Assembly: GCF_026967795.1 (NCBI RefSeq)
Contig: NZ_JAPVBH010000004.1
Location: forward strand, 186,001 to 250,000
Length of the DNA: 64,000 nucleotides
Direction of reading: 5' to 3'
From: Modestobacter sp. VKM Ac-2986
Lineage (GTDB): Bacteria > Actinomycetota > Actinomycetes > Mycobacteriales > Geodermatophilaceae
Position 1 is the first letter of the stretch. Every line of letters starts with the position of its first letter. Shown here piece after piece: positions 1-64,000 of the stretch. A model generated the notes under the pieces. That model was not told the origin of the DNA. It made no database searches and was given only the letters and a program-made list of their open reading frames with translations. Both the position numbers and the translations under genes were made by a program.

Positions 1-44
1 CCGCGCCGAGCTCGCGAGGCCTGGGGTGCAGGAGGGTCCTCCGT

Positions 45-371
45 CTAGCGGCGGCGGTCCCGGTTGCGCCAGCAGGCGGTGTGCCAGTGCCGGCGCCAGT
101 CCGCCGAGGACTCGGTGTCCCACGGCTCGAGGTCGGAGTCGCGGGCGTAGGCCGGCCAGGCGACCACGTGCGGGACGCCCGGACGGATCTCCTGGTCGCA
201 GCCCGGGCAGCGGTAGGTCTTGTCGCTGCCGGACCCGGTGAGCGGACGCACCACCCAGTCGCCGTCCCCGGCCTGCTCGATCGGCTGCGCCGGACGGCGC
301 GACGGCGAGGACGCGGCGGCCGGACGGCGGTCGTCCCGGCGGTCGCCCCTGTTCCCGCCCCGACGGCCCAC
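45..371 (-). CDS. Small conserved actinobacterial protein with CxxC/HxH-type metal site
   Basis: A 108-residue basic protein. Residues 1-30 are Arg-rich and probably disordered. The C-terminal half holds the conserved block YRCPGCDQEI (Cys55, Cys58), His68 in PHVVAWP, and RRHWHTACW (His95, His97, Cys100), which together look like a zinc-ribbon site. Proteins of this type are often labelled ATP/GTP-binding protein in actinobacterial genomes, but no nucleotide-binding motif is visible, so I give no function. The frame stays open upstream to a GTG at 503, but that extension uses many A/T-ending codons (GGA, TGT, CGA, GCA), unlike the body. I therefore chose the GTG at 371. It is transcribed in the same direction as nucS, 184 bases downstream of it. 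Confidence 0.75.
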   Translation of the reverse strand: MGRRGGNRGDRRDDRRPAAASSPSRRPAQPIEQAGDGDWVVRPLTGSGSDKTYRCPGCDQEIRPGVPHVVAWPAYARDSDLEPWDTESSADWRRHWHTACWRNRDRRR

Positions 372-555
372 CCCGCTACCGCAGCCGGTCGCGGAGCCCG
401 CGACCGGCCGTGCCGTCGAGGGAGCCGGCGGTCGGGCCGTCCCCGGTCGGTGCTCCGTCCACGTGCCCTCCTCCCGGCTCGGTCGTCCGCGACAGTCTCC
501 CACCCGGCTGATCCACGGCCCCTGCTGCCGCGGACCACCGCGTGCGGGCCCGTCG

Positions 556-1227
556 TCAGAAGAGGCGGGCCGAGGGGTCGTCGGTGCCCTTGAGGACGGC
601 GTAGTCGACGGTGACGCAGTCGATGCCCCGGTCCGCGGCCAGCACCCGGGCCTGCGGCTTGATCTCCTGCGCGGCGAACACGCCCTTGACCGGGGCCAGC
701 CGTGGGTCGCGGTTGAGCAGCTCCAGGTAGCGGGTCAGCTGCTCGACGCCGTCGATCTCCCCGCGCCGCTTGATCTCCACCGCCACGGTGGTGCCCGTGG
801 CGTCGCGGCACAGCAGGTCGACCGGGCCGATCGCGGTCGGGTACTCCCGGCGCACCAGCGACCAGCCCGCGCCGAAGGTCTCCACGTGCAGGGCCAGCAG
901 CCGCTGCAGGTCGGCCTCGACGCCGTCCTTGATCAGGCCCGGGTCGACGCCGAGCTCGTGCCGGTGGTCGTGCAGGACCTCGTCGATGGTGATGACCAGC
1001 TGCTCACCGGCCTTGTTGGTCACCGTCCAGGTGCCCGAGCCGTCGGCGAGCTCCTCCTTGAGCGAGCACGGCGGGCTCATCCAGTTCAGCGGCTTGTAGG
1101 CGCGGTCGTCGGCGTGGATGGACACCGAGCCGTCGGCCTTGACCAGCAGCAGCCGGGTGGCGAGCGGGAGATGGGCGGTGAGCCGCCCGATGTAGTCCAC
1201 GGAGCAGCGGGCAATGACCAGGCGCAC
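556..1227 (-). CDS. nucS: Endonuclease NucS (mismatch-specific)
   Basis: NucS cleaves both strands at certain mismatches and carries out non-canonical mismatch repair in actinobacteria, which lack MutS/MutL. The 223-residue product starts [16 protein letters not shown] and matches the length of the mycobacterial protein. The N-terminal dimerisation/DNA-binding domain fills about residues 1-110. The C-terminal RecB-like nuclease domain shows GPVDLLCRD and [20 protein letters not shown], carrying the catalytic acidic and Lys residues. The last residues, SARLF, resemble the beta-clamp-binding tail. The open frame extends upstream to about 1383, but the extension is Arg-rich junk. The GTG at 1227 restores family length and lies 8 bases after a TAGCGT box, which fits a leaderless mRNA. 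The downstream gene is the small zinc-ribbon protein. Confidence 0.96.
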
Positions 1228-1235
1228 GGGGTGGG

Positions 1236-1241
1236 ACGCTA
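1236..1241 (-). promoter_or_regulatory. Candidate -10 box of nucS (leaderless)
   Basis: On the minus strand TAGCGT ends 8 bases before the GTG start of nucS. This spacing puts transcription start close to the start codon. No clear -35 is seen. The box overlaps the promoter region of the divergent lipoprotein gene, whose ATG is at 1248. Confidence 0.45.
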
Positions 1242-1247
1242 CCCGGC

Positions 1248-2129
1248 ATGAGCCGCGCCCAGCCCGACGCGTCGTCCGCCCGGCCCGGCCGGGCACTCGG
1301 CCTGCTGCTCGCCGCGTCGCTGCTGCTGGCCGCCTGCGGTGGCACCCGTGCCGGCGCGGGCGGTGACGCCCCTCCGGCGACACCGGCCGGTGGACCTGAC
1401 GGCTCCGACGCGGTGGTGCTGCAGGTCGCCCGCGTCGGCGGGTTCACCACGCCCGAGGAGCTGCTCGGCCGGCTGCCCGACGTGATCGTCCACGCCGACG
1501 GCCGGGTGATCGCGCCGGGCCCGATGGCCGCCATCCACCCGCCCTTCGCCTGGCCCGGCCTCACGGTGACCCGACTGGACCCCGCGCAGCTGCCCGACCT
1601 GGTCGACCGGGCGCTCGCCGCGGGCGTGGACGAGCGCGTCGACCTGGGCGACGCCGGTCTCGCCGACGTGCCCAGCACCCGGTTCACCGTGCGCACCGAC
1701 GGCCGCACCGTCGTGCGGGAGGTGGTCGGCCTCCAGGAGGGTCTCGGGTCACCCGCCCTGAGCGGGGAGCAGCGGACCGGCCGCGAGCGGCTCGCCGCAC
1801 TGGCCGAGGAGCTGACCGCGCTGGCCGGCACGGCGGAGAGCTGGGACCCCGACGCCGTCGCGGTGCTGGCGCGCCCGTACGTGGACCAGGACGCACCGGG
1901 CGGTCTGCCGGGAGGGGCCCCGGAGGTCGCCTGGCCCGGTCCCGACCTCCCCGGGGAGCCGCTGGGCGCCGGGGTGGGGTGCGTCGTCGTCCCGGCCGAG
2001 CAGGTGCGTCTCGTGGCCGACCGGGCCAGCACCGCGACCCCCTGGACGACGCCGGACGGCGCCCGCTGGTCGCTGACCTTCCGCCCGCTGCTGCCGCACG
2101 AGACCGGCTGCGCCGACCTCACCGGGTGA
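1248..2129 (+). CDS. Putative lipoprotein, unknown function
   Basis: A 293-residue exported protein. Residues 1-30 form a lipoprotein signal: basic start, hydrophobic run, and a lipobox ending LLLAAC with Cys30 as the lipidated residue. A Gly/Ala/Pro-rich linker follows. The mature part (about residues 45-290) contains [13 protein letters not shown] and a [10 protein letters not shown] segment. I do not recognise a catalytic motif or a family with confidence. It is divergent from nucS, with only 20 bases between starts. Its TGA overlaps the GTG of the next gene (GTGA), so the two are probably translationally coupled. Confidence 0.85.
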
Positions 2130-2920
2130 GCGGGGACCGGGAGGGGCAGGCTGGGCCGGTGGCCGACCCCGAAGAGCTGACCCCCACCGCACCGCGGCCG
2201 GCGGGGCGCACCGTCTTCACCCAGAGCTGGCGGGACCTGGCGTTCCTGCACTGGGCGGTCGACCCGGCGGTGGTCGCGCCGCTGCTGCCGGCCGGCACCA
2301 CCCCCGACCTGCTCGACGGCGTCACCTACGTGGGGCTGATCCCCTTCCGGATGCACCGGATCGGCTTCCTCGGTGCCCCGGGCCTGCCGTACCTCGGGTC
2401 GTTCCCGGAGACCAACGTGCGGCTGTACTCGGTGGACGCGCTCGGCCGCCGCGGCGTCGTCTTCCGCTCGCTGGAGGCCAGCCGGCTGCTGCCGGTGCTC
2501 GCCGCCCGCTGGGTCGCCCGGCTGCCCTACACCTGGGCCGGCATGGACGTCACCCGGGACGGCGACCAGGTCAGCTACACGTCCGCGCGCCGTTGGCCCG
2601 GCCCGCGCGGCGCGCACAGCCGCGTGCGGGTCCAGGTCGGCGAGCGGCTGCCCGGCGGTGACCCGCTGGGGACCTTCCTCACCGCGCGCTGGGGGCTGCA
2701 CCGCCCCGGCCGGCGCGGACCGGTCTACTGGCCCAACGAGCACGACGAGTGGCCGCTGCACCGGGCCGAGCTGCTCGAGCTGGACGAGTCGCTGCTGGCG
2801 GCGGCCGGGCTGCCCGGCGTGACCGGGGCGCCGGACAGCGTGCTGTTCTCCGCCGGGGTCGCGGTGCGGTTCGGCCCGCCGGTGACGTGGCCGGCCGCGC
2901 GTGGTCGACTCGGGGCATGA
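2126..2920 (+). CDS. YqjF-like DUF2071 family protein
   Basis: A 264-residue protein of the DUF2071/YqjF family, seen from QSWRDLAFLHWAVDP, TYVGLIPFRM, FPETNVRLY and YTWAGMDVTR, motifs typical of the family. Its biochemical function is not established; the fold resembles acetoacetate decarboxylase-like proteins. The GTG at 2126 overlaps the stop of the lipoprotein gene by 4 bases. The frame is open further upstream, but that part reads through the lipoprotein gene in another frame. The stop overlaps the ATG of the following oxidoreductase (ATGA), so 1248-3960 looks like a three-gene operon. Confidence 0.88.
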   Translation: MSGDREGQAGPVADPEELTPTAPRPAGRTVFTQSWRDLAFLHWAVDPAVVAPLLPAGTTPDLLDGVTYVGLIPFRMHRIGFLGAPGLPYLGSFPETNVRLYSVDALGRRGVVFRSLEASRLLPVLAARWVARLPYTWAGMDVTRDGDQVSYTSARRWPGPRGAHSRVRVQVGERLPGGDPLGTFLTARWGLHRPGRRGPVYWPNEHDEWPLHRAELLELDESLLAAAGLPGVTGAPDSVLFSAGVAVRFGPPVTWPAARGRLGA

Positions 2921-3960
2921 GCACCCCTCCCGCGGACGCCGTCCGCTTCGGCCTGGTCGGCTACGGCTTCGGCGGCCGGTACTTCCACGCCCCGCTGATC
3001 GCCGCGGCGGCCGAGTGCACGCTGGTCGGCGTGGTCACCCGCTCCGCCGACCGCCGCGAGCTGGTGGCCCGCGAGCACCCGGGTGCCGCGGCGTTCGACT
3101 CCCTGGAGCAGCTGGCCGACGCCGGCGCGGAGGCGGTGGCCATCTCCACGCCCGCCGACACCCACAGCGAGCTCACCGACCGGGCCCTGGACCTCGGCCT
3201 GGCCGTGGTCTGCGACAAGCCCTTCGCCCTCGACGCCGCGGCCGCGCGGGCCTCGGTGGAGAAGGCCGAACGGCTGGGCCTGCCGCTGGCGCCGTACCAG
3301 AACCGGCGCTGGGACTCCGACTTCCGCACCGTGCGCGCGCTGGTGGGCGACGGCGTCCTGGGCACCGTCACCCGGTTCGAGTCCCGCTTCGAGCGCTTCA
3401 CGCCCGAGCCCGGCCCGGCCCCCTCCGGCGGCGGCACCCTGCTGGACTTCGGCAGCCACCTCGTCGACCAGGCCCTCGTGCTGCTCGGCCCGGTCGCGAC
3501 CGTCTACGCCGAGTGGCGGGTGCGCGACAGCGGTCTGGACGACGACGTGCTGGTCGCCCTCACCCACACCTCCGGCGCGCACTCGCTGCTGGCCGGCAGC
3601 TGGAGCGAGGGGGCGCCGGGCTGGCGCTTCCGGGTGACCGGCTCGACCGGCAGCTACGTCGTCGACGGCCCGATGGACGGCCAGGAGGACGCGCTGGTCG
3701 CCGGGCAGAGCCCGAGCACCCTCGGCGACGCGTGGGGCGCCGAGCCCGAGGCGCGCTGGGGCCGGCTGCGCAGCGGGGACACCGCCGTCGTGGTGCCCAC
3801 CCTGCCCGGCGCCTGGGACACCTTCTACCCGACCTTCGCCGCCGCCGTCCGGGGCCGCGGGCTGGTCCCGGTCGACGCCCGGGACGCCGTCGCCACCGCC
3901 ACCGTGCTCGACGCCGCCCGGCGCAGCGCCACCGAGGGCGTCGTCGTCCGCCTCGGCTGA
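2917..3960 (+). CDS. Gfo/Idh/MocA family NAD(P)-dependent oxidoreductase
   Basis: A 347-residue enzyme. The N-terminal Rossmann domain begins RFGLVGYGFGGRYFHAP, with the dinucleotide-binding glycines. The family lysine lies in VVCDKPFALD (the EKP position, here DKP). The C-terminal substrate domain contains GGGTLLDFGSHLVDQAL, where the conserved Asp and His support catalysis. The substrate is probably a sugar, inositol or related polyol but cannot be told from sequence. The ATG overlaps the TGA of the DUF2071 gene by 4 bases. A strong hairpin lies 3 bases after the stop and would end the operon. Confidence 0.93.
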   Translation: MSTPPADAVRFGLVGYGFGGRYFHAPLIAAAAECTLVGVVTRSADRRELVAREHPGAAAFDSLEQLADAGAEAVAISTPADTHSELTDRALDLGLAVVCDKPFALDAAAARASVEKAERLGLPLAPYQNRRWDSDFRTVRALVGDGVLGTVTRFESRFERFTPEPGPAPSGGGTLLDFGSHLVDQALVLLGPVATVYAEWRVRDSGLDDDVLVALTHTSGAHSLLAGSWSEGAPGWRFRVTGSTGSYVVDGPMDGQEDALVAGQSPSTLGDAWGAEPEARWGRLRSGDTAVVVPTLPGAWDTFYPTFAAAVRGRGLVPVDARDAVATATVLDAARRSATEGVVVRLG

Positions 3961-3963
3961 GGT

Positions 3964-4002
3964 GGAGTGGATCCGTCGCCGTGACCTGGACGGATCCACT
4001 CC
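3964..4002 (+). terminator. Strong hairpin terminator after the oxidoreductase gene
   Basis: A perfect 14-bp inverted repeat (3964-3977 with 3989-4002; left arm GGAGTGGATCCGTC) around an 11-base loop. It begins 3 bases after the stop codon. There is no U-tract, as is common in actinobacteria. Confidence 0.8.
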
Positions 4003-4077
4003 GCCACAGCGGGCGCACGGGAGTGGCACACTCGGTCGGAGAGCGCGGCCGCCGGCTGCACAGGGCTGGGGGTCAGC

Positions 4078-4395
4078 GTGCCGATCGAGGCCGGGAGCCT
4101 GCACTTCGCCGTCGGCCCGGGAATCGCCCTGGTGGCCCTGGCGGTCATCGCCCTCTTCGCCCGCTGGGCCTTCGGCTCCGGCTCGACGGCCAAGCCGGTC
4201 AAGGCCGAGGAGCTGCTCACCCCGGTGGCGACGCTGACCCGGCGGGAGTCCGCGCTGGCGCTGCGGGCCGTGCTGTCCGACGCCGGCATCCGGTCCACGA
4301 TCCGCGAGCCCGCCGCCCACCGCGCCGACGTCCTGGTCTTCCCCGAGGACCTCGCCCGGGCCCGCGCCCTGGCGCTCTCCTTCGGCGGGAAGTGA
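4078..4395 (+). CDS. Small membrane-anchored DUF2007-like protein
   Basis: A 105-residue protein from a GTG. Residues 13-35 (GIALVALAVIALFARWAFG) form one membrane helix. The cytoplasmic C-terminal domain reads LLTPVATLTRRESALALRAVLSDAGIRSTI, then VLVFPEDLARARAL, the pattern of a DUF2007-type signal-transducing fold, in which a small alpha/beta unit ends in an acidic ED pair. Its function is unknown. It is convergent with murA, 24 bases from that stop. Confidence 0.75.
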   Translation: MPIEAGSLHFAVGPGIALVALAVIALFARWAFGSGSTAKPVKAEELLTPVATLTRRESALALRAVLSDAGIRSTIREPAAHRADVLVFPEDLARARALALSFGGK

Positions 4396-4419
4396 AGGGG
4401 AGCCCCGGCGGCCGCGAGG

Positions 4420-5715
4420 TCAGCTGGGGCGCTGGGTGCGCTCGATCTGGACGCCGACGCCGCGCAGCTGCTCGAGGAAGTCGGGGTAGCCGCGGTCGAC
4501 GTGGTGCACGTCCTGGACCTCGGTGACCCCGTCGGTCAGCATGCCGGCCAGCACCAGCCCGGCGCCGGCGCGGATGTCGGTGGCCAGCACCGGGGCGCTG
4601 GAGAGCCGCTCCCGGCCGCGGACGACCGCGTGGTGGCCGTCGATGCGCACGTCGGCGCCCAGCCGGACCAGCTCGTTGACGAACATGAACCGGCCCTCGA
4701 ACACGTTCTCGGTGATCAGCGCGGTGCCGGTGGAGACCGCCGCCAGCGCCACCGCCATCGGCTGCAGGTCGGTCGGGAAGCCCGGGTAGGGCAGCGTGAC
4801 GACGTCGACGCCGCGCGGCCGGTCCTCCATCGCCACCCGGACGCCGTCGGCCTGCGGCTCCACGGTGGCGCCGGCGGTGACCAGCTTGTCCAGCGCCACG
4901 GTCAGGTGGTCGGCCACGGCCCGCTCGATGACCAGGTCGCCGCGGGTCATCACCGCACCGATCGCCCAGGTGCCGGCCACGATCCGGTCCGGCACGGTCG
5001 AGTACGCCACCGGGGACAGCCCCTCGACGCCCTCGACGGTGATCGTCGAGGTGCCCGCGCCGTCGATCCGGGCGCCCATCGCCACGAGCATCCGGCACAG
5101 GTCGACGATCTCGGGCTCGCGGGCGGCGTTGTCGACGACCGTGGTGCCCTCGGCCAGCACGGCGGCCATGACCAGGTTCTCGGTGGCGCCCACCGAGGGG
5201 AAGTCCAGCCAGATCGAGGTGCCGACCAGCCGGGGCGCGGTGGCGACCAGGAAGCCGTGCTCGCTGACGATGGTCGCGCCCAGCCGCTCGAGGCCGGCGA
5301 TGTGCATGTCGAGCCCGCGGGAGCCGATGGCGTCACCGCCGGGCAGGGCGACCTTGGCGGTGCCCAGCCGGGCGACCAGCGGACCCAGCACGCTGATCGA
5401 GGCCCGCATCCGGCGGACCAGGTCGTAGTCGGTCTCGCTGGAGGGCTCCTCCGGGACGTCGATGAGCACCCGGCCGCCGCCGCTCGGGCTGCCACCGGCC
5501 TCCAGCGGGTAGCGCTCGAAGCTCACCCCGCACCCGAGCCGCCGCAGCACCTCGCTCATGATCGACACGTCGAGGATGTCGGGCACCTCGTCCAGCGTCG
5601 TCCGTCCCGGGGCCAGCAGCGCCGCCGCCATCAGCTTCAGCGCGCTGTTCTTGGCCCCGGTGACCCGGACCCGACCGCGCAGGGACGCCCCACCGGTCAC
5701 CTCGAAGCACTCCAC
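4420..5715 (-). CDS. murA: UDP-N-acetylglucosamine 1-carboxyvinyltransferase MurA
   Basis: MurA transfers enolpyruvate from PEP to UDP-GlcNAc, the first committed step of peptidoglycan synthesis, in the cytoplasm. The 431-residue product shows the two-domain inside-out barrel signature: [17 protein letters not shown] near the N-terminus (Lys22, Asn23) and [18 protein letters not shown]. The active-site loop reads [15 protein letters not shown]. The residue at the catalytic Cys position (E. coli Cys115) is Asp128. In mycobacteria and chlamydiae this same Asp makes MurA active but insensitive to fosfomycin. The GTG start sits 6 bases after a TAGGCT box, so the mRNA is probably leaderless. It is divergent from the adenosyltransferase gene. 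Confidence 0.97.
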
Positions 5716-5721
5716 CCGCCC

Positions 5722-5727
5722 AGCCTA
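5722..5727 (-). promoter_or_regulatory. Leaderless -10 box of murA
   Basis: TAGGCT on the minus strand, followed by 6 bases and the GTG of murA. The position implies that the transcript begins at or next to the start codon. Confidence 0.6.
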
Positions 5728-5728
5728 G

Positions 5729-5748
5729 AGGCGCCCGGCCGGGCGCCT
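5729..5748. promoter_or_regulatory. 20-bp perfect palindrome between murA and the adenosyltransferase gene
   Basis: A perfect palindrome with half-site AGGCGCCCGG, lying directly upstream of the murA -10 box, in its spacer/-35 area, and 37-56 bases upstream of the divergent -10 box. It could be an operator, or a hairpin if transcribed. Which one is unknown. Confidence 0.55.
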
Positions 5749-5784
5749 GCCACCCGCTGGCGACGACCCCCGGCTCCCCCGCCT

Positions 5785-5790
5785 TAGGCT
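5785..5790 (+). promoter_or_regulatory. Leaderless -10 box of the adenosyltransferase gene
   Basis: TAGGCT followed by 6 bases and the ATG at 5797, the same arrangement as murA on the other strand. Confidence 0.6.
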
Positions 5791-5796
5791 CGTCGC

Positions 5797-6399
5797 ATGA
5801 CCGTCCGGCTGACCCGCATCTACACGCGCACCGGTGACGCCGGGGAGACGCACCTGGGCGACATGAGCCGGGTGACCAAGACCGACCCGCGGCTGGTGGC
5901 CTACGCCGACGTCGACGAGACCAACAGCTCGGTCGGTGTGGCCATCGCGCTCGGCAGCCCCGCCCCCGAGGTCGCCGAGCTGCTGCTCAGCATCCAGAAC
6001 GACCTGTTCGACCTCGGCGCGGACCTGTCCACGCCCATCCAGCCCTCGCCCGCGCACCCGCCGCTGCGGGTCACCGCCGCCTACACCGAGCGGCTGGAGG
6101 CGGCGTGCGACACCGCCAACGAGCAGCTGCCGACGCTGACGTCGTTCGTCCTGCCCGGTGGCACGCCGCTGGCCGCGCTGCTGCACGCCTCACGGACGGT
6201 CGCCCGCCGTGCCGAGCGCAGCGTCTGGGCGCTGCTGGCCGTCGACGCCGAGCGCACCAACGAGGAGAACGCGCGCTACCTCAACCGCCTGTCGGACCTG
6301 CTGTTCATCCTCGCCCGCTCCGCCAACCCCGACGGCGACGTCCTGTGGGAGCCGGGCGCACACAGCGGCGTCCACGCCCAGCGCGCCGCCCGCCGCTAG
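5797..6399 (+). CDS. Cob(I)alamin adenosyltransferase, PduO type
   Basis: This enzyme transfers the adenosyl group of ATP to cob(I)alamin to make coenzyme B12. The 200-residue product shows the PduO-family landmarks: IYTRTGDAGETHLGD at the N-terminus (ATP site), VDETNSSVG, the helix ARRAERSVWAL, and LNRLSDLLFILARSAN near the C-terminus (cobalamin-facing helix). Its position beside murA and DUF2550 downstream of atpC is conserved across actinobacteria. The ATG at 5797 follows a TAGGCT box by 6 bases. The gene is convergent with the DUF2550 gene, with a hairpin repeat between them. Confidence 0.95.
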   Translation: MTVRLTRIYTRTGDAGETHLGDMSRVTKTDPRLVAYADVDETNSSVGVAIALGSPAPEVAELLLSIQNDLFDLGADLSTPIQPSPAHPPLRVTAAYTERLEAACDTANEQLPTLTSFVLPGGTPLAALLHASRTVARRAERSVWALLAVDAERTNEENARYLNRLSDLLFILARSANPDGDVLWEPGAHSGVHAQRAARR

Positions 6400-6406
6400 C
6401 GCTGCA

Positions 6407-6465
6407 ACGGCCCCCTCGCAGGGCCCCGCCGCGAGCCTGCGAGCGGTGGGGGCGAGGGGGTCCTT
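6407..6465. repeat. 3'-end hairpin repeat, copy 1 (bidirectional terminator)
   Basis: The outer arms are GGCCCCCTCGC (6409-6419) and GCGAGGGGGTCC (6452-6463), with a GC-rich inner region. It ends in TCCTT directly at the stop codon of the minus-strand DUF2550 gene. It is one of five related copies in this window (others at 22511, 53005, 55158 and 57350). It lies between two convergent genes. Confidence 0.75.
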
Positions 6466-6869
6466 CACCGGTCGACGGGCGGGGCCGACTCGACCCAGGA
6501 CAGGAAGCCGGTCACCGTCGAGGGGTCCATCGCCAGCTCCTGCGGCCCGGCGCCGGTGCGGCAGGTGAGGATCACCGTCTCGTGCGGCAGGGACAGGTCG
6601 GCCGACGTGGGCCGGCGCCGCGCGTCGACCTGGAACTGCGAGCGGCACAACCGGCGGTTGGGCCGCACCGACAGGGACAGCGCGCGGTACCAGAGCAGGT
6701 CGTTGCCGGAGTACCAGGCGACCCCGACCGCCCAGCGCGGCGCCCCGGGGGGCCGCAGCCACATGGTGACCGCGCCCAGCCCGGAGAGCAGGAAGCGCCG
6801 CCGCAGCAGGAAGGCGGCGACGAGCGCCACCACCACGACACCGAGGACGATCAGGACGGCGGTGGTCAC
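6465..6869 (-). CDS. DUF2550 family membrane protein
   Basis: A 134-residue protein with one N-terminal membrane helix (VLIVLGVVVVALVAAFLL, residues 4-22). The DUF2550 domain follows: WAVGVAWYSGNDLLWYRALSLS, then RRLCRSQFQVDARRRP, and TCRTGAGPQELAMDPSTVT. The function is unknown, but the gene sits next to atpC in most actinobacteria. I chose the GTG at 6869 (VTTAVLIV); the longer frame upstream is Pro/Arg-rich and overlaps the atpC end. It is 46 bases downstream of atpC and probably cotranscribed with it. Confidence 0.92.
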   Translation of the reverse strand: MTTAVLIVLGVVVVALVAAFLLRRRFLLSGLGAVTMWLRPPGAPRWAVGVAWYSGNDLLWYRALSLSVRPNRRLCRSQFQVDARRRPTSADLSLPHETVILTCRTGAGPQELAMDPSTVTGFLSWVESAPPVDR

Positions 6870-6915
6870 CGGGGCTGGCTGTCGGCCGTTGCGGGGGCGG
6901 TGGGGCGGGTGCGGC

Positions 6916-7305
6916 TCAGACGTCCTGGCCGGCGGCGCGCAACCGGGACTCGGCACGCCGGGCGGCGGCCAGCGCCTCCGGGTCGTCACCGGCGGCCTCG
7001 GCGCGGCGGAGCGCTTCACGGGCCCGCTCCACGTCGATGTCGGTGGCGAGCTCCGCGGTCTCGGCGAGGATCGACACCCCCCGCTCGGTCACCGACAGGA
7101 AGCCACCGTGGGCGGCGACGACGAGGTCCTCACCGGACTCGCGACGGATGCGGACCACGCCACCGGGGGCGAGCTCGCCGAGCAGCGGTGCGTGGCCGGG
7201 CAGGACGCCGAGCTCACCCTCGGTCGTACGGGTGATCACCATGCTGGCCTCACCGGACCAGATCATCTTCTCGACGGCCACGAGCTCGACCTGCAGGGTC
7301 GCCAC
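6916..7305 (-). CDS. atpC: F1Fo ATP synthase epsilon subunit
   Basis: The epsilon subunit sits in the central stalk and restrains ATP hydrolysis. The 129-residue product begins MATLQVELVAVEKMIWSGEA and carries GELGVLPGHAPLL, the family signature of the N-terminal beta barrel. A short C-terminal helix (residues 88-125) is rich in Ala, Arg and Glu. The GTG start has a clear GGAGGAG site 5 bases upstream. Unusually, about 700 bases separate it from atpD; that gap holds a terminator-like hairpin and a 71-codon gene. Confidence 0.97.
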   Translation of the reverse strand: MATLQVELVAVEKMIWSGEASMVITRTTEGELGVLPGHAPLLGELAPGGVVRIRRESGEDLVVAAHGGFLSVTERGVSILAETAELATDIDVERAREALRRAEAAGDDPEALAAARRAESRLRAAGQDV

Positions 7306-7391
7306 GTCTCTCCTCCGGGTCCACCGGCCGGCCCGTCAGGGCGGCGGTGCGGGTCGCCGGTCCGGACGGAAGCGGCGACGGGTGTGGATCC

Positions 7392-7397
7392 AGTCTA
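7392..7397 (-). promoter_or_regulatory. Possible internal promoter (-10) for atpC-DUF2550
   Basis: The minus strand carries TAGACT about 86 bases upstream of the atpC start, in the 198-base gap between the small gene and atpC. No convincing -35 is seen. It is proposed because the hairpin after atpD could otherwise cut atpC off from the operon promoter. Confidence 0.25.
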
Positions 7398-7503
7398 GCG
7401 GCGTGTCGCGGCGCGCTGCGCCACACCCGGTCGGGCAGGGGCCGGACGCCGACGCCGGCGTCGTCCTCGGTCGCGTCGTGGACGGGTGGGACGAGCGGGC
7501 CGG

Positions 7504-7719
7504 TCAGCTCCCGCTGCGGCGGTAGAGCATCGTCCAGCGACCCACGCGCAGCTGCGGGTGCCACACCACCGACGGCGGCGCCCAGTCGTCGGTGTCGAAG
7601 ACCGCCGACTCGGTGTGCACCGGCGCGTAGGGCGGCCAGCTCCACTGCATCGCGTCCTCGGGCAGGACGGTCGCCGCCGGCAGGACGGTCGTCGGCGGCC
7701 CGGTCACCTCGCTGTCCAC
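7504..7719 (-). CDS. Small hypothetical protein between atpD and atpC
   Basis: A 71-residue product starting VDSEVTGPP. The body is Trp/Pro-rich: MQWSWPPYAPVHTESAVF, DDWAPPSVVWHPQLRVGRW, ending MLYRRSGS. I do not recognise it. Almost every codon from the GTG at 7719 onward ends in G or C. Upstream in the same frame AGA, AGG, GGA and ACT codons appear, so both the coding status and this start are supported by codon use. An AGCAGGA-like ribosome site precedes the GTG. There is no signal peptide or membrane helix. It lies in the ATP synthase operon in the same direction, so it may be cotranscribed. Confidence 0.65.
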   Translation of the reverse strand: MDSEVTGPPTTVLPAATVLPEDAMQWSWPPYAPVHTESAVFDTDDWAPPSVVWHPQLRVGRWTMLYRRSGS

Positions 7720-7940
7720 CGCAGTCCTGCTGCTGCGTCGCAGCACCGCTGGGACCCCCGACCTGTGCACGTGCTGCTCCTGGCTCCGACGTCCGCCGGC
7801 CGGACGCGCTCTCCCCATCATCGACCGCTGCACCTCGGAGGTTGAGCCTCGGGTCTCCCCGCCACCCGATGGGAGGGCCTGCACCGCCGCCCGACCGCAC
7901 GGCGACCGCGGCGCGTGAGCACTCGTGGTGCCCGGGAACG

Positions 7941-7976
7941 GCAACGGCCGGGCCCCCGTGGGGACCCGGCCGTTGC
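7941..7976 (-). terminator. Hairpin after atpD
   Basis: A perfect 12-bp stem (7941-7952 with 7965-7976; left arm GCAACGGCCGGG) with a 12-base loop, 30 bases past the atpD stop. It resembles a terminator or attenuator inside the operon. The rest of the 287-base gap 7720-8006 shows nothing else I can name. Confidence 0.7.
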
Positions 7977-8006
7977 GCGACCCGTCCTGGTGCGGACGGG
8001 CCTGGA

Positions 8007-9506
<1,500 letters not shown>

Positions 9507-9513
9507 TCAGTGT

Positions 9514-9546
9514 CCCCGGTCGCGGCGGGTGGCGCCGCGACCGGGG
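9514..9546 (-). terminator. Hairpin between atpG and atpD
   Basis: A perfect 13-bp stem (9514-9526 with 9534-9546; left arm CCCCGGTCGCGGC) and a 7-base loop, in the 112-base gap between atpG and atpD. It may be an attenuator, an RNA processing site or a stabilising 3' stem for the upstream message. Confidence 0.65.
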
Positions 9547-9564
9547 CAGTGCTCGTGCGGGTGC

Positions 9565-10527
9565 TCAGTTGTCCGAGCCCGCGGTCACCAGCGCGTCGGC
9601 GCCGCCGACGATCTCGCTGATCTCCTGGGTGATCTCCGCCTGACGGGCCTGGTTCGCCTGCCGGGCGAGGTTCTTCGCGAGCTCCTCGGCGTTGTCCGAG
9701 GCCGACTTCATCGCCCGCCGACGCGACGCCGACTCCGAGGCGGCCGCCTCGAGCAGGGCCGCGTAGATGCGGGTGGTGATGTACTTCGGCAGCAGGGCGT
9801 CCAGCAGCTCCTCGGCCGACGGCTCGAAGTCGTAGGACGTCGGGACGTCGCTCGTGCCGCCCTGCCCGGCGGGGGCCTCGTCGCGGAACTCGTCGACCTC
9901 CTCGACCACCAGCGGCGCCATCCGGTTGGCCACGGGGACCTGGGCCAGCAGCGAGCGGAACTCGGTGTAGACGATGTGCAGCTCGTCGACGCCCTCGATG
10001 CCGTCGACACCGGCACCGGACTCGTCGTCGTCGGCGCCGGCGGTGAAGGCGTCGATGAGGACGCGCCCGACCTCCTGCGCGTCCGCGTAGCCCGGCTGCT
10101 CGGAGAAGCCGGTCCAGGAGTCCTGGACCGCGCGGTCACGGAACCGGTAGTACGTCTCGCCCTTGCGGCCGATGACGTACAGCAGCGGCTCCTTGCCCTC
10201 CTGCCGCAGCAGACCGAGCAGCTCCTCGGTCCGACGCAGCACGTTGACGTTGTAGGAGCCGGCGAAGCCACGGTCGGAGGTGATCACCAGGACCGCCACC
10301 CGCCGGGCGCTGGTGCGCTCGGTGAGCAGCGGGTGGTCCAGGCTGGCCGCCCCGGCCAGGGCCGACAGCACCCGGGTGATCTCCCGGGCGTAGGGCTTCG
10401 AGGCCTCCACGCGGTTCTGGGCACGCACGATGCGGGCGCCGGCGATCAGCTCCTGGGCCGAGAAGATCTTCTTCGTCGACTGGGTGGAGCGGATGCGGCG
10501 CCGCAGCGCGCGGAGTGAACCGGCCAT
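9565..10527 (-). CDS. atpG: F1Fo ATP synthase gamma subunit
   Basis: The gamma subunit is the rotating central shaft of F1. The 320-residue product begins [20 protein letters not shown], the conserved N-terminal coiled-coil helix, and ends with the matching C-terminal helix ([18 protein letters not shown]). An acidic insert (about residues 165-225, with [13 protein letters not shown]) resembles the actinobacterial gamma loop known from mycobacteria. Start 10527 is 2 bases from the atpA stop. Confidence 0.97.
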
Positions 10528-10529
10528 GG

Positions 10530-12167
<1,638 letters not shown>

Positions 12168-12231
12168 GGCTTCGCGTCCTCTTCTGCTGGTGTCTGTGGT
12201 GGTGCGGTGGAGCTGCGCGGTCGGCGGCGCC

Positions 12232-12260
12232 GGCCGGCTGGGGCGGTCGGTCAGCCGGCC
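12232..12260 (-). terminator. Short hairpin at the atpH-atpA junction
   Basis: An 8-bp stem (GGCCGGCT at 12232-12239 with AGCCGGCC at 12253-12260) and a 13-base loop, overlapping the last codons of atpH. It is weaker than the hairpins flanking atpD. Confidence 0.4.
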
Positions 12261-13081
12261 AGGCGACGCCCGGCTTCGTCCAGGCGGTGCGCGATGCTGC
12301 CGTCGATGACCTCGTCGTCGACGCGGATCACCAGGCCGCCGAGCACGTCGGGGTCGACCTGGACCTGCAGGCCCATGGTCTTCCCGTGGATGCGCTCGAG
12401 GGTCGCGACGAGCCGCTGCTCCTGCGCAGCGGTCAGCGGCACGGCGCTGGTCACGTGGGCGACCGACTGGCCACGCCGGCGTGCCGCCGCCGTGGACAAC
12501 CGCTCGATCTCGTTCTCCGCGTTGTGCACGTGCGAGCTCGTCAGGGAGTTCCGGATGAGTCGCTCGGTGACCGGGCTGACCTTGCCGGTCAGCAGCCGGT
12601 CGAGCAGGGCGCTCTTCCCCTCGCGGGGAGCCGACCGGTTGCCCAGGATGCGGGCCAGGTCGTCGTCGCCGGCCACGATGCGCGCGAACCGGAACAGCTC
12701 GTCCTCGACGCCGTCGAGCTCCCCGCGGGCGTCGGCGGCGTCGAGGGCCGCCTCGGTCGCGAGGGTCTCGGTGGCCTCGACCAGGTCCAGCGGCCGGGAC
12801 CAGCGCTGGCGCGCCACGGTCTCGACCACGGCGAGGGTGTCGGCACCGACCTGCGCGGCCAGCAGCCGGCGGGCGAGCCCGGCCCGGTCCTCGGGCCGCG
12901 AGGAGGCGTCGGACAGGGCACGGCGCAGCGAGGGCTGCCCGTCGAGCACGTGCGCCACGGCGTACAGCTCGTCGGCCAGCGTCAGCAGCTGCTCACCGCG
13001 GGTGCGGCTGCGCGCCCCGCCGGTGTGCTGCTGCAGGCTGGCCCGCGACTCCTGCATCGCTGCCCTGCTGGAGGCGTGCAT
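12251..13081 (-). CDS. atpH: F1Fo ATP synthase delta subunit
   Basis: The delta subunit (OSCP type) joins F1 to the peripheral stalk. The 276-residue product has the helical N-terminal domain [21 protein letters not shown] and the C-terminal [15 protein letters not shown] ... [19 protein letters not shown] block that defines the family. It is longer than the E. coli protein (177), as expected in actinobacteria. Its ATG overlaps the stop of atpF. Confidence 0.96.
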
Positions 13082-13683
13082 CAGCGCGCGTCCTGCGGGA
13101 CGTACGCCGTGCTGCCGCCGCGACCGTCGGCCGGGCCGGTGGTCGTCGCGGTGCCGGTGGTCGCCGACATGGTGTCCAGGTCGTCGAGGAACCGGTCGAC
13201 GGTGCCGCTGCGACGGGCGTCGTCGGCGAGGGACTCCCCGACCACGCGGCCGGCGAGCTCGACGGCGAGGGTGCCGATCTGGCCACGCAGCTCGGTCACG
13301 ACCTGCTGACGGGAAGCAGTGAGCTGCTCCTCGCCACGGGCCACGATCCGGGCCGACTCGGCCTGGGCCTGGGCGCGCAGCTGCTCGATGATCTGCTGCC
13401 CCTCGGCGCGGGCGTCGTCGCGGATCTTCGCGGCCTCGGCCTGCGCCTCGGCCAGCTGGGCGCGGTACTGCGCCAGCGAGGCCTCGGCCTCGGCCTGCAT
13501 CGCCTGGGCCCGCTCGATGCCGCCCTCGATCGCCTCACGGCGTGCCTGGAAGACCTGCTCGAATCGCGGCGCGACGAACTTGACCACCACGAGCACGAGG
13601 ATCGCGAACGTGATCGCGCCCACGATGATCTCGCCCCACGGGGGCAACAGCGGATTCGCGCTCTCCGCGGCGAGGATGCTCAT
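13081..13683 (-). CDS. atpF: F1Fo ATP synthase b subunit
   Basis: Subunit b forms the membrane-anchored peripheral stalk. The 200-residue product has one N-terminal membrane helix (IIVGAITFAILVLVVVKF, residues 19-36). A long charged coiled coil follows (AIEGGIERAQAMQAEAEASL and on to about residue 160), rich in Ala, Glu, Arg and Gln. A TSATTGTATTTGPADG linker marks a flexible C-terminus. It lies 60 bases after atpE. Confidence 0.96.
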   Translation of the reverse strand: MSILAAESANPLLPPWGEIIVGAITFAILVLVVVKFVAPRFEQVFQARREAIEGGIERAQAMQAEAEASLAQYRAQLAEAQAEAAKIRDDARAEGQQIIEQLRAQAQAESARIVARGEEQLTASRQQVVTELRGQIGTLAVELAGRVVGESLADDARRSGTVDRFLDDLDTMSATTGTATTTGPADGRGGSTAYVPQDAR

Positions 13684-13743
13684 TGTCCTACCGTCCCTCT
13701 ATAGCCGTGACAGACCGGAACTCGATGTCGGTTCGTCCGGCCG

Positions 13744-13968
13744 TCAGTAGATGAAGGGAACGACGAAGCCGATGAGCGCGAGCGCCTCGGCCAGGGCGGC
13801 ACCGAGGAACGCGTAGGTGCGGGTCAGACCGGCGGACTCGGGCTGACGGGCGGTCGCCTGGATGTAGGCGGCCCACACGATGCCCACACCGATGCCGGGG
13901 CCGATGGCGCCGATGCCGTAGCCGACCGTGCCGATGTTGCCTTCGAGCTCTGCGAGAACCTCGATCAT
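13744..13968 (-). CDS. atpE: F1Fo ATP synthase c subunit
   Basis: Subunit c forms the proton-translocating ring. The 74-residue hairpin has helix 1 with the glycine ladder (GYGIGAIGPGIGVGIVWAA), the polar loop ARQPESAG, and helix 2 with the proton-carrying Glu61 in GAALAEALALIGFVVPF. The loop and length match other actinobacterial c subunits. Hairpins lie between it and atpB. Confidence 0.97.
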   Translation of the reverse strand: MIEVLAELEGNIGTVGYGIGAIGPGIGVGIVWAAYIQATARQPESAGLTRTYAFLGAALAEALALIGFVVPFIY

Positions 13969-13993
13969 TGCGGGGTGTTCCTCCTGTGTCGTC

Positions 13994-14067
13994 GCCCGGT
14001 GGTCACCGGGCGGCTGGCGGGGTCGAGCGGGTGGTGCAGTCCAGTGGGCCGGCCACGTCGGCCGGTC
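13994..14067 (-). other. Two hairpins in the atpB-atpE gap
   Basis: The first is an inverted repeat GCCCGGTG / CACCGGGC at 13994-14011. The second is a 6-bp core stem CCGGCC / GGCCGG at 14049-14065, extendable to 14047-14067 through a wobble pair. Both lie in the 110-base gap between atpB and atpE. Stems at this junction could raise atpE expression relative to atpB, since about ten c subunits are needed per a subunit. That role is inference. Confidence 0.5.
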
Positions 14068-14078
14068 AGCCCGGGAGG

Positions 14079-14906
14079 TCAGTGCGCGGGTTCGACCGCA
14101 CCGTTGAGGTACGTGGCCGTGAGCACCGTGAAGACGTACGCCTGCAGGACGATCACCAGGACCTCGAAGAAGGTCATGACCAGCGCCATCAGGAAGGCGA
14201 ACGGCGTGAAGATGACGGAGAAGTTGCCCACCGTCAACAGGTAGACCGTGCCGAGGGAGAAGACCACCAGCAGCATGTGGCCGGCGAACATGTTGGCGAA
14301 GAGTCGGACCGCCAGGGTGAACGGGCGGATCACGAACACCTGCAGAAGCTCGATGGGCGTCACGAGGACCAGGGCGCCGATCGGCACGCCCGGCGGCACG
14401 GCCGCGTCCTTGAAGTAGCGCTTGGCGCCCTGCTCGCGGATCCCGACCCAGTTGTAGAGCACCCAGACGGCGACGGCGAGGACCAGCGGCCAGGCGAACT
14501 TCGCGTTCGGTGAGATCTGCGCGAACGGGATGATGCTCATCGCGTTGTTGGCCAGGATGAAGAAGAACAGCGACGCCAGGAAGGGCGCGAACGGGAGGCC
14601 CTTCGGCCCGACGATGTCGCGGGCGATGCCGTCGCGCACCAGGGAGTAGCCGCTCTCACCCAGGAACTGCAGCTTGCCCGGCACGATGGACGGCTTGCGC
14701 ACGGCCAGGACGAGCAGCGCCAGGATGGCCGCCGTCGCGATCCACGAGATGATCGTGATCCGGGTGATGGCGAACGCGATGCCGAAGAGCGAGAACTCGG
14801 CGAGCGGCTCGGGGTAGAACTCGGCGATCGTCGGCGGCGAGAAGCCACCGCCCGGATCGCTCTCAACAGCGAGCACGCTGTGGAGCGCAAGAGCGCTTGC
14901 GGTCAC
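14079..14906 (-). CDS. atpB: F1Fo ATP synthase a subunit
   Basis: Subunit a contains the proton half-channels. The 275-residue product has 5-6 membrane helices. The essential Arg lies in FTLAVRLFANMFAGHMLLVV. Other family motifs are PFLASLFFFILANNAMSIIP and the C-terminal QAYVFTVLTATYLNGAV. The GTG at 14906 (VTASALALHS) overlaps the stop of the upstream gene (GTGA), so I chose it over the long low-quality upstream extension. Confidence 0.96.
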   Translation of the reverse strand: MTASALALHSVLAVESDPGGGFSPPTIAEFYPEPLAEFSLFGIAFAITRITIISWIATAAILALLVLAVRKPSIVPGKLQFLGESGYSLVRDGIARDIVGPKGLPFAPFLASLFFFILANNAMSIIPFAQISPNAKFAWPLVLAVAVWVLYNWVGIREQGAKRYFKDAAVPPGVPIGALVLVTPIELLQVFVIRPFTLAVRLFANMFAGHMLLVVFSLGTVYLLTVGNFSVIFTPFAFLMALVMTFFEVLVIVLQAYVFTVLTATYLNGAVEPAH

Positions 14907-15229
14907 CGTCGTCCCTTCTCCGTGCCGGGCCGGATCGATCCCGCACCCGAGGCCCTGCCACTGTGCCGCTCCCCACCCGGTGCGGGGAGCGTCCCGTACT
15001 TGACCACCACGAGGTAGATGGCCACCGTCACGCCGAGGAGGACCCCGACCGGGAGGAACACTCGCGTGTCCAGCCACCGGTCCAGCAGCCACCCGACCCC
15101 GCCCCAGACGGCCATCCCCGACATCAACGTCCCGGTGATGCCCCAACCCACGTCGGCCCCGGAGGGCTGCGGTGCTGAGGGTGTGGGTCGTGGTCGCGCG
15201 CTCCAGTTCGCAGGAGTGTCCTCGGCCAT
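14903..15229 (-). CDS. atpZ: AtpZ/AtpI-like small membrane protein
   Basis: A 108-residue protein with two membrane helices: TLMSGMAVWGGVGWLLDRWL and VGVLLGVTVAIYLVVVKYG. The GGVGWLLDRWLDT segment is the AtpZ-family signature. AtpZ/AtpI proteins precede atpB in ATP synthase operons and are thought to help Mg2+ transport or c-ring assembly. The stop overlaps the atpB start by 4 bases (GTGA). Confidence 0.82.
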   Translation of the reverse strand: MAEDTPANWSARPRPTPSAPQPSGADVGWGITGTLMSGMAVWGGVGWLLDRWLDTRVFLPVGVLLGVTVAIYLVVVKYGTLPAPGGERHSGRASGAGSIRPGTEKGRR

Positions 15230-15243
15230 CGCGAGGGACCATA

Positions 15244-15717
15244 TCAGCCTGCTGGCTGCGGGTTCTCCCCCGGATCATGGGCGCTGCGGCCGACCGGCGC
15301 GGGCGGACGGACGTAGTACAGCTGGCGGGTCCACACCCACCGCACGTGGACCAGCGTCCACAGCACGGTGCCGACGACCACCGACCAGGCCACGGCCCGG
15401 CGGTCCAGCCACCCGTCCTCCGGGAGCGCCGACAGCAGCGGGAACAGCAGCAGGGCCTTGACGCCCAGGGACACCAGGGCCGCCGGCATCGTCAGGCTGT
15501 CGCTGATCCGCCCCGCCCAGGCCACGACCAGGCCGGACAGGACGAAGAACGAGGAGACGATGACGGCGGCGAGGAGGACGCCCAGCGCCGCCGGCCAGCC
15601 CAGGGTCAGGCCGACCACCGGCACCGCCACCGCCGTCACGGCTGCGGTGGCCACCCCGCCCACCCGCAGGAAGGTCAGGTCCCAGGGGACGTCGGAGGTG
15701 GTGGCTGGGCCGGTCAT
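15244..15717 (-). CDS. AtpI-like membrane protein (ATP synthase operon)
   Basis: A 157-residue protein with four membrane segments: about residues 18-38, 42-66, 75-97 and 108-128 (VAWSVVVGTVLWTLVHVRWV). The last segment ends in the basic motif WTRQLYYVRPP. It occupies the position of the ATP synthase I protein before the Fo genes. Sequence likeness to E. coli AtpI is only general. Its ATG overlaps the stop of the wecA-like gene by 4 bases. Confidence 0.75.
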   Translation of the reverse strand: MTGPATTSDVPWDLTFLRVGGVATAAVTAVAVPVVGLTLGWPAALGVLLAAVIVSSFFVLSGLVVAWAGRISDSLTMPAALVSLGVKALLLFPLLSALPEDGWLDRRAVAWSVVVGTVLWTLVHVRWVWTRQLYYVRPPAPVGRSAHDPGENPQPAG

Positions 15718-16964
15718 GGAGCTCCCTGGCTCGCTCGTGGGTGGGGTGCCGAGCCGTCCGGGTGGGCGAGGACGACCGCGTCGCGCAGCGCGCGGTTGGC
15801 CGGGTGGGCGGCCCGGCTGCGCTCCTTGAGCGCAGCCAGCTCGGCCTGGCGGGCCGCGATCGCCGCCCGCCGCGCCCGCGGGCTGAGCACGACGACCACC
15901 CCGACGACCAGGAGCGCCCCGATCACGACGAGCACCTCGACGGTGCCCCCGGTGATCGACAGCGCGACGGCACCGAAGCTCAGCAGCGCGGCCCAGAAGT
16001 AGATGATCAGCACGGCCCGCCGGTGGGAGTGCCCGATGGACAGCAACCGGTGGTGCAGGTGCATCTTGTCCGGCCGGAACGGCGACTGGCCCCGCCGGGT
16101 GCGCCGGACGACGGCCATGACCAGGTCGGCGAAGGGGATGAAGAGCACCGCGACCGGGATGAGGAGCGGGAGCATCAACGGCAGCAGGCCGGCCGCGGAG
16201 CTCAGCGTCTGGGAGTCGGTCTGCCCGGTGGCGGAGACGGCCGCGGCCGACAGCATCAGGCCGACCAGCATCGACCCGGAGTCGCCCATGAAGATCCGCG
16301 CCGGGTTGAAGTTGTGCGGCAGGAAGCCCAGGCAGGCCCCGGCGAGCACGGCGGTGATGAGGGCCGGGGCGCTGGCGACGTCGTCGTAGCCGACCAGCCC
16401 CAGGTGGTAGCTGTAGGCGAAGAACGCCAGGGCCGCGATCGCGGAGACCCCGGCGGCCAGCCCGTCGAGCCCGTCGATGAAGTTCAGCGCGTTCACCGTG
16501 AGCACGGTCAACGCGATGGTGGCCGGCACCCCGACGTCCGGGCCGAGCGAGAGGGTCCCGATGTCGGCGACCGGCAGGAACAGGTAGGCCAGCTGGACAC
16601 CCAGCAGCACCATCACCCCGGCCGAGGCGATCTGCCCGGTCAGCTTGGTCAGCGCGTCGAGGCCGAACCGGTCGTCCAGGACGCCGAGCAGGCAGATCAG
16701 CCCACCGGCGACCAGGACGGCGATCGTCTGGGTGCTGAACTCGAAGCTGCGCTGCAGCGAGGGCAGCTGGGCGGCCACGAGGACACCGGCGGCGACCCCG
16801 AGGTACATCGCCACTCCCCCGCCCCGTGGGGTGGGGATGACGTGCACGTCGCGGTCACGCACCGCGGCCATCACCCGGAACCGGACCGCCGCCACCCGCA
16901 CCACCGGGGTGGCCAGGAAGGTGACCAGGGCGGCGGCCAGCAGGACGACGGCGTACTCGCGCAT
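15714..16964 (-). CDS. wecA: MraY/WecA-family undecaprenyl/decaprenyl-phosphate sugar-1-phosphate transferase
   Basis: An integral membrane enzyme that transfers GlcNAc-1-phosphate (or a related sugar) to polyprenyl phosphate to start cell-wall polymer linkage units. The 416-residue product has about 11 membrane helices. The cytoplasmic active-site motifs are RDVHVIPTPRGGGVAMYLG, LLGVLDDRFGLD, LNFIDGLDGLAAG, FMGDSGSML and MHLHHRLL. In mycobacteria the gene at this place before the atp genes makes the arabinogalactan linker. The start is 4 bases after the glyA stop. Confidence 0.93.
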   Translation of the reverse strand: MREYAVVLLAAALVTFLATPVVRVAAVRFRVMAAVRDRDVHVIPTPRGGGVAMYLGVAAGVLVAAQLPSLQRSFEFSTQTIAVLVAGGLICLLGVLDDRFGLDALTKLTGQIASAGVMVLLGVQLAYLFLPVADIGTLSLGPDVGVPATIALTVLTVNALNFIDGLDGLAAGVSAIAALAFFAYSYHLGLVGYDDVASAPALITAVLAGACLGFLPHNFNPARIFMGDSGSMLVGLMLSAAAVSATGQTDSQTLSSAAGLLPLMLPLLIPVAVLFIPFADLVMAVVRRTRRGQSPFRPDKMHLHHRLLSIGHSHRRAVLIIYFWAALLSFGAVALSITGGTVEVLVVIGALLVVGVVVVLSPRARRAAIAARQAELAALKERSRAAHPANRALRDAVVLAHPDGSAPHPRASQGAP

Positions 16965-16968
16965 GGGC

Positions 16969-18303
16969 TCAGACGGCCCGGGCGGGCTCGGGGTAGGCGT
17001 TCGGCGGGGTCGGGTGGGGATAAGCAGGGTGGGCGCTGACCAGCTTCTCGACGCCCGCGGCGACCTCGGCGGTGCGCGAGCCGTCGGCGTCCCGGATCGC
17101 CGTCCCGATGAGCTGGGCGATCTCGGCCATGTCGGCCTCGACCATGCCCTGGGTGGTGACCGAGGGGCTGCCCACCCGGATGCCGGAGGCGACCGACGCC
17201 GGCTGCGGGTCGAAGGGGATCGCGTTCTTGTTCAGCACGATGCCGGCGGCGTCGCAGCGGGCCTCGGCGACCTTGCCGGTGACGAGCTCACCGGCGGTGT
17301 CGGTGACCTCGCGCAGGTCCAGCAGCGCCAGGTGGGTGTCGGTGCCGCCGGCGACCGGGCGCAGGCCCTCGGCGGCCAGGCCCGCGGTGAGCGCCTGGGC
17401 GTTGGCGACGACCTGGCGGGTGTAGGCCTGGTACTCCGGCTGCAGGCACTCCTTGAGGTTCACCGCCTTGGCGGCGACCGCGTGCATGAGCGGGCCGCCC
17501 TGCATCATCGGGAACGCCGACTTGTCGATGGCCTTGGCGTGCTCGGCCTTGCAGACGATCGCCCCACCGCGCGGGCCGCGCAGCACCTTGTGGGTGGTGA
17601 AGGTGACGACGTCGGCGTAGGGCACCGGCGAGGGGATGGCCTTGCCGGCGACCAGGCCGATGAAGTGCGCCGCGTCGACCATGAAGATGGCGCCCACCTC
17701 GTCGGCGATCTCCCGGAACGCGGCGAAGTCGATCAGCCGCGGGATGGCCGAGCCACCGGCGATGATCAGCTTGGGCCGGTGCTCGCGGGCGAGGTCGCGG
17801 ACCTGGTCGTAGTCGATGTGCTCGGTCACCGGGTCGACGCCGTACTGGACGGCGTTGAACCACTTGCCCGAGAACGAGACCTTGGTGCCGTGGGTCAGGT
17901 GCCCGCCGTGCGGCAGGGCCATGCCGAGGATGGTGTCGCCGGGCTGCAGGAAGGCGCCGTAGGCGGCCAGGTTGGCGCTGGCGCCGGAGTGCGGCTGCAG
18001 GTTGGCGTGCTCGGCGCCGAAGAGCTCCTTGGCCCGCTCGATGCCGAGGGACTCGGCGCGGTCGACGACCTCGCAGCCGCCGTAGTACCGGCGGCCGGGG
18101 TAGCCCTCGGCGTACTTGTTCGACAGCGTGCTCCCCAGCGCGGCGAGCACCGCGGGGCTGGTGAAGTTCTCGCTGGCGATCAGCTGCAGCCCGCTGCGGA
18201 GCCGGTCGAGCTCGTCGACGACGACGCTGGAGATCTCCGGGTCGAAGGCGGCCAGGGCGTCGAAGTCGGGACCCCAGTAGGGGGTCGTGGCGGGGGTGCT
18301 CAT
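16969..18303 (-). CDS. glyA: Serine hydroxymethyltransferase
   Basis: GlyA interconverts serine and glycine with tetrahydrofolate, a PLP-dependent cytoplasmic reaction. The 444-residue product has LIASENFTSPAVL, NKYAEGYPGRRYYGGCE, QPHSGASANLAAY, MVDAAHFIGLVAG, and the Schiff-base Lys in VTFTTHKVLRGPRGG. I chose the ATG at 18303 (MSTPATTPYWG); the longer frame upstream is Arg/Pro-rich and lacks homologous features. It heads the transcription unit that leads into wecA and the atp genes, with a 312-base leader region upstream. Confidence 0.97.
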   Translation of the reverse strand: MSTPATTPYWGPDFDALAAFDPEISSVVVDELDRLRSGLQLIASENFTSPAVLAALGSTLSNKYAEGYPGRRYYGGCEVVDRAESLGIERAKELFGAEHANLQPHSGASANLAAYGAFLQPGDTILGMALPHGGHLTHGTKVSFSGKWFNAVQYGVDPVTEHIDYDQVRDLAREHRPKLIIAGGSAIPRLIDFAAFREIADEVGAIFMVDAAHFIGLVAGKAIPSPVPYADVVTFTTHKVLRGPRGGAIVCKAEHAKAIDKSAFPMMQGGPLMHAVAAKAVNLKECLQPEYQAYTRQVVANAQALTAGLAAEGLRPVAGGTDTHLALLDLREVTDTAGELVTGKVAEARCDAAGIVLNKNAIPFDPQPASVASGIRVGSPSVTTQGMVEADMAEIAQLIGTAIRDADGSRTAEVAAGVEKLVSAHPAYPHPTPPNAYPEPARAV

Positions 18304-18615
18304 CGCGGGTGCACTCCTGCTGCTCGGTGCCGGTGCCCGCGCGCACCCTCGAGCGGGCGCGCACGGCTGTCGCACCACGGTATCGCTGTGTCATGGCGAT
18401 GCTCCGCATCGCATCGCGGCCCGGTGCCGTCCCCGATCTCCGTTGAGCCGCTTCGTGCGAGGACGGCGGGACCCTCCGGGCCCGCGCCGTCCTCCCACAG
18501 TCGTCCTCCGGACGACGCGGTGGTCACCTCGCGAGCTCGGGCCTGGTGGTGGTCACCTCGTCGCGTCCCGCTTGACCGTGCTCGCGTCCGACCACGCAGT
18601 CGACCGGGGAGCCGG
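18304..18615 (-). other. 312-base non-coding region upstream of glyA with a tight hairpin
   Basis: No gene is seen on either strand. Reading toward glyA it contains a perfect 7-bp hairpin with a 3-base loop (GCGATGC / GCATCGC, 18396-18412), followed by an imperfect GC-rich inverted region at about 18335-18365. A tetrahydrofolate- or glycine-responsive leader would make sense here, but I do not see the conserved cores of known riboswitches, so I call it an unassigned leader. Confidence 0.35.
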
Positions 18616-19257
18616 CTAGTCGGTGATCTCCGGGACGACGGCGCGCAGGGCCTCCAGGCCGACGGCGCCCAGCCGCAGCACCCGCGGGACCGGGGTGGTG
18701 CAGTCGACGATGGTGCTGGCCGCGGAGTTCGTCCGCGGGCCGCCGTCGAGCACCACCGCGGCCATCTCGCCGAGCTGGTAGACCGCCTCCGCGGCGCTCG
18801 TCGCGGCCGGCCGGCCGGAGCGGTTCGCGCTGGACACCGCGAGCGGGCCGGTGCGCCGCAGCAGGTCCCGGGTGACGTCGTCGGCGGGCAGCCGGACGGC
18901 GACCGTGCCCTCCGCGTCCCCGAGGTCCCAGGCCAGCGTGGGGGCGTGCTCCACGACCAGCGTGAGCCCACCGGGCCAGAACTCCTCGGCCAGCCGGGTC
19001 GCCGCCGGCGGGACGGTGGTCACCAGCCCGACGAGCGTGGACGCCTCGCCGATCAGCACCGGCACCGGCATGTTCCGGCCGCGGTTCTTCGCCGCCAGCA
19101 GCTTGCCGACCGCCGCCGGGGTGAAGGCGTCGGCCGCCACCCCATAGACCGTGTCGGTCGGGGTCAGCACCAGGTCGCCGCGCGAGAGGGCGAGCGCGGC
19201 GGCGGTCAGGCCCGCCTCGCGCTGGTCGGGGTCGCTGCAGTCGTAGAGGTCCGCCAC
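18616..19257 (-). CDS. tsaC: L-threonylcarbamoyladenylate synthase (Sua5/YciO/YrdC family)
   Basis: It makes threonylcarbamoyl-AMP from Thr, bicarbonate and ATP for the t6A37 modification of ANN-decoding tRNAs. The 213-residue product shows LVLTPTDTVYGVAADAF, the basic KNRGRNMPVPVLI patch, FWPGGLTLV, TVAVRLPAD and VSSANRSGRPA. The GTG at 19257 (VADLYDCSD) matches the usual N-terminus; an upstream GTG at 19296 would add 13 residues and overlap the divergent gene. In actinobacteria it usually follows prmC, but here a lipoprotein gene on the other strand separates them. Confidence 0.93.
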   Translation of the reverse strand: MADLYDCSDPDQREAGLTAAALALSRGDLVLTPTDTVYGVAADAFTPAAVGKLLAAKNRGRNMPVPVLIGEASTLVGLVTTVPPAATRLAEEFWPGGLTLVVEHAPTLAWDLGDAEGTVAVRLPADDVTRDLLRRTGPLAVSSANRSGRPAATSAAEAVYQLGEMAAVVLDGGPRTNSAASTIVDCTTPVPRVLRLGAVGLEALRAVVPEITD

Positions 19258-19278
19258 GGCTGGGGAGTCTCCCCCACC

Positions 19279-19284
19279 TACGCT
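19279..19284 (+). promoter_or_regulatory. Leaderless -10 box of the GH114 lipoprotein gene
   Basis: TACGCT followed by 6 bases and the GTG at 19291, in the gap shared with tsaC. A 13-base near-palindrome (GGGGAGTCTCCCC, 19262-19274) lies just upstream. Confidence 0.5.
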
Positions 19285-19290
19285 GCGCCC

Positions 19291-20118
19291 GTGCAACAGG
19301 TGGGTGTACCCGCGGTGCGTGCGGTCCTGCCCCTCCTGGGGGCCGCGCTGCTGTTGGCCGGGTGCGGGGCACAGCCGGAGGAGGCCCCACCGCCGGCCGG
19401 GTCACGGGTCGCCGTCCTCGCCGGGCTGCCCGTCGGCGCCCGCGTCGACTACCAGCTCGGTGGCCCCCACCCGGCTGTCGCCGGCATCGCCGGCGTCGTC
19501 CGGGACCGCACCGCGACGCCGGCCGCCGGCCTGTGGTCGGCCTGCTACGTCAACGCCTTCCAGACCCAGCCGGGCAGCGCGGACTGGCCGGCGGACCTGC
19601 TGCTGCGCGGGGCCGACGGCCGGCCCGTGGAGGACCCGGACTGGCCGGGTGAGTTCCTGGTCGACATCGCCTCGGCCAGGCAGCGCGAGCGGGTGCTCGC
19701 CGTCGTCGGCCCGTGGTTCGACGACTGCGCGGCGGCCGGGTTCACCGCGGTCGAGCCGGACAACCTGGACAGCTGGACCCGCTCGGAGGGGCTGCTGGAC
19801 GCCGACGACGCCGCTGCGACGGCCCGGGCGCTGGTGGACCGGGCGCACGCCGCCGGGCTGGCGATCGGGCAGAAGAACGCCCCCGAGCTGGCCGGCGCCG
19901 GGCTGGGCTTCGACTACGCCGTGGCCGAGGACTGCGGCGCCTTCGACGAGTGCGCGGTCTACACCGCCGTCTACGGGAGCGTGCTGGACGTCGAGTACAC
20001 CGACGAGGGGTTCGACGCGGCCTGCGGCACCCCCGGGCTGAGCGTCCAGCGGCGCGACCTCGACGTCGCGCTACCCGGCGACCCGGCCTACGTGGCGGAG
20101 TGGTGCCCGGACAGCTGA
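19291..20118 (+). CDS. Lipoprotein, GH114-type (endo-alpha-1,4-polygalactosaminidase-like)
   Basis: A 275-residue exported protein. The signal ends in lipobox LLLAGC (Cys25). The mature part has the GH114 TIM-barrel pattern: GARVDYQLGG, LWSACYVNAFQTQPG, GEFLVDIA, the catalytic-site-like motif AVEPDNLDSWT, AIGQKNAPELAG and DYAVAEDCGAFDECAVY. Known GH114 enzymes cut galactosaminogalactan; the substrate here is unknown. The stop lies inside the 3' end of convergent prmC (31-base overlap). Start choice: GTG 19291 after a TACGCT box; GTG 19300 is possible. Confidence 0.85.
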   Translation: MQQVGVPAVRAVLPLLGAALLLAGCGAQPEEAPPPAGSRVAVLAGLPVGARVDYQLGGPHPAVAGIAGVVRDRTATPAAGLWSACYVNAFQTQPGSADWPADLLLRGADGRPVEDPDWPGEFLVDIASARQRERVLAVVGPWFDDCAAAGFTAVEPDNLDSWTRSEGLLDADDAAATARALVDRAHAAGLAIGQKNAPELAGAGLGFDYAVAEDCGAFDECAVYTAVYGSVLDVEYTDEGFDAACGTPGLSVQRRDLDVALPGDPAYVAEWCPDS

Positions 20119-20960
20119 GCGGTCGTGTGCCGCGGCCGGCCGGCGAGGTCCGGGTGGTCGGCGACGTCGGTCCAGCGGCCGTGCGCGCGCAGCAGCGCCG
20201 GCAGCGAGCTGCCCTGCAGGTCGGCGTGCTCGATGCCCAGCCAGCCTCCCGGGCGCAGCAGCCGGGCGGCAGTGTCCAGCAGCCCGCGGACGACGTCCAG
20301 CCCGTCCGGGCCGCCCCACAGCGCCAGCGGCGGGTCGTGGTCGAGCACCTCGCGCGGCAGCCGGGCGTCGTCGGGGACGTAGGGCGGGTTGGACACGACG
20401 ACGTCGACGGTGCCGTCGAGAGCGGTGAGCAGGCGCGGGTCGGTCATGTCCCCGGCGAGCACCTCGACCGGGGTGTCACCGGCGGCGGCCCGGGCCGCGG
20501 CGTTGTGCCGGGTCCACTCGATCGCCCCGGGGTCGCGCTCGACGGCCAGCACCCGGACGCCGGGGTGCTCGTTGGCCACGGCGAGCGCGATCGCGCCGGA
20601 CCCGGTGCCCAGGTCGACGACGGTCGGTGCGGGCAGCCCGGCGATCCGCTCCAGCACCCAGCCGGCGAGCAGCTCGGTCTCCGGCCGCGGGACGAAGACG
20701 CCGGGCCCGACGGAGAGCTCCAGGTGGCGGAAGGGCGCCGTCCCGGTCAGGTGCTGCAGCGGCACGCGGTCGGCCCGCTGCTCGACCAGCGCGGCGAACC
20801 GGGCGGCGGCCTCGTCACCGACCTCGCCGGCGGTGAGCAGGGCCGTGCGGGAGGTCCCGAGCGCGGCGGCCAGCAGCAGCTCGGCGTCCACGCGCGGGGA
20901 CTCCACACCGGCCGCGGCCAGCCGTGCGGCCGCCTCGCGGACCAGGGCCTGCGCGGTCAG
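20088..20960 (-). CDS. prmC: Peptide chain release factor N5-glutamine methyltransferase
   Basis: PrmC methylates the Gln of the GGQ motif in release factors (PrfA is encoded next to it). The SAM-dependent domain has [49 protein letters not shown] and the catalytic [11 protein letters not shown]. Start problem: the first ordinary start codon is GTG 20906, but the family's N-terminal helix ([19 protein letters not shown]) is encoded upstream with no ATG, GTG or TTG. The CTG at 20960, whose TG begins the prfA stop TGA, gives 290 residues and the family length. I prefer this CTG, with GTG 20906 as the conservative alternative. Confidence 0.9.
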
Positions 20961-22033
20961 GACTCCCCCGCCAGGAGCTCGGCGGTGTGCGCGGCGGTCA
21001 GCGCGTCGAGCACCGGGTCCAGCTCGCCGTCGAGGACCGCGTCGAGGTTGTGCGCCTTGAACCCGACCCGGTGGTCGGCGATCCGGTTCTCCGGGTAGTT
21101 GTAGGTGCGCACCCGCTCGCTGCGGTCGACCGTGCGGACCTGGCTGCGCCGCTGGTCCGACGCGGTGGCCTCGGCCTCCTCGCGGGCGGCGGCCAGCAGC
21201 CGGGAGCGCAGCACCCGGAGGGCGGACTCGCGGTTCTGCAGCTGGCTCTTCTCATTCTGCGAGCTGACGACGATGCCGGTCGGCAGGTGGGTGATCCGGA
21301 CGGCGGAGTCGGTGGTGTTCACGCTCTGCCCGCCCGGCCCCGAGGAGCGGAAGACGTCGATCCGCAGGTCGTTCGGGTCGACGGTCACGTCGACGTCCTC
21401 GGCCTCGGGCAGGACCAGGACGCCGACGGCGGAGGTGTGGATGCGGCCCTGCGCCTCCGTGACCGGCACGCGCTGCACCCGGTGCACGCCGGCCTCGAAC
21501 TTCAGCCGGGAGAAGATGCCCTCGTCGGTGCGGGACTTGATGGCCACCGCGACGTCCTTGTAGCCACCCAGCTCGGCCGGCACCGCGTCGAGGACCTCGG
21601 TCGACCAGCCGCGCCGCTCGGCGTAGCGCAGGTACATCCGCAGCAGGTCCCCGACGAACAGCGCGGACTCCGCGCCGCCCTCCCCCGCCTTGACCTCGAG
21701 GATGACGTCCTTCTCGTCGTCGGGGTCCTTGGGCAGCAGCAGCTCGGTCAGCCGCGCGCTCAGCTCGCCGACGGTCGTCTCGAGCTGGGCGGCCTCGGCG
21801 ACGAAGGAGGGGTCGTCGGCGGCGAACTCGCGGGCCGCGCCCAGGTCGTCGCGGGCGGCGTCGAGCGCGCGGGCGGTCTCGACCACCGGGGCGAGGGCGG
21901 CGTAGCGGCGGCCCAGCCGGCGGGCGCGGGCGGCGTCGGCGTGCACGGCGGGGTCGGCGAGCTCGGCCTCGAGCTCACGGTGCTCGGCGAGCAGGCCGGC
22001 GAGCCGGTCGCTGCCGGACTCGGGACTGCTCAC
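20957..22033 (-). CDS. prfA: Peptide chain release factor 1
   Basis: RF1 terminates translation at UAA and UAG. The 358-residue product has the codon-recognition segment [19 protein letters not shown] (PxT type, so RF1 rather than RF2) and the catalytic [18 protein letters not shown]. The acidic [20 protein letters not shown] helix is normal. The frame opens at ATG 22075, but that codon touches the foot of a 22-bp hairpin. I chose GTG 22033 ([11 protein letters not shown]), which has AGGAG 7 bases upstream and gives the usual length. Confidence 0.95.
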
Positions 22034-22077
22034 GGGCACGCTCCTGGGTCGGGGTGGGGACTGCTGTCCGGACATGA

Positions 22078-22126
22078 CGACGGCGCCTGTGCCGCTCTCG
22101 ACAGGAGAGCGGCACAGGCGCCGTCG
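22078..22126 (-). terminator. 22-bp perfect hairpin between rpmE and prfA
   Basis: A perfect 22-bp stem (22078-22099 with 22105-22126) around the loop GACAG, starting 7 bases past the rpmE stop. It is a very strong intrinsic terminator candidate for rpmE. It implies that prfA has its own promoter or depends on read-through. Confidence 0.85.
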
Positions 22127-22132
22127 GGGGTG

Positions 22133-22369
22133 CTACTTCTCGGCGTCGGTGCTGGCGCCGGCGTTGCGCTTGCCGAACCGCTTCTCGAAGCGGGCGACGC
22201 GGCCACCGGTGTCCAGGATGCGCTGCTTGCCCGTGTAGAACGGGTGGCAGGCCGAGCAGGTCTCGACGGTCATGGTGCCGCCGGCCGCCGTGCTCTTGGT
22301 CTGGAACGTGTTGCCGCAACCGCAGGTCACCGTGGTGACGTGGTAGTCCGGGTGGATGTCGGCCTTCAT
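22133..22369 (-). CDS. rpmE: 50S ribosomal protein bL31 (zinc-binding form)
   Basis: A 78-residue ribosomal protein beginning [20 protein letters not shown]. The zinc-binding cysteines are present (CGCGNTF and [12 protein letters not shown]: Cys16, Cys18, Cys37, Cys40), so this is the C+ paralogue normally used when zinc is plentiful. The tail [18 protein letters not shown] is typical. The upstream open frame is not conserved-looking, so the ATG at 22369 was chosen. Confidence 0.97.
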
Positions 22370-22510
22370 GCCGGTACACCCTCTCTCTGGTCTCGTGGTC
22401 TGGTGTCTCACACGCCGCCGGGGTCTGGCCGACCCACGCGACGAAGGCTCGATGGGCCAGTGTACGGCCCCGGCGAGGTCCTGGGTCGGCCCCCTCACGG
22501 GAACCGACCC

Positions 22511-22568
22511 GGCCCCCTTGCAGGGACCCGCCGCGAGCTTGCTCGTGGCGGGGGGCAAGGGGGTCCTT
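22511..22568. repeat. 3'-end hairpin repeat, copy 2 (after rho)
   Basis: Arms GGCCCCCTTGC (22511-22521) and GCAAGGGGGTCC (22555-22566), with the shared inner segment GACCCGCCGCGAGC. The TCCTT end overlaps the rho stop codon. Here the flanking genes rho and rpmE point the same way, so this copy acts as the rho 3' end and not as a convergent-gene divider. Confidence 0.75.
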
Positions 22569-25020
22569 ACTCCTTCTCGCCCAGGCCCAGGGTCGTCTTC
22601 TGGACCTGCATGAGGAACTCGATGTTGTTGCGGGTCTTGCGCATGCGGTCGAGCAGCAGCTCGAGCGCCTGCTGGGGCTCCAGGGCCGAGAGCACCCGGC
22701 GCAGCTTGATCACGATCGCCAGCTCGTCCGGGGAGAGGAGGATCTCCTCCTTGCGGGTGCTGGAGGCGTTCACGTCGACGGCGGGGAAGACCCGCTTGTC
22801 GGCCAGCCGCCGGTCGAGCTTGAGCTCGGCGTTCCCGGTGCCCTTGAACTCCTCGAAGATGACCGTGTCCATCGTCGACCCGGTCTCGACCAGCGCCGAG
22901 GCGATGATCGTCAGCGAGCCGCCGTTCTCGATGTTGCGGGCGGCACCGAGGAAGCGCTTCGGCGGGTAGAGCGCCGTGGAGTCGACACCACCGGAGAGGA
23001 TGCGCCCGCTGGCGGGGGCCGCCAGGTTGTAGGCGCGGCCCAGCCGGGTGATCGAGTCCAGCAGGACGACGACGTCGTGGCCCATCTCGACCAGTCGCTT
23101 GGCCCGCTCGATGGACAGCTCCGCGACCGTGGTGTGGTCGGCCGGCGGCCGGTCGAAGGTCGAGGCGATGACCTCGCCCTTCACCGAGCGCTGCATGTCG
23201 GTGACCTCCTCGGGCCGCTCGTCGACGAGCACGACCATGAGGTGGACCTCGGGGTTGTTCACCGCGATCGCGTTGGCGATCGACTGCAGCACCATCGTCT
23301 TGCCGGCCTTGGGCGGGCTGACGATCAGGGCGCGCTGGCCCTTCCCGATCGGCATGACCAGGTCCATGATCCGGGTCGTCATCAGGTGCGACTCGGTCTC
23401 CAGCCGCAGGCGGTCCTGCGGGTAGAGCGGGGTCAGCTTGGTGAACTCCGGCCGGTCCTTGGCCTGCTCGGGGTCCAGGCCGTTGACCGACTCGAGCCGG
23501 ACGAGCGCGTTGTACTTGTCCTTCTTCTCGCCCTCACGGGGCTGGCGGACCGCACCGGTGATCGCGTCACCGCGGCGCAGGCCGTAGCGGCGCACCTGGG
23601 CCAGGGACACGTAGACGTCGTTCGGGCCGGTGAGGTAGCCCGACGTCCGGACGAAGGCGTAGCTGTCCAGCACGTCGAGGATGCCGGCGACCGGCAGCAG
23701 GACGTCGTCATCGCTGACGGTGGGCTCACCGGAGTCGAAGCGCTCGCGGCCACCGGGGGCGTTGCCGCCCCGGCGGTTGCGGTCGCGGTACCGGCGACCC
23801 CGGCGGCCGCGGCCGTCGAAGTCGTCGTCGTCCTCGTCGGGGCGGGCGTCACGGTCGGCGCGCGCGGTGTCCGGGCGCTCGGTACGGGTGTCGGTGCGGG
23901 CACCGTCGCGCCCGGCGTCACGGCCGTCGCGGGCACCGTCGCGCCCGTCGCGGGCACCGTCACGCCCGTCGCGGGCACCGTCGTTGGCGTTGCGGTTGCG
24001 GTTGCGGCCGCCCCGCTCCTCGCCGTCCCGGGCCGCACCGTCACGGGCAGAGCCGTCACGGTTGCGGTCGTCACGAGCACCGCGGTCGTCGCGGTCGGCA
24101 CCGTCACGGACGGGACGCTCGCCACCGTCACGGGCAGAGCGGTCTGCACCGTCACGAGCGGGACGCTCGCCACCCTCACGGGCGGGACGGTCAGCACCGT
24201 CACGGACGGGACGCTCGCCACCCTCACGGGCCGGACGCTCGCCACCGTCGCGGGCGGGACGCTCGGCACCCTCACGGGCCGGACGCTCGCCACCGTCGCG
24301 GGCGGGACGCTCGGCACCGTCGCGGGCGGGACGCTCGGCACCGTCACGGGCCGGACGCTCGCCACCGTCGCGGGCGGCGCGCTCGCGGCGGTTGCGCGGC
24401 GGACGCTCGCCCTCGGTGCGGGCCTCGGCCTGCGGGTCCTGCGTCTCGCGGCCACCGGCCTGGACCGGGGCGTCGTCGGCGGCGGCGGGCTCGGCCGCGG
24501 TCTCGGCGGCGTCGGCGGTCGGGGCGCCGGCGGGACGGCTCGCGCCCCGGCGGCGACGGCCGGTGGGGGCGGTGTCGGCGACGGGCTCCGACGCGGCGTC
24601 GGGGGTGCTGTCGCTCGCCGGGGCGCCGACGACCGGCCCCCCGTTGGCACCACCGCTGACCGGCGCCTCGAGCGGGGCCGCCGAGGCGGGGGCGCTCACG
24701 GCGGACGGCGTGGAGGTGGGCGGCGTGGTGTCGCCCGGGGTGCTCTCGGCGCGGGGCGCCGGGGCATCGGCGGCGGGGGCGGCATCGGAGCCGTTGCTGC
24801 CGGACCCGCCCACCTGCCGCTCGGAGATGGCGGCGACGAGGTCGCTCTTGCGCATCTTGCCGGTGCCGGGGATGCCCAGCTCGCCGGCCAGGCGCTGCAG
24901 CTCGGGCAGCAGCATCCCGGCCAGGCCGGTGCCGCGGCGACGGGAGCGGGCGGCCGCTCCGTTGCCGGCGGCTGCCTCGTCGGACGGTGCGCCGTCGAGG
25001 AGGTCGGTGGTCTCGCTCAC
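22567..25020 (-). CDS. rho: Transcription termination factor Rho with long charged insert
   Basis: Rho is the hexameric RNA helicase that ends transcription. The 817-residue product is far longer than E. coli Rho (419). Order: Rho_N helical domain (about 34-70, [18 protein letters not shown]); low-complexity Ala/Pro/Thr region (75-205); a charged repeat region (213-308 with twelve 8-residue units of ERPARDGA type; 348-368 with three GARDGRD units; then Asp- and Arg-rich to about 425); cold-shock-like RNA-binding domain (435-510); ATPase. Walker A SPPKAGKT ends at Thr575, Walker B VVLLD is at 651-655, and the R-loop region is [15 protein letters not shown]. Actinobacterial Rho inserts bind RNA without a strict C-rich need; this is a large one. 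Confidence 0.97.
23917..23979 (-). repeat. Tandem 21-bp repeat in rho (GARDGRD x3)
   Basis: Three adjacent 7-codon units encoding GARDGRD (Rho residues 348-368). It is an in-frame coding repeat. Confidence 0.85.
24097..24384 (-). repeat. Tandem 24-bp repeat in rho (twelve ERPARDGx units)
   Basis: Twelve consecutive 8-codon units (Rho residues 213-308), variants of [24 protein letters not shown] and DRPAREGG. The unit length keeps frame, so copy number can change without breaking rho. It is a likely site of length polymorphism between strains. Confidence 0.9.
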
Positions 25021-25211
25021 GTACAGGTCCTTCCCTGCGGTGACCTGCGCCTACCAGCGCAGGGGGTGACCCGCTCCCTGAGGCGAGAGCCCTGGTGTGG
25101 ACGTCCGCGTCGGCGGGGAGTGCACGGGTCTGTGGAGGTGCGAGGAGGTCGGCGGCGACGGATCGCGGCCCACGCCCCGCTCGAGGCGCGCCCGGAGGCG
25201 GCTACGGCGTC

Positions 25212-25241
25212 AGCCTAGACACAGCCTGACGTCGCCCACAA
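25212..25241 (-). promoter_or_regulatory. Candidate rho promoter
   Basis: On the minus strand TTGTGG (25236-25241) and TAGGCT (25212-25217) are separated by 18 bases, about 190 bases upstream of the rho start. This would give a long untranslated leader, which fits known autoregulation of rho by early termination. The remaining gap to the rho start shows no other feature. Confidence 0.5.
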
Positions 25242-25250
25242 CACAGTCCG

Positions 25251-26234
25251 TCACCGGTGTGTTCCAGGCGACTCAGACGATACCGCACCGTGATCACGCC
25301 CCAGCGGGGTGACGACGGCACCGTCGTGGTCGACGCGCAGCGGCAGGCAGGCCCACCCGTCGGGGACGGCGGCGGCCAGCTCCCGCACCTCGGCGGCCGA
25401 GGCCGGGTCGCCGGGGTGCTCGTCGGGGCCCAGCACGGCCAGCGCGAGGACGCACGGCCCCGCGCCGGACACCACGGCGGCGTGACCGTCGGTGCGCAGC
25501 CGGGCCAGCAGGGCCGCGCTGTCGGGCATCGCGACGGCGCGCTGGGGCTGGTGCAACCGGTCCTCGGTGCCTTCCAGGAGCAGCGAGGGGTCCCGGGTGA
25601 GCGCGTGCACCAGCAGCGCCGAGCGCCCGGCGGCGTGCGCGGCGTCGGCGTGCGGCACGGTGGCCGGCAGCAGACCGCGGGCCAGGTGGGTCGACAGCGT
25701 CGTCCCCGGGACGAACAGCACCGGGGTGATGCGCGGGTCGACGGCCAGCCGCGCCGCCCGGGCGCCGGTCTGCGTCGTCCAGGACAGGGTGGCGCCACCC
25801 AGCAGGCACGGCGCGACGTTGTCCGGGTGGCCCTCCAGCTCCGACAGCAGCCGCAGCACGGCCACGTCGTCGACGGCGGTGACGTCGGGGCACAGCGACC
25901 AGGCGGCCAGGACACCGGCGGTGACGGCGGCAGCCGAGGACCCCATCCCCCGGCCCTGCGGGATGCCGTTGTGCGCGGTGAGCCGCAGCCCGGACGGAGT
26001 CCAGCCCAGCTCGGCGCACGCCGCGCGGAACGCCTGCACGACCAGGTGCGACTCGTCGGTAGGCAGCTCGCCGGCGCCCTCGCCGCTCACCTCGACGACC
26101 AGGCCGCCGTCGGTGACCGCGACGTCGAGGGTGTCCCAGCAGCTGAGCGCGAGCCCGGCACAGTCGTAGGCCGGCCCGAGGTTCGCGCTCGTCGCGGGCA
26201 CCCGGATGCGCACTCCCCCGGCTGCGTCGACCAC
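25251..26234 (-). CDS. thrB: Homoserine kinase
   Basis: ThrB phosphorylates homoserine for threonine synthesis. The 327-residue GHMP-family product has RVPATSANLGPAYDCAGLAL at the N-terminus, the ATP loop GIPQGRGMGSSAAAVTAG, and the C-terminal AVVSGAGPCVLALA motif. The start is uncertain within a few residues: GTG 26234 (VVDAAGGVRI) is used; a CTG overlapping the thrC stop (CTGA) is the alternative. It is the last gene of the lysA-hom-thrC-thrB run. Confidence 0.95.
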   Translation of the reverse strand: MVDAAGGVRIRVPATSANLGPAYDCAGLALSCWDTLDVAVTDGGLVVEVSGEGAGELPTDESHLVVQAFRAACAELGWTPSGLRLTAHNGIPQGRGMGSSAAAVTAGVLAAWSLCPDVTAVDDVAVLRLLSELEGHPDNVAPCLLGGATLSWTTQTGARAARLAVDPRITPVLFVPGTTLSTHLARGLLPATVPHADAAHAAGRSALLVHALTRDPSLLLEGTEDRLHQPQRAVAMPDSAALLARLRTDGHAAVVSGAGPCVLALAVLGPDEHPGDPASAAEVRELAAAVPDGWACLPLRVDHDGAVVTPLGRDHGAVSSESPGTHR

Positions 26235-26242
26235 GGTGGTGC

Positions 26243-27319
26243 TCAGAGCCCGAGCTGGGCGGCGGCAGCCGCGGCGTCGACCGGGACCGTGACCGGCACC
26301 GGTGCCCCGGCGATCGCCCACTCCGGGTCCTTGAGGCCGTTGCCGGTGACCGTGCAGACCACCCGCTGGCCCGGCTCCAGGCCGCCGGCCTCGGCGACCT
26401 GCAGCAGCCCGGCGACCGAGGCGGCCGACGCGGGCTCGACGAAGACGGCCTCGCTGCGGGCCAGCAGCCGGTAGGCGGCCAGGATCGCCCGGTCGGTGAC
26501 GGCGTCGATGCGGCCGCCGGAGTCGTCACGGGCGGCCAGCGCCTTGGTCCAGGACGCGGGGTTGCCGATCCGGATGGCGGTGGCGATCGTCTCGGGGCGC
26601 TCGACGACCTTGCCGGTGACGATCGGCGCGGCGCCGGCCGCCTGGAAGCCCCACATGCGCGGGGTGTGCGAGGCGGTGCCGTCGGCGGCGTACTCGCGGT
26701 AGCCCTGCCAGTAGGCGGTGATGTTGCCGGCGTTGCCGACGGGGAGGCAGTGGATGTCGGGGGCGTCGCCGAGCACGTCGACGATCTCGAACGAGGCGGT
26801 CTTCTGCCCCTCGATGCGGTACTGGTTGACGCTGTTGACCAGGCTGACGGGGTAGTCGATGGCGAGCTTGCTGGCCAGGGCCAGGCAGTCGTCGAAGTTG
26901 CCCTCGACCTGCAGCAGCTTGGCCCCGTGCACCAGCGCCTGGGCGAGCTTGCCGGTGGCGATCTTGCCCGTGGGCACCAGGACGGCGCAGGTCAGCCCGG
27001 CGCGGGCGGCGTAGGCCGCCGCACTCGCGCTGGTGTTGCCGGTGGAGGCACAGATGACGGCCTGGGCGCCCTCCTCGAGCGCCTTGGTGATCGCCATGGT
27101 CATGCCGCGGTCCTTGAACGACCCGGTCGGGTTGGCGCCCTCGACCTTGAGGAACACCTCGCAGCCGGTGCGGCGGGACAGCTCGGGTGCGGGTACCAGC
27201 GGGGTGGCGCCCTCCTGCAGCGTCACCACCGGCGTGGACGGGCTCACCGGCAGCCGGTCCCGGTAGGCCTCGATCAGCCCCGGCCAGTGCGGCGAGACCG
27301 CTCCGCGCATGGTGGTCAT
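26243..27319 (-). CDS. thrC: Threonine synthase
   Basis: A PLP enzyme converting O-phosphohomoserine to threonine. The 358-residue product has [15 protein letters not shown], the PLP lysine in [32 protein letters not shown], and the phosphate-binding [14 protein letters not shown]. It is the short actinobacterial class. The ATG at 27319 overlaps the hom stop (ATGA); a second in-frame ATG lies at 27310. Confidence 0.96.
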
Positions 27320-28614
27320 GACAGCCCCTCGACTCGTAGGACGCTGGTGACGCCCCGGACAGCGGGCATCTCCCGCAGCTTCTCCACCGTGGTGGCCAGC
27401 GCCGCGTCGGGCGCCCGGTGGGTGACGATGACCAGCGTGGCGGCCTCGCCGTGCCCGTCCTGGCGGACGGTGGCGATGCTGACGCCGTGCGCGGCGAACT
27501 CCTGCGCGACGGCGGCCAGCACGCCGGGCTGGTCGGCGACGTCCAGGCTCACGTGGTAGCGGGTGGGGGTGTCGGCCATCGGGCGCACGGTCAGCCCGGC
27601 GTAGCCGGTGGTCCCCGGGCCGGCCACGCCGTTGACCCGGTTGCGGGCCACCGCGACCAGGTCGCCCAGGACGGCGCTGGCGGTCGGCTCGCCACCGGCC
27701 CCGCGGCCGTAGAACATCAGCTCGCCGGCGGCCTCGGCCTCGACGAAGACGGCGTTGAACGCCCCGCCGACCGCGGCCAGCGGGTGCGTGGTCGGGATCA
27801 TCGCCGGGTGCACGCGCACCGCCACCGCGTCGTCGGCGCCGTCGGCCCCGGCGACCCGCTCGCAGATGGCCAGCAGCTTGACGGTGCAGCCGATCTCGGC
27901 CGCGCGGGCGACGTCGGTGGCCGAGACCGCGGAGATGCCCTCGCGGTACACGTCGGCGGCGGTCACCGGGGAGTGGAAGGCCAGCGAGGCCAGGATCGCG
28001 GCCTTGGCGGCGGCGTCGAAGCCGTCGACGTCGGCGGTCGGGTCGGCCTCGGCGTAGCCCAGCTCGGTGGCCTCGGCCAGCGCCTCGCCGAACCCGGCAC
28101 CGGTCTCGGCCATCCGGGACAGGATGTAGTTGGTCGTCCCGTTGACGATGCCCACGACCCGGCGCAGCTGGTCACCGGCCAGGGACTCCCGCAGCGGGCG
28201 CAGCAGCGGGATCGCGCCGGCGACCGCGGCCTCGTAGTACAGGTCGACCCCGCCGTCGGCGGCCGCGGCGTGCAGCGCCACCCCGTCCTCGGCCAGCAGG
28301 GTCTTGTTGGCGCTGACCACCGACTTGCCCGCGGCCATGGCGGCCATCAGCAGTGACCGGGCCGGCTCGATGCCGCCGATCACCTCGACCACCAGGTCGA
28401 CGTCCGCACGCGTCACCAGCGCCAGGGCGTCGGTGGTGAGCAGCTCGGCCGGGACGTCGGGGTGCCGGTCGGGACGCCGGACGGCGACCCCGGCGACCTC
28501 GATCCGGCGGCCCACCCGGGCGGCGAGGTCCTCGGACTGCTCGGACAGCAGGCGCAGCACGGCGCCGCCGACGGTGCCGCAGCCGAGCAGCGCGACCTTC
28601 AGGGGCTCGCTCAC
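27316..28614 (-). CDS. hom: Homoserine dehydrogenase
   Basis: It reduces aspartate semialdehyde to homoserine with NAD(P)H. The 432-residue product has the Rossmann start [28 protein letters not shown], and the substrate/catalytic block [22 protein letters not shown]-terminal ACT domain (about 350-430, [20 protein letters not shown]) gives threonine feedback in this family. The GTG start overlaps the lysA stop and the stop overlaps thrC, so the three are coupled. Confidence 0.97.
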
Positions 28615-30104
28615 GAGGTTGCTCCGACCGGGTGCTCGGGGGCCGGCTGGTCGATCGCCGGGCTGGGGGCGGGGACACCGGCGAGGACGGCGTCGAGGGC
28701 GAACACGTCGGCCAGCGTCTGCCGCCGGACGATCTCGGTGGCCGCACCGTCGCGGACGGCGACCACCGGGGGCTTGAGCAGGTAGTTGTAGTTGCTCGCC
28801 ATCGACCAGCAGTAGGCCCCGGTGGCGGCGACCGCCAGCAGGTCACCCGGCTGGACGTCGGAGGGCAGCCACAGGTCGCGGACCAGGATGTCGCCGCTCT
28901 CGCAGTGCTTGCCCACCACCCGGCACAGCGCCGGGGGTGCGTCGGAGCTGCGGTTGGCCAGCACGCAGGTGTAGCTGGCGTCGTAGAGGGCGGTGCGGAT
29001 GTTGTCGCTCATCCCGCCGTCGACGGACACGTAGTTGCGCACCAGCGGGGCGCCCGGCGAGCCGCCGGAGCCCAGCCGCACCGGCTTGATGGTGCCGATC
29101 TCGTAGAGGGTGACCGTGCCCGGCCCGGCGATGGCCCGGCCCGGCTCGACGGCCAGCCGCGGCACCGGCAACCCGAGCGCAGCGCACTCGGCGGCGACCA
29201 CGGAGCGCAGCTTCACCGCGACGTCCGCAGGCGTGACCGGGTCGTCCTCGGACAGGTAGGCGATGCCGAAGCCACCACCGAGGTTGAGCTCGCCGAGCAC
29301 CTCGCCGGTGGCCTGGTGCACCTGGCCCATCAGGCCGACGACGCGGTGCGCGGCGGCCTCGAAGCCGGCGGTGTCGAAGATCTGCGAGCCGATGTGGCTG
29401 TGCAGGCCCGACAGGTGCAGCGCCGGCTCCCGGATGACCCGGACCGCAGCGGTGAGCGCGTCACCGGTGGCGAGGGAGAAGCCGAACTTCTGGTCCTCGT
29501 GGGCGGTGGCGATGAACTCGTGGGTGTGCGCCTCGATGCCGACCGTGGAGCGGATCAGCACCGGCACCGGGCTGCCCCCGGCGGCCACCCGCGCCGCGGC
29601 GAGGGGCACCAGGCGCTCGATCTCGTCGAAGGAGTCCAGCACCACGTGGCCGATGCCGGCGTCGACGGCCAGCTGCAGCTCCACCATCGACTTGTTGTTG
29701 CCGTGCAGCGCGATCCGCTCCGCCGGGAACCCGGCGGCCAGCGCGACCGCCAGCTCGTTGCCGCTGCAGGCGTCCAGGTGCAGGCCGTCGTCGGCGATCC
29801 AGCGGGCCACCTGCCCGCAGAGGAACGCCTTGGAGGCGTAGTGGACGTCGGCGTCGGTGAAGGCGTCGGCGAAGTCCGCGGCCCGGCTGCGGAAGTCCGC
29901 CTCGTCCAGCACGAACAGCGGGGTGCCGTGCGCACGCGCCAGGTCGGTCACCGACCGGCCGGCCAGGTGCAGCTCGCCGTCGACGCGGCGGGCCGAGCGC
30001 GGCCAGACCGCGGGGTCCAGCGCGCCGAGGTCGTCGGGTGCGGGACCGGCCGCGGGCGGCGGGGAGATGCCGGCGTGCAGCGGCCCGGCGGGGTGCGCCC
30101 TCAC
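28611..30104 (-). CDS. lysA: Diaminopimelate decarboxylase
   Basis: A PLP-dependent fold-III enzyme making lysine from meso-diaminopimelate. The 497-residue product has the PLP Lys in [16 protein letters not shown], the CSGNELAVA segment, [31 protein letters not shown], and the cross-subunit active-site [11 protein letters not shown]. The N-terminal 40 residues are Pro-rich. The GTG at 30104 ([12 protein letters not shown]) follows AGAGGA by 7 bases, so I preferred it to a GTG at 30143 that lies inside a palindrome. Confidence 0.95.
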
Positions 30105-30127
30105 GGTCGGTCCTCTCGGCTGACGAG

Positions 30128-30151
30128 GGGCGGAAGTGGCCACTTCCGCCC
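30128..30151. promoter_or_regulatory. 24-bp perfect palindrome between argS and lysA
   Basis: A palindrome with half-site GGGCGGAAGTGG and no loop, 11 bases past the argS stop and 23 bases before the lysA start. It may be the argS terminator, an operator for the lysA-hom-thrC-thrB genes, or a dispersed palindrome. Sequence alone does not decide. Confidence 0.6.
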
Positions 30152-30162
30152 TGGGGAGGCGG

Positions 30163-31824
30163 TCACATGCGCTCCGGGGCGGAGACGCCGAGCACGGTCA
30201 GGCCGTTGGCCAGCACGGTCGCGGTCGCGGCGCACAGCCACAGCCGGGCGGTGGTCAGCGGCGTGGCCTCCTCGTCACCGCGCGGCAGCACCCGGCAGGC
30301 GTCGTAGAACCGGTGGTAGGTGCCGGCCAGCTCCTCCAGGTACCGGGCCACCCGGTGCGGGGCGCGCAGCTCCGCGGCCGAGGACACCACCTGCGGGAAC
30401 TCCGCGATCGCCCGCAGCAGGTCGCTCTCCCGCTGGGTCTCCAGCAGCGCGGTGTCGACGTCGGCTGCCTCGCCCAGCGGCAGCCCGAGGTCGGCCGCGC
30501 CGCGCAGCAGCGAGGCGATCCGGGCGTGGGCGTACTGGACGTAGAAGACCGGGTTGTCGTTGGTCTTCCGCGTCCAGGCGTCCAGGTCCAGGTCGATCTG
30601 CTGGTCGACCGAGGCCCGGGCCAGGGCGTACCGGGCGGCGTCGGCGCCGATCGCGTCGACCAGGTCCTCGAGGTTGACCACCGTGCCGGCCCGCTTGCTC
30701 ATCCGCACCGGCTCGCCGTTGCGGACCAGGTTGACCAGCTGGCCGATGAGGATCTCCAGGTTGGTGGCCGGGTCGTCGCCCATCGCCGCGACCAGCGCCT
30801 TGTACCGGCCGACGTAGCCGGTGTGGTCGGCACCGAGCATGATCACGACCTTGTCGAAGCCGCGCTCGCGCTTGTCCAGGTAGTAGGCGCAGTCGGCGGC
30901 GAAGTACGTCGGCTCGCCGTCGCTCTTGACCAGCACCCGGTCCTTGTCGTCGGCGAAGTCCGTCGTCCGCAGCCACACCGCGCCGTCGGTCTCGTAGACG
31001 TGGCCCTGCTCGCGGAGCCGGGCCACCGCCTTCTCCAGCGCGCCGCTGTCGTGCAGCGTCTTCTCGGAGAAGTAGGTGTCGAAGACGACGCCGAAGCCGG
31101 CCAGGCTCCGCTTGATCTCGGCGAACATCAGCTCGACGCCGCGCACCCGGAAGCGCTCCTGCTGCTCGGCGTCGGGCAGCTCCAGCAGGCCCGGCTCCGC
31201 GGCCACGACCTGGGCGGCGATCTCACCGATGTAGGCGCCGGCGTAGCCGTCCTCGGGCACCGGCCGGTCGTTCGCCGCGGCCATCAGGCTGGTCGCGAAC
31301 CGGTCGATCTGGGAGCCGGCGTCGTTGAAGTAGTACTCCCGCGACACCTCCGCACCGCTGGCGGTGAGCAGCCGGCCCAGCGCGTCGCCGACGGCGGCCC
31401 ACCGGGTGCCGCCGATGTGCACCGGACCGGTCGGGTTGGCCGACACGAACTCCAGGTTCAGCCGCTGCCCGGCCAGGACGTCGGTGCGCCCGTAGGCCTC
31501 CCCCGCCGTGACCGTCTGCACCGCGACCCGGCCGAGGGCGTCCTTGGCCAGGCGGATGTTCAGGAAGCCCGGGCCCGCGATCTCCACGCCGGCGACGCCC
31601 TCGGCCGCGCGCAGCTCGGCGGCCACCGCCTCGGCGACCTCGCGGGGCGGCCGGCCGGCCGGCTTGGCCAGCCGCATGGCGATGTTGGTGGCGTAGTCGC
31701 CGTGCTCGGGGTTCTTCGGGCGGTCGATCACGACCGCGTCGGGGACGGCGACCGCGAGCGTGCCGCGCTCCACGGCCGCCGCGACTGCGGACCGGACGAC
31801 GTCGCTGAGCTGCTCGGGTGTCAC
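30163..31824 (-). CDS. argS: Arginyl-tRNA synthetase
   Basis: A class I synthetase charging tRNA-Arg. The 553-residue product has the N-terminal additional domain, the HIGH-type motif [18 protein letters not shown], the KMSKS-like [15 protein letters not shown], and a C-terminal anticodon-binding DALR domain (about 440-553). The GTG at 31824 ([10 protein letters not shown]) gives family length and lies 6 bases after a TACGAT box. The tRNA-Arg(CCG) gene lies about 1.9 kb away. Confidence 0.97.
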
Positions 31825-31830
31825 CGCTCG

Positions 31831-31836
31831 ATCGTA
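31831..31836 (-). promoter_or_regulatory. Leaderless -10 box of argS
   Basis: TACGAT on the minus strand, 6 bases before the GTG of argS. Confidence 0.5.
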
Positions 31837-32007
31837 CGGAGCGGCGCACCCCCGTTCTGACCAGCCCGCCGTGCGTCCCACAGGGTGAGCACACCGACAC
31901 CCGCAGGCAGCTCCGGGAGCCCGTTCCCCACAGGGTGGCGACCTACACTCGCTGCCGCCGGACGGGACCCCTGTCCGGCGGACGGCGGAGGACCTGCGCC
32001 TCCCCGG

Positions 32008-32037
32008 GACGCAGTGCACCCCGACGCGGTGCACCCC
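32008..32037. repeat. Tandem 15-bp direct repeat upstream of the DUF3105 gene
   Basis: GACGCAGTGCACCCC (32008-32022) is followed directly by the same 15-mer with one change (GACGCGGTGCACCCC, 32023-32037), ending 24 bases before the GTG. Each unit contains a GTGCAC palindrome. It may be a regulator-binding pair. Confidence 0.5.
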
Positions 32038-32061
32038 CTCGCAGAGCAGTCAGGAGCGGCA

Positions 32062-32826
32062 GTGGCCAAGGACCCCAAGCCCCAGAACGGTGGCGCCACC
32101 CGAGCCGGCTCGTCCGGCGGGCGCACCCCCGGAGGCACGGGCCGCACCCGCCCGCCGGTGAACGTGGTCACCCCGCAGAAGCCGTGGGGCCTGATCGCCG
32201 CCGCCGTCGCAGTGGCGGTGTTCGCCGTCGCCGTCCTCGGCTACGCCGTCGTCAGCGTCAACCGGTCCAACGCCGACAAGGTGACCTCGGCCGACCAGAT
32301 CGCGGGCCTGGGCACCTTCGAGTACGCCGGCGCCCAGCACGTGACCACGCCGGTCACCTACACCGAGTCCCCGCCGGTGGGCGGCCCGCACGACAACGAG
32401 TGGGCCGACTGCACCGGCACGGTCTACGACGTCGACGTCCGGCACGAGAACGCCGTGCACAGCCTCGAGCACGGCGCCGTGTGGGTCACCTACAACCCGG
32501 ACACGATCGCCGAGGGCGACCTGGCCACGCTCGAGGACCTGGTCGACGGCCGCTCGGGCATGATGCTGTCCCCCTACGCCGGGCTCTCCTCCCCGATCAG
32601 CCTCCAGTCGTGGAACCACCAGGTGTTCGTCGACTCCGCCGCCGACGAGCGGGTCGAGCAGTTCGCCGACTTCATGGTGTTCAACGCCGACTTCTACCCC
32701 GAGCCCGGCGCCACCTGCGAGAACCCGACCTTCCTCACGAACCCGCTCGTCGTGGGCGACCAGACCCGGGTCGGCGCCCCCGCCGTCCCCAGCGACGCGC
32801 CGGTGAGCGAGACCCCCGCGCCCTGA
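32062..32826 (+). CDS. DUF3105 membrane-anchored exported protein
   Basis: A 254-residue protein. The N-terminal 35 residues are basic and Gly/Thr/Arg-rich and cytoplasmic. One membrane helix follows (WGLIAAAVAVAVFAVAVLGYAVV, residues 39-61). The outside DUF3105 domain has TYTESPPVGGPHDNEWADC, NAVHSLEHGAVWVTYNP, and SWNHQVFVD. The conserved His (HSLEHG, NHQ) and Cys residues suggest metal binding, but the function is unknown. The GTG at 32062 has AGGAG 6 bases upstream; the frame stays open further upstream without support. A DUF305 gene follows. Confidence 0.9.
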   Translation: MAKDPKPQNGGATRAGSSGGRTPGGTGRTRPPVNVVTPQKPWGLIAAAVAVAVFAVAVLGYAVVSVNRSNADKVTSADQIAGLGTFEYAGAQHVTTPVTYTESPPVGGPHDNEWADCTGTVYDVDVRHENAVHSLEHGAVWVTYNPDTIAEGDLATLEDLVDGRSGMMLSPYAGLSSPISLQSWNHQVFVDSAADERVEQFADFMVFNADFYPEPGATCENPTFLTNPLVVGDQTRVGAPAVPSDAPVSETPAP

Positions 32827-32839
32827 CCCCGGCGCACCC

Positions 32840-32862
32840 GGCCGCGGCACCGCGCCGCGGCC
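32840..32862 (+). terminator. Hairpin between the DUF3105 and DUF305 genes
   Basis: A 9-bp perfect stem GGCCGCGGC / GCCGCGGCC with a 5-base loop, 13 bases after the DUF3105 stop and 18 bases before the next start. It could attenuate the downstream gene. Confidence 0.5.
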
Positions 32863-32880
32863 ACCCGTGAGAGGCACCCG

Positions 32881-33588
32881 ATGACCGAGCCCACCGCCCA
32901 GCCCACCGCTCCCCGCCGTCCGCGGGCGCTGACCGCCGTCCTCCTCGCGGTCATCGCCCTCGGCCTGCTGGCGGCCGGTGGTGGGCTGGCGGTGGCCGCC
33001 GGCATCGGGCGCAGCGACACCCCGGCCGCTGACTCGGTCGACGCCGGGTTCTCCCGGGACATGTCCCGCCACCACCTGCAGGCCGTCGAGATGGCCAACC
33101 TGGCGCTGACGAACAGCGCCGACGACGAGGTGCGCCGACTGGCCTTCGACATCTCCGCGACCCAGACCAACCAGGCGGGCCGGATGCAGGGCTGGCTGGC
33201 GCTGTGGGGCCTGCCGGCCACCAGCAGCGAGGTCATGGGCTGGATGGACGACGGCGCGATGGCCGGGCACGACATGGGCGGCATGTCCGGGCACGGCGTC
33301 GACCCGGCCGCCGCCGCCGACGGGGCGGTGATGCCCGGCATGGCCACCGAGACCGAGCTGACCGAGCTGCGCGGGCTGTCCGGGCAGGCCTTCGACGTGC
33401 TGTTCCTGCAGCTTATGACCCGCCACCACCAGGGCGGGCTGGAGATGGCCCAGTACGGCGAGGACCACGCGTCGGAGCCCGCGGTCGCCAGCCTGGCCCG
33501 CTCGATCGCGCAGAGCCAGACCGCGGAGACCACGACCATGGAGCAGATGCTGCGGGCCCGCGGCGGCGCGCCGCTGCCGGCGCCCTGA
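32881..33588 (+). CDS. DUF305 exported protein (CopM-like four-helix metal binder)
   Basis: A 235-residue protein with an N-terminal signal/anchor (LTAVLLAVIALGLLAAGGGL). Two repeats of the DUF305 helix follow: FSRDMSRHHLQAVEMANLA and LFLQLMTRHHQGGLEMAQY. Between them is a Met/His-rich stretch, MAGHDMGGMSGHGVD. DUF305 proteins such as cyanobacterial CopM bind copper. Here the motif DMSRHH/MTRHH and the Met/His loop support extracytoplasmic metal binding (inference). It follows the DUF3105 gene by 54 bases, and the two families are often paired in actinobacteria. Confidence 0.92.
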   Translation: MTEPTAQPTAPRRPRALTAVLLAVIALGLLAAGGGLAVAAGIGRSDTPAADSVDAGFSRDMSRHHLQAVEMANLALTNSADDEVRRLAFDISATQTNQAGRMQGWLALWGLPATSSEVMGWMDDGAMAGHDMGGMSGHGVDPAAAADGAVMPGMATETELTELRGLSGQAFDVLFLQLMTRHHQGGLEMAQYGEDHASEPAVASLARSIAQSQTAETTTMEQMLRARGGAPLPAP

Positions 33589-33653
33589 CCCGTCGGCCGG
33601 ACCGGCCCCCGGCGCACCCCGGAGCCCCTGCCGGAGACGACCGCGGCGACTGG

Positions 33654-33659
33654 TAACGT
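33654..33659 (+). promoter_or_regulatory. Candidate -10 of tRNA-Arg
   Basis: TAACGT, 53 bases upstream of the mature tRNA 5' end. The -35 region is GC-rich without a clear match. Confidence 0.35.
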
Positions 33660-33712
33660 GTCCCCGGCGCCGAGCGACAGCGGAGCGCCACCTGCAGGAC
33701 AGCACGGAACGA

Positions 33713-33784
33713 GCCCCCGTAGCTCAGGGGATAGAGCACTGCCCTCCGGAGGCAGGGGCGCAGGTTCGAATCCTGCCGGGGGCA
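33713..33784 (+). tRNA. tRNA-Arg (anticodon CCG)
   Basis: A complete cloverleaf. The acceptor stem pairs GCCCCCG with CGGGGGC. The D arm is GCTC/GAGC. The anticodon stem is CTGCC/GGCAG around loop CTCCGGA (anticodon CCG, reading CGG). The variable loop is GGGC. The T arm is GCAGG TTCGAAT CCTGC. The discriminator base is A. CCA is not encoded. It lies between the DUF305 gene and a convergent secreted-protein gene. Confidence 0.97.
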
Positions 33785-33890
33785 CCGCACAGGTGCCGGT
33801 CACGGGCTCGTCGGAACGACTCGCACAGGCGGGTCGCGCACAGGGCAGGACCGCTGACCACCCGCGGCGCCACCCCGGGGCCAGCAGCCC

Positions 33891-35318
33891 TCAGCGCAGG
33901 GCGATCTTCAGCAGCCCGTACTCGCCACCCAGCCCGCCGACCTGCACGAGGTACTCGGCGCCCGCGACGGTGTCCACCGTCGTGTACGCCTGCAGCGTGC
34001 GCACGGGCGGCCCGTCGTCGTCGACGCAGGCGATCTCCGTCGCCGCACCCGGCGCCCCGGCGTGGACGGAGAGGGTGGTGTTGAACGTGCTGCCGGCGGT
34101 GTCGACCGTGACCGGGCCCCCGGTGCCCGTGAAGCGGTACCAGACGGAGTGGGCGGGGAGGAAGCCCGGGTCCTGCGGCTCGTTGTCGTAGCACCACAGG
34201 TCGGCCTCCGGCTGGGGCGCCGCGCTCCCCGTCTGCACCGACGCCCGCCCGCCGGGAGTCAGCAGGACGGCCCCGGCCGGCGCGTCGTTGCCCGGCGCCG
34301 GGCCCGTCGACCGGGGGCCGGACGGCGGGGTCACGACCTCGCGGACGAGGAAGCGCCGGCCCTCGCAGGTGACGGCCACCGACTCGCCGCCGGGCAGCAG
34401 CACCGTGCCGCTCATGACGACGTCCTCGCGGGTGGTGGTCTGCGTCCGGCGCTGCTGCCGCAGCTCCCAGCGCTCGCTGCCGGTCACCTCGGTCACCGCC
34501 AGGTCGACGACGGCGTCACCGACGTGCTCGCCGCCCCCCTCGCCCTCGAAGGACAGCAGCGCGACGGTGGCCGACACACGGCCGCCGCTGGTCACGGCCT
34601 GCTCGCTCTCCCCCGCGAGGAACCCGCTCCCGCTCACCACGGCGACGGACACGTACTGCCCGAGGCCCTCCGACGCCAGGACGAGGGAGCGCCCGTCGGC
34701 GAGCTCGGTGACGCAGCCGGGGCCGGGGTCGCCGATGTCGACGCCGTCCTGCCGCTGGACGAACGCCGCCGGCATGGTGCGCGACGTGACGTACGACCGG
34801 TCACCGGAGCACTGGACGTCCACGGCGTCCCCGGACGCGAGCAGGACCGTCCCGGAGCCGGTCAGGGCCTGGCGGACGGTCGTGACCGACGTCCAGGCGT
34901 TGCCGGTCCGCGTGCGGTCGGTGGTGCTGACCGGGTCACCGGCGGGGACGACCCCGACGACGGAGGACGCCTCGCCCACCGGGTCGTACGTCGTCGCGTC
35001 GAGCATCGGGAAGAGCCCGGTCAGGGACGACCCCTGGTCCAGCACGGCGCCGGCCCCCTCCTCGCTGACCTGGACCAGCTGCCCGTCCGGGGCGGAGACG
35101 AGCAGGAACCCCGAGGTGACCGCGCCGCCGGCGTCGGTCCACGAGTCCAGCGCCAGCTCCACGGACCCCGCAGCACCCGCTCCGGTGCACAGGAGCGTGA
35201 GGTCGCTGCCCTCCGCCGTGCGCGGCGGGGCGGCCGACGCCGTCCCGGGTGCCAGGACGACGGCCCCGGCGACGAGCGCCGTGGCGGTGAGACCGACAGA
35301 CCAGCTCCGGATGCGCAT
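33891..35318 (-). CDS. Secreted protein with C-terminal beta domain, unknown function
   Basis: A 475-residue exported protein. The signal peptide (MRIRSWSVGLTATALVAGAV) ends near PGTASA-APP at about residue 28. The body is beta-rich, with repeated stretches of the type GTVLLASGDAVDVQCSGDRSY and GTVLLPGGESVAVTCEGRRF, each with a Cys, which suggests internally repeated domains. The last 120 residues (HSVWYRFTGTGGPVTVDTAG ... AYTTVDTVAGAEYLVQVGG) look like a bacterial pre-peptidase C-terminal-like domain. No catalytic triad is evident. The ATG 35318 has AGGAGG 6 bases upstream. The gene is convergent with the tRNA. Confidence 0.85.
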   Translation of the reverse strand: MRIRSWSVGLTATALVAGAVVLAPGTASAAPPRTAEGSDLTLLCTGAGAAGSVELALDSWTDAGGAVTSGFLLVSAPDGQLVQVSEEGAGAVLDQGSSLTGLFPMLDATTYDPVGEASSVVGVVPAGDPVSTTDRTRTGNAWTSVTTVRQALTGSGTVLLASGDAVDVQCSGDRSYVTSRTMPAAFVQRQDGVDIGDPGPGCVTELADGRSLVLASEGLGQYVSVAVVSGSGFLAGESEQAVTSGGRVSATVALLSFEGEGGGEHVGDAVVDLAVTEVTGSERWELRQQRRTQTTTREDVVMSGTVLLPGGESVAVTCEGRRFLVREVVTPPSGPRSTGPAPGNDAPAGAVLLTPGGRASVQTGSAAPQPEADLWCYDNEPQDPGFLPAHSVWYRFTGTGGPVTVDTAGSTFNTTLSVHAGAPGAATEIACVDDDGPPVRTLQAYTTVDTVAGAEYLVQVGGLGGEYGLLKIALR

Positions 35319-35414
35319 GTGACCCTCCTGGGGAGGTCCCACAAGCTAGCGGTCCCGCCCGTCGGCCGGTAGCGGTCCGTGCGCCCCGCCCGACCGCTGC
35401 CGGGACGCCCGCCC

Positions 35415-37052
35415 TCAGCTCTCCTGGACCCGCCCGCCGGCGACGGCGAACCGGCGCGTGGTGTGCACCGCGTCGAGCATCCGCCGGTCGTGGGTCACCA
35501 GCAGCAGGGTGCCCGGGTAGTCGGCCAGCGCCTGCTCCAGCTGCTCGATCGCCGCCAGGTCCAGGTGGTTGGTGGGCTCGTCGAGCACCAGCACGTTCAC
35601 CCCGCGGGCCTGCAGCAGCGCCAGGGCCGCCCGGGTCCGCTCCCCCGGTGACAGCGTGCCGGCCGGGCGCAGCACGTGGTCGGCGCGCAGCCCGAACTTC
35701 GCCAGCAGCGTGCGCACCTCCGCGTCGGGCAGGTCGGGCACCTCGGCGCCGAAGGCCGAGGCCAGCGGCTCCTCGCCCAGGAACAGCCCGCGCACCTGGT
35801 CGACCTCGCCCAGCCGGACGCCGGAGCCCAGCGACGCCGTCCCCTCCGCCAGCGGGACGCGACCGAGCAGCGCGCCCAGCAGCGTGCTCTTGCCGCTGCC
35901 GTTGGCCCCGGTGATCGCCACCCGGTCACCCCAGGCGACCTGCAGGTCCAGCGGGCCGAGGGTGAACGACCCGCGTCGGACGACGGCGCCGTTGAGCGTG
36001 GCCACGACGGTGCCCGAGCGCGGGGCGGGGGCGATCTCCATCCGCAGCTCCCACTCCTTGCGCGGCTCTTCGACCACCTCCAGCCGCTCGATCCGGCGCT
36101 CGGTCTGCTTGGCCTTGGCCGCCTGCTTCTCCGAGCTGGCCCGGTTGGCGGCCTTGATGTGCTTGTCGCCGTCCTTGGACTTCTTGATCGAGTCGCGCAC
36201 GCCCTTGGCCATCCAGTTGCGCTGCATCTGCCCGCGCGCCTCCAGCGAGGCCTTGGTGTCGGCGAACTCCTCGAACTCCTCGCGGGCGTGCCGCCGGGCG
36301 ACCTCGCGCTCGACCAGGTAGGCCTCGTAGCCGCCGTCGTGCACCCGCACGAGCTGCTGGGCCAGGTCGAGCTCGACGACCCGGGTGACCGTGCGGGCGA
36401 GGAACTCGCGGTCGTGGCTGACCAGCACGACGCCGGTGCGCAGCCGGGTGACGAAGCGCTCCAACTGCTCCAGCCCGGCCAGGTCCAGGTCGTTGGTGGG
36501 CTCGTCGAGCAGCAGGACGTCGTAGCGCGACAGCAGCAGCGAGGCCAGCCCGACCCGCGCGGCCTGCCCGCCGGACAGCCCGGTCATCGCCGCGTCCAGG
36601 CCCACGCCGGGCGCGACCTCGGCGACCACCTCCTCGGCCCGCTCGGCCAGGTCGGCGCCGCCCAGGGCCAGCCACCGCTCCAGGGCGTCGGCGTAGGCGT
36701 CGTCGGCGCCGTCCTCGCCCGCGGTCAGCGCCTCCAGGGCGTCGTCCATGACCCGTTGGGCGTCGGCGACCCCGGTGCGCCGGGCGAGGGCGTCGAGCAC
36801 CGTCTCCCCCGGCAGGCGCTCGTGTTCCTGCGGCAGGTAGCCGACGGTCGCCGACGGCGGGCTCAGCACGATCTCCCCGGCCTCCGCGGGCAGCACCCCG
36901 GCCAGGGTCTTCAGCAGGGTCGACTTCCCGGCGCCGTTGACCCCGACCAGGCCGACGACGTCGCCGGGGGCGACCACCAGGTCGAGGTCGGCGAACAGGA
37001 CCCGGGCGCCGTGACCGGCGGCGAGGGAACGGGCGAGCAGGGTGGCGGACAC
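35415..37052 (-). CDS. ABC-F family ATPase (ribosome-associated type)
   Basis: A 545-residue protein with two ABC domains and no membrane segments. Domain 1 has GLVGVNGAGKSTLLKTLAG, signature LSGGQAARVGLASLLLS and Walker B VLLLDEPTNDLD. The linker (about 210-320) is charged and Lys/Arg/Glu-rich, as in the P-site tRNA-interaction motif. Domain 2 has AITGANGSGKSTLLGALLG, a variant signature LSPGERTRAALALLQA and LVLDEPTNHLD. ABC-F proteins act on the ribosome in translation or antibiotic resistance; the specific role is unknown. The GTG start is normal. A cyclase gene lies just upstream on the same strand. Confidence 0.94.
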   Translation of the reverse strand: MSATLLARSLAAGHGARVLFADLDLVVAPGDVVGLVGVNGAGKSTLLKTLAGVLPAEAGEIVLSPPSATVGYLPQEHERLPGETVLDALARRTGVADAQRVMDDALEALTAGEDGADDAYADALERWLALGGADLAERAEEVVAEVAPGVGLDAAMTGLSGGQAARVGLASLLLSRYDVLLLDEPTNDLDLAGLEQLERFVTRLRTGVVLVSHDREFLARTVTRVVELDLAQQLVRVHDGGYEAYLVEREVARRHAREEFEEFADTKASLEARGQMQRNWMAKGVRDSIKKSKDGDKHIKAANRASSEKQAAKAKQTERRIERLEVVEEPRKEWELRMEIAPAPRSGTVVATLNGAVVRRGSFTLGPLDLQVAWGDRVAITGANGSGKSTLLGALLGRVPLAEGTASLGSGVRLGEVDQVRGLFLGEEPLASAFGAEVPDLPDAEVRTLLAKFGLRADHVLRPAGTLSPGERTRAALALLQARGVNVLVLDEPTNHLDLAAIEQLEQALADYPGTLLLVTHDRRMLDAVHTTRRFAVAGGRVQES

Positions 37053-37103
37053 CCGTCCATCGTGCCGACCGGCCCGTCCGCGCCGCGAACGGGTTCCCGC
37101 AGA

Positions 37104-38081
37104 TCAGCCCGCGTCGTCCCGGCCGTCGAGCACGTCGTCGGCGATCTCGTCGAGCAGGGACTCCAGCGCGGCCACGCCCGGGGCGTCGTCACCCGCGCTC
37201 CGGCGGCGGACCAGCCAGGGCTGCAGGTGGTCGTAACCGCGCACCGACACCCGGCGCAGCGGCCGCACCCGGTAGGCGGGCACCCCGCGCAGCCGGCGGG
37301 CCAGCTCCTCGTCGACCAGCACGGTGGCCGGCCGGGCGATCGAGGTCAGCCGGCTGGCCAGGTTCACCACCGGGGAGTAGACGTCGCCGAGCCGGGTGAG
37401 CACCGGGCCGAAGGCCGCGCCCACCCGCAGCGGCGGGCGGTCGGGGGCGGCCCACTCGTCGGGCAGCCGCAGCGCGATCTCCACCGCGTCCACCGGGTCG
37501 GTGCAGGTGTAGAGCACGGCGTCACCGACGGTCTTGACCACCCGGCCGCGGTGCCGGGCGATGAGGTCGGCGGCCAGGCCCTCGAAGTCCTCGACCATCG
37601 CGCCCAGCTCGCGTCCGCCCATGCCGCGCGAGCGGGAGGTGTAGCCCACCAGGTCGGCGAACCCGACGGCCAGCTCGCGCCGGTCGACCGCGCCGGGGCC
37701 GGTGGCGAACAGCCGGCCGGCGTTGGCGGTCAGGTGCCGGCGCCACACGTAGTCCTGCAGCTCGGCCATCAGCGGCAGCAGGTCCTCGGTCGCCGCGACG
37801 ACGTCGGCGCCGACGTCCTCGCCCTCGGCGGCGGCCAGCTGCCCGGCGAGCATGTCGGTCTGCCAGTCGGCCAGCCGGGCCAGCGCCTGGCCCATCGCGC
37901 GGGCAACCGAGGCCTCCGCGCCGGCGCCGACGAAGCCGGAGTCGATCAGCGCCGACAGCCGCGCCAGGGCGGTCACGTCGGCGTCGGTGAACGCGGGGTC
38001 GTCCTCGGCGACGTCGGCGAAGCCCAGCGCCCGCCACAGCCGCTGGGTGCGCTCGGGCGGCATCCCGGCCAGCGCGGACAC
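37104..38081 (-). CDS. Class III adenylate/guanylate cyclase
   Basis: A protein of at least 325 residues. The catalytic domain (about 130-290) has AVGFADLVGYTSRSRGMGG with the first metal Asp, VKTVGDAVLYTCTDP with the second, and the dimer/transition-state region YSPVVNLASRLTSIARP. The N-terminal part (1-125) is helical and resembles the putative sensor domain of actinobacterial cyclases. The only normal start is GTG 38081, yet homologous-looking sequence (EALEQLLLGGPRRYTRGQ) runs upstream in the same frame with no ATG, GTG or TTG; a CTG at 38183 would include it (359 residues). Cyclic AMP is the likely product. Confidence 0.88.
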   Translation of the reverse strand: MSALAGMPPERTQRLWRALGFADVAEDDPAFTDADVTALARLSALIDSGFVGAGAEASVARAMGQALARLADWQTDMLAGQLAAAEGEDVGADVVAATEDLLPLMAELQDYVWRRHLTANAGRLFATGPGAVDRRELAVGFADLVGYTSRSRGMGGRELGAMVEDFEGLAADLIARHRGRVVKTVGDAVLYTCTDPVDAVEIALRLPDEWAAPDRPPLRVGAAFGPVLTRLGDVYSPVVNLASRLTSIARPATVLVDEELARRLRGVPAYRVRPLRRVSVRGYDHLQPWLVRRRSAGDDAPGVAALESLLDEIADDVLDGRDDAG

Positions 38082-38305
38082 CTGGCCCCGGGTGTAGCGG
38101 CGCGGCCCGCCCAGGAGCAGCTGCTCCAGGGCCTCGCGGGGGTCGGTGCCGCCGGGGGGCGGCCCGGACCCGGCCTCGGTCAGCGGTCGTTCCGCGGGAC
38201 GGCGCTCACGGCGGTCGAACCTAGCCGACCGCCGGGCACCCGGTGTCGGGCCGATCTCCGACGCGGTGGTCCGGGACGCCCCTGCACGGGCCCGGCTGCG
38301 CCAGG

Positions 38306-39316
38306 ATGGCCGCGGCGCCGGACCGGCCGGCGCCGCCCGAGGAGGACGAGATCAGCAGCGCCAGACAAGCCGTGGTCGACCCGGTCCGGGTCGACGTGCA
38401 GGGCCTCACCAAGACCTTCGGACAGGTAAGGGCGGTCGACGACCTCAGCTTCACCGTCGAGCCCGGGCAGGTGACCGGCTTCCTCGGCCCGAACGGGGCC
38501 GGGAAGACCACGACGCTGCGGATGGCCCTCGGGCTCATCACCCCCGACCGGGGCAGCACGGCGTTCAACGGCGTCCCGTACCGGGCGCTGCCCGAGCCGA
38601 TGCGCCAGGTCGGCGCGGTGCTGGAGACCGCCTTCCACCCCGCCCGCAGCGGACGCGACCACCTGCGCGTCTACGCCCGCGCCGCCGGCCTGCCCGCCGG
38701 CCGGGCCGACGAGGTGCTGGCCCAGGTGGGCCTGGGTCCGGCCGGACGGCGCCGCGCCGGCGGCTACTCCCTCGGCATGCGCCAGCGGCTGGGGCTGGCG
38801 ACCGCGCTGCTGGGCGACCCCGCGGTGCTGGTCCTCGACGAGCCGGCCAACGGCCTGGACCCCGAGGGCATCCAGTGGCTGCGCGGGTTCCTCCGCCACC
38901 TCTCCCACGACCAGGGGCGCACCGTGCTGGTGTCCAGCCACCTGCTGTCGGAGGTCGAGCAGACCGTCGACCGGGTGGTGATCGTGGGCGCCGGCCGGCT
39001 CGTACGGCAGGGCTCGATGGCCGAGCTGCGGGCCGGCGCCGGGGCCGGTGACGTGCTGGTGCGCAGCCCGCAGGCCGCCGCGCTGGCCGAGCTGCTGCGC
39101 GCCGCGGGCGCGGGCGTCACGCCCACCGACGGCGTCCCGGACGGGCTCACCGTGAGCGGGCTGAGCACCGCCGAGATCGGCGGGCGGGCGTTCACCGGCG
39201 GGGTCGAGCTGCACGAGCTGCGCGCCCACACCAGCGGCCTGGAAGAGGTCTACTTCCGGCTCACCGCCGGCTCCGAGCAGTACGCCGCCGGCCCGGCCGG
39301 GAAGGACGCCGCGTGA
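38306..39316 (+). CDS. ABC transporter ATP-binding protein
   Basis: A single ABC domain of 336 residues with Walker A GFLGPNGAGKTTTLRMALG, signature YSLGMRQRLGLATALLGDP, Walker B VLVLDEPANGLDPEG and switch His in VLVSSHLLSEVEQ. A C-terminal extension of about 100 residues (ending FRLTAGSEQYAAGPAGKDAA) is typical of DrrA/CcmA-like exporters. The substrate is unknown. The start is uncertain: ATG 38306 is used, but GTG codons further in (VVDPVRVDVQGL) would match shorter homologues. The stop overlaps the permease start (GTGATG). Confidence 0.92.
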   Translation: MAAAPDRPAPPEEDEISSARQAVVDPVRVDVQGLTKTFGQVRAVDDLSFTVEPGQVTGFLGPNGAGKTTTLRMALGLITPDRGSTAFNGVPYRALPEPMRQVGAVLETAFHPARSGRDHLRVYARAAGLPAGRADEVLAQVGLGPAGRRRAGGYSLGMRQRLGLATALLGDPAVLVLDEPANGLDPEGIQWLRGFLRHLSHDQGRTVLVSSHLLSEVEQTVDRVVIVGAGRLVRQGSMAELRAGAGAGDVLVRSPQAAALAELLRAAGAGVTPTDGVPDGLTVSGLSTAEIGGRAFTGGVELHELRAHTSGLEEVYFRLTAGSEQYAAGPAGKDAA

Positions 39317-40071
39317 TGGGCCGCCTGGTGCAGGCCGAGTGGACCAAGCTGCTGACCACGCGGGTGTGGATCGGCCTGCTGCTGGGCTCCTGCCTGCTGG
39401 TCGGCGGCTTCGCCGCCCTCTTCACCGCCTTCGCCGGCAACGACGAGAGCGGCATCGCACCGGTGGGCACCCCGGCCTACGAGCAGCTGGCGCTGGCCGT
39501 CGCCGCCAACGCCAACATCCTGTTCATCGTGCTGGGCATCATCGGGACCACCCAGGAGTACCGGCACCGCACCGCGACGCCGACCTTCCTGGCCACCCCA
39601 CACCGTGGCCGGGTCGTGATCGCGAAGCTGGTCGCCTACGCACTGGCCGCGGTCCCGATGGCGCTGGTCGTCATCGCCGCGAACGTGCTCGTGGTGTCGG
39701 TGTACGCCGGCGCCAAGGGCGAGGGCCCCTCGCTCAGCGGGGACAACCTGCGCGTGATCGGCGGCGTCTGGGCGGCCCTGGTCCTCTTCACCGTGATCGG
39801 GGTCGGCGTCGGTGCGCTGCTGCGCAACCAGGTCGGCGCGATCGTCGGCGCGCTGGTCTACCTGTTCGTCGTCGAGGGCGTCATCCGGAGCATCCCGGCG
39901 ACCCAGGGCTTCTACAAGTGGCTGCCCGGCGGCGCGCTCGAGGCGATGACGGCCACGTTCGACATGACCGACCTGCTCAGCGCCTGGCAGGGCGGGCTGG
40001 TGCTGCTGGCCTACGCGCTGGTGTTCTCCGTGCTCGGCACCCTCATCGCCGTCCGCCGGGACGTCGTCTGA
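39313..40071 (+). CDS. ABC-2 type transporter permease
   Basis: A 252-residue membrane protein with six predicted helices: IGLLLGSCLLVGGFAALFTA; ANILFIVLGIIGTTQEYRHR (with the coupling helix RHRTATPTFLATP); LAAVPMALVVIAANVLVVSV; VWAALVLFTVIGVGVGALL; VGAIVGALVYLFVV; and LVLLAYALVFSVLGTLIA. It is the membrane partner of the ATPase encoded directly upstream. GTG 39313 or ATG 39316 are both possible. Confidence 0.92.
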   Translation: MMGRLVQAEWTKLLTTRVWIGLLLGSCLLVGGFAALFTAFAGNDESGIAPVGTPAYEQLALAVAANANILFIVLGIIGTTQEYRHRTATPTFLATPHRGRVVIAKLVAYALAAVPMALVVIAANVLVVSVYAGAKGEGPSLSGDNLRVIGGVWAALVLFTVIGVGVGALLRNQVGAIVGALVYLFVVEGVIRSIPATQGFYKWLPGGALEAMTATFDMTDLLSAWQGGLVLLAYALVFSVLGTLIAVRRDVV

Positions 40072-40084
40072 GGGCCGCCCCGGT

Positions 40085-40123
40085 GCGCCGTCCGCCCCCG
40101 CCGAGGGCGCGGCCGGACGGCGC
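40085..40123 (+). terminator. Hairpin terminator after the ABC permease gene
   Basis: A 10-bp perfect stem GCGCCGTCCG (40085-40094) / CGGACGGCGC (40114-40123) with a GC-rich 19-base loop, 14 bases past the stop. Confidence 0.7.
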
Positions 40124-40140
40124 GCCGGGCACGGTGAGCG

Positions 40141-40199
40141 GTGACACGTGCGCCACGTCACGCATGATCACCCCAGGGCCCGAGGCCGAGGCGTAAAGT
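40141..40199 (+). promoter_or_regulatory. Candidate kgd promoter region with GTGAC...GTCAC inverted repeat
   Basis: TAAAGT at 40194-40199 is a plausible -10 about 48 bases before the kgd start. An imperfect inverted repeat, GTGAC (40141-40145) and GTCAC (40157-40161) with inner ACGTG/CACGT, lies about 33 bases further upstream and could bind a regulator. The spacing does not match the CRP consensus. Confidence 0.3.
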
Positions 40200-40247
40200 C
40201 GGCACCCGGTCCAACGACGTCCATCGACGAAGAAGGCACTCGACCCT

Positions 40248-43200
40248 GTGTCAAGCGTGAGCTCACCCCAGCCCTCCCCTGCCCACTCCGCCAACCCGGT
40301 GGCGGGCTTCGGCACCAACGAGTGGCTGGTGGAGGAGATGTACCAGCAGTACCTCGCCGATCCACGGAGCGTGGACCAGGCGTGGCACGACTTCTTCGCC
40401 GACTTCCGCCCCGGCGGCGGCGACGGTGCCGAGACCCCTGCTGCCGGAGCCCCGGCCGCCGAGGCCGCCGCGGCCCCGGCCGGCCCACCCCCGGCACCGC
40501 CGGCCGCCGCTGCGCCCACCCCGGCACCGGCCCGGCCCGCCGCCCCCGCGCCCGCCGCCGCGGCGCCGCCGGCACCCACGGCTGCACCCGCCGCCCCGGC
40601 GCAGGCCTCGCGGGCGAGCACCGCCGACGCCCGGTCCGAGGGCACCGTGGTGGCCCGGGCCGCTGAGCGCGCCTCGCAGCAGCAGCCGGCCGCCCCGGCC
40701 AGGCCCGCCGCGAAGCCGGCCGCCAAGCCCGCCGCCGGCGGCGAGGACGGCGGCCCGAAGCGCACCCCGCTGCGCGGTGCGGCCGCTGCCGTCGTGAAGA
40801 ACATGAACGCCTCGCTGACCGTGCCCACGGCCACCAGCGTGCGGGCGGTGCCGGCCAAGCTCCTGGTCGACAACCGCATCGTGATCAACAACCACCTGGC
40901 CCGCGCCCGCGGCGGCAAGGTGTCCTTCACGCACCTGATCGGCTACGCGCTGGTCCGTGCGCTCGACGACTTCCCCAACATGAACAGCGCGTTCGCCGAG
41001 GTCGACGGCAAGCCGACCCTGGTGCAGCCCGAGCACGTGAACTTCGGCCTGGCCATCGACCTGCCCAAGGCCGACGGCTCGCGCTCACTCGTCGTCGCCT
41101 CGATCAAGGGCGCCGAGGAGATGGACTTCGCGGAGTTCTGGGGGGCCTACGAGGAGGTCATCCGCCGGGCCCGGGCCAACAAGCTGACCATGGAGGACTT
41201 CTCCGGCACCACGATCAGCCTGACCAACCCCGGCACGATCGGCACCAACCACTCGGTGCCGCGGCTGACCACCGGCCAGGGCACGATCGTCGGCGTCGGT
41301 GCGATGGACTACCCGGCCGAGTTCCAGGGGATGAGCCCCGAGGCGCTGGCCGAGATGGCCGTCTCGAAGATCATCACGCTGACCTCCACCTACGACCACC
41401 GGGTCATCCAGGGCGCGGAGTCCGGTGACTTCCTGCGCCGCATGCACGGGCTGCTGCTGGGCCAGGACGGCTTCTACGACGAGGTCTTCCGCTCGCTGCG
41501 GGTGCCCTACGAGCCGGTCCGCTGGGTCGCCGACAAGCGGGTCGCGCACGAGGGCCAGATCGCCAAGGAAGCCCGGGTCATCGAGGTCATCGAGGCCTAC
41601 CGGCGCAACGGCCACCTGATGGCCGACACCGACCCGCTGGAGTTCAAGGTCCGCACCCACCCCGACCTGGACATCGTCCAGCACGGGCTCACGCTGTGGG
41701 ACCTCGACCGCCAGTTCCCCGTCGGCGGTTTCGCCGGCGAGCGCACGATGCTGCTGCGCGACATCCTCGGCGTGCTGCGCAACTCCTACTGCCGCACCGT
41801 CGGCATCGAGTACATGCACATCACCGACCCCGAGGAGCGTGGCTGGCTGCAGCAGCGCATCGAGGTCAAGCACGACCAGCCCGCCCGCGAGCAGCAGAAG
41901 CGGGTGCTGGGCCGGCTCAACGCCGCCGAGGCCTTCGAGACCTTCCTGCAGACCAAGTACGTCGGCCAGAAGCGGTTCAGCCTCGAGGGCGGCGAGTCGG
42001 TCATCCCGCTGCTGGACGAGGTGCTGCTGGCCTCCACCGAGTACGGCCTGGACGAGGTCGCGATCGGCATGGCCCACCGCGGCCGGCTGAACGTGCTCGC
42101 GAACGTGCTGGGCAAGAGCTACGCCAAGATCTTCGGTGAGTTCGAGGGCAACATCGACCCGGGCACCGTGCAGGGCTCCGGCGACGTGAAGTACCACCTG
42201 GGCGCCGAGGGCACCTTCTCCCACGACGGCCGCTCGATCGCCGTCTCGCTGGCCAGCAACCCCAGCCACCTGGAGACGGTCAACCCGGTGCTCGAGGGCA
42301 TCGTGCGGGCCAAGCAGGACATGCTGGACAAGGGCCCCGACGGGTTCACCGTGCTCCCGGTGCTGCTGCACGGCGACGCGGCCTTCGCCGGCCAGGGCGT
42401 GGTGCAGGAGACGCTGAACCTGTCCCAACTGCGCGGCTACCGCACCGGCGGCACCGTGCACGTGGTCATCAACAACCAGGTCGGCTTCACCACCAGCCCG
42501 GCGCACTCGCGGTCGAGCCTGTACTCCACCGACGTCGCGCGGATGATCGGTGCGCCGGTCTTCCACGTGAACGGCGACGACCCCGAGGCCTGCGTCCGGG
42601 TGGCGAAGCTGGCGGTCGACTACCGGCAGGCGTTCAAGAAGGACGTCGTCATCGACCTGGTCTGCTACCGCCGCCGGGGCCACAACGAGGGCGACGACCC
42701 CTCGATGACCCAGCCGCTGATGTACGACATCATCGACCGCAAGCGCTCCGTCCGGAAGCTGTACACCGAGGCGCTGGTCGGCCGGGGCGACATCACCCTG
42801 GCCGAGGCCGAGGAGGCGCTGAAGGACTACCGCGAGCAGCTGGAGCGGGCCTTCGCCGAGACCCACGACGCCAGCGACACGTCCGGCCCCGGCCCGGTCA
42901 TGGACCCCCGCTCCCCGCAGCAGGCCACGGTCGACACCGCGGTCACCCTCGAGGTGCTCAAGACCGTCGGCGACGCGCAGGTCGCGCTGCCGGTGGACTT
43001 CACCGTGCACCCGAAGCTGCAGAAGATGCTGGAGCGCCGCTCGGCGATGACCAGCGAGGGCGGCGTCGACTGGGCGATGGGCGAGCTGCTGGCCTTCGGC
43101 TCGCTGCTCATGCAGGGCGTGCCGGTGCGGCTGGCCGGCCAGGACTCCCGGCGCGGCACCTTCGTGCAGCGCCACTCGGTCCTCATCGACCGGGAGAACG

Positions 43201-44105
43201 CCGCCGAGCACACCCCGCTGGCGAACCTGACGCCGGACCAGGCGAAGTTCTTCGTCTACGACTCGCTGCTCAGCGAGTACGCCGCGCTCGGCTTCGAGTA
43301 CGGCTACTCCGTCGCCAACCCCAAGGCGCTGGTGCTGTGGGAGGCGCAGTTCGGCGACTTCGTCGACGGTGCCCAGATGGTGATCGACGAGTTCATCAGC
43401 AGCGGCGAGGCCAAGTGGGGCCAGCGCTCCGGCGTGGTCATGCTGCTGCCGCACGGGCTGGAGGGCCAGGGGCCCGACCACTCCAGCGGCCGCATCGAGC
43501 GCTTCCTGCAGCTGTCGGCGGAGAACAACATGACCGTCGCCAACTGCTCGACGCCGGCGAACTACTTCCACCTGCTGCGCCGCCAGGCGCTGAGCGAGGT
43601 GCACCGCCCGCTGGTGGTGTTCACGCCCAAGTCGCTGCTGCGCGCCAAGGCCGCGGTCAGCTCGGTCGCCGACTTCACCGACCAGCGCTTCCGCCCGGTC
43701 CTGCCCGACCCGGGCCTGGCCGGCAAGGCGCTGGACCCCTCGGCGGTGCGCCGGGTGCTGCTGTGCAGCGGCAAGGTCAGCTACGAGCTGCTCGCCCAGC
43801 GGGAGGCCGCGCAGAACACCACCACCGCCGTCCTGCGGGTCGAGCAGCTCTACCCGCTGCCGGCCGAGGAGATCGCCGAGGCGCTGTCGGCCTACCCCGA
43901 CGCCACCGACGTGGTCTGGGTGCAGGAGGAGCCGGCGAACATGGGCGCCTGGCAGTTCATGGCCTGCAACCTGCCCGAGCAGCTGCCGGCCGGGCGCACC
44001 CTCCGCAAGGTCAGCCGCAAGGCCTCGGCCAGCCCGGCGGTCGGCTCGGCGAAGGTGCACGAGGTCGAGCAGCGCGCGCTGGTCGCCCAGGCCTTCGCCG
44101 ACTGA
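40248..44105 (+). CDS. kgd: Multifunctional 2-oxoglutarate metabolism enzyme (Kgd: E1o with E2-type domain)
   Basis: Decarboxylates 2-oxoglutarate (ThDP-dependent) and feeds the TCA cycle as the E1 of the oxoglutarate dehydrogenase complex, or forms 2-hydroxy-3-oxoadipate. The 1285-residue chain has: N-terminal E1 segment ([19 protein letters not shown]); an Ala/Pro linker (about 62-165); an E2-like acyltransferase domain with catalytic His384 in [19 protein letters not shown]; then the E1 domains, with [20 protein letters not shown], the ThDP segment [19 protein letters not shown] and [11 protein letters not shown]. There is no lipoyl domain, as in mycobacterial Kgd. The GTG start follows a weak AGAAGG. 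It is usually controlled by a GarA-type protein, not seen here. Confidence 0.97.
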
Positions 44106-44132
44106 GGCGCCCGATGTACTCCACACAGTCGG

Positions 44133-44330
44133 GTGGCTGCCTTGTACTTCACTGATCGCGGCATCGAGGAGCTGGCCGGCCGGCGGGGCGAGGAGCAGGT
44201 CTCCCTCGCCTGGCTGGCCGACCAGCTGCAGGCCTTCGTCGACCAGCACCCGGACTTCGAGGTGCCGGTCGAGCGGTTCGCCACCTGGCTGGCCCGCGGT
44301 GGCACCGACGACGTCGACGACCTGGACTGA
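44133..44330 (+). CDS. DUF6104 family small protein
   Basis: A 65-residue acidic protein: MAALYFTDRGIEELAGRR, then VSLAWLADQLQAFVDQHPDF and a tail of Asp residues. It is a conserved short companion found next to kgd in many actinobacteria. The function is unknown. The GTG start is 27 bases past the kgd stop, so it is probably cotranscribed. Confidence 0.85.
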   Translation: MAALYFTDRGIEELAGRRGEEQVSLAWLADQLQAFVDQHPDFEVPVERFATWLARGGTDDVDDLD

Positions 44331-44356
44331 CCACGAACGCTGACCGGTCGGCCGCG

Positions 44357-47173
44357 GTGGAGGACAGCGAGTTGCTCGCTGCCCTCCACCGGGCCGGGGT
44401 GGTCGACGTCGACGGCTCCGGGCTCGCCCGCGCGCTGTACTCCAGCGACGCCTCGCTCTACCGGGTGCTGCCCCGGGCCGTCGTCCGGCCCCGGCACGCG
44501 GACGAGATCGTCGCGACCCTGGCGGTGTGCCGCGAGCTCGGCGTCCCGGTGACCGCCCGGGGCGCGGGCACCTCAATCGCCGGCAACGCCGTCGGCCCCG
44601 GGGTCGTGTTCGACACCAGCCGGCACCTCACCCGCGTCCACTCCGTCGACCCCGGGACCCGGACGGCGGTGGTCGACCCCGGCGTCGTCCAGTCCTCGCT
44701 GCAGGCCGCGGCGGGGGCGTACGGGCTGCGGTTCGGTCCCGACCCGAGCACCCACAACCGCTGCACGATCGGCGGGATGATCGGCAACAACGCCTGCGGC
44801 TCGCGCGCGCTGGGCTACGGCCGGACCTCGGACAACGTCGTGGGGCTGGACGTCGTCACCGGGGCCGGGGAGCGGCTGGCGCTCACCGGCGGCCTGCCCG
44901 CGGGCGGGCTCGGCGACCGGCTCCGCGACCTCACCGACGCGCACCTGGAGCTGCTGCGCACCGAGCTGGGCCGCTTCGGCCGGCAGGTCTCCGGCTACGG
45001 GCTCGAGCACCTGCTGCCCGAGCACGGCCGCGACCTGGCTCGCGCGCTCGTCGGCAGCGAGGGCACGCTCGCCCTCACGCTGGGCGCCACCGTGCGGCTG
45101 GTGCCCGAGCCCACCGCCCGGGTGCTGGTCGTGCTCGGCTACCCGTCGATGCCCGAGGCGGCCGACGCCACGCCCGCGCTGCTGCCGCACTCCCCCACCG
45201 CGATCGAGGGGCTGGACTCCCGGATCGTGCAGCGGCTGCACGACGTGCCGGCCGCCGTCGTGCCCGACCTGCCGCGTGGCGAGGGCTGGCTGATCGTGGA
45301 GATCACCGGCGACGACCCGGCCGAGGTCGCCGCCCGGGGCGCGCGGATCGCCGCCGACGCCGGTGCCGTCGACACGATGGTGGTCACCGACGCCGCCCAC
45401 GCCGCGGCCATCTGGCGGATCCGTGAGGACGGCGCCGGGCTCGCCGCCCGCACCCACGACGGCCGGCCCGCGCACGCCGGCTGGGAGGACGCCGCCGTCC
45501 CGGTGGAGCAGCTGGGCTCCTACCTGCGCCGGTTCGAGGCGCTGCTGGTCGACCACGGGCTGCAGGGCCTGCCCTACGGCCACTTCGGCGACGGCTGCGT
45601 GCACGTGCGCATCGACTTCCCGTTCGCCCCCGACTCCCCCGAGCCCGACCGGGGCCGCGGCCGGTACCGGGCCTTCATCGGCGACGCCGCGGCGCTGGTG
45701 GCCGAGTACGGCGGCTCGGTGTCCGGGGAGCACGGGGACGGCCGGGCCCGCAGCGAGCTGCTGCCGGTCATGTACTCCCCCGCCGCACTCGACCTCTTCG
45801 GCCGGGTCAAGGGCCTGCTCGACCCCGACGACGTGCTCAACCCCGGCGTGCTCGTGCGGCCGGTGCCCTTCGACGCCGACCTGCGGGTGGCCGCGGCACC
45901 CGCGCACCGCACCCGGCTGGCGCTGGCCTACCGGCACGACGGCGGCGACCTGTCCGCGGCCGTGCACCGCTGCACCGGGGTGGGCAAGTGCCGGGCCGAC
46001 CTCACCGACGCCGGCGCGGTCATGTGCCCGTCGTTCCAGGCGACCCGCGAGGAGAAGGACAGCACCCGCGGCCGGGCCCGGGTGCTGCAGGAGATGCTCG
46101 CCCCGGGCGGGCCGGTGCACGACTGGCGCTCCCCCGAGGTGCACGAGGCCCTGGACCTCTGCCTGTCCTGCAAGGGCTGCGCCCGCGACTGCCCGACCGG
46201 TGTCGACATGTCGACCTACAAGGCCGAGGTGCTGCACCAGTCCTACCGCCGCCGGTTGCGCCCGCGCGCGCACTACGCCCTCGGGCAGCTGCCGCGCTGG
46301 GCCGACGTCGCCGCCCGGGCGCCGCGGCTGGTCAGCCGCTTCCTGGGCAGCCGGGCCGGGGGCGCGCTGGCCCGCTGGGGCGCCGGGGTCGACCAGCGCC
46401 GTGACCTGCCGGCGTTCGCGCCGCGCACCTTCCGCGCCGGGTGGACGCCGCTGCCGGTGGACGGGCGGCCCGTGGTCGCGCTGTGGGTCGACTCGTTCAC
46501 CGACCACTTCGCCCCGCAGGTCGCCGACGCCGCCGTGCGGGTGCTCGACGCCGCGGGCTACCGGGTCGAGGTCCCCCCGGCCGACACCTGCTGCGGGCTG
46601 ACCTGGATCACCACCGGCCAGCTCGACGCGGCCCGCCGCATCCTCACCCACACCGTGGCCCGGCTGGCGCCCTGGGCCGACGCCGGGGTGCCGATCGTGG
46701 GCCTGGAGCCCTCGTGCACCGCGGTGCTGCGCGGTGAGGTGGTCGAGCTGGTCGACGACCCGGCCGCGGGACGGGTGCAGGCCGCCACCCGCACGCTCGC
46801 CGAGCTGCTCACCACGACCCCCGGCTGGACGGCGCCGGACCTCACCGGCACCGAGGTGGTCGCCCAGCCGCACTGCCACCACCACGCGACCATGGGCTGG
46901 ACCACCGACGAGCGGCTGCTGCGGGGCGCCGGTGCGGCGCTGACCCGGGTCGGCGGCTGCTGCGGCCTGGCCGGCAACTGGGGCGTCGAGCGCGGCCACC
47001 ACGACGTCTCGGTGCAGATCGCCGAGCACGACCTGCTGCCGGCCGTGCGGGCCGCGGGTGCCGGCGCCGTCGTCCTGGCCGACGGCTTCTCCTGCCGGAC
47101 CCAGCTCGACCACCTCGCCGACACCGGTGGCCGGCACCTCGCCGAGCTGCTGGCCGAGCGCCTGCCGGGCTGA
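44357..47173 (+). CDS. FAD-binding and Fe-S-binding 2-hydroxyacid dehydrogenase
   Basis: A 938-residue fusion. N-terminal PCMH-type FAD domain (about 35-215: PVTARGAGTSIAGNAVGPGV, IGGMIGNNACGSRALGYGRTS); FAD-oxidase C domain (about 235-500: YGHFGDGCVHVRIDFPF, GSVSGEHGDGRARSELLP); 4Fe-4S domain with CTGVGKCRA and DLCLSCKGCARDCPTGVDM; two CCG heterodisulfide-reductase-like motifs (TCCGLTWITTG and GGCCGLAGNWG). The family oxidises D-lactate, glycolate or D-2-hydroxyglutarate (E. coli YdiJ). Its place right after kgd makes D-2-hydroxyglutarate attractive, but this is inference. GTG start, 26 bases after the DUF6104 gene. Confidence 0.94.
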   Translation: MEDSELLAALHRAGVVDVDGSGLARALYSSDASLYRVLPRAVVRPRHADEIVATLAVCRELGVPVTARGAGTSIAGNAVGPGVVFDTSRHLTRVHSVDPGTRTAVVDPGVVQSSLQAAAGAYGLRFGPDPSTHNRCTIGGMIGNNACGSRALGYGRTSDNVVGLDVVTGAGERLALTGGLPAGGLGDRLRDLTDAHLELLRTELGRFGRQVSGYGLEHLLPEHGRDLARALVGSEGTLALTLGATVRLVPEPTARVLVVLGYPSMPEAADATPALLPHSPTAIEGLDSRIVQRLHDVPAAVVPDLPRGEGWLIVEITGDDPAEVAARGARIAADAGAVDTMVVTDAAHAAAIWRIREDGAGLAARTHDGRPAHAGWEDAAVPVEQLGSYLRRFEALLVDHGLQGLPYGHFGDGCVHVRIDFPFAPDSPEPDRGRGRYRAFIGDAAALVAEYGGSVSGEHGDGRARSELLPVMYSPAALDLFGRVKGLLDPDDVLNPGVLVRPVPFDADLRVAAAPAHRTRLALAYRHDGGDLSAAVHRCTGVGKCRADLTDAGAVMCPSFQATREEKDSTRGRARVLQEMLAPGGPVHDWRSPEVHEALDLCLSCKGCARDCPTGVDMSTYKAEVLHQSYRRRLRPRAHYALGQLPRWADVAARAPRLVSRFLGSRAGGALARWGAGVDQRRDLPAFAPRTFRAGWTPLPVDGRPVVALWVDSFTDHFAPQVADAAVRVLDAAGYRVEVPPADTCCGLTWITTGQLDAARRILTHTVARLAPWADAGVPIVGLEPSCTAVLRGEVVELVDDPAAGRVQAATRTLAELLTTTPGWTAPDLTGTEVVAQPHCHHHATMGWTTDERLLRGAGAALTRVGGCCGLAGNWGVERGHHDVSVQIAEHDLLPAVRAAGAGAVVLADGFSCRTQLDHLADTGGRHLAELLAERLPG

Positions 47174-47239
47174 GCGCCCGCCGGAGTGCCCCCGGAGCGC
47201 CTCCCGGTCCGAGGCGCACCGGCGGGTGACCCTGGGTCC

Positions 47240-47944
47240 GTGCTCGGTCACTCCCACGCCCTCTCCGGCTTCGCCGTCGGTGCCGCCTCCCTGCCCTGGG
47301 CACCGGTCGACGGCACGGTCGCCCAGGTCGCCTGGGTCTCCGCGGTCGGCGGCCTGGCGATGCTCCCCGACCTCGACCAGCAGGGCTCGACCATCTCCCG
47401 GATGTGGGGCCCGCTCACCGACGTCCCGTCCGGGCTGGTCAACACGATCGCCCGCGGGCACCGCTGGGGCACCCACGACGCCGTCCTGGCGCCGCTGGCC
47501 TTCGGCCTGCTCGCCCACGCCGCGTCCTGGAACCGCTGGTCCAGCCTGGTGGTGCTCGCCCTGGCCATCGGGCTGGCGCTGCGCGCGCTGCACGTGGTCA
47601 TCCCGGGCCGGGCGGAGAACACCGTCATCGGCAACCTGGTGCTCTCCGTCGGCGGCGCGTGGCTGCTGCTGGCGCACAGCCCCGCGCCGGCCTGGCTGCC
47701 GTGGGCCGTGGCCGTCGGGGTGCTCACCCACATCGCCGGTGACTGGCTGACCCGCGAGGGCGTGCCGGTCCCGGTCCTCTGGCTGGTCCGCCGCAGCCGG
47801 CTGGCGCCGGTGCACCTGCGCACCGGGGCGACGGTGGAGAAGACCGTGCTGGTGCCGCTGTTCGTGGTCGCGACCCTGGCGTTCCTCTACCTCAACACCG
47901 GCGCCCAGCAGCTGGTCGACCCGCTCCTCGCCCGCCTGGGCTGA
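47240..47944 (+). CDS. Metal-dependent hydrolase, YdjM/DUF457-type membrane protein
   Basis: A 234-residue integral membrane protein starting VLGHSHALSGFAVGAAS. The metal-site residues of the family are the early His (GHSHALSG), Asp residues in AMLPDLDQQGSTISRMWG, ARGHRWGTHDAVLAP and GVLTHIAGDWLTREGVPV. About six membrane segments are present. The substrate is unknown. GTG 47240 was chosen because the HSHALSG motif is always near the N-terminus; the frame is open to 47186. Confidence 0.88.
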   Translation: MLGHSHALSGFAVGAASLPWAPVDGTVAQVAWVSAVGGLAMLPDLDQQGSTISRMWGPLTDVPSGLVNTIARGHRWGTHDAVLAPLAFGLLAHAASWNRWSSLVVLALAIGLALRALHVVIPGRAENTVIGNLVLSVGGAWLLLAHSPAPAWLPWAVAVGVLTHIAGDWLTREGVPVPVLWLVRRSRLAPVHLRTGATVEKTVLVPLFVVATLAFLYLNTGAQQLVDPLLARLG

Positions 47945-47987
47945 CGGCGGACCCCACCCCCTCGGGGCGAGCCTCGGGACGCAGCTC

Positions 47988-48356
47988 TCAGGACGGCGGT
48001 GCCGCGGGGAGCCGGCCGGGGCGGGGCCGCAGCCGGGCGACCACGCGACCCACGACCACGGCGGTACCGAAGGCCCGGGAGTCGTCGGTGACCAGGGGGT
48101 TGTCGCCCAGCACCCAGTGCCCGCCCTCGACGGCGTGGTGCACGCGCTTGACCACGAGCAGGTCCGGGCGGGCGGGGAACCGGGCGAGCACCACCGTGCC
48201 GGGCGCGACCGGGGCCCCCGGCCGCAGCCGGCGCACCAGCAGACGGTCGCCGTGGCGCACCGTCGGGGACATCGACGGGCCGCTGACCCGGGCGAGCACC
48301 CACCGGGTCGCCAGGGCGGGCACGCTGGGACCGCGCGCGGGGTCGGGGGTGATCAC
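47988..48356 (-). CDS. sodX: Nickel-type superoxide dismutase maturation protease (S26 family)
   Basis: A 122-residue signal-peptidase-like protein. The catalytic Ser28 lies in VSGPSMSPTVRHGDRLLV and the general-base Lys70 in LLVVKRVHHAVEGGHWVLGDNP. There is no clear membrane anchor. SodX removes the Ni-SOD propeptide so that the Ni hook can form. The gene is divergent from sodN, with 50 bases between starts, the standard pairing. GTG start. Confidence 0.93.
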   Translation of the reverse strand: MITPDPARGPSVPALATRWVLARVSGPSMSPTVRHGDRLLVRRLRPGAPVAPGTVVLARFPARPDLLVVKRVHHAVEGGHWVLGDNPLVTDDSRAFGTAVVVGRVVARLRPRPGRLPAAPPS

Positions 48357-48406
48357 CGCGAGTAGGGTCCCAGACGAACGTCCCCCCAGAAACCGGAGGC
48401 ACCCCC

Positions 48407-48811
48407 ATGCGTCTGTCCAGCATGTTCTCCGCAGTCGAGGCCACCGCGCACTGCGACCTCCCCTGCGGCGTCTACGACCCCGCGCAGGCCCGCATCGAGG
48501 CCGAGTCGGTCAAGGCCCTCCAGGAGAAGTACCAGGCCAACGAGGACCCGGTCTTCCGGACCCGCGCCATCCTGATCAAGGAGCAGCGGGCCGACCTGGT
48601 CAAGCACCACCTGTGGGTGCTGTGGACCGACTACTTCAAGCCCCCGCACTTCGAGAAGTACCCGGAGCTGCACGAGCTGTTCAACAAGGCCACCAAGCAG
48701 GCCGGCGCCGCCGGCGCCAAGGGCAGCATGGACCCCGCCGAGGGCCAGAAGCTCCTGGACTACATCGCCCGGATCGACACCATCTTCTGGGAGACCAAGG
48801 CAGCCGCCTGA
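48407..48811 (+). CDS. sodN: Superoxide dismutase, nickel type
   Basis: Dismutates superoxide. The 134-residue precursor has a 14-residue propeptide (MRLSSMFSAVEATA) before the nickel hook HCDLPCGVYDPAQ; His15 becomes the N-terminal ligand after cleavage, with Cys16 and Cys20 as thiolate ligands. The rest is the four-helix bundle (LWVLWTDYFKPPHFEKYPEL). GGAGG lies 7 bases before the ATG, and a TAGGGT box at 48363-48368 is a possible -10. A 10-bp hairpin follows the gene. Confidence 0.97.
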   Translation: MRLSSMFSAVEATAHCDLPCGVYDPAQARIEAESVKALQEKYQANEDPVFRTRAILIKEQRADLVKHHLWVLWTDYFKPPHFEKYPELHELFNKATKQAGAAGAKGSMDPAEGQKLLDYIARIDTIFWETKAAA

Positions 48812-48818
48812 GTCCCCC

Positions 48819-48843
48819 GGCCCCACCGCCGCGCGGTGGGGCC
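48819..48843 (+). terminator. Hairpin terminator of sodN
   Basis: A 10-bp stem GGCCCCACCG / CGGTGGGGCC with a 5-base loop, 8 bases past the stop. Confidence 0.75.
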
Positions 48844-48948
48844 ACCGCACGACCGGACTGCCGGGCCGACCCTGCGGGGTGGCCCGGCAGTCCCGTACCC
48901 GCCGCCTCCACCCGGTGCCGGCCACGCCCTGAGCCTGGAGACCGGCGC

Positions 48949-50184
48949 ATGAGCCCGACGTTCGACCTGCGGTCCCTGCTCGAGCGGGTGGAGGCCGCCC
49001 CGCCGATCGACGCGGTGACCGCCGTGGCCGACCAGCTCGCCGAGCTCTCCGGCGCGACCGAGGTGTCCTTCCTCATCGCCGACTTCAGCGGCCACGCCCT
49101 GGTCCGGCTGGGCACCGCGGTGCGGGCGCCCGAGGGGTCGCGCGTCCAGGGCGTCGAGCACGCGCAGACGCTGCCCCTGGAGGGCACCGTGCACGAGCGC
49201 GTGCTGCGCACCCAGCACGCCGAGGTCGAGCCCCTCGACGGGGGCGCGGTGCGGATGACCGTGCCCGTCACCGACCGCGGCGACGCCATCGGCCTGCTGG
49301 AGCTGGTGCTGCCCGCGGCGCCCGACCCGCAGCTGCACGCCGACGTGCGGGCCGCCGGCCACGCGCTGGCCTACGTCATCATCGCCAACCGCCGGCACAC
49401 CGACCTGTTCGAGTGGGGCCAGCGGACGACGCCGTTCTCGCTGGCCGCGGAGATCCAGCGCCGCCTGCTGCCGCCGGCCTTCACCTGCGAGGCCGGCCAG
49501 TTCACCCTCTCCGGCTGGATGGAGCCCGCGGCCACCGTGGGCGGGGACACCTTCGACTACGCCCTGGACCGGACCTGCCTGCAGGTCTCGATCAGCGACG
49601 CCGTCGGCCACGAGGTCGGCGCCGCGCTGCTGGCCACCCTGCTCGTCGGCAGCCTGCGCAACGAGCGCCGCCGGGGCGCCGACCTCGCCGAGCAGACCCG
49701 AAACGCCAACACCGCCCTGGCCCAGCACGCGGCCCCCGGCCAGTTCGTCACCGGCCAGGTGCTGCGGGTGGACCTGGAGACGAACCGGGCGCAGATCATC
49801 AACGCCGGGCACCCCCTGCCGCTGCGGCTGCGCGCCGGCCGGGTGGAGGAGGTGCCGCTGGAGATCGACCTGCCCTTCGGCGTCCAGGAGGGGCTGGAGT
49901 ACCGGCTGCAGGAGTTCCCCCTGGAGCCCGGCGACCGGGTCGTGTTCGTCACCGACGGCATGCAGGAGCGCAACGCCGCCGAGCTGGACGTCGCCGCCGC
50001 GCTGGCCGCGAGCGCCGGGCTGCACCCGCGCGAGGTCGTGCACTCCCTGGGCACCGCGGTCATGCGCGCCACCGGCGGGCAGCTGGCCGACGACGCCACC
50101 GTGGTCTGCCTGGACTGGTACGGCGGCCCCCGTCGCCCGCGGGAGAGCGACGGCGGCGCCGCCCCGCAGCTGGCGTCGTCCTGA
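48949..50184 (+). CDS. PP2C-family serine phosphatase (SpoIIE/RsbU type) with GAF-like sensor
   Basis: A 411-residue cytoplasmic protein. Residues 1-145 resemble a GAF domain (AVADQLAELSGATEVSFLI). The phosphatase domain (about 165-395) has LAAEIQRRLLPPAF, metal Asp residues in ATVGGDTFDYAL and SISDAVGHEVGAALLATLL, VTDGMQERN, and GGQLADDATVVCLDW. Such enzymes dephosphorylate anti-anti-sigma factors in partner-switching pathways; no partner kinase or STAS protein is encoded nearby. ATG 48949 was chosen; the frame is open far upstream through sodN in another frame. Confidence 0.91.
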   Translation: MSPTFDLRSLLERVEAAPPIDAVTAVADQLAELSGATEVSFLIADFSGHALVRLGTAVRAPEGSRVQGVEHAQTLPLEGTVHERVLRTQHAEVEPLDGGAVRMTVPVTDRGDAIGLLELVLPAAPDPQLHADVRAAGHALAYVIIANRRHTDLFEWGQRTTPFSLAAEIQRRLLPPAFTCEAGQFTLSGWMEPAATVGGDTFDYALDRTCLQVSISDAVGHEVGAALLATLLVGSLRNERRRGADLAEQTRNANTALAQHAAPGQFVTGQVLRVDLETNRAQIINAGHPLPLRLRAGRVEEVPLEIDLPFGVQEGLEYRLQEFPLEPGDRVVFVTDGMQERNAAELDVAAALAASAGLHPREVVHSLGTAVMRATGGQLADDATVVCLDWYGGPRRPRESDGGAAPQLASS

Positions 50185-50225
50185 GGGTGCGCGGCCGTCG
50201 GCGGGGCGCCGACGACCCGCCCCGG

Positions 50226-50231
50226 TAGCCT
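50226..50231 (+). promoter_or_regulatory. -10 box of psd
   Basis: TAGCCT followed by 9 bases and the ATG of psd; very short or no leader. Confidence 0.45.
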
Positions 50232-50240
50232 CGGTCTGCC

Positions 50241-50906
50241 ATGCGCATCGACCGGGCCGGTTGGCCCTTCCTCGCCGTCCCCCTCGGCCTCGCGGCGGCC
50301 TGCGCCGCCCTCGGCCGGGCCGCCGGCGTCCGCTGGGCGCGGCTGCTCGCCTGGCCGTGGCTGGCGCTGACGGCCTACATGGCGCTGTTCTTCCGCGACC
50401 CGCAGCGGCAGGCCGACTCGACCGCGCCGGCCGACGACGACGTGCTCGCCCCGGCCGACGGCATCGTCATGGTCGCCGGCGAGCCGCAGCCCGGCGTGGC
50501 CCCCGAGGGCGACTGGCAGCAGGTCAGCGTGTTCCTCTCCGTCGTCGACGTGCACGTGAACCGGGCGCCCTACCGCGGCCGGATCACCTCCTCGACCTAC
50601 ACGCCCGGCAGCTTCCTGGCCGCCTACCGGGCCGAGAGCGCACACCGCAACGAGCGCAGCGAGCTGTGGGTCAGCGACGGCGACCGCACCGTCGTGTTCC
50701 GCCAGCTCGTCGGCGTGCTCGCCCGCCGGATCGTCACCCGCGTCGTCCCGGGCCAGCAGGTGGCCACCGGCGAGCGGATCGGGCTGATGAAGTTCGGCTC
50801 CCGGATGGACGTGTTCGTGCCGCCGGAGTGCACGGTCCTGGTCAGCAAGGGGCAGCGCGTGCGGGGCGGCGAGACCGTCATCGCCCGCTGGTCCCGGCCC
50901 AGCTGA
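50241..50906 (+). CDS. psd: Phosphatidylserine decarboxylase
   Basis: Converts phosphatidylserine to phosphatidylethanolamine at the membrane. The 221-residue short-form proenzyme has an N-terminal hydrophobic region (WPFLAVPLGLAAACAALG and LLAWPWLALTAYMALFF), the conserved LSVVDVHVNRAPYRG, and the self-cleavage site LMKFGSRMDVF. Cleavage between Gly186 and Ser187 would make the pyruvoyl group. It is directly upstream of pssA (10 bases), forming the PE pathway pair. Confidence 0.95.
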   Translation: MRIDRAGWPFLAVPLGLAAACAALGRAAGVRWARLLAWPWLALTAYMALFFRDPQRQADSTAPADDDVLAPADGIVMVAGEPQPGVAPEGDWQQVSVFLSVVDVHVNRAPYRGRITSSTYTPGSFLAAYRAESAHRNERSELWVSDGDRTVVFRQLVGVLARRIVTRVVPGQQVATGERIGLMKFGSRMDVFVPPECTVLVSKGQRVRGGETVIARWSRPS

Positions 50907-50916
50907 GGGCGGGGAG

Positions 50917-51714
50917 ATGCCGGGCAGGCGCACGACCACGGTCGAGTTCGTCCGCGGGTCGGTGCGCGGCGGGCGGCGGCGGGCGCGCTCGTGGCTGCCC
51001 AGCCTCTTCACCCTCGCCAACATGATGTGCGGGTTCGGCGCGATCCTGGTCGCCTTCCGCGGGGAGTACCGGCTGGCGTGCGCGCTCATCGCGCTGTCGG
51101 TCGTCTTCGACATCGCCGACGGCGCGGTGGCCCGGCTGGTCGGCGCCGTCTCCCCCTTCGGGCTGCAGTTCGACTCCCTCGCCGACCTGGTCTCCTTCGG
51201 CCTGGCCCCGGCGCTGCTGGTGTTCGCGCTGTTCTCCGACGGCCGCGACGAGCTCGACGCCCTCGGCTGGATCGCCTGCTTCCTGTGGGTCGCCTGCGCC
51301 GCGATCCGGCTGGCCCGGTTCAACACCACCATCGACCCGACGGCCGACAAGCGGTACTTCACCGGGCTGCCCTCCCCCGGCGCCGCCGGAGTGGTGCTGG
51401 CCAGCGTCTACGCCTTCGCCGACCTCATGCAGGGCCGCGACCGGCTGTGGGTGCTGATCGTCGTCCTGCTGCCGGCGCTGCTGATGATCAGCAACGTCCG
51501 ATACCGCTCGTTCCGGTCGCTGGTCAGCCCCAAGAGCGGCCGCCCCTACGGGCTGGTGCTCACCCTGTTGGTCGTCGTCGTCGGGCTGGTCGTGGTGCCC
51601 ACCGTCGCCTGCTGCGTGGTGGCCTACAGCTACCTGCTCTCCCCGCTGGTCATCCCGCTGCTGAGCCCGCTGACCCGGCTGGTGCCCAGCCGGGTCAGGG
51701 AGCTGCTGTCGTGA
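50917..51714 (+). CDS. pssA: CDP-diacylglycerol-serine O-phosphatidyltransferase
   Basis: Makes phosphatidylserine from CDP-diacylglycerol and serine, the substrate of Psd. The 265-residue membrane protein has the CDP-alcohol phosphotransferase motif with the spaced Asp residues (FDIADGAVARLVG ... FDSLADLVSFGLAP) and six or more membrane helices. The start is uncertain: ATG 50917 touches a GGGGAG run; the GTG at 50941 is not excluded. The stop overlaps the next gene (GTGA). Confidence 0.95.
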   Translation: MPGRRTTTVEFVRGSVRGGRRRARSWLPSLFTLANMMCGFGAILVAFRGEYRLACALIALSVVFDIADGAVARLVGAVSPFGLQFDSLADLVSFGLAPALLVFALFSDGRDELDALGWIACFLWVACAAIRLARFNTTIDPTADKRYFTGLPSPGAAGVVLASVYAFADLMQGRDRLWVLIVVLLPALLMISNVRYRSFRSLVSPKSGRPYGLVLTLLVVVVGLVVVPTVACCVVAYSYLLSPLVIPLLSPLTRLVPSRVRELLS

Positions 51715-52193
51715 GCGTCCGGCCGGTCCGCCCGGACGACGTCCCGGCGGTGTGCCGGCTCGTGCGCGAGCTTGCCGCCTACGAGCGGGCCGAGCACGAG
51801 GCGCTGATGACCGACGGGCAGCTGCACACCGCGCTGTTCGGCGACTCCCCCGCGCTGTTCGGCCACGTCGCCGAGACCCCCGACGGCGAGGTCGCCGGGT
51901 TCGCGCTGTGGTTCCTCACCTTCTCCACCTGGCGCGGCACCCACGGCATCCACCTCGAGGACCTGTTCGTCTCCCCCGCGCACCGCGGCACGGGCCTGGG
52001 CCGGGAACTGCTGCGCACCCTGGCCGCGGAGTGCGTCGACCGCGGGTTCGCCCGGCTGGAGTGGTCGGTGCTGGACTGGAACACGCCGTCGATCGAGTTC
52101 TACAGAGCAGCCGGCGCCCTGCCGATGGACGGGTGGTCGGTCTTCCGGCTGACCGACGACGCACTGACCCGGTTCGCCGCCGACCGACGGTGA
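51711..52193 (+). CDS. GNAT family N-acetyltransferase
   Basis: A 160-residue protein starting VSVRPVRPDDVPAVCRLV. The acetyl-CoA loop is LFVSPAHRGTGLGRELLRTL, and the C-terminal DWNTPSIEFYRAAGA motif resembles diamine or thialysine acetyltransferases (SSAT-like; FLTFSTWRGTHGIHLEDLFV). The substrate may be a polyamine or amino acid; this is not certain. The GTG overlaps the pssA stop by 4 bases. Confidence 0.93.
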   Translation: MSVRPVRPDDVPAVCRLVRELAAYERAEHEALMTDGQLHTALFGDSPALFGHVAETPDGEVAGFALWFLTFSTWRGTHGIHLEDLFVSPAHRGTGLGRELLRTLAAECVDRGFARLEWSVLDWNTPSIEFYRAAGALPMDGWSVFRLTDDALTRFAADRR

Positions 52194-52220
52194 CCCACCC
52201 CTGACCCGGAGGAGAACGGC

Positions 52221-53003
52221 GTGAGCATCGAACGCGGCGAGTCCCAGTGCTGGCTGACCGACATGGACGGCGTGCTGGTGCACGAGGGCAACGCCCTGCC
52301 CGGCGCCGCGGACTTCCTCGCCCGGCTGGTCGAGCGCCAGCGCCGCTTCCTGGTGCTGACCAACAACTCGATCTTCACCCCGCGGGACCTCTCCGCCCGG
52401 CTGGCGCGCAGCGGCCTGACCGTGCCCGAGGAGTCCATCTGGACCTCCGCGCTGGCCACGGCGGACTTCCTGGCCTCCCAGCTGCCCGGCGGCTCGGCCT
52501 ACGTCATCGGCGAGGCCGGGCTGACCACGGCGCTGCACGAGGCCGGCTACACCCTCACCGACACCGCGCCGGACTACGTCGTCCTCGGGGAGACCCGCAC
52601 CTACTCCTTCGAGGCCATCACCCAGGCGATCCGGCTCGTCGGCGCCGGCGCCCGCTTCATCGCCACCAACCCCGACGTCACCGGCCCCTCGCCGGAGGGC
52701 CCGCTGCCGGCCACCGGCTCGGTCGCCGCGATGATCACCAAGGCCACCGGTGCCGAGCCCTACTTCGTCGGCAAGCCCAACCCGATGATGTTCCGCAGCG
52801 CCATGAACCGGATCGAGGCCCACTCGGAGTCGACCACCATGGTCGGCGACCGGATGGACACCGACGTCGTGGCCGGCATCGAGGCCGGGCTGGACACCGT
52901 GCTGGTGCTCACCGGCTCCACCAGGGCCGAGGACGTCAGCCGCTTCCCGTTCCGCCCCAGCCGGATCATGCCCTCGATCGCCGAGGTCATCGACCTGATC
53001 TGA
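52221..53003 (+). CDS. HAD-IIA family phosphatase (NagD-like)
   Basis: A 260-residue HAD hydrolase. The nucleophile motif is LTDMDGVLVHEG (Asp14, Asp16). Motif II is VLTNNSIF. The C2A cap follows (about 60-175, TALHEAGYTLTDTAPDYVVLGE). The Lys is in VGKPNPMMFRSAM, and the metal Asp is in MVGDRMDTDVVAGIEAG. Substrates of NagD-like enzymes are small phosphates or nucleotides; it is not specified here. GGAGGAGAAC precedes the GTG. A hairpin repeat follows the stop. Confidence 0.93.
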   Translation: MSIERGESQCWLTDMDGVLVHEGNALPGAADFLARLVERQRRFLVLTNNSIFTPRDLSARLARSGLTVPEESIWTSALATADFLASQLPGGSAYVIGEAGLTTALHEAGYTLTDTAPDYVVLGETRTYSFEAITQAIRLVGAGARFIATNPDVTGPSPEGPLPATGSVAAMITKATGAEPYFVGKPNPMMFRSAMNRIEAHSESTTMVGDRMDTDVVAGIEAGLDTVLVLTGSTRAEDVSRFPFRPSRIMPSIAEVIDLI

Positions 53004-53004
53004 C

Positions 53005-53064
53005 GGCCCCGCTGCAGGGCCCCGCCGCGAGCTCGCGAGTGGTGGGGGGCAGCGGGGTCCTTCG
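53005..53064. repeat. 3'-end hairpin repeat, copy 3 (bidirectional terminator)
   Basis: Arms GGCCCCGCTGC (53005-53015) and GCAGCGGGGTCC (53049-53060), with the inner GGGCCCCGCCGCGAGC. It ends TCCTTCG at the stop of the minus-strand membrane-protein gene. It fills almost all of the gap between two convergent genes. Confidence 0.75.
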
Positions 53065-53547
53065 TCAGACGTCCGAGTAGGCCAGCCGGGCCTCGGGGGT
53101 GGCGAGCAGGTACAGGACGACGCCCACCAGGGCCAGGACCGGGACGCCGATCAGCGGCCGGTCTGCCTGGAACGCCGACGTGTAACCGAAGATGCCCAGG
53201 AAGATCTGCAGGGCCACCACCGGGCCGCGGGCCCAGGCTGCCAGCCGCCACAGGCCCAGCGCGCCGGCGGTGAGCACGGCCGCGGCCAGGCCGACGAACA
53301 CGACCTCGGCCAGCGCGCGACCCAGGCTGTCCGGGGTGCGGGTCACCGAGAACACGAGCAGCACCGCCGCCAGCCCGGTCAGCGCGGCGGCCTCGACGGC
53401 CACGACGAGCGCGGCCCGCCGGACCGAGGGGGGCACCTCGGCCGCCGGCCTCGCGGGGCGGGGGGCGGTGGGCTCGGCGGCTCCGCCGAGGAGGCCCTCG
53501 GCGCGCGGCCGGCGACGTCCGGGGAGGTCTCGCTCCTGACCTGGCAC
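53065..53547 (-). CDS. Small integral membrane protein, unknown
   Basis: A 160-residue protein with an N-terminal basic/Pro-rich segment (about 45 residues) and four membrane helices: ALVVAVEAAALTGLAAVLLV, ALAEVVFVGLAAAVLTAGAL, VALQIFLGIFGYTSAF and LIGVPVLALVGVVLYLLA. There are no recognisable catalytic residues. The GTG 53547 is used; the frame is open upstream through the promoter of the next gene. It is divergent from the lipid kinase gene. Confidence 0.8.
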   Translation of the reverse strand: MPGQERDLPGRRRPRAEGLLGGAAEPTAPRPARPAAEVPPSVRRAALVVAVEAAALTGLAAVLLVFSVTRTPDSLGRALAEVVFVGLAAAVLTAGALGLWRLAAWARGPVVALQIFLGIFGYTSAFQADRPLIGVPVLALVGVVLYLLATPEARLAYSDV

Positions 53548-53624
53548 GACGCCGAGGTTACGCCGGGCGGCCGGAGCGGCACGCCCCTCCGGGAGGCGCC
53601 GAGGGGGTGGGTCCCGGCGCTGGA

Positions 53625-53630
53625 TAGGTT
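53625..53630 (+). promoter_or_regulatory. Leaderless -10 box of the lipid kinase gene
   Basis: TAGGTT followed by 7 bases and the ATG at 53638. Confidence 0.5.
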
Positions 53631-53637
53631 GGACGCC

Positions 53638-54618
53638 ATGCGTGCGCTGCTGGTGGCGAACCCGGCGGCCACGACCACCACCCGCAAGGTGCGCGACGTC
53701 CTGGTCCGCGCACTGTCCAGCGAACTGCAGGTCGAGGTCGTGGAGACCGAGCGTCGCGGCCACGCCCGCGAGCTCGCCGCCCAGGCGACCACCGACGGGA
53801 TCGACGTCGTGGTGACCCTCGGCGGGGACGGCACCGTCAACGAGGCGGCCAACGGACTGCTCGCGGCCGGCCCGGGGCCACGGGTGCCGATGCTGGCCGT
53901 CGTCCCCGGCGGGTCGACCAACGTCTTCGCCCGGGCGCTGGGGCGCTCCCGCGACCCGGTCGAGGCGACCGGCGAGATACTCGACTCGCTGCGCGCCGGG
54001 CGCACCCGGCTGGTCTCGCTCGGCACCGCGTCCGCACGCACCTCCCCCGCAGCCCCCGCCGTGGGCACCGACGACGCGGGCTGGACCGACCCGCGCTGGT
54101 TCGTCTTCGCCGCCGGCCTCGGCTTCGACGCCGACGTCATCTCCCGGGTCGAGGCCCAGCGCGCGCGGGGACGGCGTTCATCCGGCGCGCTGTACGTCCG
54201 CTCGGGGGTCGACGCGTTCCTGCTGGGCCGCGACCGGCGCCGTCCGCCGGTGACGCTGGAGCTGCCCGGCCGGGCGCCGGTCGACGGGCTCTTCCTGGCA
54301 CTGGTGTCCAACGTGAGCCCGTGGACCTACCTGGGCGCCCGGCCGATCGTGCCCAGCCCCGAGGCCTCCTTCGACACGGGCCTGGACGTCTTCGCCATGG
54401 GCCGGGTGGGCATCGTGCGGATGCTGCACCACCTGCGGCAGACCATGGCCGCGCAGCCGGACGCCCGGGGCCGCGGCGTGCACCGCTGGCACGACCTGCC
54501 GGAGCTCACGCTGTCGGCCACCCGGCCGCAGGGCTGGCAGCTCGACGGCGACCACCTGGGCACCACCACCGGACTGCGGCTGCGCTCGGTGCCGGAGGCG
54601 CTGCGCGTCGTCGTCTGA
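53638..54618 (+). CDS. Diacylglycerol/lipid kinase family protein
   Basis: A 326-residue protein of the DagK_cat family, phosphorylating diacylglycerol or a related lipid. The N-terminus MRALLVANPAATTTT, the nucleotide loop VVVTLGGDGTVNEAANGLL, the second motif VVPGGSTNVFARALG and the C-terminal LDVFAMGRVGIVRML segment define the family. It starts at ATG 53638; a TTG at 53629 overlaps the -10 box and is unlikely. Confidence 0.93.
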   Translation: MRALLVANPAATTTTRKVRDVLVRALSSELQVEVVETERRGHARELAAQATTDGIDVVVTLGGDGTVNEAANGLLAAGPGPRVPMLAVVPGGSTNVFARALGRSRDPVEATGEILDSLRAGRTRLVSLGTASARTSPAAPAVGTDDAGWTDPRWFVFAAGLGFDADVISRVEAQRARGRRSSGALYVRSGVDAFLLGRDRRRPPVTLELPGRAPVDGLFLALVSNVSPWTYLGARPIVPSPEASFDTGLDVFAMGRVGIVRMLHHLRQTMAAQPDARGRGVHRWHDLPELTLSATRPQGWQLDGDHLGTTTGLRLRSVPEALRVVV

Positions 54619-54904
54619 CCGCTGTGACCTGGCGCCCACCGTGGTGGTGACGCAGCTGACGTGGACGTCCCCGCCGGACGAGTGGCGAGGTCTGCGGAGC
54701 CGTGGTGAGCTTCCTCACGAGCACTCGCGAACGCCGTCAACTGCTTGACAGTGCGTCGTCGCGTGAAAGCATCACACACAAGCAACCTGCCCGTAACGAG
54801 GCGGGCGGTCGCCGTTCAACGCACCGAGATCCCGGTGCGCTGACCTGCGGGGGCGGTCTGTGGACCGGCGACCGACACCCGACGATACCGAGGAGTACAC
54901 CGCC
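54619..54904 (+). promoter_or_regulatory. 286-base upstream region of whiB1
   Basis: No gene is seen. TTGACA at 54745-54750 is a good -35; about 17 bases on, the AGCATC/GCATCA region is a weak -10. This would leave a leader of about 125 bases. The rest has no repeats or hairpins I can support. Long regulated leaders are usual for whiB genes. Confidence 0.45.
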
Positions 54905-55156
54905 ATGGACTGGCGCCACCGCGCGCTCTGCCGGGACGAGGACCCGGAGCTCTTCTTCCCGATCGGGACGACGGGCCCTGCGGTCGTTCAGATCGAGCAG
55001 GCCAAGGCGGTGTGCCGTCGCTGCCCGGTCGTCGAGTCGTGCCTCGAGTGGGCGCTCACCTCCGGACAGGACTCCGGCGTCTGGGGCGGCCTCTCCGAGG
55101 ACGAGCGCCGCGCCCTCAAGCGCCGCACCGCCCGCACCCGCGTCCGCACCGCCTGA
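54905..55156 (+). CDS. whiB1: WhiB1-type Fe-S transcription regulator
   Basis: An 83-residue Wbl protein nearly matching mycobacterial WhiB1: MDWRHRALCRDEDPELFFP. The 4Fe-4S cluster ligands are Cys9, Cys37, Cys40 and Cys46 (CRRCPVVESC). The turn motif is GVWGG and the basic C-terminal DNA-binding tail is RRALKRRTARTRVRT. In mycobacteria WhiB1 is essential, reacts with nitric oxide and binds region 4 of the main sigma factor. It is convergent with pdtaS, the same neighbourhood as in M. tuberculosis. ATG 54905 follows a long leader. Confidence 0.97.
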   Translation: MDWRHRALCRDEDPELFFPIGTTGPAVVQIEQAKAVCRRCPVVESCLEWALTSGQDSGVWGGLSEDERRALKRRTARTRVRTA

Positions 55157-55157
55157 C

Positions 55158-55211
55158 GAAGGACCCCCTCCTCCCCGCCACACGCTCCGCGCGTGGCGGG
55201 GCCGGGAAGGG
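55158..55211. repeat. 3'-end hairpin repeat, copy 4 (opposite orientation)
   Basis: It begins AAGGACCCCCT at 55159, directly after the whiB1 stop, with an inner CCCCGCCACACGC / GCGTGGCGGGG hairpin (about 55173-55201). The orientation is reversed relative to the other copies, so the AAGGACCCC end again faces the gene whose 3' end it follows. It is the least conserved copy. Confidence 0.6.
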
Positions 55212-55216
55212 ACCGA

Positions 55217-55254
55217 CAGCAAGGGCCGCACCCCTCGGGGTGCGGCCCTTGCTG
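55217..55254. terminator. Strong bidirectional hairpin between whiB1 and pdtaS
   Basis: A 17-bp perfect stem (55217-55233 with 55238-55254; arm starts CAGCAAGGGCCGC) with loop CTCG, ending 3 bases from the pdtaS stop. Confidence 0.85.
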
Positions 55255-55256
55255 CG

Positions 55257-56735
55257 TCAGTGGCGGGGTCGTCCGGCGCCGGGGAGGGTGAGGACGGCCT
55301 CGGTGCCCGGTCCGCTGGCCGGTGGGCCCATCTCCAGCGAGCCGTGCAGCTCGCTGGTGACCAGCGTCCGCACGATCTGCAGGCCCAGGCCCGTGCTGGC
55401 GGCCGGGTCGAAGCCCGCGGGCAGCCCCCGGCCGTCGTCGTGCACCCGGACGACCAGGTCGTCGCCGTCCCGCTCGGCGCCCAGCAGGATCGTGCCCGGC
55501 TCCCCCTCGGGGAAGGCGTGCAGGGCGGCGTTCTGCAACAGCTCGGTCACCGCCATCACCAGCGGGGTCGCCACCGCCGCCGACAGCTCGCCGAACGCGC
55601 CGCTGCGGGTGAACCGGGCCGGGCGGCCGACCGCCGTCACGTCGCCGAGCATCGGCAGCACCTGGTCCAGCACGTCGTCGACGTCCACGACGTCCTCGCG
55701 GCTGCCGGCCAGCGTCTCGTGCACGACGGCGATCGAGGCCACCCGGCGCACCGACTCCTCCAGCGCGGCCCGGGCGGCGGGCTCGGTCATCCGGCGGGCC
55801 TGCAGCCGCAGCAGCGCCGCGACCGTCTGCAGGTTGTTCTTCACCCGGTGGTGGATCTCCCGGATGGTGGCGTCCTTGGTCATCAGCGCCCGGTCGCGCC
55901 GGCGCACGTCGGTCACGTCGCGCACCAGCACCAGCGCACCGGCCTCGCCACCGGGGGCCTGCAGCGGCAGCGCGCGGACCAGCATCGTGGCGGCGTCGTT
56001 CTCGACGTCCATCGGGTCGGGGAAGCGCCCGGCGACCGCGGCGGCGATGCTGGCCGCCACCGCCTCCCCCGCCACCTGCTCAGCCGACACCGCCCGGGTC
56101 ACCTCACCGAGGCCGGAGCCCACGACGTCGCCGGTGACCCCCATCCGGCGGTAGGCCGACAGCGCGTTGGGGCTGGCGTAGACGACCGTCCCCGCGGCGT
56201 CGAGCCGGACCAGCCCGTCGCCCACCCGCGGGCTCATCTCCGCGTCCTCGAGCATGCGTGGCGGGAACGTGCCGGCGGCGACCATCAGCGACAGGTCGGC
56301 GGCGATGTCGAGGTAGGTGAGCTCGAGCGCCGACGGCGACCGGGTCGCGGCCAGGTTGGTGTCCTTGGCCAGGACCGCGACCACCGCACCGTCGTGCCGG
56401 ACCGGGATGACCTCACGCCGCCGGGGGAAGGTGCCCGACCAGTCGGGGTCGCCCTCGGTGATCGGCCGGCCCTCGCGCTGGGCCAGCAGCAGCGACTCGG
56501 CCACGGGGCCGGTGACCTCGCTGCCGATGAGGTCCTCCGGCTGGCTGGTGGGCGCCGTCAGCGGCCGCACCTGGGCCACGCACCACCAGGCGCCGCTGGC
56601 CAGCGGCACCCAGAGCGTGAGGTCGGCGAAGGCCAGGTCGGCCAGCAGCTGCCAGTCGGCCACCAGCCGGCGCGCGTGGTCGACCTGCGACGGGCTCGCC
56701 GACCCGCGGGTGAGACGTTCCGACAGGCTGCTCAT
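55257..56735 (-). CDS. pdtaS: Sensor histidine kinase PdtaS
   Basis: A soluble 492-residue kinase. The N-terminal GAF-like domain spans about 1-155 and a PAS domain about 170-280 (DGLVRLDAAGTVVYASPNAL). The HisKA_2 phosphoacceptor is TIREIHHRVKNNLQTVAALL (His295/His296). The HATPase domain (about 385-490) has VTELLQNAALHAFPEG, VRVHDDGRGLPAGFD and STGLGLQIVRTLV. PdtaS signals to PdtaR, an ANTAR RNA-binding response regulator, not encoded in this window. A TAGGCT box lies 10 bases upstream of the ATG. Synteny with M. tuberculosis supports the name. Confidence 0.95.
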   Translation of the reverse strand: MSSLSERLTRGSASPSQVDHARRLVADWQLLADLAFADLTLWVPLASGAWWCVAQVRPLTAPTSQPEDLIGSEVTGPVAESLLLAQREGRPITEGDPDWSGTFPRRREVIPVRHDGAVVAVLAKDTNLAATRSPSALELTYLDIAADLSLMVAAGTFPPRMLEDAEMSPRVGDGLVRLDAAGTVVYASPNALSAYRRMGVTGDVVGSGLGEVTRAVSAEQVAGEAVAASIAAAVAGRFPDPMDVENDAATMLVRALPLQAPGGEAGALVLVRDVTDVRRRDRALMTKDATIREIHHRVKNNLQTVAALLRLQARRMTEPAARAALEESVRRVASIAVVHETLAGSREDVVDVDDVLDQVLPMLGDVTAVGRPARFTRSGAFGELSAAVATPLVMAVTELLQNAALHAFPEGEPGTILLGAERDGDDLVVRVHDDGRGLPAGFDPAASTGLGLQIVRTLVTSELHGSLEMGPPASGPGTEAVLTLPGAGRPRH

Positions 56736-56745
56736 GGTGCCGGAG

Positions 56746-56751
56746 AGCCTA
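56746..56751 (-). promoter_or_regulatory. Candidate -10 box of pdtaS
   Basis: TAGGCT on the minus strand, 10 bases before the ATG of pdtaS, giving a leader of at most a few bases. Confidence 0.45.
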
Positions 56752-56824
56752 CGGGAGGGACTTCCTCGCCCTCCTCCCCTCGCAGGATCGGGCGGGCCCC
56801 TGCGACGAGGCCGGGAACGGCTCC

Positions 56825-56830
56825 TACCCT
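56825..56830 (+). promoter_or_regulatory. Leaderless -10 box of the GNAT gene
   Basis: TACCCT followed by 6 bases and the GTG at 56837. Confidence 0.4.
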
Positions 56831-56836
56831 GCGCTG

Positions 56837-57319
56837 GTGTTGACGATCGACCACGCCGTCCCGGCGGACTTCCCGCGCATCGCCGAGCTCACCGTGGGCG
56901 TCTACGAGGGCGAGGACCTGGTCTCCCCCGAGTACGTGCCCCAGCTCGCCGACGTGGCCGGCCGGGCCGACCGCGCGGAGCTGCTGGTCGCCCGGGACGC
57001 GACCGGGCGGATCGTGGGCAGCGTGGCGCTGGTGCTGGCCGGGGACTTCGGCGAGGTCACCCGGTCGCCGGACGAGGCGGCGTTCCGGATGCTGGCCGTG
57101 GACGCCGACGTGCGGGGCCGGGGTGTGGGTGAGGCGCTGGTGCGCACCTGCCTGGACCGTGCCCGCGCCGCGGGCCTGGCGTGGATGGTGCTGTCGACCG
57201 GGGAGCGGATGACCGCCGCGCACCGGCTGTACGAGCGGCTGGGCTTCCAGCGGCTCCCGGAGCGGGACTGGGCCCCGCGCCCCGGTGTCGACCTCCGCGT
57301 CTACGCCCTGGCGCTCTAG
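56837..57319 (+). CDS. GNAT family N-acetyltransferase
   Basis: A 160-residue acetyltransferase: LTIDHAVPADFPRIAELTV, the acetyl-CoA loop MLAVDADVRGRGVGEALVRT, and the C-terminal AAHRLYERLGFQRLPERDW. The substrate is not predictable. GTG 56837 follows a TACCCT box. It is divergent from pdtaS and convergent with the biotinyl carrier gene. Confidence 0.92.
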   Translation: MLTIDHAVPADFPRIAELTVGVYEGEDLVSPEYVPQLADVAGRADRAELLVARDATGRIVGSVALVLAGDFGEVTRSPDEAAFRMLAVDADVRGRGVGEALVRTCLDRARAAGLAWMVLSTGERMTAAHRLYERLGFQRLPERDWAPRPGVDLRVYALAL

Positions 57320-57349
57320 TCGGAAGTTCCCGTTGTCCTGCTGCAGTCA

Positions 57350-57407
57350 GGCCCCGTTCGGAGGCTCACCCCGAGCCTGCGAGGGGTGAGGGGAACGGGG
57401 TCCTTCC
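57350..57407. repeat. 3'-end hairpin repeat, copy 5 (bidirectional terminator)
   Basis: Arms GGCCCCGTTC (57350-57359) and GAACGGGGTCC (57393-57403). The inner stem CTCACCCCGAGC pairs partly with GAGGGGTGAG. It ends TCCTTCC at the stop of the minus-strand biotinyl carrier gene, between convergent genes. Confidence 0.75.
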
Positions 57408-57629
57408 TCAGTGCTGGACGGTGGCGATGAGGTCGCCCTCCTGGAGGACCTCGCCCTCGGTGACGTGCAGCTCCGCGATGGTGCCGGCCCGCTCGGTGAG
57501 CACCGGGATCTCCATCTTCATCGACTCGAGGATCACCAGCGTGTCGCCTGCGGCGACCTCGGTGCCGGGAGCCACGAGCACCGTCACCACGCTGGAGACC
57601 ATCTCGGCGTGGATCTCCTCGACCGCCAC
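57408..57629 (-). CDS. Stand-alone biotin/lipoyl-attachment domain protein (TB7.3-like)
   Basis: A 73-residue single-domain carrier. VAVEEIHAEMVSSVVTVLV begins the barrel, and the modified Lys lies in the canonical LVILESMKMEIPVL, the sequence recognised by biotin ligase. It matches the mycobacterial biotinylated protein TB7.3 in size and location (between pdtaS and the sigma/anti-sigma genes). It would carry carboxybiotin for an acyl-CoA carboxylase, but its partner is not known. GTG 57629 has GGAGGAGG about 6 bases upstream. A degenerate carboxylase gene lies just upstream. Confidence 0.94.
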   Translation of the reverse strand: MAVEEIHAEMVSSVVTVLVAPGTEVAAGDTLVILESMKMEIPVLTERAGTIAELHVTEGEVLQEGDLIATVQH

Positions 57630-57728
57630 CGGTTGCCTCCTCCGCGCCTCGACCCGCCGGGGCCGGCGGAGTGCACATGAAAGCACGCACCCCGCACCGG
57701 ACACGTCCGGCCCCGCGCGGGGCGGCCG

Positions 57729-58811
57729 TCAGCAGCCGTCGGGCACGAGCGCACCGGCGATCCGGTGCAGGACACCGCAGACCGCTGCCCCGTCGTGCGG
57801 GACGCCGGTCTCCGGCAGGCCGGTGAGCACGTCGGTGGCCGCGCTCGCCGCCCGGGCGGGACTCGGTCCCGCGGCGCTCACGGTGGCCAGCAGGGCGTCG
57901 TACCAGCCGTCGAGCCGGTCACCGGGCTCGTAGCCGCTGTCGGCGACGACCTCGGGGCCCAGCAGCGGACGGCGTCCGACGCGGGCGCGGATGTCGGGCA
58001 GCCGCCCGGTGACCCGCCCGGCCGTGCCGGGCGGGAGGGTGGACCGCAGCTGCACGGCGACGGCGGCCCGCGGGGTGCCCGGCAGGACCGTCGGCTCACC
58101 GGGCCGGCCGGAGGCGCTGCGCAGCGCCAGCTCCACGGCGTCGACGCCGTGGGCGCGCTCCAGCACCGCCATGTCCAGGGAGAAGCCGGCCGCGACCTCG
58201 GCCAGCTCGCCGTCGGGGTCGATGCCCACGGTGACCAGCCCGCGCCAGCCGATCTCGGGCAGCCGCCGGGCGGCCGCCGGCAGCGGCCCGAGCCCGTCGG
58301 TGGGGGTCCAGGAGACCCGCGGGGTGCCGCCGGCGCGGTCCCGCAGCACCGGGGTGACGTGGTGCAGCCCGGCGGCGGTCACCCAGGCGAGGAACCCGCG
58401 CTCGCTGGCCGGCTCCACGCCGTCCCCACCGAGCCGCTCCAGGACGTCGGCGGGCGGGCCGACCCAGGTGAGCCCGGCGTCGGCCACCGCGGCCGCCAGG
58501 CGGGCACTGCCGGCCAGCGCGGGCGGCACCGGCAGGACGGCGTCCACGCGGGTGCGCCGGGCGGCCTCGACCAGCCGGCGGACGTCGAGGTAGGACTCGG
58601 TGGCCGGCGCGGGCCCCAGCAGGACCGACTCGTCGGCCAGCCGCACGTGCCGGGCGTCCCGCTCGGGCTCGGAGTAGACGGCCACGGCCTTCACACCCAG
58701 CCGCCCACAGGCGCGGATCACCGCACAGGCCATCGGCCCCCGGCCGGCCACCAGCACGCTCTCGACTGCCTGGACCACGTCGTCCCCCTCTTCCCCACCG
58801 ACGCCCGTCAT
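57729..58811 (-). CDS. Degenerate biotin carboxylase-like protein lacking the ATP-grasp core
   Basis: A 360-residue protein. Residues 15-125 match the biotin carboxylase N-terminal domain (VLVAGRGPMACAVIRACGRL, VAVYSEPERDARHVRLADES, TESYLDVRRLVEAARRT, LTWVGPPADVLERLG). The last 75 residues match its C-terminal domain (VADSGYEPGDRLDGWYDALL). The middle is eroded: there is no glycine-rich ATP loop, and where real enzymes have EMNxRLQVEHxVTE this one reads AEVAAGFSLDMAVLERAHG. It should not bind ATP or make carboxybiotin. It precedes the biotinyl carrier by 99 bases on the same strand. ATG 58811 was used; GTG 58778 (VVQAVESVLVAG) is an alternative. Confidence 0.82.
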   Translation of the reverse strand: MTGVGGEEGDDVVQAVESVLVAGRGPMACAVIRACGRLGVKAVAVYSEPERDARHVRLADESVLLGPAPATESYLDVRRLVEAARRTRVDAVLPVPPALAGSARLAAAVADAGLTWVGPPADVLERLGGDGVEPASERGFLAWVTAAGLHHVTPVLRDRAGGTPRVSWTPTDGLGPLPAAARRLPEIGWRGLVTVGIDPDGELAEVAAGFSLDMAVLERAHGVDAVELALRSASGRPGEPTVLPGTPRAAVAVQLRSTLPPGTAGRVTGRLPDIRARVGRRPLLGPEVVADSGYEPGDRLDGWYDALLATVSAAGPSPARAASAATDVLTGLPETGVPHDGAAVCGVLHRIAGALVPDGC

Positions 58812-59016
58812 CCTCCCCCAGCCGCCCGGACGGGGGCGCGGCGGCACGGGCAGCGGGGGCACCGGCCCCGGCGCACCACCGCCGGGCGACCGACCCACCC
58901 GTGAGACCCTTGGCAGGTCAACCGGGCCGTTGCCGGGGCGCGCGAGCGCCTCCAGCGGCCGTCGATCAGCTCCCGGGCCGGAGGGTCCGCGGGCGACTGA
59001 GGAGAGGAGGGCAGCG

Positions 59017-59091
59017 ATGTCCAAGCGTGGACGCAAGCGGCGCGCCCGCAAGAAGAGCGGCGCCAACCACGGCAAGCGCCCCAACGCCTGA
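59017..59091 (+). CDS. 50S ribosomal protein bL37 (24 residues)
   Basis: A 24-codon gene: MSKRGRKRRARKKSG, then ANHGKRPNA. Tiny, extremely basic proteins of this sequence are ribosomal protein bL37 of actinobacteria (seen in mycobacterial 50S structures). It has a strong GGAGAGGAGG site 6 bases before the ATG and a perfect 12-bp terminator after the stop. It is too short for most gene finders. It is convergent with rsrA. Confidence 0.92.
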   Translation: MSKRGRKRRARKKSGANHGKRPNA

Positions 59092-59097
59092 ACGCAC

Positions 59098-59144
59098 GAG
59101 CCCCCCTGCACCGACCCGCCATCGGCGGTGGAGCAGGGGGGCTC
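59098..59144. terminator. Bidirectional terminator between bL37 and rsrA
   Basis: A perfect 12-bp stem GAGCCCCCCTGC (59098-59109) / GCAGGGGGGCTC (59133-59144) with a 23-base loop containing a weaker inner stem. Confidence 0.8.
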
Positions 59145-59157
59145 AGGTGTGCTCGGC

Positions 59158-59508
59158 TCAGGCGGTCGGGTGCTCCGCCGGGATCGTGAAGGTCTCGATG
59201 CTGGTCTGCTCGACCCGCACCTGGGTGCCGTCCTCGTCGACGGAGACGGTGGTCAGCTGGACCTTGATCCGGTCGCGCAGGCCCACCGGCGTCGGGTCGC
59301 CGCCGCAGCGACGCCGCACCAGCGCCTTGAACTCCTGCTCGATGCCGAACTGCCGCAGGCACGGCGAGCAGTCCTCGAGGTGCTCGGCGATGACCGCCCG
59401 GCGCTCGGGCTGGGTCTCGTTGTCCAGGAACTCGAAGACGTGGGACAGGACGTCGTCACACGAGGTGATCTCGCCGTCCGCGTGCAGGTCGTGAGCGTCG
59501 TTGCCCAT
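59158..59508 (-). CDS. rsrA: Mycothiol-system anti-sigma-R factor (RsrA/RshA)
   Basis: A zinc-dependent redox-sensitive anti-sigma factor of 116 residues that holds SigR until thiol oxidation releases it. The ZAS motif reads AEHLEDCSPCLRQF (His43, Cys47, Cys50), with a further Cys17 that can form the trigger disulfide. The N-terminal helix CDDVLSHVFEFLDNE contacts the sigma factor. Its ATG overlaps the sigR stop by one base (TGATG), ensuring coupled synthesis. Confidence 0.95.
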   Translation of the reverse strand: MGNDAHDLHADGEITSCDDVLSHVFEFLDNETQPERRAVIAEHLEDCSPCLRQFGIEQEFKALVRRRCGGDPTPVGLRDRIKVQLTTVSVDEDGTQVRVEQTSIETFTIPAEHPTA

Positions 59509-60209
59509 CAGTGCGTCGCCTCTTCCGCAGCCCCGGCACGGACGAAGCCGCGCTCCCGGGCGTAGTCGGCCAGCAGCTTCTGCAGACCGCGACGACCGCG
59601 GTGCAGGCGGGACATCACCGTGCCGATGGGCGTGCCCATGATCTCGGCGATCTCCTTGTAGGCGAACCCCTCGACGTCGGCGAGGTAGACCGCCAGGCGG
59701 AAGTCCTCCGGCAGCTGCTGGAGGGCCTCCTTGATGTCGGAGTCGGGCAGGTGGTCCAGCGCCTCGATCTCCGCCGACCGCAGCCCGCTGGAGGTGTGCT
59801 CCTCCGCGGCGTACAGCTGCCAGTCCTGCACCTGCTCGGTGGGGTACTGCTGCGGCTGGCGCTGCTTCTTGCGGTAGCTGTTGATGTAGGTGTTCGTCAG
59901 GATCCGGTACAGCCAGGCCTTGAGGTTCGTGCCCTCGGCGAACTGGTGGAACGCGGAGTAGGCCTTGACGAACGTCTCCTGCACCAGGTCCTCGGCGTCG
60001 GAGGGGTTGCGGGTCATCCGCAGCGCCGCCGGGTAGAGCTGGTCCAGGTAGGGCAGCGCGTCGCGCTCGAACCGGGCGTCGCGCTGGGCGCGGGTCTCGG
60101 CGAGCTCGCTGCGGCTGCCGTCCGCGCGCGCCTCGGGCGTCGGCTCGGGGGTCTGCTCGGTCAGCGCCGCCGTGGTGGCGGGGCTGTCGACTGCGGGCTC
60201 GTCAGGCAC
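59508..60209 (-). CDS. sigR: ECF sigma factor SigR/SigH
   Basis: An RNA polymerase sigma factor for the thiol-oxidation response. The 233-residue form starts [15 protein letters not shown]. Region 2 is [20 protein letters not shown] and region 4 is [20 protein letters not shown] with [15 protein letters not shown]. The GTG at 60209 has AGAGAGGA 6 bases upstream. The frame continues without stop upstream, with in-frame GTGs at 60248 (8 bases after a TAGGAT box at 60257-60262) and 60353 (just after a SigR-type promoter), which would add 13 and 48 residues. S. coelicolor SigR makes a longer, unstable form in a similar way. Confidence 0.95.
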
Positions 60210-60256
60210 CGACCGTCCTCTCTGCGGCGCCCGGGAACGGACGACCACGTCGGTCG

Positions 60257-60262
60257 ATCCTA
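60257..60262 (-). promoter_or_regulatory. Candidate housekeeping -10 of sigR (proximal promoter)
   Basis: TAGGAT on the minus strand, 8 bases before an in-frame GTG at 60248 and about 48 bases before the ribosome-site-linked GTG at 60209. Confidence 0.4.
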
Positions 60263-60362
60263 GCCGGGTGCGGCCGGGTCGGCCGGGGGGACGGCGGACG
60301 GGTGCCGACCCGCGCGCTGTGCGCGCCGGTGCGCCCGGGACTGTGCTGCTCACGGTCGGTGC

Positions 60363-60388
60363 AACGGCACCTGCCCGGGGTCGATTCC
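60363..60388 (-). promoter_or_regulatory. SigR-type promoter of sigR (GGAAT-N18-GTT)
   Basis: On the minus strand GGAAT (60384-60388), exactly 18 bases, then GTT (60363-60365). This matches the SigR/SigH consensus GGAAT-N18/19-GTT. The predicted start of transcription, about 6-8 bases on, falls just before an in-frame GTG at 60353. It supports autoregulation of sigR-rsrA. Confidence 0.75.
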
Positions 60389-60431
60389 CCGATCCGGCCG
60401 GTTCGTGTCCCACCCGCCCCGGCCGGGGTCC

Positions 60432-60437
60432 TAGGCT
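60432..60437 (+). promoter_or_regulatory. Leaderless -10 box of the YbaK gene
   Basis: TAGGCT followed by 8 bases and the GTG at 60446. Confidence 0.45.
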
Positions 60438-60445
60438 GCTGCGCC

Positions 60446-60922
60446 GTGGCGGCGACACCTGCGGTACGGGCGTTGGAGAAGGCCGGGGTGACCTGCTCCG
60501 TGCACGAGTACGACCCGGCCGACGGCGCCGACGGGCACGGCTACGGGGAGGTGGCCGCCGCAGCGCTGGGCGTCGACCCGGCGCGGGTGTTCAAGACCCT
60601 GGTGACCCGGGTCGACGGCGCGCTCACCGTCGCCGTCGTGCCGGTGAGCGGGTCGCTGGACCTCAAGGCGTTCGCCGCCGCGGCGGGCGGGCGGAAGGCG
60701 GCGATGGCCGAGCCCGCCGACGCCGAGCGGGCCACCGGCTACGTGCGCGGCGGGATCAGCCCGTTGGGACAGCGCAAGGCGCTGCCCACCGTGGTCGACG
60801 ACAGCGCGCTGGCGCTGGAGACCGTGCTGGTCAGCGCCGGCCGCCGCGGCCTGCAGGTGGAGCTGGCCCCGGCCGACCTGGTCCGGCTCACCCGCGCCCG
60901 CACCGCCCCGATCGCCCGCTGA
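60446..60922 (+). CDS. YbaK/EbsC family Cys-tRNA(Pro) deacylase
   Basis: Hydrolyses Cys mischarged on tRNA-Pro. The 158-residue product has [20 protein letters not shown], the family Lys in [25 protein letters not shown], and [20 protein letters not shown] (the GGxSPxGxKK-like site). GTG 60446 ([14 protein letters not shown]) follows a TAGGCT box; the longer upstream frame is not supported. It is divergent from sigR. Confidence 0.93.
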
Positions 60923-60991
60923 ACCACCGCGGGACGCAGCTGCCCCGTCCTGGCGGTGTCAGGGAGTCGGGCAGGCGACGCAGGCCCCCGG

Positions 60992-62530
60992 TCAGCCCGC
61001 AGCGCTGGCGTAGGGGGTGAGCAGCTGGTCGACCGGGGCGAAGTCGTCGGTGAGGACGCCGGCGTCCCCGACGAACGCGGTCAGCTCCTCCCCCGCAGCG
61101 ACCTGCCAGGCCAGCCCGCGGTCAGCCATCGCCGCGGCGATCGAGTCGGCGGGCAGCGGGCGCCGGGACGCCACGGCGACGACGTTGCCGCCGTCCTCCC
61201 CGGCCAGCACCGGTGCCCGCGCCAGCAGCAGCACCTCGGGGAACACCGACCGCAGGGTGGCGAGCTCGGCGCGCACGAAGTCCAGCGGCGGGTGGTCGAT
61301 GAGGTTGACCGCGTAGACGCCGTCGTCGGCGAGCGTCCGGTCGACCAGCTCCAGCGCCTCGGAGGTGGTCAGCTGCCACGGCACCGAGAGGCCACCGAAG
61401 GCATCGCCCACCACCAGGTCGCGCGCCCCGGCCGGCTCGGACCCCAACGCCACCCGGGCGTCACCGACCGACACCTCCAGCTCGGGTGAGGTGCGCAGCC
61501 CCAGCTCCTGCTCGTCGACCTCGACGACCCCGGGGTCGACCTCCAGCACCCGGCTGACCGTGCCCGGCCGCACCTCGGCCAGGTACCGCGGCAGCGTCGC
61601 GCCGCCGCCACCGACGTGCAGCGCCGACAGCGGGGCGCCCGCTGGAGCCGTCGCGTCGGTGACCGAGGCGATGGCCTGGACGTACTCGAACTCCAGGTAC
61701 GTCGGGTCGGCGAGGTCGACGTAGGAGTGACGGAGGGTGTCCAGCACCAGCACCCGGCCGCTGTCGCGCTCGGGGTCGGCCACCACCCGCGCGCAGTGGT
61801 AGGAGGTCTCCCGCTCGCACGGGGTCGGGGCGACCGCGGCCAGCAGCGGCATGGCCACCGCCAGCACGAGCAGGCCGACCGGCAGCCGCGCGGTGACCCC
61901 GGGCGCGCTGCGGCGCAGCAGCACCGCCAGGGCCAGCCCGACCAGCACCACCAGGATCCCGGTGCCGACCAGGATCACGCTGCTGGGCAGCACCGCGACC
62001 AGCAGGAAGCCGGTCGCGAACGTGGCCACGATGCCGCCGAGGGTGCCGATGCCCGACAGCCGGCCGACCACCGACCCGGTCTCGGCGAGGCTGCCCAGCT
62101 GCAGGGCCACCACCATCGGCGGCACGGCCGACAGCAGCGCCGCCGGGACGACGACCGCGACCGCGGCCAGCAGCAGGACGTTGCCCGCCGCGGCGCCGGT
62201 GAGCAGCTCGCCGGCGAACCGCACCAGCGGCAGGACCGCGACCACCAGCGCGCCACCGGCGACCAGCAGCGGGGCGATCAGCCGGCGCGGGTCGGTGCGG
62301 TCGGCCGCGGCACCGCCGGCCCAGGCGCCGATCGCGATGGCGGCCAGCGCGAACCCGATGATCGCGGTGTTGGTCTGCAGGGTGATGCCGACGTAGGGGG
62401 CGATCAGCCGCAGCCCCACCACCTCGAGCACCAGCACCGCGCCCGAGGACAGGAAGGTGACCACGGCGGCGATCCAGTCCGGCAGCGCCCGGGAGGCAGT
62501 GGGCGCGTCCGGCGGTGTCGTGCTCGCCAC
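60992..62530 (-). CDS. Membrane-fused spermidine synthase-like protein
   Basis: A 512-residue protein. Residues 20-250 form about eight membrane helices (WIAAVVTFLSSGAVLVLEVV, RLIAPYVGITLQTNTAIIG). The C-terminal half (about 280-500) is a spermidine synthase/methyltransferase fold: YVDLADPTYLEFEYVQAIAS, the nucleotide loop LHVGGGGATLPRYLAEVRPG, VLEVDPGVVEVDEQELGL and DLVVGDAFGGLSVPWQLTT. Whether it transfers aminopropyl or methyl groups is unknown. GTG 62530 starts 3 bases from the SRAP stop; the open frame reaches far upstream through SRAP without meaning. Confidence 0.88.
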   Translation of the reverse strand: MASTTPPDAPTASRALPDWIAAVVTFLSSGAVLVLEVVGLRLIAPYVGITLQTNTAIIGFALAAIAIGAWAGGAAADRTDPRRLIAPLLVAGGALVVAVLPLVRFAGELLTGAAAGNVLLLAAVAVVVPAALLSAVPPMVVALQLGSLAETGSVVGRLSGIGTLGGIVATFATGFLLVAVLPSSVILVGTGILVVLVGLALAVLLRRSAPGVTARLPVGLLVLAVAMPLLAAVAPTPCERETSYHCARVVADPERDSGRVLVLDTLRHSYVDLADPTYLEFEYVQAIASVTDATAPAGAPLSALHVGGGGATLPRYLAEVRPGTVSRVLEVDPGVVEVDEQELGLRTSPELEVSVGDARVALGSEPAGARDLVVGDAFGGLSVPWQLTTSEALELVDRTLADDGVYAVNLIDHPPLDFVRAELATLRSVFPEVLLLARAPVLAGEDGGNVVAVASRRPLPADSIAAAMADRGLAWQVAAGEELTAFVGDAGVLTDDFAPVDQLLTPYASAAG

Positions 62531-62532
62531 GG

Positions 62533-63279
62533 TCAGAAGAGAGCCGGCTGGTCGGCCGGCTCGCTGACCTGCTCCTGGCGGGCGGTGAGCTGCGGCCCGT
62601 TGTTCGCCACGTTGCCCACGGCGGCACCCACCGGCCGGATCTCCAGCCGTTCGACGTACTCCGGTGGCGTCGGTGCCGCCACCTCCGTGACGTCCTGCCG
62701 GGCGGGGTCGAGCCAGTCCGCCCACCGGTCGCGGGGCAGCACCAGCGGCATCCGCGGGTGCACCTCGGCCAGCGCGCCCACGGCGGGGGCGGTCACCACG
62801 GTGCAGGTGTACAACCGGTCCTCCCCGCGGCCCCAGACCTCCCAGAGGCCGGCGAAGGCCAGTCCGCTGCCGTCCTGCGGCGTCACGAAGTACGGCTGCT
62901 TGCCCGGGGCGTCCTGCCGGGGCGCCCACTCGTACCAGCCGTCGGCCGGGACCAGGCAGCGGCGGCTGGCCGCGGCGGTGCGGAAGGCGGGCTTCTCGGT
63001 CAGCGACTCGACCCGGGCGTTGAGCATCCGGTTGCCGATCGAGGCGTCCTTGGCCCAGGAGGGCACCAGGCCCCAGCGCACGACCCGCAGCTCGCGGTGC
63101 CCACCGCCGGTGAGCGCCCCCTCGGCGTCCCGCTCCCGCGCGTGCCGGACCACGTACACGCTCTTGGTGGGCGCCACGTTGTGGTCGGCCGGCAGCGGCG
63201 CCTGCCCCTCGGCGGCGACCGCCTCGAACTCGACCACCAGGTCCTCCGGACGGCGGCTGGCGGCGTACCGACCACACAT
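62533..63279 (-). CDS. SOS response-associated peptidase / HMCES-type SRAP protein
   Basis: A SRAP protein (YedK family) that cross-links to abasic sites in single-stranded DNA to shield them. The 248-residue product begins MCGRYAASRRPEDLVVEF, with catalytic Cys2 at the mature N-terminus. Conserved are HNVAPTKSVYVVR, VVRWGLVPSWAKD, NARVESLTEKPAFR, RCLVPADGWYEWAP and the catalytic His in EVHPRMPLVLP. The ATG 63279 with GGGGAGGAGCC upstream fixes Cys2, which is required. It is probably cotranscribed with the downstream membrane synthase. Confidence 0.95.
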   Translation of the reverse strand: MCGRYAASRRPEDLVVEFEAVAAEGQAPLPADHNVAPTKSVYVVRHARERDAEGALTGGGHRELRVVRWGLVPSWAKDASIGNRMLNARVESLTEKPAFRTAAASRRCLVPADGWYEWAPRQDAPGKQPYFVTPQDGSGLAFAGLWEVWGRGEDRLYTCTVVTAPAVGALAEVHPRMPLVLPRDRWADWLDPARQDVTEVAAPTPPEYVERLEIRPVGAAVGNVANNGPQLTARQEQVSEPADQPALF

Positions 63280-63398
63280 GACGGCTCCTCCCCGGACCGC
63301 CCCGGTGCAGGTGGCCCGCTGCGAGCGTAGGTGCGGGCACCGACGGGAGCGGTCCGGGCGCTGCCGGGGACGCCGGGGAGGTGCCATCCTCTGCGGCC

Positions 63399-63854
63399 AT
63401 GAGGTTCTCCACGACCGTCGAGCTGGGCGGGAAGACCGCCACCGGCATGGCCGTCCCCGCCGAGGTCGTCGAGGCGCTCGGCGCCGGGAGGAGGCCAGCG
63501 GTCACGGTGACCGTGGGCGGACACACCTACCGGAGCACGATCGCCTCGATGGGCGGGAGGTTCCTCCTGCCGCTGAGCGCCGAGAACCGGACGGCGGCGG
63601 GGCTGGCGGCCGGCGACCCCGTCGAGGTCGACGTCGAGCTCGACGAGGCCCCGCGGGCGGTCGAGGTGCCCGCCGACCTCGCCGCGGCCCTGGACGCCGA
63701 GCCGGCCGCCCGGGCCCGCTTCACCGCACTGTCCTACAGCGCCCAGCGCCGGCACGTGCTGGCGGTCGAGGGCGCGAAGGCCGAGGCCACCCGGCAGCGG
63801 CGGGTGGCCGCCGTGGTCGCCGCGCTCCTCGGCGAGCCGGGCAGGGCAGGATGA
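63399..63854 (+). CDS. YdeI/OmdA-like protein with DUF1905 domain
   Basis: A 151-residue protein. Residues 1-80 form a DUF1905 barrel (MRFSTTVELGGKTATGMAVP, TVGGHTYRSTIASMGGRFLL, LAAGDPVEVDVELDEAPR). Residues 85-150 form the YdeI/OmdA helical domain (VPADLAAALDAEPAARARF, LSYSAQRRHVLAVEGAKAEA). Its cellular role is unclear. It is divergent from SRAP. The stop overlaps the aroA start (ATGA). Confidence 0.9.
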   Translation: MRFSTTVELGGKTATGMAVPAEVVEALGAGRRPAVTVTVGGHTYRSTIASMGGRFLLPLSAENRTAAGLAAGDPVEVDVELDEAPRAVEVPADLAAALDAEPAARARFTALSYSAQRRHVLAVEGAKAEATRQRRVAAVVAALLGEPGRAG

Positions 63855-64000
63855 CCGTCATGGTCGAGGTCTGGGCACCCCCGTCGCGCCGCACCCCGGT
63901 GGACGCGGTCGTCGCCCTGCCCGGCTCCAAGTCGCTCACCGCCCGCGCCCTGGTGCTGGCCGCGGTCGCCGCCGGGCCGAGCCGGCTGCTCCGCCCGCTG
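63851..64000 (+). CDS. aroA: 5-enolpyruvylshikimate-3-phosphate synthase, N-terminal part (cut by window end)
   Basis: Fifty codons are present: VEVWAPPSRRTPVDAVVALP, then GSKSLTARALVLAAVAAGPS. The PGSKS block with the following Thr-Ala-Arg is the substrate-binding N-terminal motif of EPSP synthase (shikimate pathway). ATG 63851 overlaps the upstream stop (ATGA); the in-frame ATG at 63860 is also possible. The rest lies beyond the window. aroA follows SRAP in M. tuberculosis too. Confidence 0.92.
   Translation, partial: MTVMVEVWAPPSRRTPVDAVVALPGSKSLTARALVLAAVAAGPSRLLRPL

Follow-up and report, generated by a model that had tools for sequence, protein, structure and literature searches.

Within the window, the 64,000-nucleotide stretch of Modestobacter sp. 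VKM Ac-2986 DNA analysed here, the gene upstream of a lone biotinyl carrier encodes a pseudoenzyme of the biotin carboxylase (BC) family, a conclusion that we hold with high confidence from its homology and fold, its lost catalytic motifs and the selection acting upon it. Since a BC fold has been kept under selection, the ATP lid and catalytic residues have gone and relatives at the same spot are complete, this protein, hereafter the shell, looks like an enzyme turned non-catalytic. Many enzyme families include known pseudoenzymes; for biotin carboxylase none was found described in the open-access literature among the matches listed.

Locus layout and predicted fold

The features of the locus are collected in Table 1. 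Shell and carrier have the lengths, spacing and biotin site given for them in the preliminary description, coordinates and translations being in agreement, and the carrier, with its ESMKME site, scored 107 bits against the NCBIfam model NF004547 (cut-off 75), which places it among the TB7.3-like proteins. In 55 of the 56 loci of the family Geodermatophilaceae the two genes share a strand and are separated by 51–154 nt; L023 is the single locus lacking a carrier. Two more BC proteins, in open frames of 596 and 705 aa, are present in the window's genome, and AccA3- and PccA-type proteins are encoded there.

Table 1. Positions of the shell, the carrier and neighbouring features in the window.
Feature	Position	Strand	Evidence
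Pseudo-biotin-carboxylase shell, 360 aa, GTG start	57729..58811	-	Translation; Pfam; AF2 model; fold matches
Lone biotinyl carrier (TB7.3 type), 73 aa, GTG start, ESMKME	57408..57629	-	Translation; NF004547
99-bp interval from shell stop to carrier start	57630..57728	-	Coordinates
Shell codons 129-180, stretch at the BC ATP-lid position	58272..58427	-	Alignment; dN/dS
Shell codons 204-218, AEVAAGFSLDMAVLE replacing LEMNTRLQVEHPVTE	58158..58202	-	Profile alignment
Arg256 codon, equivalent of the biotin-stabilising Arg	58044..58046	-	Alignment
Gene for ribosomal protein bL37 (24 aa), running antiparallel between rsrA and shell	59017..59091	+	Matches bL37 chains of solved ribosomes
rsrA, mycothiol-system anti-sigma factor	59158..59508	-	TIGR03988, 91.5 bits
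sigR, ECF sigma factor; frame begins further upstream than the stretch used	59508..60263	-	Pfam Sigma70_r2 and r4_2

By strand order the shell–carrier pair forms a transcription unit separate from sigR–rsrA, with bL37 on the other strand between them, and an operon shared with sigR–rsrA was ruled out by this gene order. The motif GGAAY-N15-19-GTT, which we take to be that of SigR-type promoters, was found upstream on either strand in 0 of 56 loci when sought as a simple consensus. The redox role at first suggested for the shell is thus left with nothing beyond its location. The 24-aa bL37 gene belongs to a length class readily overlooked by gene finders. Between bL37 and the shell (window 58900-58922) lies an element like AAGCTGAC followed, on the shell strand, by TCTCACG; it recurs in the nine upstream stretches of family loci inspected and may be a promoter or regulator site of either gene.

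Pfam recognised the N-terminal domain of the shell clearly (Biotin_carb_N, PF00289; E 1.3e-28, 100.1 bits), whilst Biotin_carb_C (PF02785) reached 18.4 bits against a curated cut-off of 32.4 and the ATP-grasp model (PF02786), which covers the lid and Gly-rich T-loop, gave no match on the shell. NCBIfam BC models match over approximately their first 115 positions. The AF2 model (pLDDT 90.7) and fold matching predict a BC fold over residues ~12–357 from which the lid and ATP residues are absent; the best Foldseek match, and also the closest solved sequence, was AccA3 (5mlk; 28% identity in the structure match). Because of this predicted fold and the orthologues across the family, chance likeness to BC can be excluded. 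Of the two BC domains that the shell had been said to keep, the N-terminal one therefore stands clearly, whereas the C-terminal one lies below the Pfam cut-off and is visible by predicted fold. The model restores no complete ATP site, and such a restoration was ruled out by the residue losses together with the lidless model.

Active-site residues lost and kept

Residues were compared between 21 intact BC rows (20 distinct, because L121/L133, L108/L128, L154/L035 and L143/L041 are the same records) and 95 main-group, that is close, plus 23 g6 shells, using residue numbers, R338 included, which we take to be those of E. coli BC. In the profile alignment AEVAAGFSLDMAVLE stands on LEMNTRLQVEHPVTE, which, with the lack of an ATP-grasp match, bears out the earlier observation that the Gly loop and the metal/biotin motif are gone. 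Equivalents of K116, K159, H209, K238, E276, N290 and R292 were kept in 0 of 95 main-group and 0 of 23 g6 shells, and the T-loop columns were empty in all 118. The E288 equivalent was retained in 95/95 main-group and 1/23 g6 shells, that of E296 in 0/95 and 22/23. Arg256, the equivalent of R338, was present in all 118 aligned shells (95/95 and 23/23), the pairing being repeated by hhalign, and in none of the four diverged g7/g8 shells; for L108, L109 and L205 one count gave 2/3, and the residue is sure only for L109, because L108 has P and L205 has D at this column of the alignment. The biotin/bicarbonate-site partners of R338 (equivalents of E. coli Y82, K238 and R292) are lost in shells. At least 90% of main-group shells keep 46 of the 173 columns near-invariant in intact BCs, including 21 of the 39 such columns in the first 115 positions, and new residues (W168, G201 and G209, with a VLPV stretch replacing HPGYGF) are fixed across shells.

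Residue roles were taken from excerpts of a paper covering L. lactis pyruvate carboxylase (PMC9581989) and of the AccA3 paper (PMC5407890). In the former excerpt the BC lid spans residues 131–203, K116 and the T-loop act on ATP, E274 and E286 on Mg, and R290 and E294 on bicarbonate, and Arg341 stabilises deprotonated biotin. To judge from alignment and model, everything that handles ATP appears to have gone from the shell, which keeps the fold in full together with the biotin arginine; given that arginine, docking of biotin or carboxybiotin is possible.

Distribution in the family and selection on the shell

Shell matches were found in 106 of 112 family genomes, full length in most, with named bearers in Modestobacter, Geodermatophilus, Blastococcus, Klenkia, Goekera and Trujillonella; the match was partial in five genomes (G016, G095, G096, G097 and G099), was divided between two contigs in G081 and had ~42% identity in the four g6 genomes. 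Six genomes (G036, G071–G075) gave no direct match, and in four of these (G071, G073, G074 and G075) a carrier search led to diverged shells at the same place, bringing the total to 110 of 112; the sequence of G036 stops 54 bases past the carrier, and in G072 (74% complete) no lone carrier was seen. The only internal stop among the listed copies is a single TGA, in a fragment from G081. The lone carrier was found in 109 of the 112 genomes at E 1e-15, the others being G032, G058 and G072. The pair described at the outset thus recurs in almost all of the family, with the shell next to an intact carrier. G037 has two shell copies (contigs C183 and C244), reflecting a duplication or a mixed assembly.

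Purifying selection maintains the shell as a protein. Its median NG86 dN/dS across 19 Modestobacter genomes was 0.226 (171 non-independent pairs), and for its neighbours, in up to 19 Modestobacter genomes, the values were 0.125 (carrier), 0.258 (RsrA), 0.327 (GNAT), 0.164 (SigR) and 0.156 (PdtaS), SigR and PdtaS being partly covered. By codon segment the shell gave 0.178 (16-128), 0.106 (129-180), 0.217 (181-240), 0.431 (241-285) and 0.237 (286-340), the lowest of the five being the former lid stretch. Values were 0.19–0.26 for g6 shells, 0.30–0.35 for g8 shells, and 0.22 and 0.18 for intact BC pairs (pairs non-independent). Under neutral simulation the probability of no stop was 0.41, 0.11, 0.046 and 0.026 at divergences of 0.1, 0.3, 0.5 and 0.7. 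Pseudogene decay in the window's group is disfavoured by the dN/dS of ~0.23, the open frames and this simulation, in line with the earlier view that the gene is not decaying DNA, and close relatives show neither frameshift nor relaxed selection.

Other states of the locus in Actinobacteria

Complete BCs with GGGGxGM and EMNTRLQVEH occupy the same slot in other families (L044–L047, and L049 to its contig end), in a neighbourhood of SigR, RsrA, often antiparallel bL37, the carrier and PdtaS. Carrier matches occurred in 214 of 394 class genomes. Among 60 loci drawn from the class and order lists so that each family contributed at least one, the BC within ~5 kb of the carrier was intact in 15 and degenerate in two (L108 and L109), with none in 43; L114, with a variant Gly loop, was counted as intact and L093, with a weak, off-place BC match, as none. 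A second set of 80 named SigR loci was selected for similarity to a single SigR and is therefore biased towards near relatives; it comprised 25 with a degenerate BC (one cut by a contig end), four whose BC was intact (Frankiales MAG RYN_183, Actinoallomurus spadix, a Frankiaceae MAG and a Streptosporangiaceae MAG) and 51 with none in the stretch available. In the carrier comparison L043 and L053 are one genome, and among the 69 rows scored as none, two of which showed no MK motif, are carrier domains belonging to large carboxylases. The SAMspd query, which gave many off-frame matches, was left out. The slot holding TB7.3 only, as noted earlier for M. tuberculosis, has its counterpart in carrier-alone loci, but several actinobacterial families hold a complete BC there.

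The carrier is ~57–70% identical to that of the window in the outside loci shown, with or without an adjoining BC, and therefore has a role of its own. At L046 (5035-8607, +) an enoyl-CoA hydratase and then an M24 peptidase come after the intact BC and before the carrier, a layout that may hint at the ancestral pathway. ORFs between the intact BC and the carrier were inspected in L074, L121 and L046 for a carboxyltransferase gene; L046, the one annotated, has the hydratase and peptidase there.

Kinship and number of origins

The shell is akin to the free-standing AccC-type BCs found at this locus, such as those of Actinoallomurus spadix (L152) and Frankiales MAG RYN_183 (L133), with which it shares locus, N-terminal domain, overall fold, C-terminal helices and a nearby carrier, but from which it differs in lacking the lid, T-loop and catalytic residues and in being ~85–100 residues shorter. 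In the BC tree, BCs of the locus group with the shells, apart from AccA3/PccA (100/99). The shells form one clade in the BC/shell tree at 97/96, with a long-branch warning, and as the number of origins is not settled by that tree a SigR+RsrA tree was used instead, L121, without those columns, being dropped. There, on a short alignment and with ten open forks in the tree, a single clade of the nine shell loci was rejected (AU p = 0.0088), and L205 (Frankiales MAG RYN_151), whose 241-aa shell lies just before a putative enoyl-CoA hydratase-like frame (cf. L046), grouped with the intact loci L133 and L046 (90/96). The BC of L109 (1752-2930, -) matches positions 93–208 of 211 in the ATP-grasp model, the first half being absent, and keeps the full C-terminal domain, making it a transitional form; its family consists of two MAGs, L108 of the same family is more worn, and a scan of genome contigs with the L109 protein confirmed nothing. 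At least two conversions from BC to shell are likely.

Possible function of the shell

Two genomes of different genera, G058 (g4, 100% complete) and G032 (g3, 95%, one contig), keep a shell without the lone carrier: looser searches returned only carrier domains of other proteins, and no carrier remnant stood out at their loci. In G058 (L221/L023) the shell is followed directly by GNAT and in G032 (L220) by an unrelated frame and then GNAT, PdtaS remaining in both. The frame in the carrier's place at L220 is putatively histidine phosphatase-like. Both shells are full length and open and keep 29/29 family-invariant residues; the shell can therefore be worth keeping without its neighbour, as is the carrier elsewhere without a shell.

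Our preferred reading, which we put forward tentatively, is that the BC of a sigR-rsrA-bL37-BC-carrier-pdtaS locus was converted into a pseudoenzyme that docks biotinylated carrier domains. The shell would no longer carboxylate biotin, would still dock biotinylated or carboxybiotinylated carrier domains via a remnant biotin site around Arg256, and would shield, position or report them; as the shell persists in genomes that have lost the adjacent carrier, its clients would have to extend to the carrier domains of large AccA3- and PccA-type carboxylases. Docking of the biotin arm without chemistry would be the simplest function fitting the kept fold and biotin arginine. Counting against docking are the loss of Arg256 in g7/g8 (0/4), L108 and L205 and of its site partners, the two genomes with a shell and no lone carrier, the 43 of 60 loci with a carrier and neither BC nor shell, and the carrier–BC contact, which the excerpt of PMC9581989 reports to be made via the lid that the shell lacks. 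An exclusive partnership of the shell with the lone carrier beside it in the operon, in which it would act as the scaffold, buffer or sensor first proposed, draws on their same-strand adjacency and joint presence in nearly all family genomes, but is weakened by the intact shells of G058 and G032 to the point of being improbable.

Two other readings are live rivals of docking, each of which we consider rather unlikely. The shell might pair with an active AccA3-type BC via the BC–BC dimer surface, as a dominant-negative or stabilising subunit that tunes or inhibits it, although equivalents of R19, E23, F363 and R366, which we take to be the dimer-interface residues of E. coli BC, are not clearly kept in shells on reading the alignment. 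The whole predicted fold and the AccA3- and PccA-type proteins of the genome suit such pairing, as do G032 and G058, since no lone carrier is needed, and AccA3 forms a BC–BC dimer in the crystal according to the excerpt of PMC5407890. Alternatively the residues fixed across shells (W168, G201, G209 and VLPV for HPGYGF) and the low dN/dS of the former lid stretch (0.106) could point to a new, biotin-unrelated ligand or function served by the shell's own invariant residues, against which stand the kept biotin arginine and the position of the gene beside a biotin carrier. Slow decay toward a carrier-only state, as might be read from the lack of a BC in other lineages and the shorter, more worn shells of g7/g8, L108 and L205, is very improbable with a dN/dS of ~0.23, no internal stop in listed full-length copies and a neutral probability of no stop of 0.05 at divergence 0.5. 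It is scarcely credible that the shell still uses ATP at a relocated active site: main-group shells do keep the E288 and R338 equivalents (95/95), but the lid, the T-loop and the residues from K116 to R292 listed above are gone and E288 is found in 1/23 g6 shells.

Comparison with known systems and wider meaning

Plant BADC, a dead relative of the carrier subunit of acetyl-CoA carboxylase, acts as a regulator; here it is the BC subunit that is dead, making this an analogy and not a homology. With AccA3 (M. tuberculosis Rv3285, 5mlk) the shell shares the BC fold, but AccA3 is active as a BC and also has a carrier domain of its own, and the shell probably has no such activity and has no carrier domain. 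The carrier half of the pair is of the same NF004547 type as TB7.3 (Rv3221c); no BC or shell adjoins the mycobacterial TB7.3 loci L106 and L107, and we take this to hold for mycobacteria. TB7.3 is described as a putative BCCP subunit in the excerpt of PMC3048393. Among the matches listed, open-access literature on inactive or pseudo-BC, on BC with SigR–RsrA and on BC in Geodermatophilaceae held nothing on the shell, and none was found on a biotin carboxylase with Arg338.

One locus spans the whole series, from the complete enzyme through a partial form and a shell under selection to the carrier or even the shell on its own, and this series makes testable what job falls to a lone TB7.3-type carrier that lacks its own BC and what use the cell has for a BC without ATP. 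We think it doubtful that in Actinobacteria the free-standing BC of the sigR locus was turned more than once into a protein without a lid that docks biotin or carboxybiotin and by which biotinylated carriers are read or guarded; if true, docking shells would be a new regulatory class in biotin-dependent metabolism.
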